This document shows, in pieces, positions 1-64,000 of a stretch of DNA of 64,000 bases. The notes beneath the pieces are model-generated. The model saw nothing but the letters and a program-made list of their open reading frames with translations. It searched no databases and was not told where the DNA came from. The stretch is from the NCBI RefSeq assembly GCF_002907375.1, contig NZ_MIYK01000001.1, positions 310,001 through 374,000 of the forward strand, written 5' to 3'. Position 1 is the first letter of the stretch, and each line of letters starts with the position of its first letter. The position numbers and the translations under genes were made by a program. This stretch comes from Fructilactobacillus lindneri DSM 20690 = JCM 11027. GTDB taxonomy: Bacteria > Bacillota > Bacilli > Lactobacillales > Lactobacillaceae.

Positions 1-35
1 AAACCAATTTATAACAAAAAAAGGGGAAAATAATT

Positions 36-695
36 ATGATTAAGGTTGCGCCATCAATTTTAAGTGCTGATTATGTAAATCTGCAAAAATCAATTGAAGA
101 AGTTGATAAAGCCGGTGCAGAAATTTTACATATTGATATTATGGACGGAATGTTTGTTCCTTCTATTTCCTATGGACCTGGATGGGTAAAAGCAATTCGA
201 CCAATAACTAAAATGGAATTAGATTGCCATTTAATGATTGAAAATCCAGAAAGATACATCGATGTTTTTGCTGATAATGGTGCAGATATCATTGGTGTGC
301 ACGTAGAAGCCACCCAACATATTCATCGTGCTTTACAAATGATTAAAGCTAAAGGCGTAAAAGCAGAAGTAGTAATTAACCCAGGAACTCCAGTTAGCTT
401 AATCAAACCAATTCTTTACATGATTGATCAAGTATTAGTAATGACAGTAAACCCAGGATTTGGCGGACAAAAGTTTATACCAGAAACTATTGGAAAGATT
501 AAGCAGCTAGATCGTTTAAGAAATGAACATGATAATTATAATTACGATATTGAAATTGATGGTGGAGTTAACAATAAGACAGTTGTTAAGGCATATGAAG
601 CTGGTGCTAATGTAGCTGTAGCTGGTTCTTATGTATTTGATGCTGAAGATCCCGCAGCTAGAATTAATGCGATTAGAGAGGCAACTAATTTCTAA
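36..695 (+). CDS. rpe: ribulose-phosphate 3-epimerase
   Basis: Interconverts ribulose 5-phosphate and xylulose 5-phosphate in the cytoplasm (pentose phosphate / phosphoketolase route). The 219-residue protein has the expected length and the TIM-barrel signature: HIDIMDG at 32-38 with metal/catalytic His32, Asp34 and Asp37, His65 in CHLMIENP, the phosphate-binding loop VNPGFGGQ near 138-145, and catalytic Asp175 in IDGGVN. An AAGGGG ribosome binding site about ten bases upstream supports the ATG. thiN follows after two bases. In most Lactobacillaceae the preceding gene is rsgA, which would lie just outside the window. Family assignment is secure. Confidence 0.97.
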   Translation: MIKVAPSILSADYVNLQKSIEEVDKAGAEILHIDIMDGMFVPSISYGPGWVKAIRPITKMELDCHLMIENPERYIDVFADNGADIIGVHVEATQHIHRALQMIKAKGVKAEVVINPGTPVSLIKPILYMIDQVLVMTVNPGFGGQKFIPETIGKIKQLDRLRNEHDNYNYDIEIDGGVNNKTVVKAYEAGANVAVAGSYVFDAEDPAARINAIREATNF

Positions 696-697
696 TT

Positions 698-1345
698 ATG
701 AAAGTAGTTAATTTATTAGTAGGTGGTCCTAAAACAGAATGGCCTACTGATTTAAAGTCAGATACAAAAATAAAAGGTCCTTTTGTTGGAGTTGACCGAG
801 GGGCATTAAGCCTTTTGGAAATGGGAATCAAACCGATTGCAGCTGTAGGGGATTTTGATTCAGTTTCATCAGTTGAATTACAACAAATTAAAAAAAATGT
901 TTCGAATGTTTATTGTTCAAATCCAATCAAAGATGAAACGGATACAGAGTTAGGAATTAGATATGTACTTAAACACTTTCCTAATTATCAAATTAACGTT
1001 TATGGTTTTTCGGGTGGAAGATTAGATCAACTGATGACAAACTTGTTGATGGTATATAAAGATCCAATTAAATCTGTGGCCGAGAAAATAACTTTAATTG
1101 ATCGACATAATTTTGTTAATTTCTTTTTACCTGGAAAGTATCAAATTACAAAGATCTCAGGAATGAAATATTTAGATTTTGTTTCATTAGAAAAAACTAA
1201 ATTAACACTTCCAGACGAAAAATATAAATTAAATAATTATGAAATTAAGTTTCCGGTGTCTTTTTCAAGTAATGAATTTATTGGAAATCATGCCACATTT
1301 TCATTTGATAGTGGGATTCTAATGGTTATCCAAAGTTCCGATTAA
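698..1345 (+). CDS. thiN: thiamine pyrophosphokinase
   Basis: Transfers pyrophosphate from ATP to thiamine, giving the cofactor TPP. The 215-residue sequence shows the family landmarks: GVDRGALSLLEMGI (about 31-44), VGDFDS (about 51-56), DETDTELG (about 88-95) and GFSGGRLDQ (about 108-116), followed by the beta-sandwich C-terminal domain. It sits two bases behind rpe and is presumably cotranscribed; a strong hairpin ends the unit. No thiamine biosynthesis gene is nearby, so the likely job is activation of imported thiamine, needed for example by phosphoketolase; that last link is inference. Confidence 0.95.
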   Translation: MKVVNLLVGGPKTEWPTDLKSDTKIKGPFVGVDRGALSLLEMGIKPIAAVGDFDSVSSVELQQIKKNVSNVYCSNPIKDETDTELGIRYVLKHFPNYQINVYGFSGGRLDQLMTNLLMVYKDPIKSVAEKITLIDRHNFVNFFLPGKYQITKISGMKYLDFVSLEKTKLTLPDEKYKLNNYEIKFPVSFSSNEFIGNHATFSFDSGILMVIQSSD

Positions 1346-1384
1346 AAAAGAGAGCAGCCATATTTGTGGCTGCTCTCTTTTTTT
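1344..1384. terminator. bidirectional terminator between thiN and rpmB
   Basis: A perfect 12-bp stem (AGAGAGCAGCCA, six-base loop, complement) is flanked by an A run on the left and a T run on the right, so it can stop transcription of thiN on + and of rpmB on -. Confidence 0.9.
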
Positions 1385-1409
1385 AATTAATTAATTAAAA
1401 TATTTGTAA

Positions 1410-1595
1410 TTATACACGTTTGAACTTACCAGATTTTAAGGTTCTTGCACTTAACCAAACACGTTTTGGTTTACCATCTACTAAAATACGAACTTTTTGT
1501 AGGTTTGGCTTCCAACTTCTTCTTGAAGCGTTTAAGGCATGAGAACGACGGTTACCAAAATGAGTTCTCTTTCCTGATAATTGATCTTTAGCCAT
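1410..1595 (-). CDS. rpmB: 50S ribosomal protein L28
   Basis: Structural protein of the large ribosomal subunit, 61 residues, basic, beginning [20 protein letters not shown] and ending with KSGKFKRV as usual for Bacilli. The frame is open eight codons further upstream, but the ATG ending at 1595 is chosen because an AGGAGGGA ribosome binding site lies directly before it and because the family starts there. It carries no CxxC zinc motifs, so it is the zinc-independent form. It is transcribed alone, divergent from the asp23 gene, and ends at the bidirectional hairpin. Confidence 0.97.
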
Positions 1596-1626
1596 GAAAA
1601 TCCCTCCTTTAAAATGCATTAAAGCG

Positions 1627-1667
1627 TAAATAAGCTATAATGATAGGTTAGCATAAATAAGCTATAA
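1627..1667. repeat. 14-bp direct repeat upstream of rpmB
   Basis: TAAATAAGCTATAA occurs at 1627-1640 and again at 1654-1667, exactly 27 bases apart, in the 5' region of rpmB. The repeats could be duplicated promoter elements or a leader/operator element; the sequence alone does not decide. Confidence 0.6.
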
Positions 1668-1711
1668 ATGCAATTGTTCTTTCAAGTAATTTTGCTTTAC
1701 ACCCAAAAATT

Positions 1712-1739
1712 TTGGATTTGGGTTTCTATATGTTATTAT
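1712..1739 (+). promoter_or_regulatory. candidate sigma-A promoter of asp23-fakA
   Basis: TTGGAT (1712-1717) and TATTAT (1734-1739) are separated by 16 bases, upstream of the asp23-family gene. A short inverted repeat (ACCCAAA at about 1700, TTTGGGT at about 1718-1724) overlaps the -35 side. Prediction by eye only. Confidence 0.4.
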
Positions 1740-1781
1740 ATAGTATCGTTATTAGCTCGTTAAAATAAGGAGATGCATACG

Positions 1782-2144
1782 ATGGCAGTAAAAATGAATA
1801 CCCAATATGGGTCAATAGATATTGATAATGACGTAATTGCTACAGTAGTCGGCGGTGCGGCAACTGATAATTACGGAGTTGTGGGTATGGCCAGTAAAAA
1901 TCAATTAAAAGATAATATGAATGAAATTTTACGTAGAGATGCTTACTCACGTGGAGTTGTTGTACGTCAAGTTGATGATCAAATTGAAGTAGATGTTAAT
2001 ATCATTGTGAGTTACGGAACTAAAATATCGGAAGTCTCACGAACTGTTCAGGATAAAGTAAAATATAATTTACAATCAATGCTCGGTGTTACAGCTGACG
2101 CGGTTAATGTTATCGTTCAAGGCGTTAAGGTGATTATCGATTAA
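1782..2144 (+). CDS. Asp23/Gls24 family envelope stress protein (YloU-like)
   Basis: A 120-residue Asp23/Gls24-domain protein. These proteins associate with the membrane surface and cell envelope homeostasis; the exact reaction, if any, is unknown. Visible features are the opening TQYGSIDIDNDVIATVVGGAA and the ending NVIVQGVKVI typical of the family. An upstream in-frame ATG at 1773 abuts the AAGGAG site, so the ATG at 1782 (nine bases from it) is the better start. The gene is followed by the DAK2-domain gene, the same pairing as yloU-yloV in Bacillus. Confidence 0.93.
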   Translation: MAVKMNTQYGSIDIDNDVIATVVGGAATDNYGVVGMASKNQLKDNMNEILRRDAYSRGVVVRQVDDQIEVDVNIIVSYGTKISEVSRTVQDKVKYNLQSMLGVTADAVNVIVQGVKVIID

Positions 2145-2176
2145 TTATTTTGAATTGAAAGGGAGATTGAATAATA

Positions 2177-3874
2177 GTGCCAGTAACTAAGATTACTACT
2201 AAAGAGTTCGACCAAATGGTTCAGGCTGCATCGGTCGTACTAAAAAATAATGCAGATTTTATTAATTCTTTAAATGTTTTTCCTGTACCAGATGGTGACA
2301 CTGGTACTAATATGAGCTTATCTTTTGCTAGTGGAGCTAAGTATGTAAAACAATCTAATAGTAAAACTATTGGTGAAAAAGCTTCTGCATTAGCAAAAGG
2401 ATTGTTAATGGGAGCTCGAGGTAATTCTGGAGTAATTCTTTCTCAAATTTTTCGTGGTTTTTCTAAAGATGTCGAGGGAAAGACAGATTTAACAGCTAAA
2501 GAATTATCTAATGCAATTACAGCAGGGGCTAAAACAGCTTATAAATCTGTAATGAAACCAACTGAAGGTACAATTTTAACTGTTGTTCGCTATGCAGCAA
2601 ATGCTGGACAACGTGAATCTGAAAAAACTGATAATGTCGCTGAAGTGATGGATGCTATTACCAAAGGTGCTCAAGACGCATTGAAAAAAACACCTGATTT
2701 ACTTCCAGTTTTAAAACAAGTTGGGGTAGTTGATTCTGGTGGACAAGGCTTAACCTTTGTTTTTGAAGCTTTTGCAGACATTTTAAATGGTCGTCAACCT
2801 TCGAACGATAAAAGATCAAAGTTTAATGTTGAGTCAAATAAGATGGATCAAATGGTTAACGAAGATCATCATGAAAGTGCCCAAGGACAATTGGATCCTG
2901 CAAGTATTGTGTATGGTTATTGTACACAAATGACAGTTCGATTTGGCAAAGGTAAGGAAGCTAAGAAGTCGTTTGAATATGATGAATTTTATAATTACCT
3001 TGCTCCTTTGGGTGATTCATTATTAGTAATTAATGATGATGAAGTCGCTAAAGTCCATATTCATACGGAACAACCTGGGAAAGTTTTAGGTTGGGGACAG
3101 CAGTTTGGTGATTTAATTAACATTAAAATTGATAACATGCGAGCTCAACAAGAAAATATCATGGAAAATGATGAAGAAATTGAAGAACAACCAGTTGATG
3201 ATGTTGCTGCTGAACCAAAGGACTTAGCTATTGTGTCTGTGGTTGCTGGTAAAGGACTTGAAGATTTATTCAAAAGTTTAGGTGTTACTAACATTATCAG
3301 TGGTGGACAAACAATGAATCCAAGTACTGAAGATATTGTTAAATCTGTTAATAATTCAAATGCTAAACAAGCAATTGTATTGCCAAATAACAAAAATATT
3401 TTTCTTGCGGCTGAACAAGCTGAAAAATTAACTGATATTCCAATGAAAGTAGTTCACAGTAAGACCGTTCCTCAAGGATTAACTGCTATGTTTTCGTATA
3501 ATCCGGAAAATAGTTTGGAAGAGAATCAAGCTGAAATGGATGATTCTTTAAATACTGTAAAAAGTGGACAAGTTACTGCAGCTGTAAGAGATACTAAAAT
3601 TAATGGTTTAGATATCAAAAAGGGTAGCTTTATGGGAATTGTTGATGGAACTATTGATGTTATAGGCGAAAACCTTGATGATACTACAATTAATATGCTT
3701 AAATCAATGCTTGACGAAGATAGTGAAAATGTAACTATTATTTTTGGTGACGGGGCTTCCCAAACTGATGCCGATAAAATTGAACAAGCTGCATTGGCAA
3801 TTGATGCAGATCTTGAAATTGAAATTCATGAAGGAAATCAGCCTGTTTATCCACTTATTATTTCGGTAGAATAA
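2177..3874 (+). CDS. fakA: DAK2-domain fatty acid kinase (FakA/YloV family)
   Basis: Likely the ATP-binding kinase subunit that phosphorylates fatty acids presented by a FakB (DegV-family) partner; the acyl-phosphate feeds PlsY and PlsX. The 565-residue protein has an N-terminal DAK2 (dihydroxyacetone-kinase-like L) domain with the Mg/ATP site NVFPVPDGDTGTNM near 33-46 and the glycine-rich GARGNSGVILSQ near 78-89, a middle domain, and a C-terminal DegV-like domain. The start is GTG behind GAAAGGGAGA. A candidate partner, DegV/FakB, is at 47064-47930, and plsX is two genes downstream. Function is inferred from Staphylococcus aureus FakA; the fold assignment is firm. Confidence 0.9.
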   Translation: MPVTKITTKEFDQMVQAASVVLKNNADFINSLNVFPVPDGDTGTNMSLSFASGAKYVKQSNSKTIGEKASALAKGLLMGARGNSGVILSQIFRGFSKDVEGKTDLTAKELSNAITAGAKTAYKSVMKPTEGTILTVVRYAANAGQRESEKTDNVAEVMDAITKGAQDALKKTPDLLPVLKQVGVVDSGGQGLTFVFEAFADILNGRQPSNDKRSKFNVESNKMDQMVNEDHHESAQGQLDPASIVYGYCTQMTVRFGKGKEAKKSFEYDEFYNYLAPLGDSLLVINDDEVAKVHIHTEQPGKVLGWGQQFGDLINIKIDNMRAQQENIMENDEEIEEQPVDDVAAEPKDLAIVSVVAGKGLEDLFKSLGVTNIISGGQTMNPSTEDIVKSVNNSNAKQAIVLPNNKNIFLAAEQAEKLTDIPMKVVHSKTVPQGLTAMFSYNPENSLEENQAEMDDSLNTVKSGQVTAAVRDTKINGLDIKKGSFMGIVDGTIDVIGENLDDTTINMLKSMLDEDSENVTIIFGDGASQTDADKIEQAALAIDADLEIEIHEGNQPVYPLIISVE

Positions 3875-3900
3875 TAATAAATTAAATTAATATTAAATAG

Positions 3901-3932
3901 CTGTTAATTCAAAATTGGATTAACAGTTTTTT
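3901..3932 (+). terminator. terminator after fakA
   Basis: Stem CTGTTAAT / ATTAACAG with a ten-base loop, followed by six T. A modest hairpin; readthrough into recG is possible. Confidence 0.65.
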
Positions 3933-3952
3933 AGTATAGGAGGTGAACTAAA

Positions 3953-5983
3953 TTGAAAAACCTAGATGATCCTATTAGTAAACTAAAAGGAGTTGGTCCT
4001 AAAAAACAGGAAGATTTATTTGATTTAAATATTAAAACAATTTTTGATTTATTAAATTATTTTCCGTTTCGTTATGATGACTTTAGAATGAAAGATTTAA
4101 GTCAACTACAGGATCAGCAAACAGTCACTTTAAAAGGAAAAATTGCGGTTGAACCAACAGTCAACTATTTTGGAAAGCGACGCAATCGTTTGATTATTAG
4201 ATTATTAGTTGGTAATGATGTTATTCCGATTTCTTTTTTTAACCAACCTTGGCTGAAAAAAAATTTAATTGTGGGTCAAGAAATTTTAGTCTACGGAAAA
4301 TTTGATTCTAATCGAAAAACAATGTCTGGAATTAAAATAATTAATGAAACTAAAAATCAAGGTTATAATTCAATATATTCTGTAAATAGTAAAATTACTC
4401 AAAAAAGTTTAAAGCAGATTATTGAACAAGCATATTCTGAATATCAGGATGTAATTGAAGACTTTGTTCCCAATTGGATTATAAAAAAATATAGACTTGA
4501 AAATCTAAAAAATGTTATTAAAACAATGCATTTTCCAAAATCACAAGCCGATGTAAAGGGTGCTCGTAGAACAGCTAAATTTAATGAATTTTTTTTGTTC
4601 CAAATGCGTCTTCAGACCGTTAAAGGTCAGAAACAAAAAAGTGAAAAAGCTAAGATAATGAGTGATAAATTAACTTTAATGCCTTTCATTGACAAACTTC
4701 CGTATGAATTAACTGCAGCACAAGATAAAGTAGTTAATGAAATATTGTACGATTTACATCGCCCATATCAGATGAATCGCCTGCTACAAGGTGATGTGGG
4801 TAGTGGAAAAACAGTAGTGGCAGCTCTTGCCATTTTAGCTACTGTTTTGTCTCATAAACAAGCAGTGATGCTAGCACCAACAGAAATACTAGCTGAACAA
4901 CATGCTAATAGTTTAGCCAAACTATTTAAAGATACAGATATTAATATTGCTTTATTAACCGGAGACACTCCTAATTCTGCTAGAAAACAATTACTACCTA
5001 GAATTAAAGATGGAAAAATCAATTTAATTGTGGGGACGCATGCCTTATTCCAGGATACCGTTCAATATCATGACTTAGGTTTAGCAGTAATTGATGAACA
5101 ACATCGATTTGGGGTTAATCAACGTCGTAAAATGCGTGAAAAAGGAGCTGCTACCAATGTGTTATCCATGACAGCTACTCCGATTCCTAGAACATTATCA
5201 ATTACGACATATGGTGAAATGGATATTTCAGTGATTGATGAACTTCCAGGTGGAAGAAAACCAATTAAAACAACCTGGATTAAAAATAACCAAGTAAGAT
5301 TAATGTTAAACTTCCTAAAAAAACATCTCAAAAATCATGAGCAAGCTTATGTAGTGGTTCCTTTAATTGATGAATCCGATTCTGTTGATATGAGAAATGT
5401 AACTGATACTTATGAAAAATTTGAACAGACATTTTCACCGACTTACCAAGTTGGTTTGTTGCATGGTCAAATGAATGATGAAGATAAGAATCAAGTTATG
5501 GATGATTTCAAAAAAAATAAGACTCAAATATTAATTTCTACTACTGTAATTGAAGTAGGTGTAGATGTTTCAAATGCAAGCGTAATGGTGATTTTTGATG
5601 CCGATCATTTTGGACTTGCACAGTTGCATCAATTACGTGGAAGAGTGGGACGTGGTCAACAACAATCATATTGTATTTTAATTGCTGATCCTAAAAACAA
5701 AACTGGGATTGAGCGAATGAATGTAATGAGCTCTTCAACTGATGGTTTCTTTATTTCACAAAAAGATTTAGAATTAAGAGGACCAGGTGATATTTTAGGA
5801 AAACAGCAATCTGGTATTCCTAATTTTAAAGTTGGTGATCCAATTTCTGATGTTAATATTCTTAGTGCTGCTAAAAATGTTGCTACAAGAGTTACAGATG
5901 AAGACAATTGGCAGCAACTCGCAAAAAATAAAAATCTTGTCGAGCGTTTGAATGCAATAAATAATAATACATCATTTGATTAA
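3953..5983 (+). CDS. recG: ATP-dependent DNA helicase RecG
   Basis: Branched-DNA translocase that regresses stalled replication forks and processes Holliday junctions. At 676 residues it has the usual length. Domain order: N-terminal wedge/OB domain with DPISKLKGVGPKK at the start, helicase motif I GDVGSGKTVVAALA near 281-294, motif II as DEQH (the RecG form), motif III SMTATPIPRT, and motifs V-VI with STTVIEVGVDV and QLRGRVGRG. The TTG start is preceded by a near-perfect AGGAGGTGA, a case where the ribosome binding site decides the start. plsX follows after 11 bases. Confidence 0.97.
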   Translation: MKNLDDPISKLKGVGPKKQEDLFDLNIKTIFDLLNYFPFRYDDFRMKDLSQLQDQQTVTLKGKIAVEPTVNYFGKRRNRLIIRLLVGNDVIPISFFNQPWLKKNLIVGQEILVYGKFDSNRKTMSGIKIINETKNQGYNSIYSVNSKITQKSLKQIIEQAYSEYQDVIEDFVPNWIIKKYRLENLKNVIKTMHFPKSQADVKGARRTAKFNEFFLFQMRLQTVKGQKQKSEKAKIMSDKLTLMPFIDKLPYELTAAQDKVVNEILYDLHRPYQMNRLLQGDVGSGKTVVAALAILATVLSHKQAVMLAPTEILAEQHANSLAKLFKDTDINIALLTGDTPNSARKQLLPRIKDGKINLIVGTHALFQDTVQYHDLGLAVIDEQHRFGVNQRRKMREKGAATNVLSMTATPIPRTLSITTYGEMDISVIDELPGGRKPIKTTWIKNNQVRLMLNFLKKHLKNHEQAYVVVPLIDESDSVDMRNVTDTYEKFEQTFSPTYQVGLLHGQMNDEDKNQVMDDFKKNKTQILISTTVIEVGVDVSNASVMVIFDADHFGLAQLHQLRGRVGRGQQQSYCILIADPKNKTGIERMNVMSSSTDGFFISQKDLELRGPGDILGKQQSGIPNFKVGDPISDVNILSAAKNVATRVTDEDNWQQLAKNKNLVERLNAINNNTSFD

Positions 5984-5994
5984 GGAGTTATCTA

Positions 5995-7011
5995 ATGGTT
6001 AAGCTTGCAGTTGATGCGATGGGTGGAGATAATGCACCTCAATCAATAATTGAAGGTGTAGAATTGGCACGAAATGAAAATAGTAAGATTGAATTTTTAC
6101 TATTTGGAGATAAAAAACAAATTCAACCACTTTTAAAAGATAATAAAAATATAACAATTGTTCATACTGATGAAGTAATTACTATGGATGATGAACCAGT
6201 TAGAGCGGTTAAAAAAAAGAAAAATTCAAGTTTAGTGTTGGCTGCTAAAGCTGTAAAAGATGGGGAAGCAGACGCATTTGTATCTGCTGGTAGTACTGGA
6301 GCAGTCATGGTAGCTGGTCTGTTAATCATTGGTAGAATAAAATCAATTGATAGACCAGGACTAACGGTTACGATGCCTGTAATTAATAATGATACTGGAT
6401 TTACTATGATTGATTTTGGAGCGAATGCAGATGCTAAAGTTAATAATATTTGCCAGTATGCTTTATTAGGAAAATTTTATTCAAAAAATGTTAGAAAAGT
6501 AGACAATCCGAAAATTGGCTTAATAAACAATGGAACCGAAGATGATAAAGGAAATATTATCCATCAAAAGATGCATCAAGCATTGCAATCAATGAGTGAT
6601 AATGGGGACATTAATTTTATTGGAAATATTGAACCGCGTGGATTATTAAACGGTATTACGGATGTAGCTGTTACAGATGGATTTACAGGTAATGCTGTTT
6701 TGAAATCAACAGAAGGTAGTGCTTTAGCCGTTATTGATATGCTAAAAGATGGAATTAAAAATGGCGGAATTAAAAGTAAAATGGGAGCGTTTTTTTTAAA
6801 GGATACTCTGAAAAAAATTGCTCAAAAAATGGATTATACTAAATATGGTGGGGCAGTTCTTTTAGGTTTAAAAGCTCCAGTAGTTAAAGGTCACGGTAAC
6901 AGTAATCCTGAAATGATTAAAAATTGTCTATTCCATGCAAATGAAATTGTTACCTCAGGTTATGTTGAAGAAGTTGAAAATTTTTTTAATAATACTGAGA
7001 AAAATGATTAA
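5995..7011 (+). CDS. plsX: phosphate acyltransferase PlsX
   Basis: Interconverts acyl-ACP and acyl-phosphate; acyl-phosphate is the donor for PlsY in lysophosphatidic acid synthesis. 338 residues with the family start MVKLAVDAMGGDNAPQ and conserved blocks SAGSTGAVM, IDFGANAD, INNGTE and DGFTGNAVLKSTEG. It lies between recG and an ACP gene, the standard Bacilli order. Because the adjacent ACP lacks its prosthetic-group serine (see the next gene), PlsX here must use another ACP encoded elsewhere if it works on acyl-ACP at all; that is inference. Confidence 0.97.
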   Translation: MVKLAVDAMGGDNAPQSIIEGVELARNENSKIEFLLFGDKKQIQPLLKDNKNITIVHTDEVITMDDEPVRAVKKKKNSSLVLAAKAVKDGEADAFVSAGSTGAVMVAGLLIIGRIKSIDRPGLTVTMPVINNDTGFTMIDFGANADAKVNNICQYALLGKFYSKNVRKVDNPKIGLINNGTEDDKGNIIHQKMHQALQSMSDNGDINFIGNIEPRGLLNGITDVAVTDGFTGNAVLKSTEGSALAVIDMLKDGIKNGGIKSKMGAFFLKDTLKKIAQKMDYTKYGGAVLLGLKAPVVKGHGNSNPEMIKNCLFHANEIVTSGYVEEVENFFNNTEKND

Positions 7012-7041
7012 TTAGATTAAATGTTGATAGGAGTTTTTTTA

Positions 7042-7299
7042 ATGGATGATAAAAAAGTTTTTTTGAGCGTAGTCCAGACTGTTTGCAATCAATTTAATGT
7101 TGATGCCGCCTTAGTTTCACCTAAAACTGATTTCAATAAGGATCTTGGAGCTGATTTTGTTGATTTAGCCAAGTTTATTGTTGAAATTGAAGATGAATTT
7201 GGCGATGTGATTCCAAATGACGCAGCAGAAAGAATTCAAACTGTTAATGATTTAGTCAATGTAATTGTTGAAAGTACTAACAAAAAAAGAAAAAAATGA
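7042..7299 (+). CDS. acpP: acyl carrier protein-like, prosthetic serine replaced by Phe
   Basis: An 85-residue acidic four-helix ACP homologue placed directly after plsX as in other lactobacilli. Normally a serine in the DSL/DSV motif carries 4'-phosphopantetheine. Here the motif reads DLGADFVDLAKFI, so residue 39 is Phe (codon TTT, 7156-7158) instead of Ser; the surrounding helix and EIEDEFG are kept. The protein therefore cannot be converted to holo-ACP in the usual way. The frame is open from an ATG at 7021, but the start at 7042 follows an ATAGGAG site and fits the family. The C terminus is a lysine/arginine-rich tail (NKKRKK), unusual for an ACP. It may be decaying, structural, or regulatory. 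Confidence 0.85.
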   Translation: MDDKKVFLSVVQTVCNQFNVDAALVSPKTDFNKDLGADFVDLAKFIVEIEDEFGDVIPNDAAERIQTVNDLVNVIVESTNKKRKK

Positions 7300-7301
7300 T
7301 T

Positions 7302-7333
7302 AAAAACTCCATCAATTAAGATGGAGTTTTTAA
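7302..7333 (+). terminator. terminator after the ACP gene
   Basis: Stem AAAAACTCCATC / GATGGAGTTTTT with a six-base loop and a T run, between the ACP gene and rnc. Confidence 0.85.
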
Positions 7334-7376
7334 TTTAATGCTATACTGTAAGATAAATATGTTGGAGGTTTTTAAG

Positions 7377-8087
7377 TTGCAAAAAGAATTTGATGATATT
7401 TTAGCAGATAGATATAACGTTAAATTTAAAAATGAAGCTTTATTAGATGAAGCATTTACACAAGCTTCATATGTAAATGAACATCCAGATCAAGATTTAA
7501 AATTTTATGAACGCTTAGAATTTTTGGGAGATGCAGTTTATCAATTAGTAGTTTCCAATTATATCTTTAAAAGATACCCAGATATGCCACAAGGCCGTCT
7601 CTCTAGACTACGTGCTGCCATGGTTAATCGACATAGTTTTAGTCGGTTTGCTCGTGAATGTCATTTTGATAAATATATTCGTTTAGGAAGAGGAGAAGAA
7701 AAAGTTGGAGCTAGAAACCGTGATTCTTTACTTTGCGATATATTTGAATCTTTTATTGGAGCTGTTTATCTTGATCAAGGTATTGAAACGGTTAAGCATT
7801 TTTGTAATTTAGTTATTTTCCCTAAACTCGACGAAGGTTGGTTTGATGAGTTTTTTGATCATAAGACTGAGCTTCAAGAAGCAATTCAAATTAATGGACC
7901 TGTTAATATTGACTATAAGGTTTTAGATGAAGATGGTCCTGACAATGATCGTCAATTTAAAGTAGCTGTTTATGTTGATAATCAAGAGTTAGGTGTGGGA
8001 GAAGGACATGCCAAAAAAAATGCCGAACAAGCTGCTGCTAAAGTTGCTTTAAATAAATTAGGCATTAAAGATCAAAAATTGCAGTAA
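7377..8087 (+). CDS. rnc: ribonuclease III
   Basis: Endoribonuclease for double-stranded RNA, involved in rRNA maturation and mRNA decay. 236 residues: nuclease domain with ERLEFLGDAV at 45-54 (catalytic Glu48 and Asp52) and DIFESFIGAVYLD further on, then a C-terminal double-stranded RNA binding domain ending GHAKKNAEQAAAKVAL. An upstream in-frame ATG at 7338 would add 13 residues, but the TTG at 7377 sits six bases behind TTGGAGGT and gives the normal family N terminus. smc follows after 16 bases. Confidence 0.96.
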   Translation: MQKEFDDILADRYNVKFKNEALLDEAFTQASYVNEHPDQDLKFYERLEFLGDAVYQLVVSNYIFKRYPDMPQGRLSRLRAAMVNRHSFSRFARECHFDKYIRLGRGEEKVGARNRDSLLCDIFESFIGAVYLDQGIETVKHFCNLVIFPKLDEGWFDEFFDHKTELQEAIQINGPVNIDYKVLDEDGPDNDRQFKVAVYVDNQELGVGEGHAKKNAEQAAAKVALNKLGIKDQKLQ

Positions 8088-8103
8088 AAGCGAGGATTCT
8101 GTT

Positions 8104-11100
8104 GTGAAATTAAAATCAATTCAGATTGCGGGATTTAAATCTTTTGCTGATAAAACAATCATAAATTTCCAAAAAGGATTAACAGGAATTGTAGGTCCAA
8201 ACGGAAGCGGTAAAAGTAATGTCATTGAAGCCGTTCGATGGGCATTAGGAGAGCAATCTGCTAAAAGCCTTCGTGGTAAAAAAATGAAAGACGTTATTTT
8301 TTCTGGATCAAAATATCGTCATCCTTTAAATCGGGCAGAAGTTAGTTTGATTTTTGATAATTCAACTCATTTTTTAGATTCTGATTATAGCGAAGTTAAA
8401 ATCACTAGAACATACTATCGAAATGGTGAAAGTATTTATTCCATTAATGATAAAGAGTGTTTATTACGTGATATTAATAATTTGTTTATGGATACAGGAT
8501 TAGGTGAAGGATCTTTATCAATCATTTCGCAAGGTAATGTTGATGACATTTTAGATGATGATGTTGAAAAACGTCGTTCTATTATTGAAACTGCTGCTGG
8601 TGTATATCGATATAAAAAGCAAAAGAATGAATCTAAGAAAAAATTAGAAGAAACGCAATTTAACTTAGATCGTATTTCTGACATTACTAGTGAAATAAAA
8701 AAGCAAATGACTCCACTAAAAAAGCAAAGCGAAACCGCTTCGCTTTATTTGCGTAAAAAAAAGTACTTAAGTCAATTAGAATATAATGCATTTAATCTTG
8801 AAATCAATCAAGATGAGAATAAAAAGAAACAAATATCTAATGAAATATCTAAACTTAGTCAAAACTGCTTAGATTTGAATCATCGTTTAACTGATTTAAA
8901 ATCTGAAAAAAAGAATTTAAATGGTAGTATAGAATCCTTAAATGCCGAACAAGAAAAGCTACAGCAAGAACTTTTAACGAATACTAAAACGTTGGAAACT
9001 GTTAATAGTGAAGAACGTTTGTATGAGCAAAGAGAACAATTTAATTCTCAGAAAAAAAATGATTTAGAGAAAAGAATATTAGATCTTAAAGCTCAAAGAG
9101 ATACTTTAATCATTGAAGTTAAAAAAAATGAAAATGAATTAGTAAAAATAAAAAATAATATTAAAAATTTTGATAAATCAAAGCGAGTTTCAAATGACCA
9201 AAAATTGTCATTTGAAATAAATAAAAAAGAAAAAGAATTAGAAAAAAATCGTAGTGATTATGTTGATTTAATGCAACAAATTACGAATAAAAGAAATGAT
9301 ATGCGTTTAAACCAAAAATTGTCGCAGCAAAGTAATAATGAGTCAGCAGAACAACAAAGACAAATTAGAGCTTATCAAGATCAAGTTAGTGAAATTAAAA
9401 CTAAAATAGATTCTGATGAAATAGAATTAAAAGAATTACAAGCTAATATTTATATTACTAATAAGCAATTTTATGATATAAATGTTCAATCAGATAAAAT
9501 AGAAAAACAAATTGAAGATTACCAAGAAAATTGGTATGCTGATGTGCGAAATTATCAAGAAATAAAGACTGAACGAGATAGTTTGCAGTCAATGTTAGAA
9601 AGCCATAACAATCTTTATCGAGGAACACGTAATTTATTAAAACAACGTAATAAATTACCAGGGATTCTAGGAACAGTTAGCGACTTCATTAGTGTTCCAA
9701 AAGAGTACGTAACAGCAATTGAAATTACTTTAAGTAGTTCAATTCAACAGATAATCGTTGATAATGTAACTAATGCACGTAATGCAATTCGTTTTTTGAA
9801 TAAAAATAAACAAGGAAGAGTAACTTTACTTCCCATACAAGAAATTAATGAACGTTTACTTAGTCCTAGAATCCTTGATTTAATTAAAAATAAACCTGGA
9901 TTTATGGGTATTGCAGCTAATTTAGTTCAAATGCCGAATAATATGGAAAAAGTAAAAAATCATTTACTTGGAAATGTAATAATTACTGATAATTTGAAAC
10001 ATGCTACTGAACTAAGTAAAACAGTTCATCATCGAGTTAAATTTGTTTCTTTAAATGGTGACGTGATTAATTCAGGCGGATCTATTACAGGTGGTAAGAA
10101 TCAACATCAAAATGAAGGAATTTTAAGCCAAAAAAACAAATTAATAAAACTTAATATTCAAGTTGAAAAAAAAGGTAAAAAGTTAAAAGATGATGAGTTA
10201 AAGCTTAATCAAACTAAAAAAATTAATGAAGAAATTCAGCAAAAAAAGAATGAACTTTACAAATTAACTAGTGATTTAAAATCAAAATTAGAGCTAAAAC
10301 AAAAAAGTTTAACTTTAAATAAAATTGAATTTGACAAAAATAACCGAAACATTAAAGCATTACAAATTAAAATTAGCGGAAGTTTTAGTGATAATAATTA
10401 TAATGAACATGAATTCAATAATGTCATTAAACAATTACAAATAAAAATTGAAAATAATCAAAAGTTAAATGAAAAATTAAAAAGTGAAATTGATGAATTA
10501 AAATTAAAACAAAATCAAAGTAAACAAAGTTTGAATGAAATTAATCAAAAATTAGTAGTTGCTGATGAACGAAAAAGAAATTTAAATCAGCAAAAGAGTA
10601 ATTTGGCTAATCAATTACAAAGTGTTAATCAACAATTGTCAGATTCAAGAAATAAAATCAAAGAATTAACTGCTGAATTGAACCAAACTATTAAATTAGA
10701 TAACGTAAATACTGACAATATTAAACAATCAATAAAAATCATCCAAATTAAAATTGATCAAATTAAACAAAAAACAAAGATTAATAAAGAAAAAATCATT
10801 AAAATTGACAAACAAATTAGTGAAAATCAAGATGAAACAATTAATCAAAATGAAAAGCTTCATCAATTTCAATCGCAACTCAATGTAATTTCTGATAATC
10901 TTAAAAAAAATAAAAACAAAATAAAAGACTTAGAAATTAATTATGATAAATTTTCAAAACTAACATTAAATTTTGATGAAATTAGGCAAAAAATTTCAAA
11001 TGTTAAACAGGAATTAAGTGAACTTGGTAATGTTAATATAGGTGCAATTAAGTCATATGAAGAACTTAAAGAACGTTATGATTTTATGCAACATCAAATG

Positions 11101-11637
11101 AATGATTTAAATGTAGCTAAAAATCAATTGTTAAGCATTATGAATAAAATGGATGAAACGGTTAAGGTTCGTTTTGAAAAAACGTACCAAAACATTTCCC
11201 AAGTATTTTCTAAAGTTTTTCGCAATATCTTTGGCGGTGGTGAAGCTAAGTTAGAATTAAATGATCCTCATCACTTATTAACTACTGGAATTGATATTAT
11301 AGTAAAACCGCCTGGAAAGAGATTTAGAAACATTAGTTTATTATCCGGGGGCGAAAAAGCTTTAACAGCTTTAGCATTATTATTTGCAATTTTAGAAGTT
11401 AAACCAGTTCCATTTGTAATTTTAGATGAAGCTGAGTCTGCACTCGATCCTGCAAACGTTGATAGATTTGCTCGTTATATTCAAGACTTAAAGCAGGAAA
11501 TCCAATTTATAGTTATTACACATAGAAAAGAAACCATGGTATATGCTGATAATCTATATGGGGTTACTATGCAAGATTCTGGAATATCAAAGCTAGTATC
11601 GGTAAACTTAAATGATGATAAACATAGGGAGAATTAA
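8104..11637 (+). CDS. smc: chromosome segregation protein SMC
   Basis: Condensin ATPase that organises and segregates the chromosome together with ScpA/ScpB. 1177 residues: N-terminal Walker A GPNGSGKSNVIEAVRW near 31-46, a long Lys/Asn/Gln-rich coiled coil, a central hinge (about 510-680) containing INSGGSITGG, a returning coiled coil, and C-terminal LLSGGEKALTALALLFA signature followed by Walker B FVILDEAESALD. The start is GTG with a weak GAGG site. rnc-smc-ftsY is a conserved Firmicutes order; ftsY begins two bases after the stop. Confidence 0.97.
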   Translation: MKLKSIQIAGFKSFADKTIINFQKGLTGIVGPNGSGKSNVIEAVRWALGEQSAKSLRGKKMKDVIFSGSKYRHPLNRAEVSLIFDNSTHFLDSDYSEVKITRTYYRNGESIYSINDKECLLRDINNLFMDTGLGEGSLSIISQGNVDDILDDDVEKRRSIIETAAGVYRYKKQKNESKKKLEETQFNLDRISDITSEIKKQMTPLKKQSETASLYLRKKKYLSQLEYNAFNLEINQDENKKKQISNEISKLSQNCLDLNHRLTDLKSEKKNLNGSIESLNAEQEKLQQELLTNTKTLETVNSEERLYEQREQFNSQKKNDLEKRILDLKAQRDTLIIEVKKNENELVKIKNNIKNFDKSKRVSNDQKLSFEINKKEKELEKNRSDYVDLMQQITNKRNDMRLNQKLSQQSNNESAEQQRQIRAYQDQVSEIKTKIDSDEIELKELQANIYITNKQFYDINVQSDKIEKQIEDYQENWYADVRNYQEIKTERDSLQSMLESHNNLYRGTRNLLKQRNKLPGILGTVSDFISVPKEYVTAIEITLSSSIQQIIVDNVTNARNAIRFLNKNKQGRVTLLPIQEINERLLSPRILDLIKNKPGFMGIAANLVQMPNNMEKVKNHLLGNVIITDNLKHATELSKTVHHRVKFVSLNGDVINSGGSITGGKNQHQNEGILSQKNKLIKLNIQVEKKGKKLKDDELKLNQTKKINEEIQQKKNELYKLTSDLKSKLELKQKSLTLNKIEFDKNNRNIKALQIKISGSFSDNNYNEHEFNNVIKQLQIKIENNQKLNEKLKSEIDELKLKQNQSKQSLNEINQKLVVADERKRNLNQQKSNLANQLQSVNQQLSDSRNKIKELTAELNQTIKLDNVNTDNIKQSIKIIQIKIDQIKQKTKINKEKIIKIDKQISENQDETINQNEKLHQFQSQLNVISDNLKKNKNKIKDLEINYDKFSKLTLNFDEIRQKISNVKQELSELGNVNIGAIKSYEELKERYDFMQHQMNDLNVAKNQLLSIMNKMDETVKVRFEKTYQNISQVFSKVFRNIFGGGEAKLELNDPHHLLTTGIDIIVKPPGKRFRNISLLSGGEKALTALALLFAILEVKPVPFVILDEAESALDPANVDRFARYIQDLKQEIQFIVITHRKETMVYADNLYGVTMQDSGISKLVSVNLNDDKHREN

Positions 11638-11639
11638 AA

Positions 11640-12896
11640 ATGGGATTATTTGATATTTTTAAAAAGAAAAATAAAGAAAATAGTGAATTAGAAAAAGAAA
11701 ATAATGAGCCACAAAATGATGAAGATATTGAGCAACCAACCAATGCTGAAACGGAAAATATAAACAATTCAAAAGATGAACATGATTCAAATGAGAATAT
11801 TGAAGCTGGTAGTAATGAAAATACAACAGAATCATCAGAAAATGATGTATCAGATGATGATTTTGATAAAATGGAATTGGAAAACAATAATAATCATGAT
11901 GATGAAGATGAATCGATCAGTTCTAAAAATTCTGAATTGGATAATGATAAAAGCAATGATATTGATAAAGAAAAAAAATATGAACATGGATTATCAAAAT
12001 CACGTTCGTTAATAGGTCAAAAGTTAAATAGTTTATTTGCTAATTTCAGATCTGTGGATGATGAATTTTTTGAAGATTTAGAAGATACTTTAATTGAATC
12101 AGATGTTGGAGTGAAAACAGCAACCGAAATTAGTGATCAACTAAAAGAAGAAGTTAAATTAAATAACATAAAAAAAACTGCAGAAGTACAAAATTTTATT
12201 GTTGAAAAATTAATTGATATGTACGATGCACCAGATGATGGCAAATCAGAATTAAATATTAATCCTGATGGTCCAACAGTGATTTTATTTATTGGGGTCA
12301 ATGGAGCTGGGAAGACAACTACAATTGGTAAATTAGCTAATAAATATCGTGAAGATGGTAAAAAAGTTTTGGTTGCAGCTGCTGACACATTTAGAGCTGG
12401 AGCGATTGAACAGCTTGACGAATGGGCTAAGCGTGATCATGTAGATATCGTTAAAAAAGATGAAGGTAGTGATCCAGCGTCAGTGGTTTACGATGCTGTC
12501 CAACGAGCTAAAAAAGAAAATTATGATATTTTATTCGTTGATACGGCGGGACGTTTGCAAAATAAAGTTAATTTGATGAACGAATTAGAAAAAATGAATA
12601 AAATCATTACACGTGAAATCCCAGGTGCACCACAAGAAGTATTGCTTGTAATTGATGCTACCATTGGTCAAAATGCTTTAGTTCAAGCTAAAATGTTTAA
12701 AGATGTTGCTAATATATCAGGTTTAGTATTAACTAAGTTAGATGGTACAGCTCGTGGTGGAATAATTATTGCAATCAAAAATGAACTTGGAATCCCAGTT
12801 AAATATGTAGGATTGGGAGAATCGGTAAATGATTTACAGGATTTTGATCCAAAAGAATTTGTTTACGGACTTTTTAAAGGGTTAATAAAGGAATAA
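11640..12896 (+). CDS. ftsY: signal recognition particle receptor FtsY
   Basis: GTPase receptor that docks ribosome-nascent-chain-SRP complexes at the membrane. 418 residues. The first ~120 residues are a very acidic, Asn/Glu/Asp-rich linker that starts with the basic membrane-contact sequence MGLFDIFKKKNKE; the NG domain follows with G1 GVNGAGKTTTIGKLA, ADTFRAGAIEQL, DTAGRLQNK and TKLDGTARGG. Low-complexity linkers are usual for FtsY. Two bases separate it from smc and six from ylxM, so these genes are probably cotranscribed with ffh. Confidence 0.97.
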   Translation: MGLFDIFKKKNKENSELEKENNEPQNDEDIEQPTNAETENINNSKDEHDSNENIEAGSNENTTESSENDVSDDDFDKMELENNNNHDDEDESISSKNSELDNDKSNDIDKEKKYEHGLSKSRSLIGQKLNSLFANFRSVDDEFFEDLEDTLIESDVGVKTATEISDQLKEEVKLNNIKKTAEVQNFIVEKLIDMYDAPDDGKSELNINPDGPTVILFIGVNGAGKTTTIGKLANKYREDGKKVLVAAADTFRAGAIEQLDEWAKRDHVDIVKKDEGSDPASVVYDAVQRAKKENYDILFVDTAGRLQNKVNLMNELEKMNKIITREIPGAPQEVLLVIDATIGQNALVQAKMFKDVANISGLVLTKLDGTARGGIIIAIKNELGIPVKYVGLGESVNDLQDFDPKEFVYGLFKGLIKE

Positions 12897-12902
12897 TAAT
12901 TC

Positions 12903-13262
12903 ATGAATGAAAACTTCGATTTAAAATTAGCAAAGGATAATCGAATTAATGCTTTAATTGATTTTTACGGGAGTTTATTAACTCCTAAACAAGCCGAATA
13001 TGTTTGTCAGTACTATGCAGATGATTTATCATTAGGAGAAATCTCGGAAAACTTTAATGTTAGTCGTCAGGCGGTTTATGATAATATTCGACGAACTGAA
13101 CAAACTTTAGAAAAATATGAAGCAAAAATGTGTTTGTATGATAAATTTCTAAAGAGAAACAAAATAATTGATAATTTACAAGATTATGTCAAAAAAACAT
13201 ATAATAATGATAAATATATTAATCAATTAGTTGATAAATTAGAAAAAATAGAGGAAGAATAG
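12903..13262 (+). CDS. ylxM: YlxM/p13-family SRP-associated DNA-binding protein (UPF0122)
   Basis: Small 119-residue helix-turn-helix protein resembling sigma-factor region 4: YADDLSLGEISENFNVSRQA near 40-59. In Streptococcus and Bacillus the homologue modulates SRP GTPase activity and is encoded next to ffh, as here, with 11 bases between them. The C-terminal half is a charged helix. Assignment rests on motif, length and position. Confidence 0.93.
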   Translation: MNENFDLKLAKDNRINALIDFYGSLLTPKQAEYVCQYYADDLSLGEISENFNVSRQAVYDNIRRTEQTLEKYEAKMCLYDKFLKRNKIIDNLQDYVKKTYNNDKYINQLVDKLEKIEEE

Positions 13263-13273
13263 AAGGTTATAAA

Positions 13274-14710
13274 ATGGCATTCGAAGGGTTAACTAATAAA
13301 TTACAAAATGCTTTTAGAAATTTGCGTGGTAAAGGTAAGATTAGTGAAGCAGATTTACGTGCTACAATGAGAGAAATTAGATTAGCATTATTAGATGCTG
13401 ATGTTAATTTTTCAGTTGTTCGTGATTTTGTAAAAAAAGTACAAGCTAAAGCAAATGGGGAAAATGTTCTTGAAGGATTAAATCCTGCACAGCAAATCAT
13501 TAAAATTGTTGATGATGAGTTGACACAAATGATGGGCGAAGAAACTACTTCGTTAATAAAAGCACCCAAAATACCAACAATCATAATGATGGTTGGACTT
13601 CAGGGAGCAGGTAAAACCACCACTGTTGGAAAATTAGCAAATCGCTTAAAAAATGATGATAATGCTCGACCATTATTGATAGCAGCCGATGTATATCGTC
13701 CAGCTGCTATTGAGCAATTACAACAAATTGGTAATCAAATTAACGTTCCTGTTTTTGATGAAGGTACAAATGTTGACCCAGTTAAAATTGTTGAAGATGG
13801 GTTAAAACAAGCTAAAGAAAATCATAATGACTATGTTTTTATTGATACTGCTGGTCGGCTACAAATCGATGAAAAATTAATGAAAGAACTCCAAAATATT
13901 AAAGAAGTTGCTAATCCAACTGATATTCTCTTAGTAGTTGATGCAATGACCGGTCAAAATGCCGTTAATACAGCAGAAGGATTTAATGATGCTCTAGATT
14001 TAACTGGTGTTATTTTAACTAAACTTGATGGGGATACTCGTGGTGGAGCAGCCTTATCAATTAAAGCAGTTACTGGTAAACCAATCCTTTATACTGGTCA
14101 AGGTGAAAAGATGAATGATTTGGACGTCTTTCACCCAGATCGAATGGCTTCTCGTATATTGGGAATGGGAGACGTTCTTTCATTAGTAGAAAAAACTCAA
14201 AAAAATGTTGATGAAAAAAAAGCAAAAGAATTAACTGAAAAAATTAAAGAAAATTCTTTTAATTTTGATGACTTTTTAGATCAGTTACAACAAATTCAAA
14301 ATATGGGACCTTTAAAAGATATTATTGGTATGATTCCTGGTATGGCCAATAATCCTGCTTTGAAAAATGTTAATATGGATCCAAAAGATTTAGAAAAAAT
14401 TAAAGCAATTATTTATTCTATGACTAATGAAGAACGTGAAAATCCAGATGTATTAAACCCTTCACGAAGAAGAAGAATTGCTCGAGGTTCTGCTCAGCCA
14501 ATTCAAAATGTTAATCGTTTGATTAAACAATTTGACCAAATGAAAAAAATGATGAATCAAGTATCAAATGGTAACATGTCTGGAATGCAAAATATGATGG
14601 AAGCAACTGGAATGGGTGGGGGAATGAGCAAGTTATCCAATATAGCTATGAAACGTATGAGTCGTAAAATGAAAAAAAATAAGCGTCGTCGTAAGAAAAA
14701 GAAAAAATAG
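13274..14710 (+). CDS. ffh: signal recognition particle protein Ffh
   Basis: GTPase subunit of SRP; binds signal peptides and 4.5S/6S-type RNA. 478 residues: N domain, G domain with [37 protein letters not shown] and [10 protein letters not shown], then a methionine-rich M domain (from about residue 320) with [15 protein letters not shown] and [13 protein letters not shown]-binding segment. It ends in a run of lysines and arginines. It belongs to the ftsY-ylxM-ffh unit; an inverted repeat follows, and rpsP has its own promoter. Confidence 0.97.
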
Positions 14711-14713
14711 TAG

Positions 14714-14735
14714 TGTAAAGAAAAAACTCTTTACA
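14714..14735. repeat. inverted repeat overlapping the rpsP -35 box
   Basis: TGTAAAG (14714-14720) and CTTTACA (14729-14735) form a perfect inverted repeat whose right arm contains the TTTACA taken as the rpsP -35 element. It could act as a weak end hairpin for ffh (no good T run follows) or as an operator. Confidence 0.45.
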
Positions 14736-14758
14736 TTACAAATTATTCTTGTTATTAT
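14730..14758 (+). promoter_or_regulatory. promoter of rpsP-khpA
   Basis: TTTACA (14730-14735) and TATTAT (14753-14758) are separated by exactly 17 bases, 35 bases before the rpsP start codon. Confidence 0.65.
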
Positions 14759-14792
14759 AATAGGTGTTAAGAAACTTATAGGAGGTGTAATT

Positions 14793-15071
14793 ATGTCTGT
14801 TAAAATTCGTTTGAAACGTATGGGTTCAAAGAAAAATCCATTTTACCGTATTGTAGTTGCTGATTCACGTAGTCCTCGTGATGGTCGTTATATTGAAAAT
14901 GTTGGTACTTATAATCCATTAATTCAAGAAAACCAAGTAACTCTTGAAGAAGAAAATATTCTTAATTGGTTAGAAAAAGGCGCAAAGCCTTCTGATACAG
15001 TTAGAAATATCTTGTCAGATGCTGGAATTATGAAAAAACTTCATGATTTAAAGCTTGCTAATAAGAAATAA
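14793..15071 (+). CDS. rpsP: 30S ribosomal protein S16
   Basis: Small-subunit protein needed for 30S assembly. 92 residues with the family opening [31 protein letters not shown] split over the first 32 positions and the GTYNP turn. A full AGGAGGTG site precedes the ATG. It is followed after eight bases by the KH-domain gene khpA, the conserved order in Bacilli. Confidence 0.97.
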
Positions 15072-15079
15072 CCTTAATT

Positions 15080-15325
15080 ATGATTAATTTTGATAATTTA
15101 ATAAAAACCATTATTAAACCGTTAGTTAAATTTCCTGATGATATTAAAATATCTCATCAAGATACTGACGATTTTCATGAATATATTTTATCAACAAATG
15201 AAAAAGATGTTGGACGTGTGATTGGGAAACGTGGAAGAGTTGCTCAAACAATTCGTGCTATTGTTTATAGTGTCCATGTTCCTGATAATAAGCGAATTAA
15301 ACTTATTATTAATGACGGTAAATAA
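15080..15325 (+). CDS. khpA: KH-domain RNA-binding protein KhpA (YlqC)
   Basis: 81-residue single type II KH domain with the RNA-contacting GKRG loop (near 52-55 in VIGKRGRVAQTIRAIV). In streptococci and lactobacilli KhpA pairs with KhpB/EloR and affects cell elongation and RNA stability. Located between rpsP and rimM as in most Firmicutes. A strong hairpin separates it from rimM. Confidence 0.94.
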   Translation: MINFDNLIKTIIKPLVKFPDDIKISHQDTDDFHEYILSTNEKDVGRVIGKRGRVAQTIRAIVYSVHVPDNKRIKLIINDGK

Positions 15326-15329
15326 ATAG

Positions 15330-15371
15330 AAACTCTTAAATAAAACTTAGTTTTATTTAAGAGTTTTTTTA
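15330..15371 (+). terminator. terminator after khpA
   Basis: Long AT-rich stem (AAACTCTTAAATAAAA and its complement) with a short loop and a run of seven T, immediately before rimM. Confidence 0.85.
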
Positions 15372-15384
15372 GAACAGGTGAATT

Positions 15385-15900
15385 ATGCAATATTTAAATG
15401 TTGGAGAAATAGTTAATACTCAAGGTATTAAAGGCGAAGTAAGAGTTCAAGCTATTACTGATTTTCCAGATTCACGGTTTAAGGTCGGAGCAATTGTATA
15501 TGCTTTTCCCAAAAATAATGAAATTGTTCCACTTAAAATTGATGGATCTAGAAAACATAAAAATTTTATTTTACTTCATTTTAAAGGACTCAATTCAATT
15601 AATGATGTTGAATATCTTAAACCTTCATTATTAAAAATAAAACAAGAACAACAAAAAGATGATGAATTAAAACCAGGTGCATATTATTATCATCAAATTA
15701 TTGGTTTAAATGTTTTTGATACTAATAATAATAAATTAGGCGAAATTAAAGATATTATGGATCTTGGTCCGAATGATGTCTGGGTTGTTAAACGTAAAAA
15801 TCAAAAAGATTTATTATTACCTAAAATTGATGACGTCGTTAAAAAAGTTGATTTAGAAAATGATAAAGTTATTGTTGAAATGTTGAAAGGATTGGAATAG
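15385..15900 (+). CDS. rimM: ribosome maturation factor RimM
   Basis: Assists late 30S assembly by binding S19. 171 residues: N-terminal RimM barrel ([21 protein letters not shown]) and C-terminal PRC-barrel domain with [15 protein letters not shown] and [21 protein letters not shown] serves as ribosome binding site. trmD starts two bases after the stop. Confidence 0.95.
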
Positions 15901-15901
15901 T

Positions 15902-16648
15902 TTGCAAATAGATATTTTAAGTCTCTTTCCAGACATTTTAAAAGGACCTTTAAATGCATCAATAATTGGCAAAGCAATTAATCGCAATCTTTTGAATATT
16001 GATATTACAAATTTTAGAGATTATTCTACTAATAAACATCATAACGTTGATGATATGCCATATGGTGGTGGAGCAGGAATGTTGTTGCAACCTCAACCAA
16101 TTATTGACGCATTTGATCATACTCAACAAGTGGCAAAAGAAAACGATATTTCAACTGGAAGAGTTATTTTAACTGATCCTGCTGGGAAAAAATTTGATGA
16201 AAATGTTGCAGCAGAATTAGCCAAAGAAGAACATCTAACTTTTTTATGTGGTCATTATGAAGGATACGATGAACGTATTAAACAAATTGTTACTGATGAA
16301 TATTCAATCGGAGATTATGTGCTAACTGGAGGGGAACTACCCACTCTTGTTATGATTGATGCCATTGCACGTTTGATTCCAGGAGTACTTGGAAATAAAG
16401 GATCAGCAGCAGATGATTCATTCTCAAGTGGGTTATTAGAATCTCCACAGTATACGCGTCCTGCTAATTTCAGAGGTCAAGAAGTTCCAGCAGTATTAAC
16501 TAGTGGAGATCACCAAAAAATTTCTGATTGGAGATTAAAAGAATCTTTAAGAAAGACTTATTTAAGACGTCCAGATTTAATTAATTATAAAAAACTTTCT
16601 AAAAAAGCAATTAAATTACTTGCTGAAGTTAAGATTGAAGAAGAATAA
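15902..16648 (+). CDS. trmD: tRNA (guanine-N1-)-methyltransferase TrmD
   Basis: Methylates G37 of tRNAs to prevent frameshifting, using S-adenosylmethionine through a trefoil-knot (SPOUT) fold. 248 residues with [13 protein letters not shown] near 50-62, [13 protein letters not shown] (knot, SAM site) and [14 protein letters not shown]. The start is TTG directly behind the rimM stop codon, so translation is probably coupled; GGATTGGAA in the rimM end can act as the ribosome binding site. The rimM-trmD-rplS order is standard. Confidence 0.96.
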
Positions 16649-16660
16649 TGTAAATTAACC

Positions 16661-16690
16661 TTTACTATTTTTAAATTTTTATGATATAAT
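16661..16690 (+). promoter_or_regulatory. promoter of rplS
   Basis: TTTACT (16661-16666) and a consensus TATAAT (16685-16690) lie 18 bases apart in the gap between trmD and rplS. Confidence 0.65.
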
Positions 16691-16696
16691 TTATAT

Positions 16697-16757
16697 TGAT
16701 TGTTAAACTAAATACAACAGTATTCCGCTGTCGAGTAGATATGAGTGCTAGTTAGGA
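16697..16757 (+). promoter_or_regulatory. possible L19 leader of rplS mRNA
   Basis: About 70 transcribed bases precede rplS and contain a small hairpin (ACAG 16717-16720 / CTGT 16728-16731 with TATTCCG in the loop) and a conserved-looking CGAGTAG...GAGTGCTAG stretch. Firmicutes often carry an autoregulatory L19 leader here. Position and size fit; I could not verify the structure. Confidence 0.3.
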
Positions 16758-16766
16758 GAATTTATT

Positions 16767-17126
16767 ATGCGTCAAAACAAATTGATTGAAAAGATTAATA
16801 GTGATCAATTACGTTCAGATATTCCAGACTTTCGTGCTGGTGATACTATTAAGGTATCAGTTAAAGTTGTTGAAGGTGACAACGAAAGAATTCAGGACTT
16901 TACTGGGGTTGTAATTAAACGTCGTGGTGCTGGTATTCAAGCAACTTATACTGTTCGTAAGATTAGTAATGGTGTTGGAGTGGAAAGAATTTTCCCATTG
17001 AATTCACCACGTGTTGAAAAAATTGAAGTTATTAGACACGGTAAAGTACGTCGTTCTAAGCTTTATTACTTACGTGATCGTCAAGGGAAAGCTGCTCGTA
17101 TCAAGCAATCTTTCAAAAAACGTTAA
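16767..17126 (+). CDS. rplS: 50S ribosomal protein L19
   Basis: Large-subunit protein at the subunit interface. 119 residues with [29 protein letters not shown] and the ending [11 protein letters not shown] typical of the family. TTAGGAG precedes the ATG. It has its own promoter and a strong terminator, so it can be expressed apart from trmD. Confidence 0.97.
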
Positions 17127-17129
17127 AAA

Positions 17130-17168
17130 TAAAAAAGAGATTAGACAACAATGTCTAATCTCTTTTTT
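17130..17168. terminator. bidirectional terminator between rplS and the permease
   Basis: Perfect stem AAAAAAGAGATTAGACA / TGTCTAATCTCTTTTTT with a four-base loop, with T runs in both orientations. The permease stop codon lies at its right edge. Confidence 0.9.
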
Positions 17169-18661
17169 TAAGCATTTTTTTGTTTGTGTGTTCCAATATC
17201 ATAAATAATCCATCCAATTAGTCCAAATGCAATTGGTCCAAAAATGGTCCAAAAAGCTGTTTCGTAGTCTTTGGTTAAAATTGGCTCAATAGCTGTGAAT
17301 CCTATTCCAAGAATTAGAACAATCATAATGATTGTCACAACTACTGTAGTAAATAATTTATTTTTATAAAAAACAAACGGTCTTTCGATGTTTTTTAATT
17401 TTTTGAAAAATGGAAATGCACCAACTAAGAAAAGGTATGGGAAAGTACTAGAAATATTTCCCATATCAGTCAAAATAAGATAAAATTTTTGTGCTCCTGA
17501 ACCACTGAACGAAATCGCAAAAATAACGACTGCCACGGCAGCTGCTTGAATCCACATCGCAAATGCTGGCATTCCATGTTTGTTAAGTTTAGTCACTCGT
17601 TTAGGCCAAATTTTAGGGTCTGAGCCTTCAATAAATGATTTAATGGGTGAATATATTAAGACAAAAAAGGAACCAATATATGCCAAAAACATGCTTAATC
17701 CGGCAAAACGTGCAAACCATTCTCCAGTTATAATAGCAGTAGCAGAAGAGAATCCTATAGTCTTAGCTAAAACATAACCAAGGTTGCTAACAAGAACATA
17801 AGTAATATTACCTAAATTAACGCTTCCTTTACCTAAAACTTGTTGCCAATTAGCAGTTACTCCTACGAAGAAGATAGCTCCAGAATAAATTACTGCCATA
17901 ATAATTCCACCAATAATTACACCACGTGGAAAATTACGCTTGGGATTATCAACTTGATCAACGATTCCTCCCATAGATTCCATTCCACCATAAGCAAAAA
18001 TGGCATAAACAACAAATGACATTACTGCGATGGGACTAGAAAATAATGGGTTAGGGGATTTAATAAAAGTAGACATTCCATGAACTTGTTCAGCTAAATT
18101 ACCATGATTTGCAAACAAGATGAAAATTGAAATTATTACGAATAAAACAGGTAAAATAATTGAGAAAATACCACCGATATTGGCTACTTTTGAAATTTGA
18201 TTAAATCCTTTAGTGGCACAAAGTGTAGAAATTAGTACCCAGAGAATTCCCAAAATTCCAATAGTTTGCATTGATGAGAAAATTCCAAACAAATGCCAAG
18301 TACTAGTTTTGTCAGTACCAAAGAAAATATTTGAAACTGGAATCCAAACCTTGCTTGAAACTGAAATCATCCAAATTATCCAGGCAGATAACCAGATGAA
18401 AGTCCCAATAAAAGCTAATTTTTCTCCAATTGAATTTTTTAACCAGGAATAAATGCCACCTTTTTCATTACTAAATGAAGAACCGTATTCAGCAAACATT
18501 AATCCAGTAGGTAAAAAGAATACTAAGGCTGCAAAAACATACCAAATAATACTTGCATAACCCATTTGATCATATGCAACAGTCACATTGGCAAATCCAA
18601 ATATTGACGAAAGAATCATTAAAACTAAACCACTTACACTCATTTTTTTATTATTTTTCAT
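17168..18661 (-). CDS. YjeM-type amino acid / glutamate-GABA family antiporter
   Basis: A 497-residue polytopic membrane protein of the APC superfamily with about 12 hydrophobic segments. The start KMSVSGLVLMILSSIFGFANV and YGGMESMGGIVDQVDNPKRNFPRG match the YjeM branch, whose substrate is not established; glutamate/GABA antiporters are the nearest named group. It is 12 bases downstream of the PepD-type dipeptidase gene and clearly cotranscribed with it, so exchange or uptake of amino acids or peptide breakdown products is a reasonable guess. The start follows GGAGGTAATC. Family call is good, substrate unknown. Confidence 0.85.
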   Translation of the reverse strand: MKNNKKMSVSGLVLMILSSIFGFANVTVAYDQMGYASIIWYVFAALVFFLPTGLMFAEYGSSFSNEKGGIYSWLKNSIGEKLAFIGTFIWLSAWIIWMISVSSKVWIPVSNIFFGTDKTSTWHLFGIFSSMQTIGILGILWVLISTLCATKGFNQISKVANIGGIFSIILPVLFVIISIFILFANHGNLAEQVHGMSTFIKSPNPLFSSPIAVMSFVVYAIFAYGGMESMGGIVDQVDNPKRNFPRGVIIGGIIMAVIYSGAIFFVGVTANWQQVLGKGSVNLGNITYVLVSNLGYVLAKTIGFSSATAIITGEWFARFAGLSMFLAYIGSFFVLIYSPIKSFIEGSDPKIWPKRVTKLNKHGMPAFAMWIQAAAVAVVIFAISFSGSGAQKFYLILTDMGNISSTFPYLFLVGAFPFFKKLKNIERPFVFYKNKLFTTVVVTIIMIVLILGIGFTAIEPILTKDYETAFWTIFGPIAFGLIGWIIYDIGTHKQKNA

Positions 18662-18673
18662 ATGATTACCTCC

Positions 18674-20098
18674 TTAAAGATTCAAATCTTGATGATAATT
18701 TAATGGAGAAAAATCAGTTGATTGCGTAATAAACTGAGATGCAAGTTTTTTAAAAGAATCCATAGCCATTATAGCTGCTTTATTGCTTTGTTTATCTGCT
18801 AATTTGTTTAGTTCTTTCCCAGTAAGATTATCTGATGCCTGAATAGTTTCGTTGATTATTTGAATATAACTTTGAACTAGTTGATTTTGAACATTAGATA
18901 ACTGTTCTCCAAACTCTAAATAATGAGGATCAACAAGAACTCCAACCAATTTATAAATCCAATAAGCAGATTTAGGATCATAATCTTTTCCAACTGGATA
19001 TTGATACTCTTCAGGAGTATCAGTAATTCCAGCAAAAAATGGCACATAAGTACTTTGTGCACCCACACCCATTAAAAGCCAGTGGATATCGCCAATTTGT
19101 TGTGGAAGATTACCATTTAATTGTAAAACATGTGACTCTTGTGTTTTAGCCAAACTAATAGGTCTAAACTTAGTTTTTTCTGTTTTAGTTCCGGTTCCAA
19201 GTGGATCAAAAACAGTTCCTTGATAATGAGAACTTAAAAATGATTGAGCATCAAACACAGAAATTAAATGCTCTGCTTTTTGACTAAAAGGTAATTGTTG
19301 TGAATTTGGATTTTGTTCAATTTTAGGATTAAATGTTCTTTGTCCATACCAAACTCTAGGTGTATTGTAATAAGTATCTGATTGATCTTGAGTACCAAAA
19401 ATTTCTCTAAAATTAAACCCCTTTCTATTAATATTTAATTTGTTTTGATTAACAAACTCAAGAATATTAGGGGACCATTGGAAATTAATGGGATCATCAA
19501 AATTAATATTTTGGATTGCCATTTGATTTGCCACAACAGCATACTCATCATCTGGGATTTTTTCAGCAACCCAATTATGACCAGATCCGATTTCAAAATA
19601 CCAAACTTCCTTACAATCTGAAAAAAGAATTCCATTTGTTTCAGAAGCTCCGTATTCACTTACAATTTTACCTAATCTCTTTACACCTTCTTTAGCGGTT
19701 TTTATATATGGAAGAACAACTGTTACCATTGCTTCTTCCCCAATACCATTTTTTACTAAGGAATCCGCTCCAAGAACTTGATTATTAGCATAAGTACTTT
19801 CAGTAGCACTCATTGCTACTCCGTCTTCATTAATACCGTCTTCTTCAAATAAACCAAATTTATCGGTCCATTCCGGAGTAGCAGTATACTTTAACCGTTC
19901 TTTAGGCAACAAGATTTGAAAATTATTATCTTTAGAAATAAATTTTTGCTGTTTTGCTAATTTTTGGTGTTCATGAACTATAAAACGTTTAGGCCAAGCT
20001 GATTTAGCATCTTCATTTCTACCAATCAGAGTACTTCCATCTGTAGTTGCTTTTCTACCAACCAAAATGCTTGTACATGCTGAATAATTATTATTCAT
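18674..20098 (-). CDS. pepD: C69-family dipeptidase (PepD type)
   Basis: Cytoplasmic Ntn-hydrolase dipeptidase that releases amino acids from short peptides. 474 residues with the family N terminus SACTSILVGRKATTDGS, in which Cys8 is the expected nucleophile, then LIGRNEDA, and downstream WYFEIGSGHNWVAEKIPDDEYAVVANQ split across the substrate site. No secretion signal. GGAG lies before the ATG. The downstream permease overlaps its transcription unit. Lactobacilli typically have several paralogues of this family, so the exact specificity is open. Confidence 0.93.
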   Translation of the reverse strand: MNNNYSACTSILVGRKATTDGSTLIGRNEDAKSAWPKRFIVHEHQKLAKQQKFISKDNNFQILLPKERLKYTATPEWTDKFGLFEEDGINEDGVAMSATESTYANNQVLGADSLVKNGIGEEAMVTVVLPYIKTAKEGVKRLGKIVSEYGASETNGILFSDCKEVWYFEIGSGHNWVAEKIPDDEYAVVANQMAIQNINFDDPINFQWSPNILEFVNQNKLNINRKGFNFREIFGTQDQSDTYYNTPRVWYGQRTFNPKIEQNPNSQQLPFSQKAEHLISVFDAQSFLSSHYQGTVFDPLGTGTKTEKTKFRPISLAKTQESHVLQLNGNLPQQIGDIHWLLMGVGAQSTYVPFFAGITDTPEEYQYPVGKDYDPKSAYWIYKLVGVLVDPHYLEFGEQLSNVQNQLVQSYIQIINETIQASDNLTGKELNKLADKQSNKAAIMAMDSFKKLASQFITQSTDFSPLNYHQDLNL

Positions 20099-20243
20099 TA
20101 TTACTCCTTATTTATTTTCAAAAAAATATCTTACATTTTAATTGTACACCAAGCTAATTTATAATTCATGATAATGAATAGTTATGAAGAAAAACCAATA
20201 AAGGTTATAATTATTATATTAAGTTAATTTTATGGAGTTAAAC

Positions 20244-21764
20244 ATGAAAAACGAACAATACATAATGGCAATTGATGAAGGAACCACATCTGCTCGTGCT
20301 ATTTTATTTAACCATCAAGGACAAGAAATTGGAAAAGCACAAAAAGAAATCACACAATACTTTCCACATTCTGGATGGGTTGAACAAGATGCAAACGAAA
20401 TTTGGAATACTGTTGAAACTATAATTTCTGAGGTGCTTTTTAAAAGTGAAATCCCTCCATATAAGGTTCGTTCAATTGGAATTAGCAATCAAAGAGAGAC
20501 AACGGTTATTTGGGATAAAAATACAGGCAAGCCTATTTATAATGCAATTGTTTGGCAATCAAAACAAACCGCATCGATTGCTAATCAATTAAAACAAGAG
20601 GGTTACGAAAAGTTAATTCATGAAAAAACTGGATTATTAATTGATTCTTACTTTTCTGCTACTAAAATAAAATGGATTTTAGATCATGTTGAAGGTTCTA
20701 GAGAAAGAGCACAAAATGGTGAGTTAATGTTTGGTACCATTGATACGTGGTTATTATGGAAGTTGACTAATGGAAAAGTACATGCTACCGATTATACTAA
20801 TGCTAGTAGAACTATGTTGTTTAACATTAACGATTTAAAATGGGATCAAGAAATATTAAATATTTTGAATATTCCGCAAAAGTTATTGCCAAAAGTTGAA
20901 GACCCCTCTCATATTTATGGATATACACAAGATTTTACTTTTATGGGAGTTCAAATTCCAATTTCTGGAATTGCTGGAGACCAACAATCTTCCTTATTTG
21001 GACAACTAGCCTTAAAACCTGGAATGACTAAGAACACTTATGGAACTGGTGCCTTTATCATGATGAATTTAGGTAATTCGGTTAAGTTATCTAAACAAGG
21101 GTTACTGACTACCATTGCCTATGGTCTTAATGGTGAAATTACTTATGCATATGAGGGAAGTATTTTTGCTGCAGGAGCAGCCGTTGAATGGTTGAAAAAT
21201 GGAATTAAAATTATTGATGATGTTTCTGAATCTGGAAAGCTGGCACAGGAAACTAAAACTTCAGAAATTGTTTATGTAGTACCTGCATTTTCTGGGTTGG
21301 GTGCTCCTTATTGGGATCAAAATATTCGTGGTTCAATTTTAGGGTTAACTATGCATACCACCAAGAATCAAATTGTGCGTGCAACGTTAGAATCATTAGG
21401 CTATCAAACAAAAGACGTCTTAGAAACGATGGTGGATGAAACAGGAATCGAACTAAAATCAGTAGTTGTAGATGGCGGTGTGTCCAAAAATAATTATTTA
21501 ATGCAATTTCAGTCAGATATTTTAAATAAGACAATTGAAAGATCACAAATATCTGAAACTACAGCACTAGGGGCAGCTTATTTAGCTGGATTATCAGTGG
21601 GATATTGGAAAAATATTACTGAATTACAAAAAAATAAAACAGCTGGTATTATATTTAATCCCCAGATAAGTCAAAATAATCGTAATAAACTATATGATGG
21701 TTGGAAAATGGCTGTCAAAGCAACTAGTGAATTTAAAAAGGGGAAAAGTAATGGAACTTCCTGA
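20244..21764 (+). CDS. glpK: glycerol kinase
   Basis: Phosphorylates glycerol to glycerol 3-phosphate with ATP, supplying phospholipid backbone or glycolysis. 506 residues of FGGY carbohydrate kinase: phosphate loop [12 protein letters not shown] near 9-20, [10 protein letters not shown], the substrate region [25 protein letters not shown] and [29 protein letters not shown] second in-frame ATG at 20232 overlaps the GGAG site, so 20244 is preferred. The phosphorylated regulatory His region (HYYANSKE-like in enterococci) appears as [14 protein letters not shown], without a histidine at that site, as seen directly. Overlaps the next gene by 14 bases. Confidence 0.96.
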
Positions 21765-23091
21765 AGAATTTAAAACTAAATATCAAAAATTACTGGGCAA
21801 TGAATATGGTGAATTTATAAAAAGTTTTGATGATGAACCAGATAATGGATTTCGCATTAATAAATTAAAATCAGCAGCAAATATTCATGAAAATTTTGAC
21901 TATCCAATTGAGTATGTTCCAAATGGATACTATGGTAAAGTCAATGGTAAAACACCTGAACATCAAAGTGGATATGTTTATAGTCAAGAACCATCAGCAA
22001 TGTTTGTGGCTCAAGTAGTAGATCCACAACCTGGAGAAAAAATCCTAGATTTATGTGCTGCACCAGGTGGGAAATCCACCCAAATTGCTAACTTATTAAA
22101 TAATACTGGTTTATTAGTTTCTAATGAAATTGATCGGGGACGCGCTAAAATATTAGTAGAAAATCTTGAAAGGTTTGGCGTTTGGAATTCACTAATTTTG
22201 AATGAATCTCCTCAAAAAATGGCTAGTCATTTTAAACATTATTTTGACAAAATTTTAATTGATGCACCTTGTTCTGGGGAGGGAATGTTCCGTAAAAATC
22301 ATGAAGCTACGAAATATTGGTCAATTGATTACCCTAAAGAATGCGCTATTCGACAAAAAGAAATAATTACCGAAGCAGTTAAAATGCTTAAACCTGGTGG
22401 CCAGTTAATTTATTCGACTTGTACTTTTGCTCCTGAAGAGGATGAACAGATTATTGCTTGGATATTAGAAAATTACAATTTTACTATATTACCAATCCCT
22501 AAATATGAAGGAATGGTTGATGGGAAACCTGCTTGGGCAAATGGAGAAGAGGACTTAACTAAAACTGTTCGTCTTTTTCCGCACCTGTTCAGGGGAGATG
22601 GGCATTTTGTAGCTAAATTACAGAATAACGATTTGAAATCGATTAATAAATTTAATCCGCAAAAATCAAATGTAAAACCTGATATCCAAAAGGAATGGGA
22701 AAAATTTAACAATGATACTTTTGTTGATTTTGATCCCAAAAATCTTTTAAAGTTTGGTGATATGTTATATTCTTTCAATCCTGAAATACCAAATTTACAG
22801 GGATTAAAAGTTATGCGACCAGGAACACCATTAGGGATAGTTAAAAAAAATCGAATCGAACCTAGTTATGGACTCTCACTAGCTATCAATCCTAAAAATG
22901 TTAAGAGAAAAATTCAAATTGACAGAAATCAATGGAAAGCATATGTTCACGGAGATACTATTAAAGTCGATAAAGATTTGAATAAAGGATGGTATTTAAT
23001 TCAATGTGATGAAATGGCAGTTGGATTTGGTAAAGTTGTTAATGGAACTTTGAAAAATTTTTTCCCTAAGGGTTTAAGATTTAAAGTATAA
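21751..23091 (+). CDS. RsmF/RsmB-type 16S rRNA cytosine-C5 methyltransferase
   Basis: SAM-dependent m5C methyltransferase of the NOL1/NOP2/Sun family, 446 residues. SAM site [16 protein letters not shown], catalytic region [13 protein letters not shown] and the second conserved Cys in [13 protein letters not shown]. The C-terminal half (from about 290) resembles the RsmF-specific PUA-like region, which ends [19 protein letters not shown]. The start inside the end of glpK follows AAAAGGGG; a longer frame exists upstream but lacks a site. Overlap with glpK implies coupled translation. Exact target base (1407 region) is inferred from the family. Confidence 0.92.
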
Positions 23092-23142
23092 AAAAATAAT
23101 GCTCTGACCAACAATTAGCTGGTCAGAGCATTATTTTTTTAT
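23091..23142. terminator. bidirectional terminator between rsmF-like gene and fni
   Basis: Stem AAAATAATGCTCTGACCA and complement around a short loop, with A/T runs on both sides; serves two convergent genes. Confidence 0.9.
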
Positions 23143-24170
23143 TTAATATGTCTTTGTTGTAAATAACTAAGTAGTTCAGGACTAAGGACTGTTTTTTTAG
23201 TACGCAATTCTTGGATATTTTGAACACCCAAAATAGTAAAAATTGATTTAATTCCATCAATCCATGAATTAATCATAATTTCTGTTTTTTCGACGCCATT
23301 ATCAATTAAACTAACTAATATTTCACTAGCTATCCCAACTGCATCTGCACCCAAATATAGTGATTTTACAATTTCTAATGGATTTGTAATTCCACCGGTG
23401 GCAATAATTTGTACCCCATTAACTTTTTGAGACTCATAAAGAGATTGAACTGTGTTTATGCCCCAATCTTTTAAATATTTCATTTCCTTATTTTTACGTC
23501 TAAAGTTCTCAATTTGTGCAAAATTAGTACCACCACGTCCACCGATATTAACGTATTTAACACTTATATTTTTTAATCGTTGAAGGGACTCAGAATCCAT
23601 TCCAAAACCCACTTCTTTAATAATTACAGGGATTGTCACATGTTCTACAATTTTTTGGATATTATCAATCCACTTAAATACTGATGCTCCTTCTGGCATA
23701 ATAATCTCTTGAACTGCATTAATATGGATTTCAATTGCGTTGGCATCGATGAGTTTAATCGCATCATCAACTTCATCCAAGGAAACATCCGCACCTAAAT
23801 TAGCAATTAAAATTCCTTTTGGATTAACTTTTCTGGCAATTGTAAAACTGTCGCTTGTTTCTGGATATTTTAAAGCGACACTTTCACTCCCAACAGCCAT
23901 TGCTATTCCAGTATCTTTAGAAATTTTAGCTAATTTTTGATTTAATTTTTTAGTAAAATCACTTCCACCAGTCATTGCTTCAATGTAAAAGGGGATATTA
24001 AATTTAAGATTGCCAATTTGTGTCGAAATATCAACTTCTTTTTTACTAATTTCTGGCAGAGAGTTAGGCATAAAGCGAATATCATCAAATCCAGCATTTG
24101 AATTCTCTTGATGAAATTTTTTGGCTAATGAAACATGTTCATCTTTTCTATGGGAATGTTGGTTTAACAT
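23139..24170 (-). CDS. fni: isopentenyl-diphosphate delta-isomerase, type 2
   Basis: FMN- and NADPH-dependent isomerase turning IPP into DMAPP, the last step before prenyl chain synthesis. 343 residues: start HRKDEHVSLAKKFHQEN, IEAMTGGSDFTKKLN, VGSESVALKYPE, IGGRGGTNFAQIEN (flavin phosphate site) and ATGGITNPLEI. It is the last gene of a four-gene mevalonate operon and lies 11 bases behind mvaK2. Type 2 isomerase linked to mevalonate genes is the normal arrangement in lactobacilli. Confidence 0.96.
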   Translation of the reverse strand: MLNQHSHRKDEHVSLAKKFHQENSNAGFDDIRFMPNSLPEISKKEVDISTQIGNLKFNIPFYIEAMTGGSDFTKKLNQKLAKISKDTGIAMAVGSESVALKYPETSDSFTIARKVNPKGILIANLGADVSLDEVDDAIKLIDANAIEIHINAVQEIIMPEGASVFKWIDNIQKIVEHVTIPVIIKEVGFGMDSESLQRLKNISVKYVNIGGRGGTNFAQIENFRRKNKEMKYLKDWGINTVQSLYESQKVNGVQIIATGGITNPLEIVKSLYLGADAVGIASEILVSLIDNGVEKTEIMINSWIDGIKSIFTILGVQNIQELRTKKTVLSPELLSYLQQRHIK

Positions 24171-24181
24171 CCTAAAACTCC

Positions 24182-25249
24182 TTAATGTTCATAAATACTA
24201 ATATCAAGTCTTTGAATTCCATTTTCTTTCCAATCCTTAATAAGCTGATTGATATCGCATTCTTTTTCAATTAAAACAATTCCACAATCTCCACCACCAG
24301 CTCCAGAAGTTTTTGCTGCACCACCAAACTTGTCAGCAATTTCAATTAATTTTGTCAAAGCAGGGGTTTCAATATCAACATGAGCAAATTTACTTAAATT
24401 GCGCAATAATAATCGATTCCAGTTAATATTGTTCATAATTATTCTAATATTATTTTGTCTGAAACCATTTGTAATTTCTCTTACGCACTTATTACTATCA
24501 TGGAGAAATTTTTGATAACGTGAATTATTTTTTCCTTTTTTTAATTCAACTTTATCAATTAAATTAGATGTTGAAGAAGGAGATCCAGACCATCCAACTA
24601 AAAATTTTAATGAATTGGGGATTTTTAAAGGAATAATCTCTAAATCCGGCCATTGTAATTTGAGAAGTTCTTTAATAGATATTTTTTTACGAAAATCTGC
24701 TAACCATTGTCGATCGAAAGAACTATATGAAATAATTCCACCAAAAACACTTGATGCTACATCACCTAATGATCCATTACCTTGAACATCAAAATGAGAA
24801 ATTGCAGCTAATTTAAATAATTCAATTTTAGTAATTTTTAATTGGTACAGTTCACAAAGTGCTTTGATAGTTGCTACGGTCACCGCCGCAGATGAACCTA
24901 ATCCATATTTTTTTCCATCACCATTATCCAATGTACTGTTAACGTTAATTTCATATGTTTGTGGGGGAATATTCAACGTTTGAACGTATTCTTCTGTAAC
25001 ATTGATAGCAGAAATAATATATTGAAATGGATTATCACGATTATCAACAACCATTTTTGAACCTATCCGATGCGATCTTAACATATGATTTTCATATTGT
25101 TTTGAGGTAATCAGACCAGTTCCGGAAGTTTTTTTTAACTTAACGGTAACAAAACGATTAACCGCAGCTATAATGGCATGATTGCCGTTTTCAACAACAG
25201 CATATTCTCCAGCAATATAAATTTTTCCAGGAGCTTTAGTTGTAATCAA
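24182..25249 (-). CDS. mvaK2: phosphomevalonate kinase
   Basis: GHMP kinase phosphorylating mevalonate 5-phosphate. 355 residues: N-terminal APGKIYIAGEYAVVENGNHAI, ATP loop KKYGLGSSAAVTVATI near 118-133, DVASSVFGGIISY and C-terminal GAAKTSGAGGGDCGIVL. Lies between mvaD (16 bases upstream) and fni. Its C-terminal motif 3 (SGAGGGDCG) and length fit phosphomevalonate kinase better than mevalonate kinase. Confidence 0.95.
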   Translation of the reverse strand: MITTKAPGKIYIAGEYAVVENGNHAIIAAVNRFVTVKLKKTSGTGLITSKQYENHMLRSHRIGSKMVVDNRDNPFQYIISAINVTEEYVQTLNIPPQTYEINVNSTLDNGDGKKYGLGSSAAVTVATIKALCELYQLKITKIELFKLAAISHFDVQGNGSLGDVASSVFGGIISYSSFDRQWLADFRKKISIKELLKLQWPDLEIIPLKIPNSLKFLVGWSGSPSSTSNLIDKVELKKGKNNSRYQKFLHDSNKCVREITNGFRQNNIRIIMNNINWNRLLLRNLSKFAHVDIETPALTKLIEIADKFGGAAKTSGAGGGDCGIVLIEKECDINQLIKDWKENGIQRLDISIYEH

Positions 25250-25265
25250 ATTAGTAACTTCTTTC

Positions 25266-26255
25266 TTATTTTAAATACTTAATTCCAGGACCAGGTGAAG
25301 CAACTATTATCTTATCCTCATCAAAGTCTTTTTTCAATTCTTGCTTTAAGCTTACAAGATTATGGTCTTCTACTAAAATCTTCACATTGGGACCTGCGTC
25401 CATAGTAAAGTAACATTCGATTCCTCTTTGACGTAAGTTATGAACTAATTTCATAACTTTTAATGAATCAGCATCAAAATAGGTAAAATCTGGGTCTGCG
25501 CTTAATGTTAATGCGTGCATCCTCATAGCATTTTCTTCTGCAATTTTACCCATTCTACTAAAATCATGAGCTTTAATTGCTATTTTAATATTTTTAAGGT
25601 CTCGTTTGCAAAGTTTTTTCCATTCAACGTAGTAAGGGGAAGTGTCTTTTGAAATTTTCATACCTTGAGTACTAGTCATCTCTTTTTCTGATTTGTTAAC
25701 CAAAATTGCCACTATATGAATATTCCAATCAACTTTTTCAATAAAAGGAACTCCAATTGAGGTTTGATCACCAAATCCTTTTTGCCACTCCACAAAGCCA
25801 CCATAAATAGAACGAGTTGCAGATCCAGAACCTCTTCTAGCTAATCTCGATAGTTCTTTTTTGTTTAATTTTAATCCGATTGCTTTACTGGCAGCTCCTG
25901 CTAATGCAGCAAATCCAGAAGCAGAAGAAGCTAATCCTGCGGCAGTTGGAACATTGTTTGACGTTTTAACTTCTGCAAAAATGTTTTTACCAGCCATTTC
26001 TCTAACGATGTTTAAAAAATTAGTAATTCGTTTTGCTTTATTTCCTTTAACTGCTTCACCGTTAAAAATAATTTGATCAGCAGCTAACTCATTTTTAAAT
26101 GTTACTTCCGTGTCAGTATAAAATTTATCTAATGTTAATGACAAACTGCTAGTAGTCGGGATTTTTAAGGCTTCATTTTCTTTTCCCCAGTACTTTACTA
26201 ATGCAATATTGGTATGAGCACGTACTTTGGAATTATTTTGACTTTCAAATGTCAT
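25266..26255 (-). CDS. mvaD: diphosphomevalonate decarboxylase
   Basis: ATP-dependent decarboxylation of mevalonate 5-diphosphate to isopentenyl diphosphate. 329 residues: AHTNIALVKYWGKENEALKIP near 13-33 split by the conserved Lys, SSLSLTLDKFYT, AGLASSASGFAALAGAA, RRGSGSATRSIYGGFVEW, and TMDAGPNVKIL near the C terminus with the catalytic Asp. Ten bases downstream of mvk. Confidence 0.96.
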   Translation of the reverse strand: MTFESQNNSKVRAHTNIALVKYWGKENEALKIPTTSSLSLTLDKFYTDTEVTFKNELAADQIIFNGEAVKGNKAKRITNFLNIVREMAGKNIFAEVKTSNNVPTAAGLASSASGFAALAGAASKAIGLKLNKKELSRLARRGSGSATRSIYGGFVEWQKGFGDQTSIGVPFIEKVDWNIHIVAILVNKSEKEMTSTQGMKISKDTSPYYVEWKKLCKRDLKNIKIAIKAHDFSRMGKIAEENAMRMHALTLSADPDFTYFDADSLKVMKLVHNLRQRGIECYFTMDAGPNVKILVEDHNLVSLKQELKKDFDEDKIIVASPGPGIKYLK

Positions 26256-26264
26256 TGTTTACTC

Positions 26265-27206
26265 CTAATTGTTTAATTCTTGTAATGTTTGAATCCAAAC
26301 GTGAGCTGCTCCATTTTTTAATAAAGCATTTTTAATATTAATAGCTGTATGTTCTTTGGATGTAAGAGCAATTATACAGCCTCCCAAACCACTACCAGTT
26401 AATTTAGCACCTACTGCACCAAATTGTAGTGATATTTTTATTAATTTTTCAATTTCTTTTGAACTAACTTTAAGTTGTTTTAAATCTTGTTGGGCCAAAT
26501 TCATAATTTTACCAGTGCCGTTAATATCATCAGATGAAATGGTTTTTTTAGCATTCTCAACTAAGTCACCTAAATGATCAATAATTTGTAATATTTTAGT
26601 TTTATTATTTGCTAATTCGTCATGTACTTTACTAACTGCGACGCGTGTATTACTAGAAATCCCAGTATCTGCAATTACTAAGTAACCATTTAATTTAGAA
26701 GGAAAGTCAGAAAATTGTTTTGCTTCAAATAAAATCGGATGCATAGAACTAACCGTTTCAGCATCAATTCCACTTGGATTACCATGCGTGACATTTTCTT
26801 CAATATCAGTAAATGTTTTTAAGGTATTCATATTTAATGGCTTTTCGAAAAAATTGAAATATCCCCGAATAATAGCAGTCGCGGTTGCTGCAGAAGATCC
26901 CATGCCTCTTCCCAAAGGAATTTCACTTTTGATTGTAATATCTAAAGGAATTCGTTTCGAGTTAAGGTTATCTTCTAATTTAATGATTAATAATTTTAGT
27001 CCGTCCATATAAGCAGGTAGTTCGTTAGGAGTACCATTAAAATAAGAACTATGAATTATCGATTGATTAATTTTACTTTTTTTAATAGTTACGAAAACTT
27101 TAACTTGAGGTATTGGGAAGATAATGGCCGGTTTATTATATACAGCACTATGTTCACCCAAAAAAATAACTTTGGCATGACTTTTACCAGAGGCACTATT
27201 TTTCAT
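26265..27206 (-). CDS. mvk: mevalonate kinase
   Basis: First committed kinase of the lower mevalonate pathway. 313 residues: GKSHAKVIFLGEHSAVYNKPAI at 7-28 in two parts, ATP loop PLGRGMGSSAATATAIIRGYF, HGNPSGIDAETVS, and LTGSGLGGCIIAL at the C terminus. It is the first gene of the operon mvk-mvaD-mvaK2-fni; upstream on the minus strand is a candidate extended -10 (TGTGATAAAAT near 27233-27243) without a clear -35. HMG-CoA synthase and reductase are not in this window. Confidence 0.96.
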   Translation of the reverse strand: MKNSASGKSHAKVIFLGEHSAVYNKPAIIFPIPQVKVFVTIKKSKINQSIIHSSYFNGTPNELPAYMDGLKLLIIKLEDNLNSKRIPLDITIKSEIPLGRGMGSSAATATAIIRGYFNFFEKPLNMNTLKTFTDIEENVTHGNPSGIDAETVSSMHPILFEAKQFSDFPSKLNGYLVIADTGISSNTRVAVSKVHDELANNKTKILQIIDHLGDLVENAKKTISSDDINGTGKIMNLAQQDLKQLKVSSKEIEKLIKISLQFGAVGAKLTGSGLGGCIIALTSKEHTAINIKNALLKNGAAHVWIQTLQELNN

Positions 27207-27335
27207 TAATAATCGCTCGCTTTCTTAATAGTCTCATTTTATCACAAATTATTTTATTTCTAGCACTCAAGCGTATTGACATTATCGAATATCACTAACT
27301 TGTAGTAAAATTGTTTTAGTTAGAAATGAAAGTTG

Positions 27336-30155
27336 GTGATTATTACGAATAAAGATACAGTATATTCGGTTGTTGATATGGAAACGACTGGAACTGATAT
27401 AAATAATGGAGATCAAATAATTCAATTTAGTGTTGTTTTTGTGCAAAATGGTAAAGTTATTGATTCTTATTCAACATATGTAAATAATGGGGAAGAAATT
27501 CCACAGGAAATTACAAAACTTACGGGTATTTCTGAAAAAACAATTAAAAATGCTCCAACTTTTGATCAACTAGCTCCCATCATTTATAAAAAATTAAAAA
27601 ATACGGTTTTTGTAGCTCATAATGTCAATTTTGATTTTCCCTTTTTAAATAATTCATTAGAACAGGTTGGATATCCAACGTTAGATAATGATGCTATTGA
27701 TACGGTAACTCTTTCGCAGATTTTCTTCCCGACACTGACTAGTTATCGTTTAAGTCACTTAAGTAGTTATTTTCATATTTTACATGATCATCCGCATTCA
27801 TCATTTAGCGACGCTAAAGCAACCGCTGATTTATTATTAATCATTTATAATAAGATTAACTCACTACCAATAGATACCATAAAAAGTATTTTAGAAATTA
27901 ATTTAGATTTACCACAACAAACAAATGATTTTATTAAATCAATTTATCAAGAAAAACTAAGCAAAAATAATAATGCTTTATTATCAGATGATTTGGTTAA
28001 TGTTGAAGGACTTATCTTACGAAAACATCAAATTAAATTAAATAATAATCAAGAAATTGACAAAAAGTTTCCAAAAACTAAACATCAAAAACAATTATTA
28101 TTAGAAAATAAATTTAAATGGCGTGAATCTCAGAGTAAAATGATGAATTTGATTTATCGTAATTACACTGATTCGCAAAAAACAACTGATAATCTTTTAA
28201 TCGAAGCTCCAACAGGAAGTGGTAAGACACTTGGTTATCTGCTACCAATGGCCTTTATAGCTGCTAAAGGAAAACCAGTTGTAATTAGTACTGCTACAAT
28301 CGCATTGCAAGAACAATTAAGCCAAATTTTAAAATACGAAATTAATGATTACTTTGGATTTAATCTAAATACAAGCATTTTAAAGGGAAAAAATCATTAT
28401 ATTGATCTTTCAAGATTTGTTAATAATCTAGTAGTTAATGATGATAATAAATTATCACAATTTATTAAAGCACAAATTTTAGTTTGGTTAACTGAAACAA
28501 CTACTGGCGATTTAGATGAATTACATCTACCCACTGAAGCAGCGATTTTAAAACAAATCAGTTATCAATCTGGAAAAAATAACTTTGACAATGAATTTGG
28601 AGAATACGATTTTTTAGAGTGGCAAAAAAAGAAGCTTCAAGTTTCGGATATGATAGTGGTTAATCATAATTATTTATTTAAGAACGCAAAAAAAATTCAT
28701 GAAAATCTGAATACTAATCCTTATTTAATCATAGATGAAGCCCATCGATTAGCAGACGTAGCGTTTGATTCCCAAAAACAATCGCTTTGGTTAGGCACAA
28801 TTAAGTTATATACTGGACGGATTAAAAATGACGTTTTTCAAACTCATAATAAAAATTTAATGGATATTTTTGACGATGACATATCATTAAATAATGAACT
28901 TAAAAAAATCATGAAAAAAATTGATGAGGTTTTTGAAGTTAATTCAAAACTATTGAACCAGTTTCAACAAAATTTTATGCATCATTTATCTAATGAACAA
29001 CATGAAATTGGTTTGAAAACAACCAAACTCAATAAATATTTTGAAAACGTTCATAATGATTTAAAAAAACAATTTAAATTAAATGAGCAAATCAAAAAAT
29101 TATTAAATCAAATTAATATTAAAATTTCTAAAAGTGTGCAAAAGTGGACGGCATCAGATTACAAAATTTTTCTGCAATTTAATGATCATGTTAATCATAT
29201 TAATAATTTTATTACTAAGGTTCAAAATATAGTTAATCAAATTAATGTTAGTTCTGATTCTGAAGTTTTTTGGTTAAATTATTCAGATGACATGGATGTT
29301 AATAACGTTTATCTATCACTAGCTAGGTTTGACACCAGCAGCAATCTGAATAAAAAAATTTATAGATATTTTGAGCCAGTTGTTTTTACCGGGTCAGTCT
29401 TGTTTACATCAAAAAAATCCCAATATATTTATGATCAATTAGACTTACATCGAAGTAACACTAGAATGAAACGTTTAAAAAATTCATTTGATTATGCTAA
29501 ACAAAGTCAAATAGTAATTTCTAAAGAAACTCCAACACCAGAAAATTATGAAAATGATGAATACGTTAATTATTTAGCAAATTCAATCCAAAAATTGTTT
29601 GAAGAAAGTCCACAGCCTACGCTAGTGTTATTTAATTCAATGAACTTAATTAAAGCAGTTTATGAAAGACTTAATGGAAACGATAATTCTTATGCTGTTC
29701 TTGCATCTGGTATTTCTGGAGGTCAAGAAAAAATAATTAAACGTTTTGAAGCTAATCCAAATTCAATTATTTTGGGTTCAAATGCTTTTTGGGAAGGGAT
29801 TGATTTCCCAAAACACTATTTAAAATCTATTATTATTCCTAGGATACCGTTTCCAGCACCAAATAATCCGATAGTTAAAGCTAGAGCATCATATCTAAAA
29901 AAGAAAAAAAAGAATCCTTTTACTAGTTATTCATTACCCCAAGCTATTATGGATATAAAACAAGGGATTGGACGCTTAATTCGGAATAAACAAGACTATG
30001 GGACTATTACAATTTTAGATAATCGAATTATAACTAAAAAATATGGAAAACAAATAATGAAGGCAATTGATAACGGAGTAGCTCCAGAAGTCGGATCAAT
30101 AGAGAAAATTGCCAAAAAAAACATTGAATTTTTAAAACAACATCATCAAAAATAG
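27336..30155 (+). CDS. dinG: DinG-family exonuclease-helicase
   Basis: About 940-residue fusion of an N-terminal DEDDh exonuclease (DMETTGTDINNGDQIIQF near 15-32; HNVNFDFPFLN; HSSFSDAKATADLL) and a C-terminal XPD/DinG-like helicase (Walker A EAPTGSGKTLGYLLP, DEAH box IIDEAHRLAD, motif VI QGIGRLIRNKQDYG). This is the Gram-positive form without an obvious four-cysteine iron-sulfur cluster, which is known to act mainly as a 3'-5' exonuclease. The start is uncertain: TTG 27333 and GTG 27336 are both close to GAAAG. First gene of dinG-ypmB-dnaD. Confidence 0.93.
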   Translation: MIITNKDTVYSVVDMETTGTDINNGDQIIQFSVVFVQNGKVIDSYSTYVNNGEEIPQEITKLTGISEKTIKNAPTFDQLAPIIYKKLKNTVFVAHNVNFDFPFLNNSLEQVGYPTLDNDAIDTVTLSQIFFPTLTSYRLSHLSSYFHILHDHPHSSFSDAKATADLLLIIYNKINSLPIDTIKSILEINLDLPQQTNDFIKSIYQEKLSKNNNALLSDDLVNVEGLILRKHQIKLNNNQEIDKKFPKTKHQKQLLLENKFKWRESQSKMMNLIYRNYTDSQKTTDNLLIEAPTGSGKTLGYLLPMAFIAAKGKPVVISTATIALQEQLSQILKYEINDYFGFNLNTSILKGKNHYIDLSRFVNNLVVNDDNKLSQFIKAQILVWLTETTTGDLDELHLPTEAAILKQISYQSGKNNFDNEFGEYDFLEWQKKKLQVSDMIVVNHNYLFKNAKKIHENLNTNPYLIIDEAHRLADVAFDSQKQSLWLGTIKLYTGRIKNDVFQTHNKNLMDIFDDDISLNNELKKIMKKIDEVFEVNSKLLNQFQQNFMHHLSNEQHEIGLKTTKLNKYFENVHNDLKKQFKLNEQIKKLLNQINIKISKSVQKWTASDYKIFLQFNDHVNHINNFITKVQNIVNQINVSSDSEVFWLNYSDDMDVNNVYLSLARFDTSSNLNKKIYRYFEPVVFTGSVLFTSKKSQYIYDQLDLHRSNTRMKRLKNSFDYAKQSQIVISKETPTPENYENDEYVNYLANSIQKLFEESPQPTLVLFNSMNLIKAVYERLNGNDNSYAVLASGISGGQEKIIKRFEANPNSIILGSNAFWEGIDFPKHYLKSIIIPRIPFPAPNNPIVKARASYLKKKKKNPFTSYSLPQAIMDIKQGIGRLIRNKQDYGTITILDNRIITKKYGKQIMKAIDNGVAPEVGSIEKIAKKNIEFLKQHHQK

Positions 30156-30202
30156 TTGTTCTTTGCTATAATTAAATTATTCAGCCAAAAAGAGGATTAA
30201 AG

Positions 30203-30706
30203 ATGCGAAAAAAATGGATTAGACGTAAAAAATTGATGAAAATATTTGAAATATTAGTCATATTTTTAATTTTTTTATTAATAATGGCGGTTATGATTAT
30301 TCATCAAGCTAAAGAACCACAAATTAAAACGAAAAGAACTACAATTAATTTGGTAGAAAAGCACGCTAAATTTCATGGAATTAATGAATTTTATACCTCT
30401 AATTTGGGCAAGACATATTATTCAGTATCTGGTTATAACCAGGACGGTAAACCTGCGTATGCAATAGTTTCTAAAAATTGGGAAAATATTCAAGTTATTA
30501 AACATGATGATGGAATTTCTTCTAATAAAGCTAAAAATATTGCTCTCGATGGAAATAAAAATAAAAAGGTGACTAATGTTGGATTGTCATTATTAAAAAA
30601 TAAACCGGTTTGGATAGTTTCGATGTCTTCTAAAGATCATCACATGAGTTATAGTATAATTAATTTTTATAATGGTCGTGTTATTTCTAAAATTAATAAT
30701 ATTTAG
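30203..30706 (+). CDS. YpmB-like membrane-anchored protein (DUF5590)
   Basis: 167 residues: basic start (RKKWIRRKKLMK), one transmembrane helix at about 14-34, then an extracytoplasmic region of PepSY-like character with YYSVSGYNQDGKPAYAIVSKNW. The match to YpmB is by topology, this motif and its position between dinG and dnaD. No biochemical role is established for the family. GAGG precedes the ATG. Confidence 0.82.
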   Translation: MRKKWIRRKKLMKIFEILVIFLIFLLIMAVMIIHQAKEPQIKTKRTTINLVEKHAKFHGINEFYTSNLGKTYYSVSGYNQDGKPAYAIVSKNWENIQVIKHDDGISSNKAKNIALDGNKNKKVTNVGLSLLKNKPVWIVSMSSKDHHMSYSIINFYNGRVISKINNI

Positions 30707-30731
30707 TTAAATATAAATAGGAGGAGGCTAT

Positions 30732-31436
30732 ATGGACGATAAATTAACTCACTATTTAAATTTAGGTTCAATTAATGTTTCCGGTTTTTTATTGACTAAC
30801 TTTCCTAAATTGGGGATTGATTCTGCAGAATTAATCATTATTTTAGAATTAAATTATTTTCGTACTCAAGGAGATTCGTTTCCGAATGCTCAAAAGCTTT
30901 CTACAGTTACTGGTTTAACTGAAAGCGAAGTCTATGAAATTTTACACCAATTAGTAGCTAAAAAATTAATTTCAATTAAAACTAGTAATACTACTAATAA
31001 AGATGAATACAGTCTAGAACCATTGATTAATAAGATGAATCAGCTTATGGATAATAAAGAAACAATTCCTAATTATAAAATGGATGTTTCTAAGACAAAA
31101 AATAACAATGAAAAAAATGCTAAAAAAGAAACCTTTGATATGATTAGCAGTGAATTTGGTAGGATGCTTTCTCCACTTGAACTAGAAACTATTAATGCAT
31201 GGTTTGATGAAGATAATTATTCGCCAAAGTTAGTTAATTTAGCATTGAAAGAAGCTGTATTAAATCAAGTTTATAACTTGAAATATATGGATCGAATATT
31301 GATAAATTGGAAAAAGTCTAATATTCAAACTGCAGCTCAAGTTGAAGATCAGAGAAATAAAAGACAAAGTAATTTTAAATCAAACAATAGCAATGAAGGT
31401 CCTAAAATACCATTATTTAAAATTCAAAAAAAATAA
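30732..31436 (+). CDS. dnaD: DNA replication initiation protein DnaD
   Basis: Primosomal protein helping DnaA and loading of the replicative helicase with DnaB/DnaI. 234 residues: N-terminal winged helix (GIDSAELIIILELNYFRTQGD, PNAQKLSTVTGLTESEVYEIL) and the C-terminal DnaB_2/DnaD domain with FGRMLSPLELETINAWFDED and YNLKYMDRILINWKKSNIQT. A strong AGGAGGAGG site lies before the ATG. In many relatives asnS and nth flank dnaD; neither is here. Confidence 0.95.
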   Translation: MDDKLTHYLNLGSINVSGFLLTNFPKLGIDSAELIIILELNYFRTQGDSFPNAQKLSTVTGLTESEVYEILHQLVAKKLISIKTSNTTNKDEYSLEPLINKMNQLMDNKETIPNYKMDVSKTKNNNEKNAKKETFDMISSEFGRMLSPLELETINAWFDEDNYSPKLVNLALKEAVLNQVYNLKYMDRILINWKKSNIQTAAQVEDQRNKRQSNFKSNNSNEGPKIPLFKIQKK

Positions 31437-31476
31437 ACCAAACCCCAGATTTTAAAAATCTGGGGTTTGGTTTTTA
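31435..31476. terminator. bidirectional terminator between dnaD and ponA
   Basis: Very stable stem AAACCAAACCCCAGAT / ATCTGGGGTTTGGTTT with T runs on both strands between convergent genes. Confidence 0.92.
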
Positions 31477-31477
31477 T

Positions 31478-33814
31478 TTAAGGATTACTATTTCCACCAT
31501 TGTTGTTTTCATTATCAACATTAGTAGGCTGACTTTGAGTTCCTTGGGGATTCTTATTTTGAGTATTATTTGTTTGATTCCCATCATTCTGACTATTGTC
31601 GGTTTGATTATTATTATCTTGATTATTATTTGTAGAATTATTTTTATTATCATCATTTGGTGTTTCTTCATTGGCAGCTGAAGTACCACCACTAGTGGCA
31701 TCATCGTCCGTCTTTGACTCATTCTTATTTTGTGAACTATTAGAATTGTTATTCACAACAGATTTATCATTGGAAGCTTGCTCTGATTGAGTAGAATTAT
31801 GGGAAACTTTAGCGTCTGAATCGCCAGGATAACCAACGATGTAATATTGAGTTGCGTGGTCTTTGTGGGTTTTAACCACATCCGAAGGTTTATCCCAATT
31901 TTCATTTGGTAGATTTTCAGAAGCTTTTTCCATCGTTTCTTTATAAAATTTTTGAGCAATCTTAGTTTGAGACTGAGATACATAATGACCATCTTCAAGT
32001 GGGCGATCATAACCAGTCCAAACCGACAATGATAAGTTTTTAGTATAACCAGTAAACCATGAATCCATACTTGCATCTTTAGGGAACTTGCCTAGATAAT
32101 TACCAGGATATTGAACAGTACCCGTTTTACCAGCTTCATATAAATCATCAATTTTAGCTGCTGTTCCGGAACCTTTTGGATCAGTCATAACACCTTTAAG
32201 CATATCGGTCATCATAAACGCAGTAGCAGTTGACATTGCTCTGTGACTGGTAGAACCATAGTGTTTTGCTTCACCTGTTGGGGTAACAACTTTATTGATC
32301 ATGTAAGGTTTGTGATAAATACCACCATTAGCAAAGGCTGCATAAGCAGCAGCTTCTTGTTCAGTAGAAATGTAAGCACCAATACCATTTTGCAAATCAA
32401 GCGGCTGTTTAAATTTCATTCCCAAGCCATTGAGGAAATTCGTTGCTTGAGGAATACCAACTGCCTGTAAAGTTCTAATGGCTGGAATATTACGAGACTC
32501 TATAAGTGCTTGACGCATCGTGATGGTACCCTCATGTTTATTATCAAAATCATTTAACTCCTTACCAGTTCCAGGATAAGTAAAGGGTGTATCTTTGATA
32601 GGTTGGTAGGTTGGATATTTAAGGTATTCAATGGCTGGACCGTAATCCATTAATGGCTTCATAGTTGAACCACTTGAACGATCAGTTTGAACAGCTCGAT
32701 TTAATCCAAATAATACATTCTGTTTTCGACTTCCTAACATTGATACAACTTTACCATTATGTGGATCAACCATTGTTGCTCCAATTTGAAAGTTTTTATT
32801 TGGAAAATCCATTCCAGAATTCTTATCATTTGCCAGTTTATACATATGTTTTTGCGTACTCATATCTAAGTTTGTATAAACCTTATTACCAGAAGTAAGA
32901 TTGTATCCTTTGTTTTTTAATTCTTGAATAACTTGGCTAATATAACCATCAGCATATTTTTCATCTTTTTGAGTTGGTGTCTTATCAACGTTTTTTGTAT
33001 GCAGTCCTTTTTTTACACTTTCTTTTTCAGCTTGATCAGCTTGTGCACGGCTAATTGATTTGTTACGAACCATTGCTTCTAAAACTGTATCTCTTCTCAT
33101 TTGAGCATATTTAGGATTGTGTACAGGATTATATGCGACAGGAGCTTGTGGTAATCCAGCTAACAAAGCTGTTTGTGAAAGATCAAGTTTATTTAAAGGT
33201 TTATGAAATAATAATTGTGAAGCTGTTTGCATTCCATAAGAATTATTCCCCATATAAACCTTATTAACATAAAATTCCATGATTTGTTGTTTACTATAGT
33301 CACGATCAACTTTAATGGCTAACCAAGCTTCTTGGGCTTTTCGTTTCAAAGTTTGGTCAGAAGATTTAGTTGAAAATACAGATAATTTTACCAATTGTTG
33401 GGTTAATGTACTTCCACCTTGTAATCCTCCACCAGAACCAATTAAATCGCTTCCAGCAGCTTCTATAATTCTAATTGGATCAACACCTTTGTCAGAGTAA
33501 AAATGGCGATCTTCAATAGAAATAATTGCATTTTTTAAATTATCCGGAATATCTTGTTGTTTAACATAATCTCTATTTTGCATTCCTAGTCGAGAAATAA
33601 CTTTTCCATTTTTATCGTAAATAGTGGTGGAGTTATCGCTAGAAAGCGTGTGATAAGAAATTTTAGGAGCCGTTGCTGCGTAATATGCAAACATCCCACA
33701 TCCCATTAAAATAAGTAAAAAAACAAATAAAATAATCCACATAATAATGTGAAATACTGGCCCATGATGCCTTTGATTTTTCCTCATTCTAGAATACGTT
33801 TCATCTGAGCTCAT
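31478..33814 (-). CDS. ponA: penicillin-binding protein 1A (class A)
   Basis: Bifunctional peptidoglycan glycosyltransferase/transpeptidase at the membrane outer face. 778 residues: short cytoplasmic basic part, one transmembrane helix (about 20-45), glycosyltransferase domain with EDRHFYSDKGVDP and GSTLTQQLVKL, transpeptidase domain with SGSTMKPLM (SxxK), SRN and KTGT motifs. After about residue 650 follows a ~125-residue Asn/Gln/Ser/Thr/Asp-rich tail without predicted fold. The ATG at 33814 is preferred over longer starts because GGAGGA lies seven bases upstream. It begins one base after the recU stop. Confidence 0.95.
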   Translation of the reverse strand: MSSDETYSRMRKNQRHHGPVFHIIMWIILFVFLLILMGCGMFAYYAATAPKISYHTLSSDNSTTIYDKNGKVISRLGMQNRDYVKQQDIPDNLKNAIISIEDRHFYSDKGVDPIRIIEAAGSDLIGSGGGLQGGSTLTQQLVKLSVFSTKSSDQTLKRKAQEAWLAIKVDRDYSKQQIMEFYVNKVYMGNNSYGMQTASQLLFHKPLNKLDLSQTALLAGLPQAPVAYNPVHNPKYAQMRRDTVLEAMVRNKSISRAQADQAEKESVKKGLHTKNVDKTPTQKDEKYADGYISQVIQELKNKGYNLTSGNKVYTNLDMSTQKHMYKLANDKNSGMDFPNKNFQIGATMVDPHNGKVVSMLGSRKQNVLFGLNRAVQTDRSSGSTMKPLMDYGPAIEYLKYPTYQPIKDTPFTYPGTGKELNDFDNKHEGTITMRQALIESRNIPAIRTLQAVGIPQATNFLNGLGMKFKQPLDLQNGIGAYISTEQEAAAYAAFANGGIYHKPYMINKVVTPTGEAKHYGSTSHRAMSTATAFMMTDMLKGVMTDPKGSGTAAKIDDLYEAGKTGTVQYPGNYLGKFPKDASMDSWFTGYTKNLSLSVWTGYDRPLEDGHYVSQSQTKIAQKFYKETMEKASENLPNENWDKPSDVVKTHKDHATQYYIVGYPGDSDAKVSHNSTQSEQASNDKSVVNNNSNSSQNKNESKTDDDATSGGTSAANEETPNDDNKNNSTNNNQDNNNQTDNSQNDGNQTNNTQNKNPQGTQSQPTNVDNENNNGGNSNP

Positions 33815-33815
33815 T

Positions 33816-34427
33816 TTATTTTCCTCCATTGTCGTCAATAATCTTATCAACCGCATCCAAATATGGAATAAGGGGATTGATTTGATAGCTTAGTTTATAG
33901 CCTGAATTTTCTAATTCTTGCTTAGAAATAGATTTTCTTCCATCGTTATATTGTCTTTCCCAATAAAAAAATAAATCAGTTCCATTTAGAACAAATAATT
34001 CGTTTGTTTTCACAAATTTAATTAATGAAAAACAAATTCCCCCTAATTTAGAACATTGTTGCATATGGCTAATTTGATGTTGGTGAAAATTATTCAGGGG
34101 GAAAGAAGTTTTGTTAGTAGTTTCCTTTGCATCAAAGTCAATATATTTTTCTTTAAAAATACCATTATAGTCAGTAGTAGACGCTTGCTTAAAATAGGCT
34201 TCTTTAATAACTGCTGCACTTCGCTTAGGATAATCTACTTTTACAATTTGAATTGGAGTTGGTTTCTTATGAATGACAGCAATTCCTTTATTTAAATAAT
34301 ATGCATTACTTAAATTAATTTCTTGTTCCAAAGACATTCCTCGATCGCCGTAATTAATGGTACTCTTTTTTTTTGACTGCTTGTTATTTGGTGAATAATC
34401 ATTTCCGTTGGGATAATTGATAGTCAA
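33816..34427 (-). CDS. recU: Holliday junction resolvase RecU
   Basis: Resolves Holliday junctions during recombination repair and chromosome segregation. 203 residues with YGDRGMSLEQEINLSN, IDFDAKET (catalytic Asp/Glu/Lys region), HQHQISHMQQC and GLISFSLIK-like GGICFSLIKF. The TTG start at 34427 follows GAGGAG by seven bases; two upstream ATGs lack a site. Coupled to ponA in the usual recU-ponA pair. Confidence 0.95.
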   Translation of the reverse strand: MTINYPNGNDYSPNNKQSKKKSTINYGDRGMSLEQEINLSNAYYLNKGIAVIHKKPTPIQIVKVDYPKRSAAVIKEAYFKQASTTDYNGIFKEKYIDFDAKETTNKTSFPLNNFHQHQISHMQQCSKLGGICFSLIKFVKTNELFVLNGTDLFFYWERQYNDGRKSISKQELENSGYKLSYQINPLIPYLDAVDKIIDDNGGK

Positions 34428-34533
34428 TCTAAAACTCCTCATTAAATAATTCATACAATCTTATTGCGTAATGTACTACAATTATAGCAATATAATTGAT
34501 TTATTAAAAATTTTATTGATTAGAGGATTATGA

Positions 34534-35103
34534 ATGAATAGGATATGGGTAAGTGGATATCGTAACTACGAATTAGGGGTTTTTGATAATAAAAGTCCAA
34601 AAGCTCTAATTATTAAATTAGCAATTAAGGAGCAATTGAAACAGTTAATTGAAAATGGATGTGAGTGGATAATAACAGGAGTTCAATTGGGTACAGAACA
34701 ATGGACAATTGAAATTGCAAACCAATTAAAGGAAGAATATCCAAATCAATTTAAAATTGGAATTATGTTACCATTTAAAGATTTTGGAAAAAAATGGAAT
34801 GAAGCTAATCAAATTCAAATGCAACATTTATTATCTATAGCTGATTTTTCTGCTTCAGTTAGCGATCATCCTTATGAGTCGCCACAGCAATTAAAAAATT
34901 ATCAAACATTTATGTTAACACATACGGATGGGGCCTTGTTTTTATACGACACTGATAATGAGGGAAAAACAATGTATGATTACAATGCAACTAATTATTA
35001 TATGAAAAATCATAATTATACAATGCAAATAATTGATTTTGATGATTTACAAGAAACCGCTAACGAATTGCAATCACAAACTGATGATGACAATTTTTCT
35101 TAA
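34534..35103 (+). CDS. ypsA: YpsA family protein (DUF1273, SLOG-like fold)
   Basis: 189-residue protein with RIWVSGYRNYELGVF at the start and WIITGVQLGTEQWTIEIA, the nucleotide-binding SLOG/Rossmann signature, and later DGALFLYDTDNEGKT. In Bacillus and Staphylococcus YpsA affects cell division and is encoded beside gpsB, as here. Ligand not known. GAGG before the ATG. Confidence 0.92.
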   Translation: MNRIWVSGYRNYELGVFDNKSPKALIIKLAIKEQLKQLIENGCEWIITGVQLGTEQWTIEIANQLKEEYPNQFKIGIMLPFKDFGKKWNEANQIQMQHLLSIADFSASVSDHPYESPQQLKNYQTFMLTHTDGALFLYDTDNEGKTMYDYNATNYYMKNHNYTMQIIDFDDLQETANELQSQTDDDNFS

Positions 35104-35115
35104 TTATGCTATAAT
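35087..35115 (+). promoter_or_regulatory. promoter of gpsB
   Basis: ATGACA (35087-35092), 17-base spacer, consensus TATAAT (35110-35115) with an extended TG motif at 35107-35108. It overlaps the end of ypsA. Confidence 0.65.
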
Positions 35116-35149
35116 AATGTAGTATTTAAATTACAAGAGGTGCTTTAGA

Positions 35150-35539
35150 ATGAACAAAATCAATTTCACACCAAAAGAAATTTTGCAAAAAGAATTTAAA
35201 CAAAAAATGCGAGGATATGATCCAAACGATGTTGATTCGTTCTTAGATGAAGTTATTAAAGACTATGAAAGTTTTCAAAAAAATATTCAAGAACAAGATC
35301 AACAAATTGATCAATTAGATTCTGAAAACAAACAATTAAAATCTAGAGTAGCTGCATTGACAAATGAATTAGCTAATAAAGCAGATTATGTTAAACCTGA
35401 GCAGAGTGTTGAAACAACTTCTGCTCCACAACCTAAACCGGTTGAAAATGATACAAATAACAATGTAACTAACATGGATGTTTTGCGACGTTTGTCAAAT
35501 CTTGAACGTAAAGTATTTGGTGAAAATACTAACAACTAA
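35150..35539 (+). CDS. gpsB: cell division regulator GpsB
   Basis: Coiled-coil adaptor that links penicillin-binding proteins to the division machinery. 129 residues: DivIVA-like membrane-binding N-terminal part (FTPKEILQKEFKQKMRGYDPNDVDSFLDEV in two blocks, about 6-35), coiled coil to about 75, a linker, and a short C-terminal trimerisation region (MDVLRRLSNLERKVFG). PBP1A, a known type of partner, is encoded 1.3 kb away. AGAGGTG precedes the ATG. Confidence 0.95.
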   Translation: MNKINFTPKEILQKEFKQKMRGYDPNDVDSFLDEVIKDYESFQKNIQEQDQQIDQLDSENKQLKSRVAALTNELANKADYVKPEQSVETTSAPQPKPVENDTNNNVTNMDVLRRLSNLERKVFGENTNN

Positions 35540-35546
35540 ATGTATA

Positions 35547-35948
35547 ATTGGTGCAGACTCTGAGTAATCGCGGTCAGTTTTTACTGGCTGAGGAAAGTCC
35601 ACTCTCGCACAAGCTGAGACGCTTGTAGTGTTCGTGCTCGGTGAAAAAATAAGCCGGGGAATTGTATTTTTACGATTACGGCGAAAGAACAGACTAAGGA
35701 TTTTTAATCTATGTCTTAGTATTTCCTAAGGTGCTATAGAGACGATTAATTTGAGAAATCAAATTACTGGAACGTAGTAAACCCCTCGAGCGGGAAACCC
35801 AAACTTTGGTAGGGGAGCTTTACACACGGAAATTGAACCAAGTGTAGGGCAAGAATCTTTGATTCTTGAGATAGATGATTACTACTCAATTGTTATTCCT
35901 GATATTTCAATTGAGCACAAAACATGGCTTACAGGGGTCTGCACCAAT
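35547..35948 (+). ncRNA. rnpB: RNase P RNA, class B
   Basis: The catalytic RNA of RNase P that trims 5' ends of tRNA precursors. Recognised by the P1 helix formed by ATTGGTGCAGAC (35547-35558) with GTCTGCACCAAT (35937-35948), the conserved GAGGAAAGTCC block near 35590, GAGCGGGAAACCC near 35788, and ACATGGCTTACAG at the 3' end. Location between gpsB and rlmL is typical of Bacilli. A TATAAT overlaps the 5' end, so the exact transcription start is uncertain by a few bases. Confidence 0.95.
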
Positions 35949-35952
35949 CAGG

Positions 35953-35981
35953 AAGAGTGGGATTTCCCACTCTTTTTTTAT
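35953..35981 (+). terminator. terminator of rnpB
   Basis: Stem AAGAGTGGGA / TCCCACTCTT with a two-base loop and a T run, directly after the RNase P RNA. Confidence 0.9.
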
Positions 35982-36001
35982 AGAATTGGAAAGGTAACTT
36001 A

Positions 36002-37141
36002 ATGAAAAAATTTAAATTAATGGCAACTTGTTCTGCTGGATTAGAATCAGTTGTTGGCAAAGAATTGAAAGATATGGGATACGATGTTGAAGTCGAAAAT
36101 GGTATGGTTTTATTCGATGGATTCGTTAAAGATATAATCAAAACGAATCTTTGGTTAAGGGCAGCTGACCGAATAAAAATAATTGTTGGAAAGTTTGAAG
36201 CAAAAACTTTTGATGATCTCTTTGAAGAGACTAAAGATTTACCATGGGAAGAAATTATTCCTATGGATGCAAAATTTCCAGTTGAGGGACGTTCTCGTAG
36301 TTCTGATTTACATAGTGTTCCTGATATTCAAGCAATTACCAAAAAAGCTATTGCAACTAAGTTAGGTGATTTCTATCATCGTAGAACAAGATTACCTGAA
36401 ACTGGGGGATTATTTCCGCTAGAAGTTAGAATTTTAAAAAATCAAGTCGTTGATTTACTTGATACAACCGGTCCTAGTTTATTTAAAAGGGGTTATCGTG
36501 TTGCTAAGGGTGAAGCACCTTTAAAAGAAAATATGGCTGCTGGTTTAATTTTATTAACAGATTGGAAACCTAAAACAATGCCATTTTTAGATCCGATGTG
36601 CGGTTCTGGAACCATTCCAATTGAAGCTGCTATGATAGCACGTAATATTGCACCAGGAATTCAACGAGAATTTGTTTTTGAAAGTTGGGATTGGGTAGAT
36701 AAAAAATTAGTTGATGAAATAAAAGCTGAAGCAGATTCTAAAGCAGATTATGATAGTGAATTTGATATCACCGGATCAGATGTAAACGGTGAAATGATTA
36801 ACTACTCTAAAGTAAATGCACAAGAAATTGGTTTACTTCATGATATTGATTTTAGACAATTAGCTGTTCAGGATTTTCATACTAATAAAAAGAATGGAGT
36901 AGTTGTTACTAATCCTCCTTATGGTCAACGAATGGGTGACCAAGAAGCTGCTGAAAAACTTTATCGAGACTTAGGTAAAGTATTCATTCCAATGACTACC
37001 TGGTCTAAATATTATCTTACTAGTGATTTAAACTTTGAAAAGGCCTATGGTAAAAAAGCAACTAAACGACGTAAATTATATAATGGACGAATTAGAACTG
37101 ATTACTTTCAATATTGGAGCAAATCAAATTTTAAAAAATAG
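36002..37141 (+). CDS. rlmL: THUMP-domain 23S rRNA guanine-N2 methyltransferase (RlmL/YpsC)
   Basis: SAM-dependent rRNA methyltransferase of the RlmL N-terminal type, 379 residues. N-terminal ferredoxin-like and THUMP domains (to about 165; ATCSAGLESVVGKELKDMG at the start), then a Rossmann domain with FLDPMCGSGTIPIEAAMIA and the target-base motif TNPPYGQRM. GGAAAGG serves as ribosome binding site. The dad/FAD oxidoreductase gene follows after nine bases. Confidence 0.93.
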   Translation: MKKFKLMATCSAGLESVVGKELKDMGYDVEVENGMVLFDGFVKDIIKTNLWLRAADRIKIIVGKFEAKTFDDLFEETKDLPWEEIIPMDAKFPVEGRSRSSDLHSVPDIQAITKKAIATKLGDFYHRRTRLPETGGLFPLEVRILKNQVVDLLDTTGPSLFKRGYRVAKGEAPLKENMAAGLILLTDWKPKTMPFLDPMCGSGTIPIEAAMIARNIAPGIQREFVFESWDWVDKKLVDEIKAEADSKADYDSEFDITGSDVNGEMINYSKVNAQEIGLLHDIDFRQLAVQDFHTNKKNGVVVTNPPYGQRMGDQEAAEKLYRDLGKVFIPMTTWSKYYLTSDLNFEKAYGKKATKRRKLYNGRIRTDYFQYWSKSNFKK

Positions 37142-37150
37142 AGGTAATTA

Positions 37151-38263
37151 ATGAAAAAGAAAGTTGCAATTATCGGAGGAGGAATCGTTGGATCGTCTGC
37201 TGCTTATTTTTTAAATTGTCTTCCGAATAATGATAAAATAGATGTTACCTTGTTTGATGATGGTCAGGGACAAGCTACTATGGCAGCTGCCGGAATAATT
37301 TCTCCTTGGTTATCCAAACGAAGAAATAAAAAATGGTATCAACTAGCAAAAGATGGAGCAAAATTAATTGCTAAAATTGCTGTTGACACCAATATGAATT
37401 CTGAAACTTATGCAAATAATGGAACTATTATTACCAGAAAAAATGCTGATGATTTAACTAATCTTTTTGAATTAGCTAAGAAAAGAAAATTAGAAGCACC
37501 TCAAATGGGATCCATTGAAATTCTCACTAAAGAAGAAATTACAAAAAAAATTCCAATTATAAACAAGCCATTATATGATGGTTTGTTTATTTCTGGGGGC
37601 GCTAGGATTGAAGGTGGTTTTTTTTGTAGACATTTGCTAAATATTGCTCAAAAAAATAACCTTAAAATCTTGAAGGGTAAAACTACATTTCAAGATGATC
37701 ATAATTTAGAATATAAACATCAAATTTATTATTTTGACAAAATTATTGTCGCTACAGGGGCATGGGCGAAACAAACACTAGCTCCATTAGGGATTAAATG
37801 TAAAATACGTGCCCAAAAAGGACAATTGATTGAAGTTAAAGTCCCATCTTTTAAAAATGATCAAAAAATGCCAGTAATGATGCCTGAATCAGAATTTGAT
37901 TTAATTCCTTTAGGTCAAGGAAAACTTATTATTGGGGCAACCCATGATAATGAACAACAATTTGATTTAAACATTGAAAAATCAGTAACTAATCATTTAA
38001 TAACTACTGCTCATCATTTTGTAACTGGTATTAGTACAAATGATGTTATTATGGAAAGAGTCGGTACACGTGCTTATACTAATGATTATGCTCCATTTTT
38101 TGGAACTATCCCTGGACATGATAGTATTTTAGTTGGAAGCGGATTAGGCTCTTCAGGATTAACTACTGGGCCATTAGTTGGCAAATTTTTAGCTGAGTTA
38201 GTTTGTAATGAAAAGCTTAACTTCGCACATTATAGAAAACCAATTGGGCAATACATTAGTTAA
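37151..38263 (+). CDS. FAD-dependent oxidoreductase (DadA/glycine oxidase family)
   Basis: 370 residues with an N-terminal Rossmann FAD motif KKVAIIGGGIVGSSAAYFL at 3-21, the second FAD block FDKIIVATGAWAKQ and C-terminal VGSGLGSSGLTTGPLVG. This DAO family oxidises amines or amino acids; the substrate is not visible from sequence. In lactobacilli this gene commonly follows rlmL. Its stop overlaps the convergent RNase HI-like gene by eight bases, and no terminator separates them. Confidence 0.85.
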   Translation: MKKKVAIIGGGIVGSSAAYFLNCLPNNDKIDVTLFDDGQGQATMAAAGIISPWLSKRRNKKWYQLAKDGAKLIAKIAVDTNMNSETYANNGTIITRKNADDLTNLFELAKKRKLEAPQMGSIEILTKEEITKKIPIINKPLYDGLFISGGARIEGGFFCRHLLNIAQKNNLKILKGKTTFQDDHNLEYKHQIYYFDKIIVATGAWAKQTLAPLGIKCKIRAQKGQLIEVKVPSFKNDQKMPVMMPESEFDLIPLGQGKLIIGATHDNEQQFDLNIEKSVTNHLITTAHHFVTGISTNDVIMERVGTRAYTNDYAPFFGTIPGHDSILVGSGLGSSGLTTGPLVGKFLAELVCNEKLNFAHYRKPIGQYIS

Positions 38264-38660
38264 GTTCATGTAATGCTTGTTGAGCAAGCATATGTGCACC
38301 TTTATTTTGTGATTCTGGGATCCAATTAATAAAAACTTGTTGAAATTTATTTTCTATTTTTATGATTTCATTAACATATATTTGATATTTTTTGGCATAT
38401 TTTTTGTTTAAGCTATCAGCAAGTATCTTACTATCAGTATAGTATGTGACTATTACATGCTGTAATTCATTATCATTAATTTCATTGATAAGCGATTTAA
38501 ATGCAAAAATACATCCCATGAACTCGGCTGTATGATTATCGTTAGCTTTTAAAATTGTTTTTAATTGAGTTTGTTGGTGTTTATTAATAATTAATACACC
38601 AGCACTACTTTTTAAGTTAATTGGATTTACAGCAGCATCAGAATATAATTTATAAAACAT
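38256..38660 (-). CDS. ribonuclease HI-like protein
   Basis: 134 residues of RNase H fold: MFYKLYSDAAVNPINLKSSAG (Asp8), NHTAEFMGCIFAF (Glu), VTYYTDSKILADSL (Asp), and near the end ESQNKGAHMLAQQAL, where most homologues have Asp in AD.LA but this one has His. Whether it cleaves RNA in RNA-DNA hybrids is therefore less certain. An in-frame upstream ATG exists at 38726, but GGAG precedes the one at 38660 and the fold begins there. It is divergent from ebsA by 33 bases. An EbsB-like annotation is sometimes used for this position; I prefer the fold name. Confidence 0.85.
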   Translation of the reverse strand: MFYKLYSDAAVNPINLKSSAGVLIINKHQQTQLKTILKANDNHTAEFMGCIFAFKSLINEINDNELQHVIVTYYTDSKILADSLNKKYAKKYQIYVNEIIKIENKFQQVFINWIPESQNKGAHMLAQQALHELN

Positions 38661-38693
38661 TGATTTTCTCCATTTCAAAAAGAGGTAGTGTTT

Positions 38694-39083
38694 ATGATAA
38701 CGCAAAAAAGGAAATTTTTGTATCAACCACCATTACTTACAAGTAGTATTTGTTGGAGTTGGACATTAATCGTTATGTTGATTGGTATAATTATTTGGTT
38801 GGAAATAACACATTTTCAAACAATTACTTTAGGTTTTTTTATTGCTTTTGCATTTTTAACATGGATTCAAATTTATTTTAGAAAGATCTTTGTTGGCAAT
38901 GGAAAGATTGATATTCATAGCGTCTTAAATCCATTTGGAAAGAAAATAAGTATTAGTTCAATTACTAATATTAAAACAAAAAGGAATAGTATTTCTTTCG
39001 ATGCTAATGGAAAGAATTATAAATTTTTATTACCTTCGAATTCATTAATTGAATTACAAGAAATTATTTCAAAAAAACAATAA
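38694..39083 (+). CDS. ebsA: EbsA family membrane protein
   Basis: 129 residues with two adjacent transmembrane helices (about 18-40 and 44-62) followed by a cytoplasmic-type soluble part resembling a small PH-like domain (GKIDIHSVLNPFGKKISISSI). Recognised as EbsA from N-terminal sequence and its fixed neighbourhood (RNase HI-like upstream, lspA downstream) in lactobacilli and enterococci. Function not established. ATG 38694 is chosen over GTG 38688 because AGAGG is eight bases upstream. Confidence 0.75.
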   Translation: MITQKRKFLYQPPLLTSSICWSWTLIVMLIGIIIWLEITHFQTITLGFFIAFAFLTWIQIYFRKIFVGNGKIDIHSVLNPFGKKISISSITNIKTKRNSISFDANGKNYKFLLPSNSLIELQEIISKKQ

Positions 39084-39099
39084 TAGAAATGAGAAAAAA

Positions 39100-39570
39100 G
39101 TGAGATTTTCAAAAAAAAACAAAATAAAATTTACCTTAATCACAATCTTTGGAATTATTTTATTGCTAATTGATCAAATTTCAAAATTAATGATTCGATC
39201 TTTAATTCCAATTGGGAAAATCATTAAGTTTATTCCAGGGATTTTATCAATTACAAATTTACAAAATACTGGAGCAGCTTGGAGTATTTTGACTGGAAAT
39301 TCCTTTTTGTTTATTGTTATATCAGTTATAGCAATCTTTATTTTTGGTTATCTTATTTGTGAATATTATGAAAATTATCATTATACTATCGGTCTTGTTT
39401 TAATGTTAGTTGGAACAATTGGAAATTTGATTGATAGAATTTTATTTGGTTATGTAACTGACATGTTTCAATTAGATTTTATTAATTTTCCAGTATTTAA
39501 CGTTGCTGATAGTTGTCTCTCGGTTGGGGTATTAATCATTATTTATTCACTCGTTTGTAAAGGAAAGTAA
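39100..39570 (+). CDS. lspA: lipoprotein signal peptidase (signal peptidase II)
   Basis: Membrane aspartic protease removing signal peptides from prolipoproteins. 156 residues, four transmembrane helices, with LLIDQISKLM (helix 1), NTGAAWSIL, GNLIDRILFGYVTDM (first catalytic Asp) and FNVADSCLSVG (second catalytic Asp). The frame is open from a TTG inside ebsA; GTG at 39100 gives the normal length but has only a weak site. rluD begins two bases after the stop. Confidence 0.95.
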   Translation: MRFSKKNKIKFTLITIFGIILLLIDQISKLMIRSLIPIGKIIKFIPGILSITNLQNTGAAWSILTGNSFLFIVISVIAIFIFGYLICEYYENYHYTIGLVLMLVGTIGNLIDRILFGYVTDMFQLDFINFPVFNVADSCLSVGVLIIIYSLVCKGK

Positions 39571-39571
39571 G

Positions 39572-41030
<1,459 letters not shown>

Positions 41031-41066
41031 CTATAAATATTTTAAAGTAAAGAGGGCGATTTTTTG

Positions 41067-42152
41067 GTGAAAAAATATTTAATACTTGATGATGGAACTT
41101 CCTTTGTTGGCGAAGCCTTTGGTGATTTGTCTACAGCAACTGGAGAATTAGCAATCAACAGTAATTTAAATAATTATCAAGAGTCACTCACAGATCCTTT
41201 GTATCATAATCAAATAATTACTTTTACGCAGCCTTCAATTGGAAATATTGGAATTAATCCTAAAAGTTATGAATCTATTTTAACTTCTGCTAAAGGAATT
41301 GTAGTACATCAAGAGGAAAATATTTCATTTTCACATCTGAAAAATTTATCTTTAAATTCTTTTTTAAAAGAACGTCATATTCCAGGGATATGTCAGATTG
41401 ATACAAGAGCACTACAAAAATATGTTCATACTCATAATGTGAAAAAAGCTAGCATTGTTAATAATAATGATGCACATGCCTTTGATCAATTACAAGCATC
41501 AGTATTAAGTAACCAACAAATTCAATCTGTCGCTACTCCTAAACCATATCTTGTACCAGGAAGCGGTATTACTATTGTGGTAATTGACTTGGGTCTCAGA
41601 GAATCCATTGTACGGCAATTATCTAAATTAAATTGTAATTTAATTGTAGTTCCTTGGAATACTAGTTTTTCTGAAATCAAAAATTTAGATCCAGAAGGAG
41701 TTGTGATTTCTTCTGGACCAGGTTCTCCAGAAGAAATTGAAAATTCTGTAATAGATAATATTTTGGAGATTCAAAAAGAATTACCGTTGTTCGGAATTGG
41801 ACTTGGTCATGAATTAATTGCCATTGTTAATGGTGCAAAAATTAAAAGACTAAAAATTGGTCATTATGGAGATAATCATCCAGTAAAAAAGATTATTACA
41901 AATGAAATTGTTTACCCACATCAAGCACAAGATTATGCAATTGTGACTGATTCCGTTGATACCTCAAAACTAATTATTACTTATGTTGATTTAATCAATG
42001 GAACAGTTCAAGGACTTAGAAGTCGCGATTATCCTACTTTTTCTGTTCAATTTTTACCGGAAAGTGCATTAGGTATAGAAAACAATTTAGATCTTTTTGA
42101 TGAATTTATTGAAAGCGTAGTAGCTCACAGGAGAGTTAAATATGAATTGTGA
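41067..42152 (+). CDS. carA: carbamoyl phosphate synthase small subunit homologue, catalytic residues lost
   Basis: Homologous along its full 361 residues to CarA, the glutaminase subunit that hydrolyses glutamine and channels ammonia to CarB. The fold is kept: VIDLGLRESIVRQLSKLNCN, SSGPGSPEEIEN and LGHELIAIVNGAK...GHYGDNHPV. The nucleophile elbow, normally GICLGHQ, reads GIGLGHE, so the catalytic Cys is Gly245; the catalytic His of QFHPE is Leu330 (QFLPE); the NHGYAV block reads AQDYAIV; and the N-terminal MTGYQE turn reads LNNYQES. Glutaminase activity is therefore not expected. The frame is intact. Start GTG behind AGAGGG; TTG 41064 is possible. It overlaps carB by 11 bases. Confidence 0.88.
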   Translation: MKKYLILDDGTSFVGEAFGDLSTATGELAINSNLNNYQESLTDPLYHNQIITFTQPSIGNIGINPKSYESILTSAKGIVVHQEENISFSHLKNLSLNSFLKERHIPGICQIDTRALQKYVHTHNVKKASIVNNNDAHAFDQLQASVLSNQQIQSVATPKPYLVPGSGITIVVIDLGLRESIVRQLSKLNCNLIVVPWNTSFSEIKNLDPEGVVISSGPGSPEEIENSVIDNILEIQKELPLFGIGLGHELIAIVNGAKIKRLKIGHYGDNHPVKKIITNEIVYPHQAQDYAIVTDSVDTSKLIITYVDLINGTVQGLRSRDYPTFSVQFLPESALGIENNLDLFDEFIESVVAHRRVKYEL

Positions 42153-44706
42153 GATTAAAAATATTTTAATAATTGGTGGTGGCCCTTCTGATGTGGGTCA
42201 TGAAAACGAACAAGATGCTGCTGCTTTTCAAGCTTTTTCTATGTGGAAAAATATTGGAATAAAAACATTTATTATTGATAATAATCCTTATTCATTGTTG
42301 TTACAGGAAGTCCCTGCAAGTGACGTATTTGTTAAAAATATCAACACACAAAACGTTGAAGAAATTATTAAAACAAAAAAAATTGATGCAATTACTTCTA
42401 TTTATGGAAAAAAGGAAGCATTAAAAGTAATTCAAAGACTAAACAAGAACGGTATTTTAAAAAATTATAATGTAAAAATTATCGGTCTGAATGAAAATAA
42501 TATTTCATTATTTGGTGGAATTAAGGATAATGTTGATAACAATACAGTATTAGCAAATCGATTGCTTGAAAATGACATTCCAATATTAGCTTCTAACATT
42601 ATTAATGATTTCGATGAATTAAGAAGTAATATTGAAAAAATAAAGTTTCCTGTATCTGTAAAACCCGTAAATCCAATTAAAGGGCAATATCGAAATGTTT
42701 TTCAAAATGTAGAGGATTTAAATGCTCAAATTAATGATATTTTTCAACAATCTAAAGTAAATAAAATTTCTTTAGAAAAAGAAGTTGGAACATACAAAGA
42801 AATTGGTATGGTTGCAATTAGAGATAAAGCTGGAACTAAAATGATTATTTCATCATTAGAGGATATGAACCCAGTTAAGGTAAATTCAACTGATTCAGTA
42901 GTTTTTGCACCTGCACAAACGTTAAATGATATAATGCTTCAACAACTTCGTGCAACTACTTTCAAAGTAATGGATTGTTTAGGTATAAAAGGAATTTGCC
43001 ATATACAATTTGCTGTTAATTCAAAAACTGATGAATATTATGTTTTGAAAATAAATCCTTTTTTTAACCAAGAAACTTCAATAGCTGCCAAAGCTACAGG
43101 TTATCCTTTAGCTATGATAGTGGCTTCGATAATAATCAATTATTCACTTACAGAAATCAAATTACCGCCAAAATTTAATAAATTAACCCCAATTTTACAA
43201 CCAATTAATGATCACATCACCGTAAAAACACCAATTTGGCCATTTGATTATTTGGATATGGCTGATTCACATTTAGGACCACATGCTAAAGCTACTGGTG
43301 CTGCAATTGGAGTTGGGAGAAGTGCTGAAGCTGCTTTTATGAATGCATTAAGAAGTTCACAACCTAGCCCCAAAGATGTTTTGCCAAGTTATAACTATTT
43401 AAGTGAAGATGACTTAATTGAACAATTATTGCATCCAACTGATCAACAGTTGTTAATTTTATATGAAGCAGTAAATCGTGGATATTCAACGAATGATTTA
43501 AGTGAAATAACTAAAATTGATGAATTCTTTTTTGTTATTATGAAAAATATTTTAAAAATTGTTAAATTTGTAAAAGACAATCCTTTAGATCCAAAAGCAT
43601 TATTAGCTGGAGATCGATATGGTTTCGGAAATGGTATGTTTTGTCATTATTGGAATGTTAGCAATCAAACCGTGGTTTATCTGCAAGAAAATTTAAATAA
43701 TAAAAAGACCTATAAAATGATTGAACCGACCGCAGGCGAATTTATAGAAAATACTGATTCTTTTTATGGTAGTTATGAATCAGAATCTGATAGTAATCAA
43801 TTAAGTAACAATAGTGCATTAGTTATTGGTAAAGGAAGAAATCATCTTGGGCCTAATACAGCTGCTGATACTTATACTGCTGAGATGTTGATTCAACTTC
43901 ATAAACTCGGCTATAAAACTATCATTCTTAACAACAATCCAAATTCAGTATCATTAATTCCGATTATTAGTGATAAACAATACATTGAACCAGTTCAACT
44001 TGGAGAAATTTTAAATATAATTAAGTTAGAGAAACCGAGTTATGTGTTTTTACCTGGAAATCGTCATTATTTAATTAGAGAACTAAGTAAGTTAAAAGAT
44101 AATTTTACACTAATTGTTTTACCACCTGATCAAAAAAACGGTATTTGGAATGTGCCAAAAGCTGATTTTGCTATTGATTTATTGGTAAGTCGTAATGAAA
44201 TCATTCCCATTTCTACGGTTGGATTCAAATCGCAAGAAGACATTGATGACGATGAAGTTGATAAACAAACTGATTATTATATTCCTTTTGGAAAAGATGC
44301 TTTAGATATCAAAAAAATAGAAAAAATGGCAAAGAATGAAGTTCAGGAGCATCAATTAACGGGACTAATTCAAGTATTATTCCATACTAATCATCATACT
44401 GGTGGATACGCAGTATCTGGGATTACACCATTAAGAATTACGGAAACAATTTTTTTAAATGAAGTCACTGGTATTAATTGGATAAAAATTTTGATGCAAA
44501 TGTATACTGAACATTTTAATCCATCATTTTTAAAAAAATTAATTCCAAGTATTGATTCAACTAGTCGATTTGCAATTATGCAAATAATTTTCCCATTTAA
44601 ATCACTTGGAATTAGCAATATTCCTAAAAAAAGAGACTTTGAGATTGGAGCCAAGCTTTCATTTGGCAAATCAATTAGTGATTCACAAAAAAATTTATTG
44701 AAATGA
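42142..44706 (+). CDS. carB: carbamoyl phosphate synthase large subunit homologue, shortened and catalytically degenerate
   Basis: 854 residues against about 1060 for CarB. Residues 1-390 match the first synthetase half, but active-site blocks are altered: GSGPIIIGQ is GGGPSDVGH, RPAFTLGGTGGG is KPVNPIKGQYRN, and the metal-binding IEVNPRVSR is LKINPFFNQ (Glu to Lys303, both Arg lost). The oligomerisation domain (about 420-545) is well kept: ITKIDEFFF, YKMIEP. The second half keeps its pre-ATP-grasp domain (558-690), then most of the ATP-grasp domain is missing; a remnant aligns at SGITPLRITETIFLNEVTG. The C-terminal allosteric (MGS-like) domain is absent. No frameshift or stop. AGGAGAG precedes the ATG. 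A pseudoenzyme partner for the CarA homologue, or early decay, are the options. Confidence 0.85.
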   Translation: MNCEIKNILIIGGGPSDVGHENEQDAAAFQAFSMWKNIGIKTFIIDNNPYSLLLQEVPASDVFVKNINTQNVEEIIKTKKIDAITSIYGKKEALKVIQRLNKNGILKNYNVKIIGLNENNISLFGGIKDNVDNNTVLANRLLENDIPILASNIINDFDELRSNIEKIKFPVSVKPVNPIKGQYRNVFQNVEDLNAQINDIFQQSKVNKISLEKEVGTYKEIGMVAIRDKAGTKMIISSLEDMNPVKVNSTDSVVFAPAQTLNDIMLQQLRATTFKVMDCLGIKGICHIQFAVNSKTDEYYVLKINPFFNQETSIAAKATGYPLAMIVASIIINYSLTEIKLPPKFNKLTPILQPINDHITVKTPIWPFDYLDMADSHLGPHAKATGAAIGVGRSAEAAFMNALRSSQPSPKDVLPSYNYLSEDDLIEQLLHPTDQQLLILYEAVNRGYSTNDLSEITKIDEFFFVIMKNILKIVKFVKDNPLDPKALLAGDRYGFGNGMFCHYWNVSNQTVVYLQENLNNKKTYKMIEPTAGEFIENTDSFYGSYESESDSNQLSNNSALVIGKGRNHLGPNTAADTYTAEMLIQLHKLGYKTIILNNNPNSVSLIPIISDKQYIEPVQLGEILNIIKLEKPSYVFLPGNRHYLIRELSKLKDNFTLIVLPPDQKNGIWNVPKADFAIDLLVSRNEIIPISTVGFKSQEDIDDDEVDKQTDYYIPFGKDALDIKKIEKMAKNEVQEHQLTGLIQVLFHTNHHTGGYAVSGITPLRITETIFLNEVTGINWIKILMQMYTEHFNPSFLKKLIPSIDSTSRFAIMQIIFPFKSLGISNIPKKRDFEIGAKLSFGKSISDSQKNLLK

Positions 44707-44740
44707 GTAAATTGAAAAACAATATATAAATATTTAATTA

Positions 44741-44776
44741 AAAAAACAGGAAAATAAATTATTTTCCTGTTTTTTG
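44741..44776. terminator. bidirectional terminator between carB and rqcH
   Basis: Stem AAAAAACAGGAAAAT / ATTTTCCTGTTTTTT with a five-base loop between convergent genes. Confidence 0.9.
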
Positions 44777-46498
44777 CTAATTGTTTTTAAGTACATTTTC
44801 ACGAAGATGTTTAAATTTTTCTTTAGTAGGAGTAACATAAACTGTTTTTTGACCTGTATAGGTAACAAAACCTGGTTTAGCACCACTAGGTTTTTTAATT
44901 CTTTTTACTACATCATAATCAACAGGAACATTTGCTGAATTTCGGGCTTTAGAATAATAAGCAGCTAACTCGGCTGCTTGTATAATAGTTTCTTCACTAG
45001 GATTAAAAGAACGAATAATCACGTGAGAACCATGAATTTTTTGAGTATGCAACCAGGTATCACGCTTGTCAGCTATTTTATGCGTCAGCTGATCATTTTG
45101 CAAATTATTTTTACCAACTAAAATAATGGTACCATTATCCGAAACAAATCGTTCTGGTTTGCTTACTTTTGCTTTTCGTTGCTTTTTAACTTTGTTTTTA
45201 ATTTTAAGATAGCCTTCATTTTGTAATTCTATTTTTATATCAGCTAAATTTTCAGGATCTGCAATTTCAATTTGTGATTTAATATTCTCAAAATAATCTA
45301 TTTCTGCTTTAGTCTTTTTCAATTGTTGATTAATAAATTTAACCGCATTCTTTTTTTTCTGATATTGCTTAAAATACCATTGTGCATTAGCTGAAGGTGA
45401 TAAGGAAGGTTTCAAATTAATTTTTATTTTTTTGTTATTGTCATAAAAATTTGGTAATACAATCAATTTCTCGCCAGATTTAACTTGTTTTAAATAAGTC
45501 ATTAAAATCTCGCCTTTAATGCGATATTCGTCAGCTAATTTAGATTCTTTTTCAGATTGTTCTAATCTTTTTATTTTACGTTTATTCTTTTTTAATTCAT
45601 TTTGAGTGATTTGAATGAGTTGAGAGCCTTGTTCTCTAACTCGTTCATGGTTTACCTTGGTTTGAAAATAAACATCCAACATTTCACTTAAAGTAGGAAA
45701 TTGTTTTTCAATCTTTTGATTAAGATAAGGAAAAGCAGAAAAATTTAATTTTCCATTTTCACTAATACTAATAGTTGGGGTTGGATTATTAAAATTAGAA
45801 AAAAAGTTCTGATATTTACTTTTGATAGTTGATCCAGGTTCATGAATTGCAGTTGCTAATGCAGTTGAAGTATCTTTACCCAGTCCTTGTAAATATTGGC
45901 GTAAATTCGTTGCAAATACACTTACATTAGGAAAATCATGATTAAGTTGATTTATAGTAGTAAAATCATTTAAATCAAAAGGATTAATCATATTTTGTTT
46001 AGGCGGGTTAATGTATTTGGAACCAGGAAGAAGGGTACGATAACGATTTTTTTCTAATCCAATTCTTTTGACAGCATCAATAATATTTCGATTCTTTGCT
46101 TCTACTAAAATAATATTACTATGTCTAGCCATAACTTCAATAACCAAAACTAATTCTTCAATGTCACCCAATTCGTTTCTAGTATTAAAATGAAAATGCA
46201 TAACTCGATCATTATCAACTTGATGAATTTTATTAAGAAAACTTCCTCGTAGTCGTTTTCTTAATGTCATCGCAAAATTACTAGGTTCTTTTGGATTGGT
46301 AAAGGGAATTTTGGTAGTTTGGATACGTGCATAAAGGGGATTTGCAGATAAAAGTGTCTGATAATTATTGCCATTGGCACGAATTGTCATCATTATTTCG
46401 TTAGGATATGGTTCGTTAATTTTTGTAACTCGACCATTCAATAACTCATTATTTAATTCGTTTGACATTGCATGCATAAATGATCCATCAAAAGACAT
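44777..46498 (-). CDS. rqcH: RqcH / NFACT family ribosome quality control protein (FbpA)
   Basis: Binds stalled 50S subunits with peptidyl-tRNA and directs alanine tailing; formerly named fibronectin-binding protein. 573 residues: NFACT-N domain (MSFDGSFMHAMSNELNNEL at the start; the conserved Asp-Arg pair in QVDNDRVMHF and EVMARHSNIIL), coiled coil (about 270-440), and NFACT-R domain with RFVSDNGTIILVGKNNLQND and DTWLHTQKIHGSHVII. All landmarks and length are normal. Located after carB as in many lactobacilli. Confidence 0.93.
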   Translation of the reverse strand: MSFDGSFMHAMSNELNNELLNGRVTKINEPYPNEIMMTIRANGNNYQTLLSANPLYARIQTTKIPFTNPKEPSNFAMTLRKRLRGSFLNKIHQVDNDRVMHFHFNTRNELGDIEELVLVIEVMARHSNIILVEAKNRNIIDAVKRIGLEKNRYRTLLPGSKYINPPKQNMINPFDLNDFTTINQLNHDFPNVSVFATNLRQYLQGLGKDTSTALATAIHEPGSTIKSKYQNFFSNFNNPTPTISISENGKLNFSAFPYLNQKIEKQFPTLSEMLDVYFQTKVNHERVREQGSQLIQITQNELKKNKRKIKRLEQSEKESKLADEYRIKGEILMTYLKQVKSGEKLIVLPNFYDNNKKIKINLKPSLSPSANAQWYFKQYQKKKNAVKFINQQLKKTKAEIDYFENIKSQIEIADPENLADIKIELQNEGYLKIKNKVKKQRKAKVSKPERFVSDNGTIILVGKNNLQNDQLTHKIADKRDTWLHTQKIHGSHVIIRSFNPSEETIIQAAELAAYYSKARNSANVPVDYDVVKRIKKPSGAKPGFVTYTGQKTVYVTPTKEKFKHLRENVLKNN

Positions 46499-46585
46499 AC
46501 TAAGACTCCTTGTTTAAATTTGTACCTTTATTTTAGTATACCTTATACTCATACTAACTTATAGTAAATTTACTGATTACTCAAT

Positions 46586-46612
46586 ATTGTATAGCACAAT
46601 TAATGTTATAAT
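46586..46612 (+). promoter_or_regulatory. marR promoter with palindrome (candidate operator)
   Basis: ATTGT-ATAGC-ACAAT (46586-46600) is a palindrome just upstream of an extended -10 element (TGTTATAAT, TATAAT at 46607-46612). A MarR regulator binding here would block its own transcription. No convincing -35 box. Confidence 0.4.
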
Positions 46613-46632
46613 ATCGATTGGGGGAATTTAAA

Positions 46633-47062
46633 ATGAAAAACATTTTGGCTGCATTACATGATGTAAGTAAAACTCAACAACAAAAATTATTGAAAATCAC
46701 AAAAAAAAAGGAATTTAACCATTTCAGAATGGAAATTGTTAACTGCAATTAACAATGAATATAATACTCAAGAAAAGTTAGCTAAAGAAATGAGTTTAGA
46801 TACTTCAACCTTGTCGCGACAATTAAAACGTTTAGTAGAAAAAGGAATGGTTCATAAAACTGCAATAGGCAAGGATAGGAGACAACTTGTCTATAATATT
46901 GATGAAAAAGGGGTTAACGCTTACAAAAGTATTGAAAATGACTATCAAACATTCAAACTACACATTTTTGAACAATGGACAGATGAAGAAAAAAATATGT
47001 TGAAAATTTTACTTAATCGATTAGAAAATAGTATGACTAAAAATAATAAATGGAGTGAATAA
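46633..47062 (+). pseudogene. MarR family transcriptional regulator, frameshifted in an A9 tract
   Basis: ATG 46633 behind TGGGGGAA opens a frame coding MKNILAALHDVSKTQQQ, which ends early. The remaining protein (NLTISEWKLLTAINNEY, the winged-helix EKLAKEMSLDTSTLSRQLKRLVEKGMV, and the wing KTAIGKDRRQLVYNID) is in the +1 frame from about 46708 onward. The switch coincides with nine A at 46701-46709; eight A would restore one 142-residue frame of normal MarR length. It could be a real frameshift, phase-variable, rescued by slippage on the A run, or a sequencing error. An alternative TTG start at 46736 would make a 108-residue protein lacking the dimerisation helix. The degV gene follows immediately. 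Confidence 0.75.
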
Positions 47063-47063
47063 A

Positions 47064-47930
47064 TTGAAAACAGCTATTGTTACTGATAGTTCTTCATACC
47101 TTTCAAAAAAAGAGCTCAAAAAATATAATATTCACATAATTCCTCTTGAAATCATTTTTGAAAATCAAAGTTTTCAAGAGGGAATTAATTTATCAAACAA
47201 AGAATTTTATCAAAAATTAGACAGTTCAAAAAAACTACCAACCACTTCACAACCCCCAATTGGTAAGTTAATTAAATTATATAATCAATTAGCCGATGAA
47301 GGTTATGATACTGTTATAACTATCACACTTGCAGCAACGATTTCAGGATTATATAACCAAGTAGTGAACGTTTCAAAAATGGTTTCAAATATTCGAATTA
47401 TTCCCTTTGATTCGCAAATTACTGTAAGTTTAATGGGAGATTTAGCAAAATATGCTGCAAATTTAGCTGCACAAAATGTTGATCCAGATACTATTATCGT
47501 AAAATTAAAAGAACAACGAGCAACTATTGACGAATTATTTATAGTTGCTGATTTACAAAATTTAGTTAAAGGTGGACGATTATCAAATGCTTCAGCATTT
47601 ATTGGCGGACTATTAAATATTAAACCAATTTTAACATTTGATAACCAGACTGATGAGATTGTAGCTTTTGAAAAAGTTAGAACGATGAAACGTGCACTTA
47701 AACGAGTTGAAAAATTATTTAGTGAAGATTTGGAACATATTGATTATCCAATTAAAGCAATCATATATGATGCAAACGATTCCAAATCAGGAAAAATTTG
47801 GGTTAAAAATTTCAAAAAAAATTTTCCAAATATAAATGTCGAGCATAGTTATATTGGTCCTGCAATTGGAACTCATCTTGGTGAAGGTGCACTTGTATTA
47901 GGATGGGAAAAAGATTTAAACCTGAAATAA
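47064..47930 (+). CDS. DegV family fatty-acid-binding protein (FakB-like)
   Basis: 288 residues with TDSSSYLSKKELKKYNIHIIPL, PTTSQPPIGKL and ITLAATISGLYNQV (the carboxylate-contacting Thr and Ser of FakB) and the C-terminal GPAIGTHLGEGALVLGW with the conserved His. These proteins carry a fatty acid to FakA. TTG 47064 sits eight bases behind TGGAG that overlaps the end of marR; GTG 47055 overlaps that site and is less likely. The FakA-like kinase is at 2177-3874. Cotranscription with a MarR regulator hints at fatty-acid-responsive control, which is inference. Confidence 0.9.
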   Translation: MKTAIVTDSSSYLSKKELKKYNIHIIPLEIIFENQSFQEGINLSNKEFYQKLDSSKKLPTTSQPPIGKLIKLYNQLADEGYDTVITITLAATISGLYNQVVNVSKMVSNIRIIPFDSQITVSLMGDLAKYAANLAAQNVDPDTIIVKLKEQRATIDELFIVADLQNLVKGGRLSNASAFIGGLLNIKPILTFDNQTDEIVAFEKVRTMKRALKRVEKLFSEDLEHIDYPIKAIIYDANDSKSGKIWVKNFKKNFPNINVEHSYIGPAIGTHLGEGALVLGWEKDLNLK

Positions 47931-48105
47931 TAATTAAATTAATTTTTAAAAATTTATCTAAGAAGCAAATTTAGGGGAAATAGATTTATTTGTGTTATTT
48001 TGTCTACTTTACATAATATATATTATACGAAGTAGCTATAAATGATCTATTCTGTGAAAAATGATAAAAATGTTGAATAGACTATTTTTATGGAGAATAT
48101 TAATT

Positions 48106-49113
48106 ATGCATAATCATCTTACATTTAATCAAATTTACAAAAATAATTTTCCAAGTCCCACTTTTAGTGAACAAAAATATATTTATGTTTTAGAATTTAA
48201 AAAAAATCATGAATTGGCTTTTGTTATTACTAAAGTTGGAATTACTCAAAATCCATTTAACCGTATTAATGATTTAAAACGATCAATGCTTGAAAATCAT
48301 AATTATTATTTAGAAAAAACATATATTTCAAACACTACTTATAATGATCCTAAAACAATTGAGCAAACTATTCATGGTAATTTAGATCAATATCACAGTC
48401 ACAAACTTAGTTATTCGACTGCCGATAGCGACGGAGAAAGCGAATTTTTTGATTTATCTGCTTCTAAAATATTAGCATTGATTGATAAAATGGACTTGAA
48501 TATAATTCCTACTGTTGAGCAATTATCATCAAATAAAACGTTAAATACCAATAAACCTGCTTTACTACCCATTAAATCAAACAAATTAATGAAACGAATC
48601 CGTGAAATACTATTGGAAGGAAATTACGGTCGTCGCAATCTATTTATGTTTGATTTAGGTCTTGCTACCGGATTAACCCCTAATTCGTTAATGAGTTTGC
48701 AAATTAAAGATTTAAAAAAACCTAATGATTTAATTATTTGTAATCAAGCAGACATTAATTATAAAGATATTTTGAGTAACGAAATTTTAAATGAGCTAAA
48801 TAACTATTTAACTTGGATTTATCATGAATATGATGACGTAACTGAGAATTCTTATATATTTCCATCAAACAAATCAAATTCAGTAACTCATATTAAACAA
48901 CATGGATTTTATCAAGTAATGCAAAAAACTCAAAAAAAAATTCAAACAGATAAAAACAAAAAGCTTACAAATATCGTCAAACTTGGTACTTTGACTCCAA
49001 GAAAAACATACGGCTACCGTTTATATCAAAAAACGAATGATATTAATATTGTAAAAAAAGTATTTAATCAGGATTCAATTATTAAAACAAAAAAATATAT
49101 TGGTTTAATTTAA
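48106..49113 (+). CDS. GIY-YIG (T5orf172-type) domain fused to tyrosine-recombinase-like domain
   Basis: 335 residues in two parts. Residues 25-125 fit the T5orf172/Mug113 group of GIY-YIG nucleases: YIYVL (25-29), KVGIT (43-47), Arg53, IEQTIH with Glu86 and His90, GESEFFDL (110-117). Residues 160-335 resemble the catalytic domain of tyrosine recombinases: LFMFDLGLATGL, TPRKTYGYRLYQK with Arg299, VFNQDSIIKTKKYIGL with Tyr331. Compared with active integrases, the box I Arg is absent (GLTPNSL), the box II His is missing (LTPRKT for THSLRKT) and the NHSS His is Gln322. A start 15 codons upstream exists, but GGAG at 48092 favours 48106. No repeats or phage genes adjoin. Role unknown. Confidence 0.7.
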   Translation: MHNHLTFNQIYKNNFPSPTFSEQKYIYVLEFKKNHELAFVITKVGITQNPFNRINDLKRSMLENHNYYLEKTYISNTTYNDPKTIEQTIHGNLDQYHSHKLSYSTADSDGESEFFDLSASKILALIDKMDLNIIPTVEQLSSNKTLNTNKPALLPIKSNKLMKRIREILLEGNYGRRNLFMFDLGLATGLTPNSLMSLQIKDLKKPNDLIICNQADINYKDILSNEILNELNNYLTWIYHEYDDVTENSYIFPSNKSNSVTHIKQHGFYQVMQKTQKKIQTDKNKKLTNIVKLGTLTPRKTYGYRLYQKTNDINIVKKVFNQDSIIKTKKYIGLI

Positions 49114-49139
49114 TAAAGAAAAATTATTGGAGATATAAT

Positions 49140-49769
49140 ATGTACTTAAAAAGATTTGTAGAATTATTTATTGCTTATGGAGTTTCGTTTTTAATTGCTA
49201 TTTGGGTAATTGGTTATCCATTTAATTTTTATCATTTGGGTTTAATTATTTTAGGAGTAATAATTGGATATATTATTTTAGTTATACCCCTAACACTACT
49301 TACCATAAAAAAGATGGCTACTCGTGAAAACGCCAGTGGAGTTAACAAAAATAAAAGTAAATTTTCAAAAGTATTAAACGAACTACCTGCTTTTATTTAT
49401 TTAGCAACTAAGAATAATGATGGTACGATTAGTAACTCCATCATTACCTATTCACAGAGTTCAAAACAAGAAAATATATTTTATGTTGTAACTTCTGCTA
49501 ATTCGGAACGAGTAAATAACATTAATTATAATTCTCAAGTTGCAATTGCTAGTTTATTTAATAATAAAACTGGTCTTCGCTTCTCTTCTAATCAAGCAAC
49601 TGCTGAATCCATTACTAATCAAGATCAAATTGAATCATTAACCAATAAAGTACCTCAAATTAAAGAGCTAGACGAAAATCTAACTGATAAAGCAATTATT
49701 GTTATTACAATTAAATCAGTAGTAATTGAATCATTTAGAGAACGTCCTGAAAATATTACATTCAAATAA
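49140..49769 (+). CDS. membrane-anchored pyridoxamine-phosphate-oxidase-like split-barrel protein
   Basis: 209 residues: two transmembrane helices (about 8-28 and 31-55), a short linker, then a soluble domain from about 75 resembling FMN-binding split barrels: FIYLATKNNDGTISNSIITY, IFYVVTSANSERVNNINYNSQVAIAS, FRFSS-like GLRFSSNQATAES. Flavin binding and substrate are not known. TTGGAG precedes the ATG. The 26-base gap to the GIY-YIG fusion gene suggests one transcript ending at the following hairpin. Confidence 0.65.
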   Translation: MYLKRFVELFIAYGVSFLIAIWVIGYPFNFYHLGLIILGVIIGYIILVIPLTLLTIKKMATRENASGVNKNKSKFSKVLNELPAFIYLATKNNDGTISNSIITYSQSSKQENIFYVVTSANSERVNNINYNSQVAIASLFNNKTGLRFSSNQATAESITNQDQIESLTNKVPQIKELDENLTDKAIIVITIKSVVIESFRERPENITFK

Positions 49770-49818
49770 AAAACAGATACTACCAGCTTACATAAAAGCT
49801 GAAGTTATCTGTTTTTTT
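49768..49818. terminator. terminator after the split-barrel gene, probably bidirectional
   Basis: Imperfect stem AAAAAACAGATAACT-type left arm and AGTTATCTGTTTTTT right arm with an inner AGCTT/AAGCT hairpin, between convergent genes. Confidence 0.75.
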
Positions 49819-49846
49819 CATATTTTTAACTATATTAAAATTAAAT

Positions 49847-50377
49847 TTATTCTTTATTTTTCCAAACATCTTTTTTGAATTGTTTTCTTCCACCCATTTC
49901 TTCAATTTCTGCTCGAAGTGGATTCTTTTTATAAAAATCTTGATGGTAAGATTCAGCTGGATAAAACGGCTTAGCATCTTCAATTTTAGTAACGATTGGT
50001 TTATCAAACTTACCAGATTTTTCAAGTGCTGCTTTAGATGCTTCCGCAACTTGTCGTTGTTCTGGACTATTTACATATATTACAGGACGATAACTATCAC
50101 CGCGGTCTTGGAACTGCCCCATAGCATCAGTTGGATCAGTCTGACGCCAATATATATCGACTAATTCTTTGTAAGAAATAATACTAGGATCAAAGGTAAT
50201 TTTAACTGCTTCAGTATGACCGGTATTGCCATCACAAACTTGTTCATATGTTGGATTTGCAACATGTCCGCCAGTATATCCAGATTCAACAGATTCAATA
50301 CCTGGCATTTCATCAAATGGTTTTACCATGCACCAAAAACAACCACCAGCAAAAATTGCTGTTTCTGTTTTACTCAT
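49847..50377 (-). CDS. msrA: peptide methionine sulfoxide reductase MsrA
   Basis: Reduces S-methionine sulfoxide in proteins using thioredoxin. 176 residues with [19 protein letters not shown] (nucleophile Cys in GCFWC) near 10-28, [26 protein letters not shown] and [14 protein letters not shown]. The ATG at 50377 is taken because GGAGGTGTAT lies directly upstream. It follows msrB by 20 bases and forms an oxidative-stress pair. Confidence 0.96.
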
Positions 50378-50397
50378 TACATACACCTCCTAATTTT

Positions 50398-50835
50398 TTA
50401 ATTACAAAAACTTTTATATTTACCATATCCCTCTTTATCCATCTCATCATAAGGAATAAATTTTAAAGCAGCTGAATTAATACAATATCGTAATCCGCCT
50501 TTGTCACGAGGTCCATCAGGAAAAACATGTCCAAGATGTGAATTGGCTTTTGAACTTTCTACTTCTTCACGTATCATACCAAAAGAATTATCAGTTTTTC
50601 CTTTAATATTGTTTTGATCAATTGGTTTAGTAAATGCTGGCCAGCCACATCCAGAATCATATTTATCGGCAGAACTAAATAATGGTTCACCACTAACAAC
50701 ATCAACATAAATACCTTTTTTATAAAAATTATCATATTTACCAGTGAAGGCTGGTTCAGTTGAAGCTTCTTGCGTTACAGCGTATTGTTCTGGAGTCAGT
50801 TTATTTTTTAACTCTTTTTTATCATAATCATTCAT
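50398..50835 (-). CDS. msrB: peptide methionine-(R)-S-oxide reductase MsrB
   Basis: Reduces R-methionine sulfoxide. 145 residues: [51 protein letters not shown] and [14 protein letters not shown] with the catalytic Cys. The CxxC zinc pairs of the other subtype are absent. The frame is open 13 codons upstream, but AGGGGTGA precedes the ATG at 50835 and the family begins there. First gene of msrB-msrA. Confidence 0.96.
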
Positions 50836-50904
50836 AATATCACCCCTATTTATTCTACTACTAATATTAATCAATAATAATTAAATTGCAAGCAATTTAA
50901 TTCA

Positions 50905-50937
50905 TTTAAAAAGAATCGTACTTAAAAGTACGATTCT
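50905..50937 (-). terminator. terminator of ppaC
   Basis: Perfect 12-bp stem AGAATCGTACTT / AAGTACGATTCT (two-base loop) followed on the minus strand by TTTTTAAA. Confidence 0.85.
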
Positions 50938-50947
50938 AAATTAAAAA

Positions 50948-51889
50948 TTATTTTTCTGGATCTAATTGCTCAGTTAATGGTGGAACAACTTGTTTCTTTC
51001 TAGAAACTACACCTGGTAAATTCATTACATCATTATCAGCAAATTTGTTATTAAATGCTTTTTCTACAAGATCCTTGGGTTCTCCAACAATAATTAATTC
51101 AGAATTACTTGTAAGAACATTAGTTGCTAAAACTAAAAATAAATCATAATTTTCTTCTTTAGATTCAGTTTCCATCGCTTTTTTTATTTCTGGAAGACGT
51201 TTATTAATATCCTCTAAATCAACCACATTAATTTGATCAATTCTGACATTTTTACCACCGAGTACAAATGATTTAGCATCTCCATCAATTAATTCTTTGT
51301 CCGACTTAGCGTCAACATTAGTTCCAGCTTTAAGCATTTTAATACCATATTCTTCATAGTTATCAACTCCAGCAATATCTGCCAATGCTTGTAACGCATC
51401 TCTATCTATCGCTGTTGTGGTGGGAGATTTCAAAAGTAATGTATCAGAAATAATAGCAGACATCATTAATCCAGCAATTTCTTTAGGGATATCAATTCCT
51501 TCTTCAGAATACATCTGTGTCAAAATTGTTGAACAACAACCATAAGGAGCGGCCCGATAATATAATGGTTTTGCTGTTTCAAAACCACTTATTCTATGAT
51601 GATCAACTACATGTGTAACTGTTAACTCTGCAATGTCGCTAATACTTTGTTGTGGTTCGTTATGATCTACCAACATTACTTTATCAGTTTCAGGTCTTGC
51701 AGCTTCAACAATTCTAGGAGCTTTTACCCCAAAATAATCCAATACAAATTTAGTTTCTGCGTTTACAGGACCCAACGCAACTGCCTCTGTATCGTATCCA
51801 TCTTGTTTTTCTAAATATGCTAACCCAATTGCTGCTGCAATTGCATCAGTATCGGGATTTTTGTGTCCAAAAACTAGCTCTTTAGTCAT
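50948..51889 (-). CDS. ppaC: manganese-dependent inorganic pyrophosphatase
   Basis: Family II pyrophosphatase (DHH/DHHA2), 313 residues. N-terminal FGHKNPDTDAIAAAIG holds metal-binding His and Asp; VDHNEPQQS, VVDHHRISGF (DHH motif), PYGCCSTI; the C-terminal DHHA2 domain ends SRKKQVVPPLTEQ. Removes pyrophosphate from biosynthetic reactions. Monocistronic with its own terminator. AAAGGAGATAATT precedes the ATG. Confidence 0.96.
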   Translation of the reverse strand: MTKELVFGHKNPDTDAIAAAIGLAYLEKQDGYDTEAVALGPVNAETKFVLDYFGVKAPRIVEAARPETDKVMLVDHNEPQQSISDIAELTVTHVVDHHRISGFETAKPLYYRAAPYGCCSTILTQMYSEEGIDIPKEIAGLMMSAIISDTLLLKSPTTTAIDRDALQALADIAGVDNYEEYGIKMLKAGTNVDAKSDKELIDGDAKSFVLGGKNVRIDQINVVDLEDINKRLPEIKKAMETESKEENYDLFLVLATNVLTSNSELIIVGEPKDLVEKAFNNKFADNDVMNLPGVVSRKKQVVPPLTEQLDPEK

Positions 51890-51961
51890 TTAATTATCTC
51901 CTTTAATAACTTTATATTAATTACTTTAACACAAACACAAAACATTTGGTGAAGGAACCCA

Positions 51962-54427
51962 TTAATTTTTTTCCATTGTTGCATCACTTAAATTATCCAA
52001 TAGTAAATGATTAATTGAAACTGGTACTCCATCGATTTTTGTATTAACTGCTGATGAACCATTTGAAGTTCTAGAAGCTACATGATATTCGTCTAAAATT
52101 ACATCATGAGCACTACGATGATCAGTATAAATACGTAACATTTGATCTTCAGCATTAATTTTAATAAAACTAGCCAATAAATTTGGCCGTGTTTTTAAGT
52201 CTTTTAATACTTTGATTCCTTTACGAGCTCTAGATGTAACAGGGATATCATTTATTTTAATCTTTTTAAAATTACCATCTTGAAAGACAATGCCTAATTC
52301 TGAGCTATTATTAATAATCTGAGAATTGATAACAGTATCATCTGATCCTAAATTAATCGATTTAACCCCGGTAGTTTTTGGTCCGCTAGTAGAAACTTCT
52401 TCTAGACTATAACGTAATGCTAACCCATGTTCTGTCATAATAATTACTTCGCTATCATTGCTATTTTCAACATATTCAACATTTACAACTTTTTGCAAAG
52501 TATCTTTTAATTTTTCATAGACAGCAGCTCTACTTTTATATGTTCTACTAGGCAATAATTTAGCAAATTCAGTTTTTTTAATATGTCCAGCATTAGTGGT
52601 AATAACAAAGTTTCCGGATTGTTTAAGATTTGGAAAATCAAATACTGCAATAACACTTTCATTAGCATCTAGTCCATTTAATTGAGAAATATGTTCTCCA
52701 GTATCTTTCCATTTAACATCTTCAATTTCAAAAACAGGTCGATAAATTAAATTTCCCCCATCAGTAAAAATATAAATAAAATCTCGTGTACTTAATTTTT
52801 TAATAAAAACTGGATAATCTTCGTCTTTTAATCCATTATCGGATAGTTCAGATGCTTTGTACGACCGTAAACTACTTCGTTTTAAATAACCATCTTTAGA
52901 AACCATTACAATTACTTGTTCGTCAGGAACTGTAACTTTTTTACTAACATTAAGATTTTGAATTTCAGCTTCAATACTTGAACGACGCGGACTACGATAT
53001 TCCTTAGCAATATCAGTCAATTCTCTACTTAAAACCCGATTAAGTTCCTCTGGATTAGCTAAAATTGATTCAAACTTAGCAATTTTACTTGCTAGATCAG
53101 CATTCTCATTTTTTAACTTAGTAACATCAGTATTAGTTAATCGATATAACTGTAAAGCAACAATTGCATCAGCTTGTTTTTCAGTAAATTCATATTCACT
53201 AACCAAGTTATCTCGGGCATCTTTTCTCGTAGAGCTAGCACGAATCGTTTTAATTACTTCATCTAAAATAGATAATGCTTTAATTAAACCTTCAACAATA
53301 TGTTGACGTTCCTGAGCTTTATTTAAATCAAATTCAGTTCGCTTAGTCAAAACATCTCGTTGATAATCTAAATAAGTTACCAAAATATCTTTTAAAGACA
53401 AGCGTTCAGGACGCATTTTTTTAATTGCAACCACGTTAAAATTATAAGAAATTTGTAAATCAGTATTTTTATATAAATAATTTAAAATCCCTTGCACATC
53501 GGCATTACGTTTTAATTCAATAGAAATCATCAATCCTGATCGATCAGAATCATCTCTGACTTCTGCAATTCCATCAATTTTTTTGTTCAACCGAATTTCA
53601 TCAATCTGTTTAACTAGTTGTGATTTATTAACTTCATATGGAATTTCAACTACTTGAACCAATTTCTTACCGCCACGCATTTCAGCAATAGAACTTCGGG
53701 AACGAATCATAACTCGTCCATGACCGGTTTCATAAGCCTGTTTAATTCCATCAATTCCTTGAATGATTCCGCATGTTGGAAAGTCTGGTCCTTTAATAAA
53801 TTTCATCAAGTCAGTAAGGGTCGCTTCAGGATTACTTTGCAAGTAAATTAGCGCATCAATTACCTCACCTAAATTATGAGGTGGTATTTCAGTAGCATAT
53901 CCAGCAGAAATACCAGTAGCACCATTAATTAACAAATTGGGAATTCTTGACGGGAGGACCGTTGGTTCATATTCTGTGTCATCAAAATTTAATACCCAAT
54001 CAACTGTCCCCTTATCAATATCTCGCAGCATTTCTCCTGCAATTTTGCTTAATCGTGCCTCAGTATATCTCATTGCAGCAGGTGGATCACCATCCATTGA
54101 TCCATTATTACCATGCATATCAATTAAAGTTTCTCTTAGCTTCCATGATTGACTCATTCTAACCATAGCATCATAGATTGAACTATCACCATGCGGATGA
54201 AAATTTCCCATTACATTACCAACAGATTTAGCTGCTTTTCTAAATCCTTTGTCATATGTATTACCATCTTTATTCATAGAATACATAATTCGTCTTTGAA
54301 CTGGTTTCAACCCATCTCGAATATCTGGTAAAGCTCTTTCTTGGATAATTGCTTTAGAATAACGACTAAATCGCTCATCCATTACGGATGCAAGCGATAA
54401 ATCTTTGATTTCTGATTTTTTTACCAA
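51962..54427 (-). CDS. parC: DNA topoisomerase IV subunit A
   Basis: Decatenates daughter chromosomes with ParE. 821 residues: N-terminal breakage-reunion domain with RALPDIRDGLKPVQRRIMYSM, HPHGDSSIYDAMVRMSQSW (quinolone-resistance region, Ser and Glu/Asp positions normal) and MRYTEARLSKIAGEM with the active Tyr; the C-terminal beta-propeller contains repeated blades such as RSSLRSY and GNFKKIK. The TTG start at 54427 lies behind a full GGAGGTGATC; a GTG inside that site is not credible. 14 bases downstream of parE. Confidence 0.96.
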   Translation of the reverse strand: MVKKSEIKDLSLASVMDERFSRYSKAIIQERALPDIRDGLKPVQRRIMYSMNKDGNTYDKGFRKAAKSVGNVMGNFHPHGDSSIYDAMVRMSQSWKLRETLIDMHGNNGSMDGDPPAAMRYTEARLSKIAGEMLRDIDKGTVDWVLNFDDTEYEPTVLPSRIPNLLINGATGISAGYATEIPPHNLGEVIDALIYLQSNPEATLTDLMKFIKGPDFPTCGIIQGIDGIKQAYETGHGRVMIRSRSSIAEMRGGKKLVQVVEIPYEVNKSQLVKQIDEIRLNKKIDGIAEVRDDSDRSGLMISIELKRNADVQGILNYLYKNTDLQISYNFNVVAIKKMRPERLSLKDILVTYLDYQRDVLTKRTEFDLNKAQERQHIVEGLIKALSILDEVIKTIRASSTRKDARDNLVSEYEFTEKQADAIVALQLYRLTNTDVTKLKNENADLASKIAKFESILANPEELNRVLSRELTDIAKEYRSPRRSSIEAEIQNLNVSKKVTVPDEQVIVMVSKDGYLKRSSLRSYKASELSDNGLKDEDYPVFIKKLSTRDFIYIFTDGGNLIYRPVFEIEDVKWKDTGEHISQLNGLDANESVIAVFDFPNLKQSGNFVITTNAGHIKKTEFAKLLPSRTYKSRAAVYEKLKDTLQKVVNVEYVENSNDSEVIIMTEHGLALRYSLEEVSTSGPKTTGVKSINLGSDDTVINSQIINNSSELGIVFQDGNFKKIKINDIPVTSRARKGIKVLKDLKTRPNLLASFIKINAEDQMLRIYTDHRSAHDVILDEYHVASRTSNGSSAVNTKIDGVPVSINHLLLDNLSDATMEKN

Positions 54428-54441
54428 AAAGATCACCTCCC

Positions 54442-56403
54442 TTAATTATTAGTTTTATCTAAAATACTTCCTTCATCTCCAAGAGTAAATTGGACATTAT
54501 TTTCAATCCAATTTCTTCTTGGTTCAACCTTATTACCCATTAATGTTGAAACTTGTCTTTCAGCAATAACTGCATCATCAATTTGTACTCTAATCAATGT
54601 CCGATGTTCAGGATTCATCGTTGTTTCCCATAATTGATCGGCATTCATTTCTCCAAGACCTTTGAATCGTTGTAAAGTCATTCCTTTAGGGAAATCTTTT
54701 CTGAGATTATCTAATTCTTCATTTGTCCAGGCATATTCAATTTTAGCTTTTTTACCCTTACCCTCTTGTAATTTATAAAGTGGAGGAAGAGCTACATACA
54801 CTTTTCCAGCTTCAATCATGGGACGCATATATTTATAAAAGAAAGTTAATAATAAAATCTGAATATGGGCACCATCATCATCAGCATCAGTCATAATAAT
54901 AATTTTGTCATAATTAGCATCTTTTAAAATAAACTCATTGCCTAATCCAGCTCCAACTGTATACATAATGGTACTAATTTCTTCATTTTTTAAAATATCA
55001 GCTGTACTAGCTTTTTCAGTGTTTAAAACTTTACCTCGAAGCGGTAAAATAGCTTGATGTTTTCGATCTCGACCTTGTTTAGCAGAACCACCCGCAGAAT
55101 CACCTTCAACCAAAAAAAGTTCATTTTTACTAGTATCCTTAGATTGTGCTGGAGTTAATTTCCCCGATAATAGACGTTCACGCTTCTTTTTCTTCTTACC
55201 ATGTCTAGTTTCATCACGCGCTTTTTTAGCAGCTTCACGAGCCTTACGGGCCTTTAGCGCCTTTTGTACTAATGTATTAGCAAAGTCACCATTTTCCATT
55301 AAGAAATATAACAATTGTTCCGAAACAACACTATCAACAATTGATCTAGCTTCTGGAGTCCCCAGCTTTTCCTTAGTTTGTCCCTCAAATTGAAGTGCTT
55401 CTTCAGGGACACGAAGAGCAATTACAGCTGTCAATCCTTCACGAACATCATTACCATCTAAATTTTTATCTTTTTCTTTTAAAAGGCCAACTTTCCTAGC
55501 ATACTCATTAAAGGCTTTCGTCCAACCACTTCTAAATCCAGCTTCGTGAGAACCACCATCTTTAGTCCTAACATTATTGACAAAAGAAAGCATATTTTCA
55601 GTATAGCCATCATTGTATTGACTAGCCACTTCAACTTCAATGCCGCCTTTTTTTCCATCAAAATAAAGTACATTCCCTAGCGTACTTTTCCCTTCATTTA
55701 AGTATTCGACAAATTCTTTTATTCCATCGTCATACTTAAAAATTTCTTGTTTTTCTTTGCCAGGTCGTTCATCTGTTAAAGATATTTTAACTCCCTTTAA
55801 GAGAAATGCAGATTCGCGTAGTCTCACGGCTAGGGTATCAAAATTATATACAGTAGTAGTGAAAATTTCTGGATCAGGTTTAAAAGTAATCAATGTTCCA
55901 TTCGATTTTTTAGTTTTTCCCAAATCACGTAATGTTCCAACGGGATTCCCACCATTTTCAAAGTCTTCTTGGTATAATTCGTGGTCTCTCACGATTTGAA
56001 CAGTTAGCTGCTTTGATAAAGCGTTTACAACACTTGATCCAACACCATGTAATCCACCAGAGGTTTTGTATCCACCTTGACCAAATTTGCCCCCGGCATG
56101 TAAAACAGTCAAAATAACTTCTGGAGTTGGTTTACCTGATGAATGCATATCAACTGGCATTCCCCTACCATGATCTTCAACAGTAATATTATCATCTTCA
56201 TGAATTGTTACACTTATCTCGTCACCGTAACCTGCAATTGCTTCATCAACCGCATTATCTACTATTTCATATACCAAATGATGTAATCCTCTAGCATCGG
56301 TCGATCCAATATACATTCCGGGACGTTTTCGAACTGCTTCTAATCCATGTAAAACCTGAATTGAAGAAGCATCATATTTTTGTGAATTATTTTGTTTCGT
56401 CAT
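54442..56403 (-). CDS. parE: DNA topoisomerase IV subunit B
   Basis: ATPase subunit of topoisomerase IV, 653 residues: VRKRPGMYIGSTDARGLHHLVYEIVDNAVDEA in two parts (GHKL ATP site), GRGMPVDMH, TSGGLHGVGSSVVNALS, and TOPRIM EGDSAGGSAKQGRDRKHQA with DADDDGAHIQ. QAILPLRGKVLNTEKA favours ParE over GyrB. Start ATG 56403 follows AAGGAGC. parE-parC sits opposite plsY, the common Firmicutes order. Confidence 0.96.
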   Translation of the reverse strand: MTKQNNSQKYDASSIQVLHGLEAVRKRPGMYIGSTDARGLHHLVYEIVDNAVDEAIAGYGDEISVTIHEDDNITVEDHGRGMPVDMHSSGKPTPEVILTVLHAGGKFGQGGYKTSGGLHGVGSSVVNALSKQLTVQIVRDHELYQEDFENGGNPVGTLRDLGKTKKSNGTLITFKPDPEIFTTTVYNFDTLAVRLRESAFLLKGVKISLTDERPGKEKQEIFKYDDGIKEFVEYLNEGKSTLGNVLYFDGKKGGIEVEVASQYNDGYTENMLSFVNNVRTKDGGSHEAGFRSGWTKAFNEYARKVGLLKEKDKNLDGNDVREGLTAVIALRVPEEALQFEGQTKEKLGTPEARSIVDSVVSEQLLYFLMENGDFANTLVQKALKARKAREAAKKARDETRHGKKKKKRERLLSGKLTPAQSKDTSKNELFLVEGDSAGGSAKQGRDRKHQAILPLRGKVLNTEKASTADILKNEEISTIMYTVGAGLGNEFILKDANYDKIIIMTDADDDGAHIQILLLTFFYKYMRPMIEAGKVYVALPPLYKLQEGKGKKAKIEYAWTNEELDNLRKDFPKGMTLQRFKGLGEMNADQLWETTMNPEHRTLIRVQIDDAVIAERQVSTLMGNKVEPRRNWIENNVQFTLGDEGSILDKTNN

Positions 56404-56563
56404 TTCGAAAAGCTCCTTTTTATCCAATATTTATAATAACTGATTTAAAAATGATTGCAAACACTTGCTAGATTAACAATGATTATCAATATTCAGCTGT
56501 TTTAATCTTTAATTTAATGCTAAAATTATTTTTGTTAATTAATTAATACAACTTGGAGGAAAA

Positions 56564-57193
56564 ATGATTAAGTTAGTATCTCTTTTAATTATTGCTTATC
56601 TTTTAGGATCAATACCAAGTGGTATCTGGATTGGAAAATTATTTTTTCACGTTGATATCAGAAGACATGGTTCTAAAAATATCGGAGCAACTAACACTTT
56701 TCGAGTATTAGGACCACTAGCCGGGACCATTGTAACAATCTTAGATATTGGGAAAGGCTATCTTGCAACATGGATACCAATGCAGTTTGGAATAAGTTCA
56801 TGGTATCCACTTATTTTTGGGGTAGCAGCTGTTTTGGGACATACATTTTCTATCTTTGATCACTTTAAAGGTGGAAAAGCTGTTGCTACAAGTGCTGGAA
56901 TGCTAATGGCATATAACTTTGGGTTTTTCTGGATTGCTGCTGCTGCGTTTACCCTTTGTATTTTTTTAACTAGTATGGTTAGTTTAGGAAGTATGCTTGG
57001 ATTTGTAATAATTGTAATTGCAGCCTACTTTACCCATGATACAGCTTTAACTATCTTAGCATTTGTATTAACAATATTTATTTTTTACAGACATCGTAAT
57101 AACATTAAAAAAATTATTCATGGACAAGAAAATATTGTTCCCTTTGGTTTATATTATTGGTATTTGAAATACTTAAAAAAAACCATTAAATAA
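56564..57193 (+). CDS. plsY: acyl-phosphate:glycerol-3-phosphate acyltransferase PlsY
   Basis: Integral membrane enzyme that acylates glycerol 3-phosphate from acyl-phosphate. 209 residues with about five transmembrane helices and the three loops: GSIPSGIWIGKLFF, RRHGSKNIGATNTFRVLG, and GHTFSIFDHFKGGKAVATSAG. It is the acceptor step for products of PlsX and FakA/FakB, all in this window. TTGGAGG precedes the ATG. Ends at a hairpin shared with the convergent gene. Confidence 0.96.
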   Translation: MIKLVSLLIIAYLLGSIPSGIWIGKLFFHVDIRRHGSKNIGATNTFRVLGPLAGTIVTILDIGKGYLATWIPMQFGISSWYPLIFGVAAVLGHTFSIFDHFKGGKAVATSAGMLMAYNFGFFWIAAAAFTLCIFLTSMVSLGSMLGFVIIVIAAYFTHDTALTILAFVLTIFIFYRHRNNIKKIIHGQENIVPFGLYYWYLKYLKKTIK

Positions 57194-57213
57194 TTACTGT
57201 TTTAATCGCGAAT

Positions 57214-57253
57214 AAAACCTCTCAAATTAATTACTAAATTGAGAGGTTTTTTG
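57214..57253. terminator. terminator between plsY and the epimerase-like gene
   Basis: Stem AAAACCTCTCAA / TTGAGAGGTTTT with a T run on both strands, between convergent genes. Confidence 0.85.
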
Positions 57254-57272
57254 TTTAAAAATTTATTCATTA

Positions 57273-58157
57273 TTAAAAGAATTTAATTGTAAACTTAGCA
57301 TAGAAATCTTCACCACAGCGTAACCTACTAATATCCTTTTTATCCTTAATAAATCCGGTACTGCTTTCTGAATCTGCAATACCCCACCACGGCTCAACAC
57401 AAACAAAATCAGATTCTTGTGGGTACGTTGACCACAATCCAAAGTATTGATTATTATAAGCCGTAACTGCAACTCCATGTTTTCCCTTTTTAGAACTAAT
57501 TTTAAAAGTCGTCTTTTTATTTTCAGAAACGTCAAATATTTTTGCATCTTCGGAAAATAAATGATGACTAATCGGAAGCGGATCGGTAAGTCCTGATTTA
57601 TTGTGTACATTAGTGGTCGTTAATCCATCTTTATCTAAACTAATCAATGAATATTGATGATCCGGAATAATCGTAACAGAATAATCATTAAATGATTCTT
57701 TTTCGGGAGACAAAGGAATTCTAAAACCAGGATGAGCTCCAATCGAAAAATACATTGAATGACGATCTTCATTTTTAACCAACATATCAACACTTAAATC
57801 ATTACCATTTAAAATATAGGTTACATATAATTTAAATTTAAAAGGATAATGAAGCTTAATTTCATCATTTGGTTGTAATAAAAACACAACTTTTGTATTC
57901 GTATGTTCCACAACTTCAAATTCGCTATCACGAGCAAAGCCGTGTTGATACATTTTATAAATGGTTCCCTCATAATTGTATTCATCATTTTGTAGCCTTC
58001 CTACAATTGGAAACAAAATTGGTGCGTGTCTCTTCCAATGGCGGGGATCAGCATCCCATATATATTCAAGGAGTTCTTTATTAGTAACTGAAACTATCTC
58101 GGCACCTTTTTCGTTAATTTTCACATTTAATTGATTATTTTTTAAAACTACCGTCAT
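57273..58157 (-). CDS. aldose 1-epimerase family protein (LacX-like)
   Basis: 294 residues with NEKGAEIVSVTNKELLEYIWDADPRHWKRHAPILFPIVGRL (residues 15-55, in pieces), MYQHGFARDSEF, IGAHPGFRIPL and VEPWWGIADSES. The beta-sandwich galactose-mutarotase fold with both catalytic His (HGFAR, AHPGF) is visible. The exact sugar is unknown; LacX-type members are not limited to lactose. Transcribed toward the terminator shared with plsY. Confidence 0.9.
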   Translation of the reverse strand: MTVVLKNNQLNVKINEKGAEIVSVTNKELLEYIWDADPRHWKRHAPILFPIVGRLQNDEYNYEGTIYKMYQHGFARDSEFEVVEHTNTKVVFLLQPNDEIKLHYPFKFKLYVTYILNGNDLSVDMLVKNEDRHSMYFSIGAHPGFRIPLSPEKESFNDYSVTIIPDHQYSLISLDKDGLTTTNVHNKSGLTDPLPISHHLFSEDAKIFDVSENKKTTFKISSKKGKHGVAVTAYNNQYFGLWSTYPQESDFVCVEPWWGIADSESSTGFIKDKKDISRLRCGEDFYAKFTIKFF

Positions 58158-58307
58158 CTAAATCTCCCCAAAGTGAAATATAATTTTCTAAATAAAAACA
58201 TTGAGTATTCCTCTAGCTAAAACTTAAGTATATTTACTATTCTATCTCATTTTACTCATATTAGAAAAGTTAAATTATTAATAAGTATTAATCAGTCTTT
58301 GAGTTTA

Positions 58308-59228
58308 CTATCTAGAAGATCGTTTAAAAAATTGTTGATAATTTTTTAATAATTTTGCTTTGGTTACGTGAGTATAAATTTGTGTACTTGAAAGATTAGC
58401 ATGACCTAATAATTCTTGAACCGTTCTTAAGTCCGCACCATTATTTAACATTTCTGTTGCAAAGGAATGTCGAAGCATATGTGGGTGAATACTACTATTC
58501 ATCCCACTTTTTTTCATAATTTTATCCAAAATATATTCAATTCCACGACTAGTCAAATGATCGCCATGATGATCGATAAATAAATAGTTATGTTCCTTTT
58601 GATATTTTTTCATAATCGGATCCCGAGCATTAGCCAAATAATCACAAATAGCATTATTAGCATAGCTCCCAAAAGGAATGTAACGCTCCTTATTCCCTTT
58701 ACCAAGAACTAGCATCATATTATTGTCTAAGTCTACGTTACCAATTGTTAGATTCGCACATTCACTCACTCGTAATCCTGAACCATATAAAACTTCTAAA
58801 ATTGCTGAATCACGTTTTGCCAAACTAGTATTTTTATTTTTTTTTGCTGTTTTAAATAGCTTTTCTAATTCTTTTTCATAAAAAAAACGAGGGAGATGAT
58901 TCAAATGTTTTTTTATATGAACATATGAAAAAGGATTATCTTCAGCTAATTCATTATTAATTAAAAAATTATAAAAAGAACGTAAAGAAGAAGTCTTTCT
59001 TGAAACTGTATTGTTATTATCTCCAATATCATGCAAATGGCCTAAAAAAACTTCAACATCAAAACTGTCAACTTTTCTAAAATCTTTAGGTTCTTCTGAC
59101 TCAATTAGGAACTGATCAAACTCAAAAATATCGTCGTGATAAGCACGAGCAGTATCTTTAGAATATTGTCTTTCATTAACAATATATTTAATAAATAAAT
59201 CGATTAAACTTTGATTATCTTTTTTCAT
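58308..59228 (-). CDS. xerC: tyrosine recombinase XerC
   Basis: Resolves chromosome dimers at dif. 306 residues: N-terminal SAM-like core-binding domain (IVNERQYSKDTARAYHDDI), catalytic domain with YGSGLRVSECANL (Arg), HPHMLRHSFATEML (His-x-x-Arg), LGHANLSSTQIYTHV (His and Tyr). All catalytic residues are present. GAGGG precedes the ATG at 59228. It lies directly after topA; trmFO, usually between them, is absent, as are hslV and hslU, which usually follow. XerC is preferred over XerD by position next to topA. Confidence 0.9.
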   Translation of the reverse strand: MKKDNQSLIDLFIKYIVNERQYSKDTARAYHDDIFEFDQFLIESEEPKDFRKVDSFDVEVFLGHLHDIGDNNNTVSRKTSSLRSFYNFLINNELAEDNPFSYVHIKKHLNHLPRFFYEKELEKLFKTAKKNKNTSLAKRDSAILEVLYGSGLRVSECANLTIGNVDLDNNMMLVLGKGNKERYIPFGSYANNAICDYLANARDPIMKKYQKEHNYLFIDHHGDHLTSRGIEYILDKIMKKSGMNSSIHPHMLRHSFATEMLNNGADLRTVQELLGHANLSSTQIYTHVTKAKLLKNYQQFFKRSSR

Positions 59229-59246
59229 TGTTTCCCTCAATATTTT

Positions 59247-59275
59247 AAAAAGACTGCTCATTAGAACAGTCTTTT
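59247..59275 (-). terminator. hairpin between topA and xerC
   Basis: AAAAGACTG / CAGTCTTTT stem with a ten-base loop; on the minus strand it is followed by T residues, so it may end or attenuate topA transcripts before xerC. Confidence 0.6.
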
Positions 59276-59278
59276 CTA

Positions 59279-61408
59279 TTATTTAATTACATCTTCTTCG
59301 TAGTCACCTTCAGGACAAACAACTTGCCAGCCACCACGAACTTTTTTATTAACTAAGAAATGACCACATTTAGGGCAATCTCTACCAATTGGTTTATCCC
59401 AAGAAACAAAATCACACTCAGGATAACGAGAACAACCGTAAAAAATACGTTTACGTTTAGTTTTTCTTTCAATAACTTGCCCCTCGTGACATTTAGGACA
59501 ACTAACGCCAATTTCCTTTACAATAGTTTGAGTATTTCTACAATCAGGAAAACGGGAACAAGCAAAAAACTTCCCATATTTTCCCATTTTAACTACCATT
59601 GGAGATCCACATATTTCACAGTCAAATCCTGCTAAAGGTTCTTTAATCTGAACGTCTTCCATTTCTTTTTCTGCATATGTAACTTCTTTGGAAAAAGGCT
59701 GATAAAACTGATTAACTACGGCAACCCATTTACGTTTTTCTTCTTCAATTTCATCCAATTTGCCTTCAATATCAGCAGTAAAGTCAACATTAACGATATC
59801 TGGAAAATATTCTTCAATCAAGGTATTAACAATTTCGCCTAATTCAGTTGGTACAAAACGTCGAGCATCAAGTCTTACATAATAACGTTTTTGAATCGTC
59901 ATTAAAGTTGGAGCATAAGTTGATGGCCTTCCAACACCATTTTCTTCTAAGGTTTTAATTAAAGCTGCTTCAGTATATCTAGCCGGGGGTTGGGTAAAAT
60001 GCTGGTCTGGATTATTAGTATCTAATTTAACAACATCGTCTTTTTTTAGTTCTGGTAAAATATTGTCTTTTTCTTTTCCAGCAGAATAGACCTTTAAATA
60101 TCCTTCAAACTTCATTTTTGATCCATTAGCACGATAATCAACTCCATTTTGTTCAATAGTAACTGTTTCAGTATCAACCACCGCTGGAGTCATCTGACTA
60201 GCTATAAAACGAGACCAAATTAAAGAGTACAGCCTAAATTGATCCTTTGTTAGATATTTTTCTATACTTTTAGGAGTTCTAAAAGCTGAAGTCGGACGAA
60301 CAGCTTCATGAGCATCTTGTGAACCTTCAGGTAATTTACCTTTTTTAGGATGATTTGCAGCGTATTCCGGTCCATATTCCTTATGCAAAAACTCAGCAGC
60401 TTCATGTTTAGCAATTGAAGAAATCCGAGTGGAATCAGTACGCATGTAAGTAATTAAACCCTGGCTTCCTTCTTTTCCAACATTAATTCCCTCATAAAGT
60501 TGTTGAGCTGCCATCATGGTTCTACCAGTTTTATAATGTAATTTTTTATTAGCATCTTGTTGCATCGTACTAGTAGTAAATGGAAGTGGAGGTTGTCGTT
60601 TTTTTTCCCTTTTTTTCACTTCATTAATTTTAAAATCGCCTTTAGGATCAAGTCGTTTTAAAATATCTTGAACGTCTTCATTACTACTTAATTTCTTTTT
60701 TTTACCATTTAAACCATGAAAACTGGCTTTAAATTTTGATCGTCCTTTTTTAAATACTGAATCAATTGTCCAGTATTCTTCGGGATTAAAAGCCTTAATT
60801 TCTCTTTCACGTTGAATCACAATCCATAATGCCACTGATTGAACACGTCCTGCACTCAAGCCTTTTTTAACTTTTTTCCACAAAATCGGAGAAATCGAAT
60901 ATCCTACTAAACGATCAACAATTCTTCGAGCTTGTTGTGCATTTACCAAGTTCATATCAATTGTTCTTGGATGCTTAAAGGCATCCTTGACAGTATCTTT
61001 AGTGATTTCATTAAAAGTAACTCGATTTTTATCAGTAACATCTAAATTTAATACGTGTGCCACATGCCATGCAATTGCTTCACCCTCACGATCCGGGTCA
61101 GAAGCCAAGAAAATTTCTTTGGATTTTTTTGCTTCTGCTTTTAGCATTTTAATTGTATCGCCCTTACCACGAATTGAGATATAGTCAGGTTTATAATCAT
61201 CTGAAATATCTACTCCCATTCGACTTTTAGGCAAATCACGGATATGTCCTTTACTAGCAATAACATTATAAGTACGTCCTAAATATTTACTAATAGTTTT
61301 AGCTTTTGCAGGTGATTCAACAATAACTAATTTCTTTTTTGTATTACGTTTTTTTCGTTTAGTTGTTTTTTTCTTAGTTGGTTTTAAAGTTGTAACACTT
61401 GTAGCCAT
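59279..61408 (-). CDS. topA: DNA topoisomerase I
   Basis: Type IA enzyme relaxing negative supercoils. 709 residues: Lys/Thr-rich start, [25 protein letters not shown] and [15 protein letters not shown], active-site Tyr in [13 protein letters not shown], and three C-terminal zinc-finger-like modules (CEICGSPM...[15 protein letters not shown]...[15 protein letters not shown]...VCPEGD). The last module lacks the fourth Cys. The frame is open 41 codons further upstream, overlapping dprA, but the ATG at 61408 with AGGGATGA is the family start. Confidence 0.96.
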
Positions 61409-61496
61409 TAATTCATCCCTCATAAATTTTCTACATATATAATGCGTAAAAATCCGTTTAAATTCTAACACATCATATTGCAGTTTTTTTACGCTG

Positions 61497-62372
61497 TCAA
61501 ATAACAACCCTGCCCAACAAATCTCGTTCATCTAAACAAGGCTGACCTCCTGCAGCGATTAACTCATTTGCTCCAGTTGAAAAATAACTATCAATATTGC
61601 CAGGAATTGCTAAAACTTCACGGTTTTCTCGTAATGCTAAGCTCGCAGTAATTAAACTACCAGATTTTTCGCGTGCTTCTACAACTAATAATTTTTGACT
61701 TAATCCAGCAATAATTCGATTTCTTTCTACAAAATGAAATTTTTTCGGGCCATCGTCTAAACCATATTCGGATAATACTAATTGATCAGCCATTAATTGT
61801 TGCTGCAGTCTTTGATTGGAATATGGATAATAACGATTTAATCCTGTTCCTAAAACTGCAATTGTTTTACCCTGATTTGCCAATGTAATTTGATGACCTA
61901 ATGTATCGACACCAGCAGCTAAACCAGAAACAATCACAAAATAATCAGTTACCTTAGAAGTAATGGCTTTTTTCATAGCAGAAACCGCATACTTAGAACA
62001 TTTTCTTGATCCAACCACTCCCAGCATTGCATTTTTAGTTAAAAGATTAATATCTCCTGCGTAAAATAAAATGATTGGCGGAAGATAAATTTCTTTTAAT
62101 TGCTGAGGATAACTGTCATCTAAAATTGAAATCCAATTTTGCTGTTGATTAATTTTTATTAATTTATCCAATGAAGAACTTAAAAAATCAATTTTAAAGT
62201 TTTGCGTTCGCAAATGATTTTCACTCAATAAATGACATATTTTTGCACATAAAGTTTCGATTGATAAACTTGATATTTCACATTGATTAATCCACTCGTA
62301 AACTAAGCTTTCTCCCTTGAGACCAATTCCAGAACATAATTTAATTCTTAATAGTAGTTCTCTTTTATTCAT
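61497..62372 (-). CDS. dprA: DNA processing protein DprA
   Basis: Loads RecA onto incoming single-stranded DNA in natural transformation. 291 residues, Rossmann-like core: [76 protein letters not shown] and [21 protein letters not shown]. Only a weak ribosome binding site precedes the ATG. The usual C-terminal winged helix is absent, as in many Bacilli. Lies in rbgA-rnhB-dprA-topA. Confidence 0.95.
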
Positions 62373-62406
62373 AAAATATACTCTACCTTTTTAGATAGAT
62401 ACGTTT

Positions 62407-63168
62407 TTATGATTTTAAATTTTTAACTGGGGCAAAACTTTTTCGATGAATTGGAGTTGCTCCAAATTTTTGTAAGGCAATCAAATGTTGCTTAGTCCCA
62501 TATCCATCATTTTTTTCAAATCCATATTCCGAATATTTTTGACTATATTTAATCATCAAGTCATCTCGTGTTACTTTAGCGATAATACTAGCAGCTGCAA
62601 CGCTAATTGACTTTGAATCTCCTTTAATCAATTTTGTTTGTGGAATCTCAATATCAATTGACATTGCATCGACAATAATATGTTCTGGAGTGATAGAGAG
62701 TCCCTCAATTGCTTGTTTCATTGCGATTTTAGTTGCTTCATAAATATTAACTTCATCGATAACTTGGCTTGAAATCTCAGCGCAGTTGTAACTCAATGCT
62801 TCTTGTTTTATCAATGGAATTAAATCACGACGTTGTTGATCTGATAGTTTTTTTGAATCATTTACTGTAATAACATCAAAATCTTTGGGAATAATAACTG
62901 CTCCAGATACTACTGGTCCAGCTAATGGACCTCTTCCAACCTCATCAACTCCAGCAATATAAGTTACACCTTTTTCCCAAATTGTATTCTCATAACGAAA
63001 TCGTTCATGAAATGCAGTAATTTTTTCATTATTTTTCATAATTCTATTAGATACTTTTCGCACAATAGCTTGAACCCCTTTTCGGGAATCATTTTTATAC
63101 AACAAAAAAAGCGGGTCCGATAAGTCATTAACCCGCTTAAATTGTTTCGCAATCTCTGTAATTTTCAT
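62407..63168 (-). CDS. rnhB: ribonuclease HII
   Basis: Removes ribonucleotides from DNA. 253 residues: an N-terminal extension of about 65 residues normal for Gram-positives, then TYIAGVDEVGRGPLAGPVVSGAVI (catalytic Asp-Glu), NDSKKLSDQQRRDL, IIVDAMSIDIE and ISVAAASIIAKVTRDDLM. Catalytic DEDD set is visible. The RNase HI-like gene at 38256 is separate. Starts five bases after rbgA. Confidence 0.96.
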   Translation of the reverse strand: MKITEIAKQFKRVNDLSDPLFLLYKNDSRKGVQAIVRKVSNRIMKNNEKITAFHERFRYENTIWEKGVTYIAGVDEVGRGPLAGPVVSGAVIIPKDFDVITVNDSKKLSDQQRRDLIPLIKQEALSYNCAEISSQVIDEVNIYEATKIAMKQAIEGLSITPEHIIVDAMSIDIEIPQTKLIKGDSKSISVAAASIIAKVTRDDLMIKYSQKYSEYGFEKNDGYGTKQHLIALQKFGATPIHRKSFAPVKNLKS

Positions 63169-63173
63169 GAGTT

Positions 63174-63998
63174 TTATTCCTTAATAAGCTCGTTTGGTTC
63201 ATCAAGTGTGTAACGACCTAATTTACCTTTACGAATGTCATTAATGATTCGATCAGAAGCACGATCATAATCATCGCGCATACCAATTTTTTCAGTTATT
63301 TTCAATAATAAATTTGGATTATTCAAATCTAAATCAGCACTAGTTAAATGGTATCTTTTAATAACTTCGTCAGGATACTTATTTTTAAAAAAATCTAAAG
63401 CAAAAAGAGCCACATCATCACTATGATAAGATTTTTCTCGAATTGCACCTGTTACTGCTAGTTTTTCTGCAATCTCTTGACTTTGAAACTTAGGCCATAA
63501 AATCCCTGGTGTATCGAGTAATTCCAATCGTCCATTAGATGTCAGCCATTGTTGCCCTTTAGTAACCCCAGGACGATTTCCAACTGGAGCAGAACGCTTA
63601 TTAACTAATTGATTTAACAAAGTCGACTTACCTACATTTGGGACACCCACACAAATTGCTTTGATTGACTTGCGCTCAACACCTTTTTCATTTTTAAGAA
63701 GTAATTTATTTTTTAAAATTTCTTTAGCTGCACTTTCAATTTTCTTTCTAGCGCCATTAACCTTAGAATCAATGGCAATTGCATCAATTCCTTGGCTTTT
63801 GAAATATGAAATCCACTTATTAGTTAAATTGGGATCAGCTAAATCAGCTTTAGTTAATATCATCAAACGGGGCTTATCTATACTAATTCTTTTTATTTCA
63901 GGATTAATAGAAGTATATGGAATACGAGCATCAACTAATTCAAAAACAATATCAACTAACCCGATATTTTCTTCAAATTGTCTGATGGCTTTGGCCAT
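63174..63998 (-). CDS. rbgA: ribosome biogenesis GTPase RbgA (5' end outside the window)
   Basis: Circularly permuted GTPase for 50S assembly. The visible 274 residues contain TKADLADP (G4), NVGKSTLLNQL (G1 in CVGVPNVGKSTL), GVTKGQQW and LLDTPGILWP (G3), then the C-terminal RNA-binding ANTAR-like helix bundle. The first visible residues MAKAIRQFEENI correspond to the end of the family start FPGHMAKAxRQ, so roughly ten N-terminal residues lie past the window edge; the bases before the ATG fit the His of GHM. Confidence 0.95.
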   Translation of the reverse strand: MAKAIRQFEENIGLVDIVFELVDARIPYTSINPEIKRISIDKPRLMILTKADLADPNLTNKWISYFKSQGIDAIAIDSKVNGARKKIESAAKEILKNKLLLKNEKGVERKSIKAICVGVPNVGKSTLLNQLVNKRSAPVGNRPGVTKGQQWLTSNGRLELLDTPGILWPKFQSQEIAEKLAVTGAIREKSYHSDDVALFALDFFKNKYPDEVIKRYHLTSADLDLNNPNLLLKITEKIGMRDDYDRASDRIINDIRKGKLGRYTLDEPNELIKE

Positions 63999-64000
63999 AT

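Follow-up and report, generated by a model that had tools for sequence, protein, structure and literature searches.

A predicted T5orf172 nuclease domain joined to a catalytically dead tyrosine-recombinase domain beside the chromosomal dif site of Fructilactobacillus lindneri

The window, the whole 64,000-nucleotide stretch of F. lindneri DNA analysed here, carries an open reading frame whose translation is intact and gives one protein of 335 residues, in which a T5orf172 domain precedes a tyrosine-recombinase domain stripped of most of its catalytic residues. We call this protein the chimera. The first-pass annotation, which had proposed the two-domain architecture, described the gene as standing in housekeeping surroundings, with no mobile-element ends in view, and overlooked the chromosomal dif site 70 bp upstream of its start. 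The features of the locus, with the basis for each, are as follows.

47055 to 47930, + strand: DegV-family gene, which precedes dif in the genus (context)
48004 to 48035, no strand: chromosomal dif, two 16-nt arms, 81% complementary, without a spacer; 28-bp core at 48006 to 48033, with the pattern on the − strand (palindrome and conservation)
48037 to 48090, no strand: imperfect inverted repeat in the stretch from dif to the start codon, its two 16-nt arms separated by 22 nt and 81% complementary (repeat search)
48092 to 48095, + strand: Shine-Dalgarno-like GGAG, 10 nt before the ATG at 48106 (sequence)
48106 to 49113, + strand: open reading frame of the chimera, 335 aa, predicted T5orf172 GIY-YIG nuclease domain plus dead tyrosine-recombinase domain (profiles, alignments and models)
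48178 to 48492, + strand: T5orf172 (GIY-YIG superfamily) domain, residues 25-129 (Pfam, 8e-9, above cut-off)
48616 to 49101, + strand: tyrosine-recombinase catalytic-domain fold, residues 171-332, without a core-binding domain (Pfam, PHROG and model)
49140 to 49769, + strand: PNPOx-like gene, 26 bp downstream of the chimera, with a Pfam score below cut-off (context)
58311 to 59261, − strand: XerC, catalytic motifs present (context)

An alternative, longer in-frame start for the chimera lies at 48061. Codon usage is host-like overall (relative CAI 0.697, GC3 0.164), with a lower codon fit in the C half (0.667) than in the N half (0.739), and the GC content of 25.5% is the lowest among 21 genes compared. 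The inverted repeat between dif and the start codon is a possible operator or hairpin; a promoter scan returned 16 candidates versus 16.2 in shuffles, and a terminator scan found none. Relatives of the downstream PNPOx-like gene occur in four congeners (G001, G002, G004 and G005), at a distance of about 9-12 kb from dif and next to an open reading frame that we take from its appearance to be argH-like.

The identification of dif, made by sequence comparison, is firm. The site is a 32-bp imperfect palindrome that contains the 28-mer ACTTCGTATAATATATATTATGTAAAGT (− strand), identical at 25 of 28 positions to the Bacillus subtilis dif printed in PMC3025954. It is the one dif-like place in the window, where none is expected by chance; no second site was found there, the best other places having 10 mismatches, compared with 7-9 in shuffled windows. 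Allowing up to 2 mismatches, each of ten Fructilactobacillus genomes has exactly one dif, a reversed dif used as a control gives 0 sites in the same ten, and the window's cumulative GC skew has its maximum at the site. In all nine congeners dif lies downstream of DegV. Seven have it 81-118 bp beyond the end of the DegV match, and the distance is 798 bp in G007 and 958 bp in G009. All nine carry dif without the chimera, and their flanks beyond dif show no visible alignment to the window. Because the sequence beyond dif varies in this way across the genus, the place may be no more than a hot spot for insertions.

At the N-terminal end, the GIY-YIG assignment of the first-pass annotation is supported by sequence profiles and by the ranking of structural matches. 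Two Pfam families score above their cut-offs, T5orf172 (PF10544) on residues 25-129 (36.4 bits versus 20) and MUG113 (PF13455) on residues 43-128 (37 bits versus 22.3). Across eight aligned T5orf172 domains, Y27, K43, G45, T47, R53, E86, H90, E113 and F115 are invariant, and adding 22 such domains from viral contigs leaves the same residues invariant except R53, which stays at 90% or above. The landmarks that had been named from the sequence, KVGIT (residues 43-47), Arg53, Glu86 and SEFF here and TPRKTYGY and YIGL in the C half, are all present in the translation. We modelled the two halves separately. The AlphaFold2 model of residues 1-145, built on 23 sequences, reaches a pLDDT of 76. Foldseek returned no match to it at an E value of 0.001 or better, and VIA-align against the PDB placed GIY-YIG entries in all of its top eight rows (HIGLE and seven Slx1 structures, Z 5.8-7.1 over 95-109 residues), with the first unrelated row at Z 4.4. 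Since a Z below 8 can reflect a common arrangement, this fold match is not decisive. Structure prediction, which had been suggested for both halves, thus supports the N-half GIY-YIG fold only moderately, whereas it supports the C-half fold strongly. With its hallmark residues kept, the N half appears to be a T5orf172 nuclease domain, and nuclease activity is predicted.

The tyrosine-recombinase assignment of the C half stands on several comparisons. Pfam Phage_integrase matches residues 171-332 at 28.3 bits, barely above its cut-off of 27.1, and the PHROG 216 integrase profile matches residues 154-334 at E 9e-18. A model of residues 146-335 built on 32 sequences has a pLDDT of 87 and a pTM of 0.85, and its PDB matches include XerA, XerH and Tn1549 Int at Z 15.7-15.8, XerA at Z 15.8 over 162 residues with an rmsd of 3.0. 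The model thus argues strongly for a tyrosine-recombinase catalytic-domain fold. The closest sequence family is that of the small (about 180-200 aa) tyrosine recombinases of the PHROG 216 type, which also lack a core-binding domain and align with the C half over its length at 24-33% identity. Unlike the chimera, which is fused and catalytically dead, those that we examined are stand-alone proteins with their catalytic motifs present.

Four of the six catalytic residues of the family (R, K, H, R, H/W, Y) are gone from the chimera, namely Arg-I, Lys, His-II and His-III. Comparison with 31 relatives from viral contigs shows Thr191 in place of Arg-I, Ser194 in place of the box I Asp, Leu296 in place of His-II and Gln322 in place of His-III, with Arg-II (Arg299) and Tyr331 retained. 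These substitutions agree with the earlier observation that one Arg and the Tyr remain and that the box I Arg and both His are absent; in addition, the catalytic Lys is lost, its hairpin E-x-K-T-x-K (the KTGK motif of small recombinases) being replaced, and the C-terminal tail that small recombinases have beyond the Tyr is missing. Gln at the His-III position also occurs in all 12 XerS-like proteins described below, but the other three losses do not. The 31 relatives share 42 columns with a conservation of 85% or more, a set chosen after the alignment had been seen and grouped by the active-site motifs of the family; of these the chimera keeps 25 of 30 columns outside those motifs versus 2 of 12 inside them (Fisher p 1e-4). 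Recombination is therefore very unlikely, and the scaffold has been kept, as if selection had acted on the fold and not on the chemistry. Both the Lys hairpin and box I are DNA contacts in recombinases as well, and with both lost, DNA binding by the chimera may be weak. A tree of the C half could not place it: its branch is long, at 2.3 changes per column, and joined another long branch.

We know the fusion from a single genome. The search for homologues with the same architecture that the first-pass annotation had recommended returned none beyond the genome itself, whether in 60 relatives, including ten genomes of the genus, or, among the matches listed, in 397 Lactobacillaceae and 398 Bacilli; in these two larger surveys at most five candidates were scored per genome, and weak matches could be missed. 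Its two halves differ in how widely they are found. Matches to the recombinase half are common, in 25 of 60 relatives, 199 of 397 Lactobacillaceae and 139 of 398 Bacilli. Among the matches listed, the best identity over most of the C half is 37%. The N half alone finds only itself in 395 Lactobacillales, nothing in plasmids or phages and, at the level of close relatives, nothing in viral contigs. T5orf172-family proteins in the broader sense gave matches in 40 of 251 genomes, from which we surveyed 30 loci: the window, one with a broken frame (L053) and 28 taken as open reading frames. Matches without a locus, including open reading frames over 1000 aa, fall outside the set of 28. The motif is recognizable by eye in 27 of the 28, the exception (L067) being a wrong frame, and a small-recombinase profile found nothing in any of them. 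From the other side, viral contigs hold at least 577 confirmed small recombinases among at least 600 candidates, with open reading frames of about 150-290 aa in the best 80. Neither a profile nor a motif pattern that recognizes 26 of the 28 known T5orf172 frames as well as the window protein detected T5orf172 in those 80 loci. Small-recombinase matches on plasmids comprise 1161 records. Three small recombinases of full length, motifs included, are encoded in the genome that carries the chimera, on contigs of 37 and 9.8 kb, and the C half of the chimera is 34-35% identical to them; the 37-kb contig (C21 of G000, loci L002, L003, L005 and L006) holds two of full length plus pieces of others.

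The neighborhood of dif in other genomes bears on whether the position of the chimera is accidental. We found dif in 326 of 397 Lactobacillaceae genomes and surveyed 79 dif loci, 68 chosen by hand among the dif-bearing genomes listed, together with nine congeners, the window and a genome of another genus, G019, included because dif had already been seen there. A tyrosine recombinase lies within 1.3 kb of dif in 14 of the 79 loci: 12 XerS-like proteins, the stand-alone small recombinase of G019 and the chimera; T5orf172 occurs in the window alone. The XerS-like proteins, of 356-389 aa, lie 0.5-1.2 kb from a classical 28-bp dif (loci L398, L399, L395-L397, L400, L384, L377, L382, L350, L351 and L374), and all 12 have Gln in box III. 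We name them XerS-like from their size, mutual similarity and place, together with passages of PMC5357621.

In G019 the small recombinase (L285, 9450-10031, − strand; dif at 8632-8659) occupies the interval between dif and ppaC, as the window gene does, and the two loci have matching neighbors (CarA, CarB, NFACT, ppaC, parC and parE). This recombinase and the chimera share 27% identity over 160 residues (E 1e-16), and it may correspond to the C half as a positional homologue. In G038, from another family of the order, a stand-alone small recombinase (L286, 9528-10076, − strand) is located about 0.7 kb from dif (8832-8859).

How often small recombinases lie near dif can be judged from several sets, with chance figures based on estimates of 2.1 or 2.8 Mb for genome size and of about 1400 for gene number. 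In an unselected set of 24 small-recombinase loci (L002-L025), taken by rank regardless of dif, two have dif within their 1.5-kb flanks (0.04 expected, P 7e-4). A set of 20 chromosomal small recombinases, which includes G019 and G038, where dif was already known, has dif at 839 bp, at 717 bp and, in one more case, at 9.3 kb. Forty further loci have no dif at up to 2 mismatches within about 10 kb, one place at 3 mismatches and one, read on both strands, at 4. Pooled, these 60 loci include two with dif no more than 1 kb away, where 0.04 would be expected (P 9e-4). For any one gene, the probability of being one of dif's two neighbors is about 2 in 1400. No dif-like site at up to 4 mismatches was found at the plasmid small-recombinase loci examined. 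In general, then, an association of small recombinases with dif is rare.

Several known systems share parts of this design. T5orf172 nucleases carry exchangeable DNA-binding domains, as described in PMC10448857, and Odn (Gp88 of phage ICP1) joins such a nuclease to a foreign reader that is 42% identical to the RepA_N domain of its target, according to passages of PMC8263062. Like the T5orf172 homing endonucleases and Odn, the chimera combines a nuclease domain having the conserved Arg and Glu with a separate, putatively DNA-binding domain. Their readers, as counted in part of PMC10448857, are mostly zinc fingers (200 of 229) and also include RepA_N, whereas that of the chimera would be a dead tyrosine recombinase; the reader of Odn is N-terminal, whereas in the chimera the nuclease comes first and the gene is on the chromosome of a lactic acid bacterium. 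A precedent for the other half is MrpR, a dead recombinase that binds DNA instead of recombining it, lacks Arg-I and the histidines and keeps a Tyr that seems crucial for binding (passages of PMC10516654). Like the chimera, it has a tyrosine-recombinase fold with the same losses, but it has a core-binding domain, no nuclease and, according to the same paper, the Lys that the chimera has lost. Our model of the C half also matches PDB entries of this group of SPbeta-like phage regulators, MrpR/YopR and SroF (8a0a at Z 9.9, 8bpz at Z 10.1 and 9rgl at Z 9.5), SroF being compared by its PDB title. The XerS/difSL and XerH/difH modules resemble the locus in having a recombinase-type gene next to dif, as presented in parts of PMC5357621. 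By contrast with the chimera, with its lost residues and its T5orf172 domain at the N end, XerS and XerH are active enzymes of 354-362 aa with an N-terminal core-binding domain. These modules rely on a single recombinase, whereas the genome of the chimera has XerC and XerD genes whose motifs are complete and that look intact. Replacement of the dimer resolvase, considered as a function, was rejected on the same ground. We file the chimera with the modular T5orf172 nucleases, and neither with tyrosine recombinases by function nor with Xer modules.

We consider it probable that the chimera is a recombinase-derived reader on a working nuclease. In such a protein, the dead Xer-like domain would bind DNA without cutting and the GIY-YIG domain would cleave near the bound site. 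Use of a recombinase fold as the DNA reader of a nuclease is plausible by analogy with MrpR and with the modular T5orf172 nucleases. What such an enzyme might do is less certain. A role in homing, defence or maintenance, as had been suggested from the sequence, is a matter of inference. The chimera may be a dif-directed nuclease that reads dif or its flank through a dead Xer-type domain and either homes into dif loci or acts on DNA at dif. Our best explanation is a site-directed endonuclease whose most likely biology, because the gene lies so close to the one dif site, is that of a homing-type gene anchored at dif; this homing version is a possible reading, on which we would not insist. Such a gene would read dif or its flank and cut dif-bearing chromosomes without the gene, which would then be copied in beside dif during repair. 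Insertion between the reading site and the cutting site would protect the gene's own chromosome. The kept nuclease residues, the kept scaffold, the firm dif and the G019 recombinase in the same interval all point in this direction, and sporadic presence, in one of ten genomes of the genus, fits a homing gene. Against homing at dif, the fusion is known from one genome, the flanks beyond dif vary across the genus, the basic hairpin is lost, most small recombinases are not at dif (with the 40 negative loci above), and an enzyme that cut within dif would threaten the site of its own host.

Other readings account for parts of the same evidence. The chimera could be a decaying relic, in which a dif-associated small recombinase was fused by chance to a nuclease domain and is now losing function. 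The long branch (2.3 changes per column), the missing tail after the Tyr, the occurrence of the fusion in a single genome among the matches listed, and a GC content of 25.5%, lowest of 21 genes, with a poorer codon fit in the C half, are what decay might leave behind. A decaying gene would not obviously keep an open frame, host-like codon usage overall, its nuclease residues and a C half that folds confidently in the model, or confine its losses largely to the active site of a kept scaffold, and we regard this explanation as unlikely. Somewhat less likely still is an anti-element nuclease resembling Odn, in which T5orf172 has taken over the DNA-recognition domain from the small recombinase of a mobile element and cuts plasmids or phages at that recombinase's site, the dif position being incidental or the targets being elements that mimic dif. 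Odn itself joins T5orf172 to a captured replicon DNA-binding domain (passages of PMC8263062), such chimeras are thought, in part of PMC10448857, to have arisen more than once, and small recombinases are common on plasmids (the 1161 records) and present in full length on two contigs of the same genome. At 34-35% identity to those own-genome recombinases, however, compared with 42% between Odn and the RepA_N of its target, the reader has no cognate element that we found; PADLOC gave no match to a known defence family at an E value of 1 or better, and if the protein read dif-like sites, the host's own dif would be in danger.

A junction nuclease at dif or the terminus, in which the dead Xer-like domain recruits a GIY-YIG domain of the Slx1 kind that works on branched DNA at dif while dimers are resolved, would explain the position of the gene and the nearest folds of the N half, HIGLE and Slx1, and a T5orf172 role resembling a Holliday-junction resolvase has been proposed in passages of PMC7824862. 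Yet the gene is absent from the other nine genomes of the genus, all of which have dif, and XerC and XerD look intact, making this role improbable. Most improbable, and largely refuted, is an integrated element exploiting Xer recombination (IMEX) or its remnant: the gene abuts dif, where such elements integrate according to parts of PMC5357621, but the window has no second dif-like site and the gene 26 bp downstream has homologues in congeners.

More broadly, although T5orf172 nucleases are known to swap DNA-binding domains, a recombinase-derived reader was not found in the literature that we searched. Titles, abstract beginnings and passages retrieved for GIY-YIG or T5orf172 with tyrosine recombinase or integrase do not describe this architecture, and those retrieved for dif with GIY-YIG or homing endonucleases do not describe a dif-directed nuclease. 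If the recombinase-like domain reads dif, a nuclease would have as its address a very widespread site that is present once in bacterial chromosomes, and the domain would be a natural Xer-derived targeting module. One could then also test whether dif is exploited by selfish genes through homing as well as through Xer recombination.

Nucleases and small recombinases also meet as separate genes. One match in our surveys (G659) spans residues 21-334 of the chimera yet contains a stop, and we take it to be two genes by analogy with an arrangement on Leuconostoc and Pediococcus plasmids (L026, 3545-5005; L027, 3311-4771). There, 3 bp separate the end of an HNH endonuclease gene from the gene for a small site-specific integrase, which is a second pairing of a nuclease with a small recombinase.
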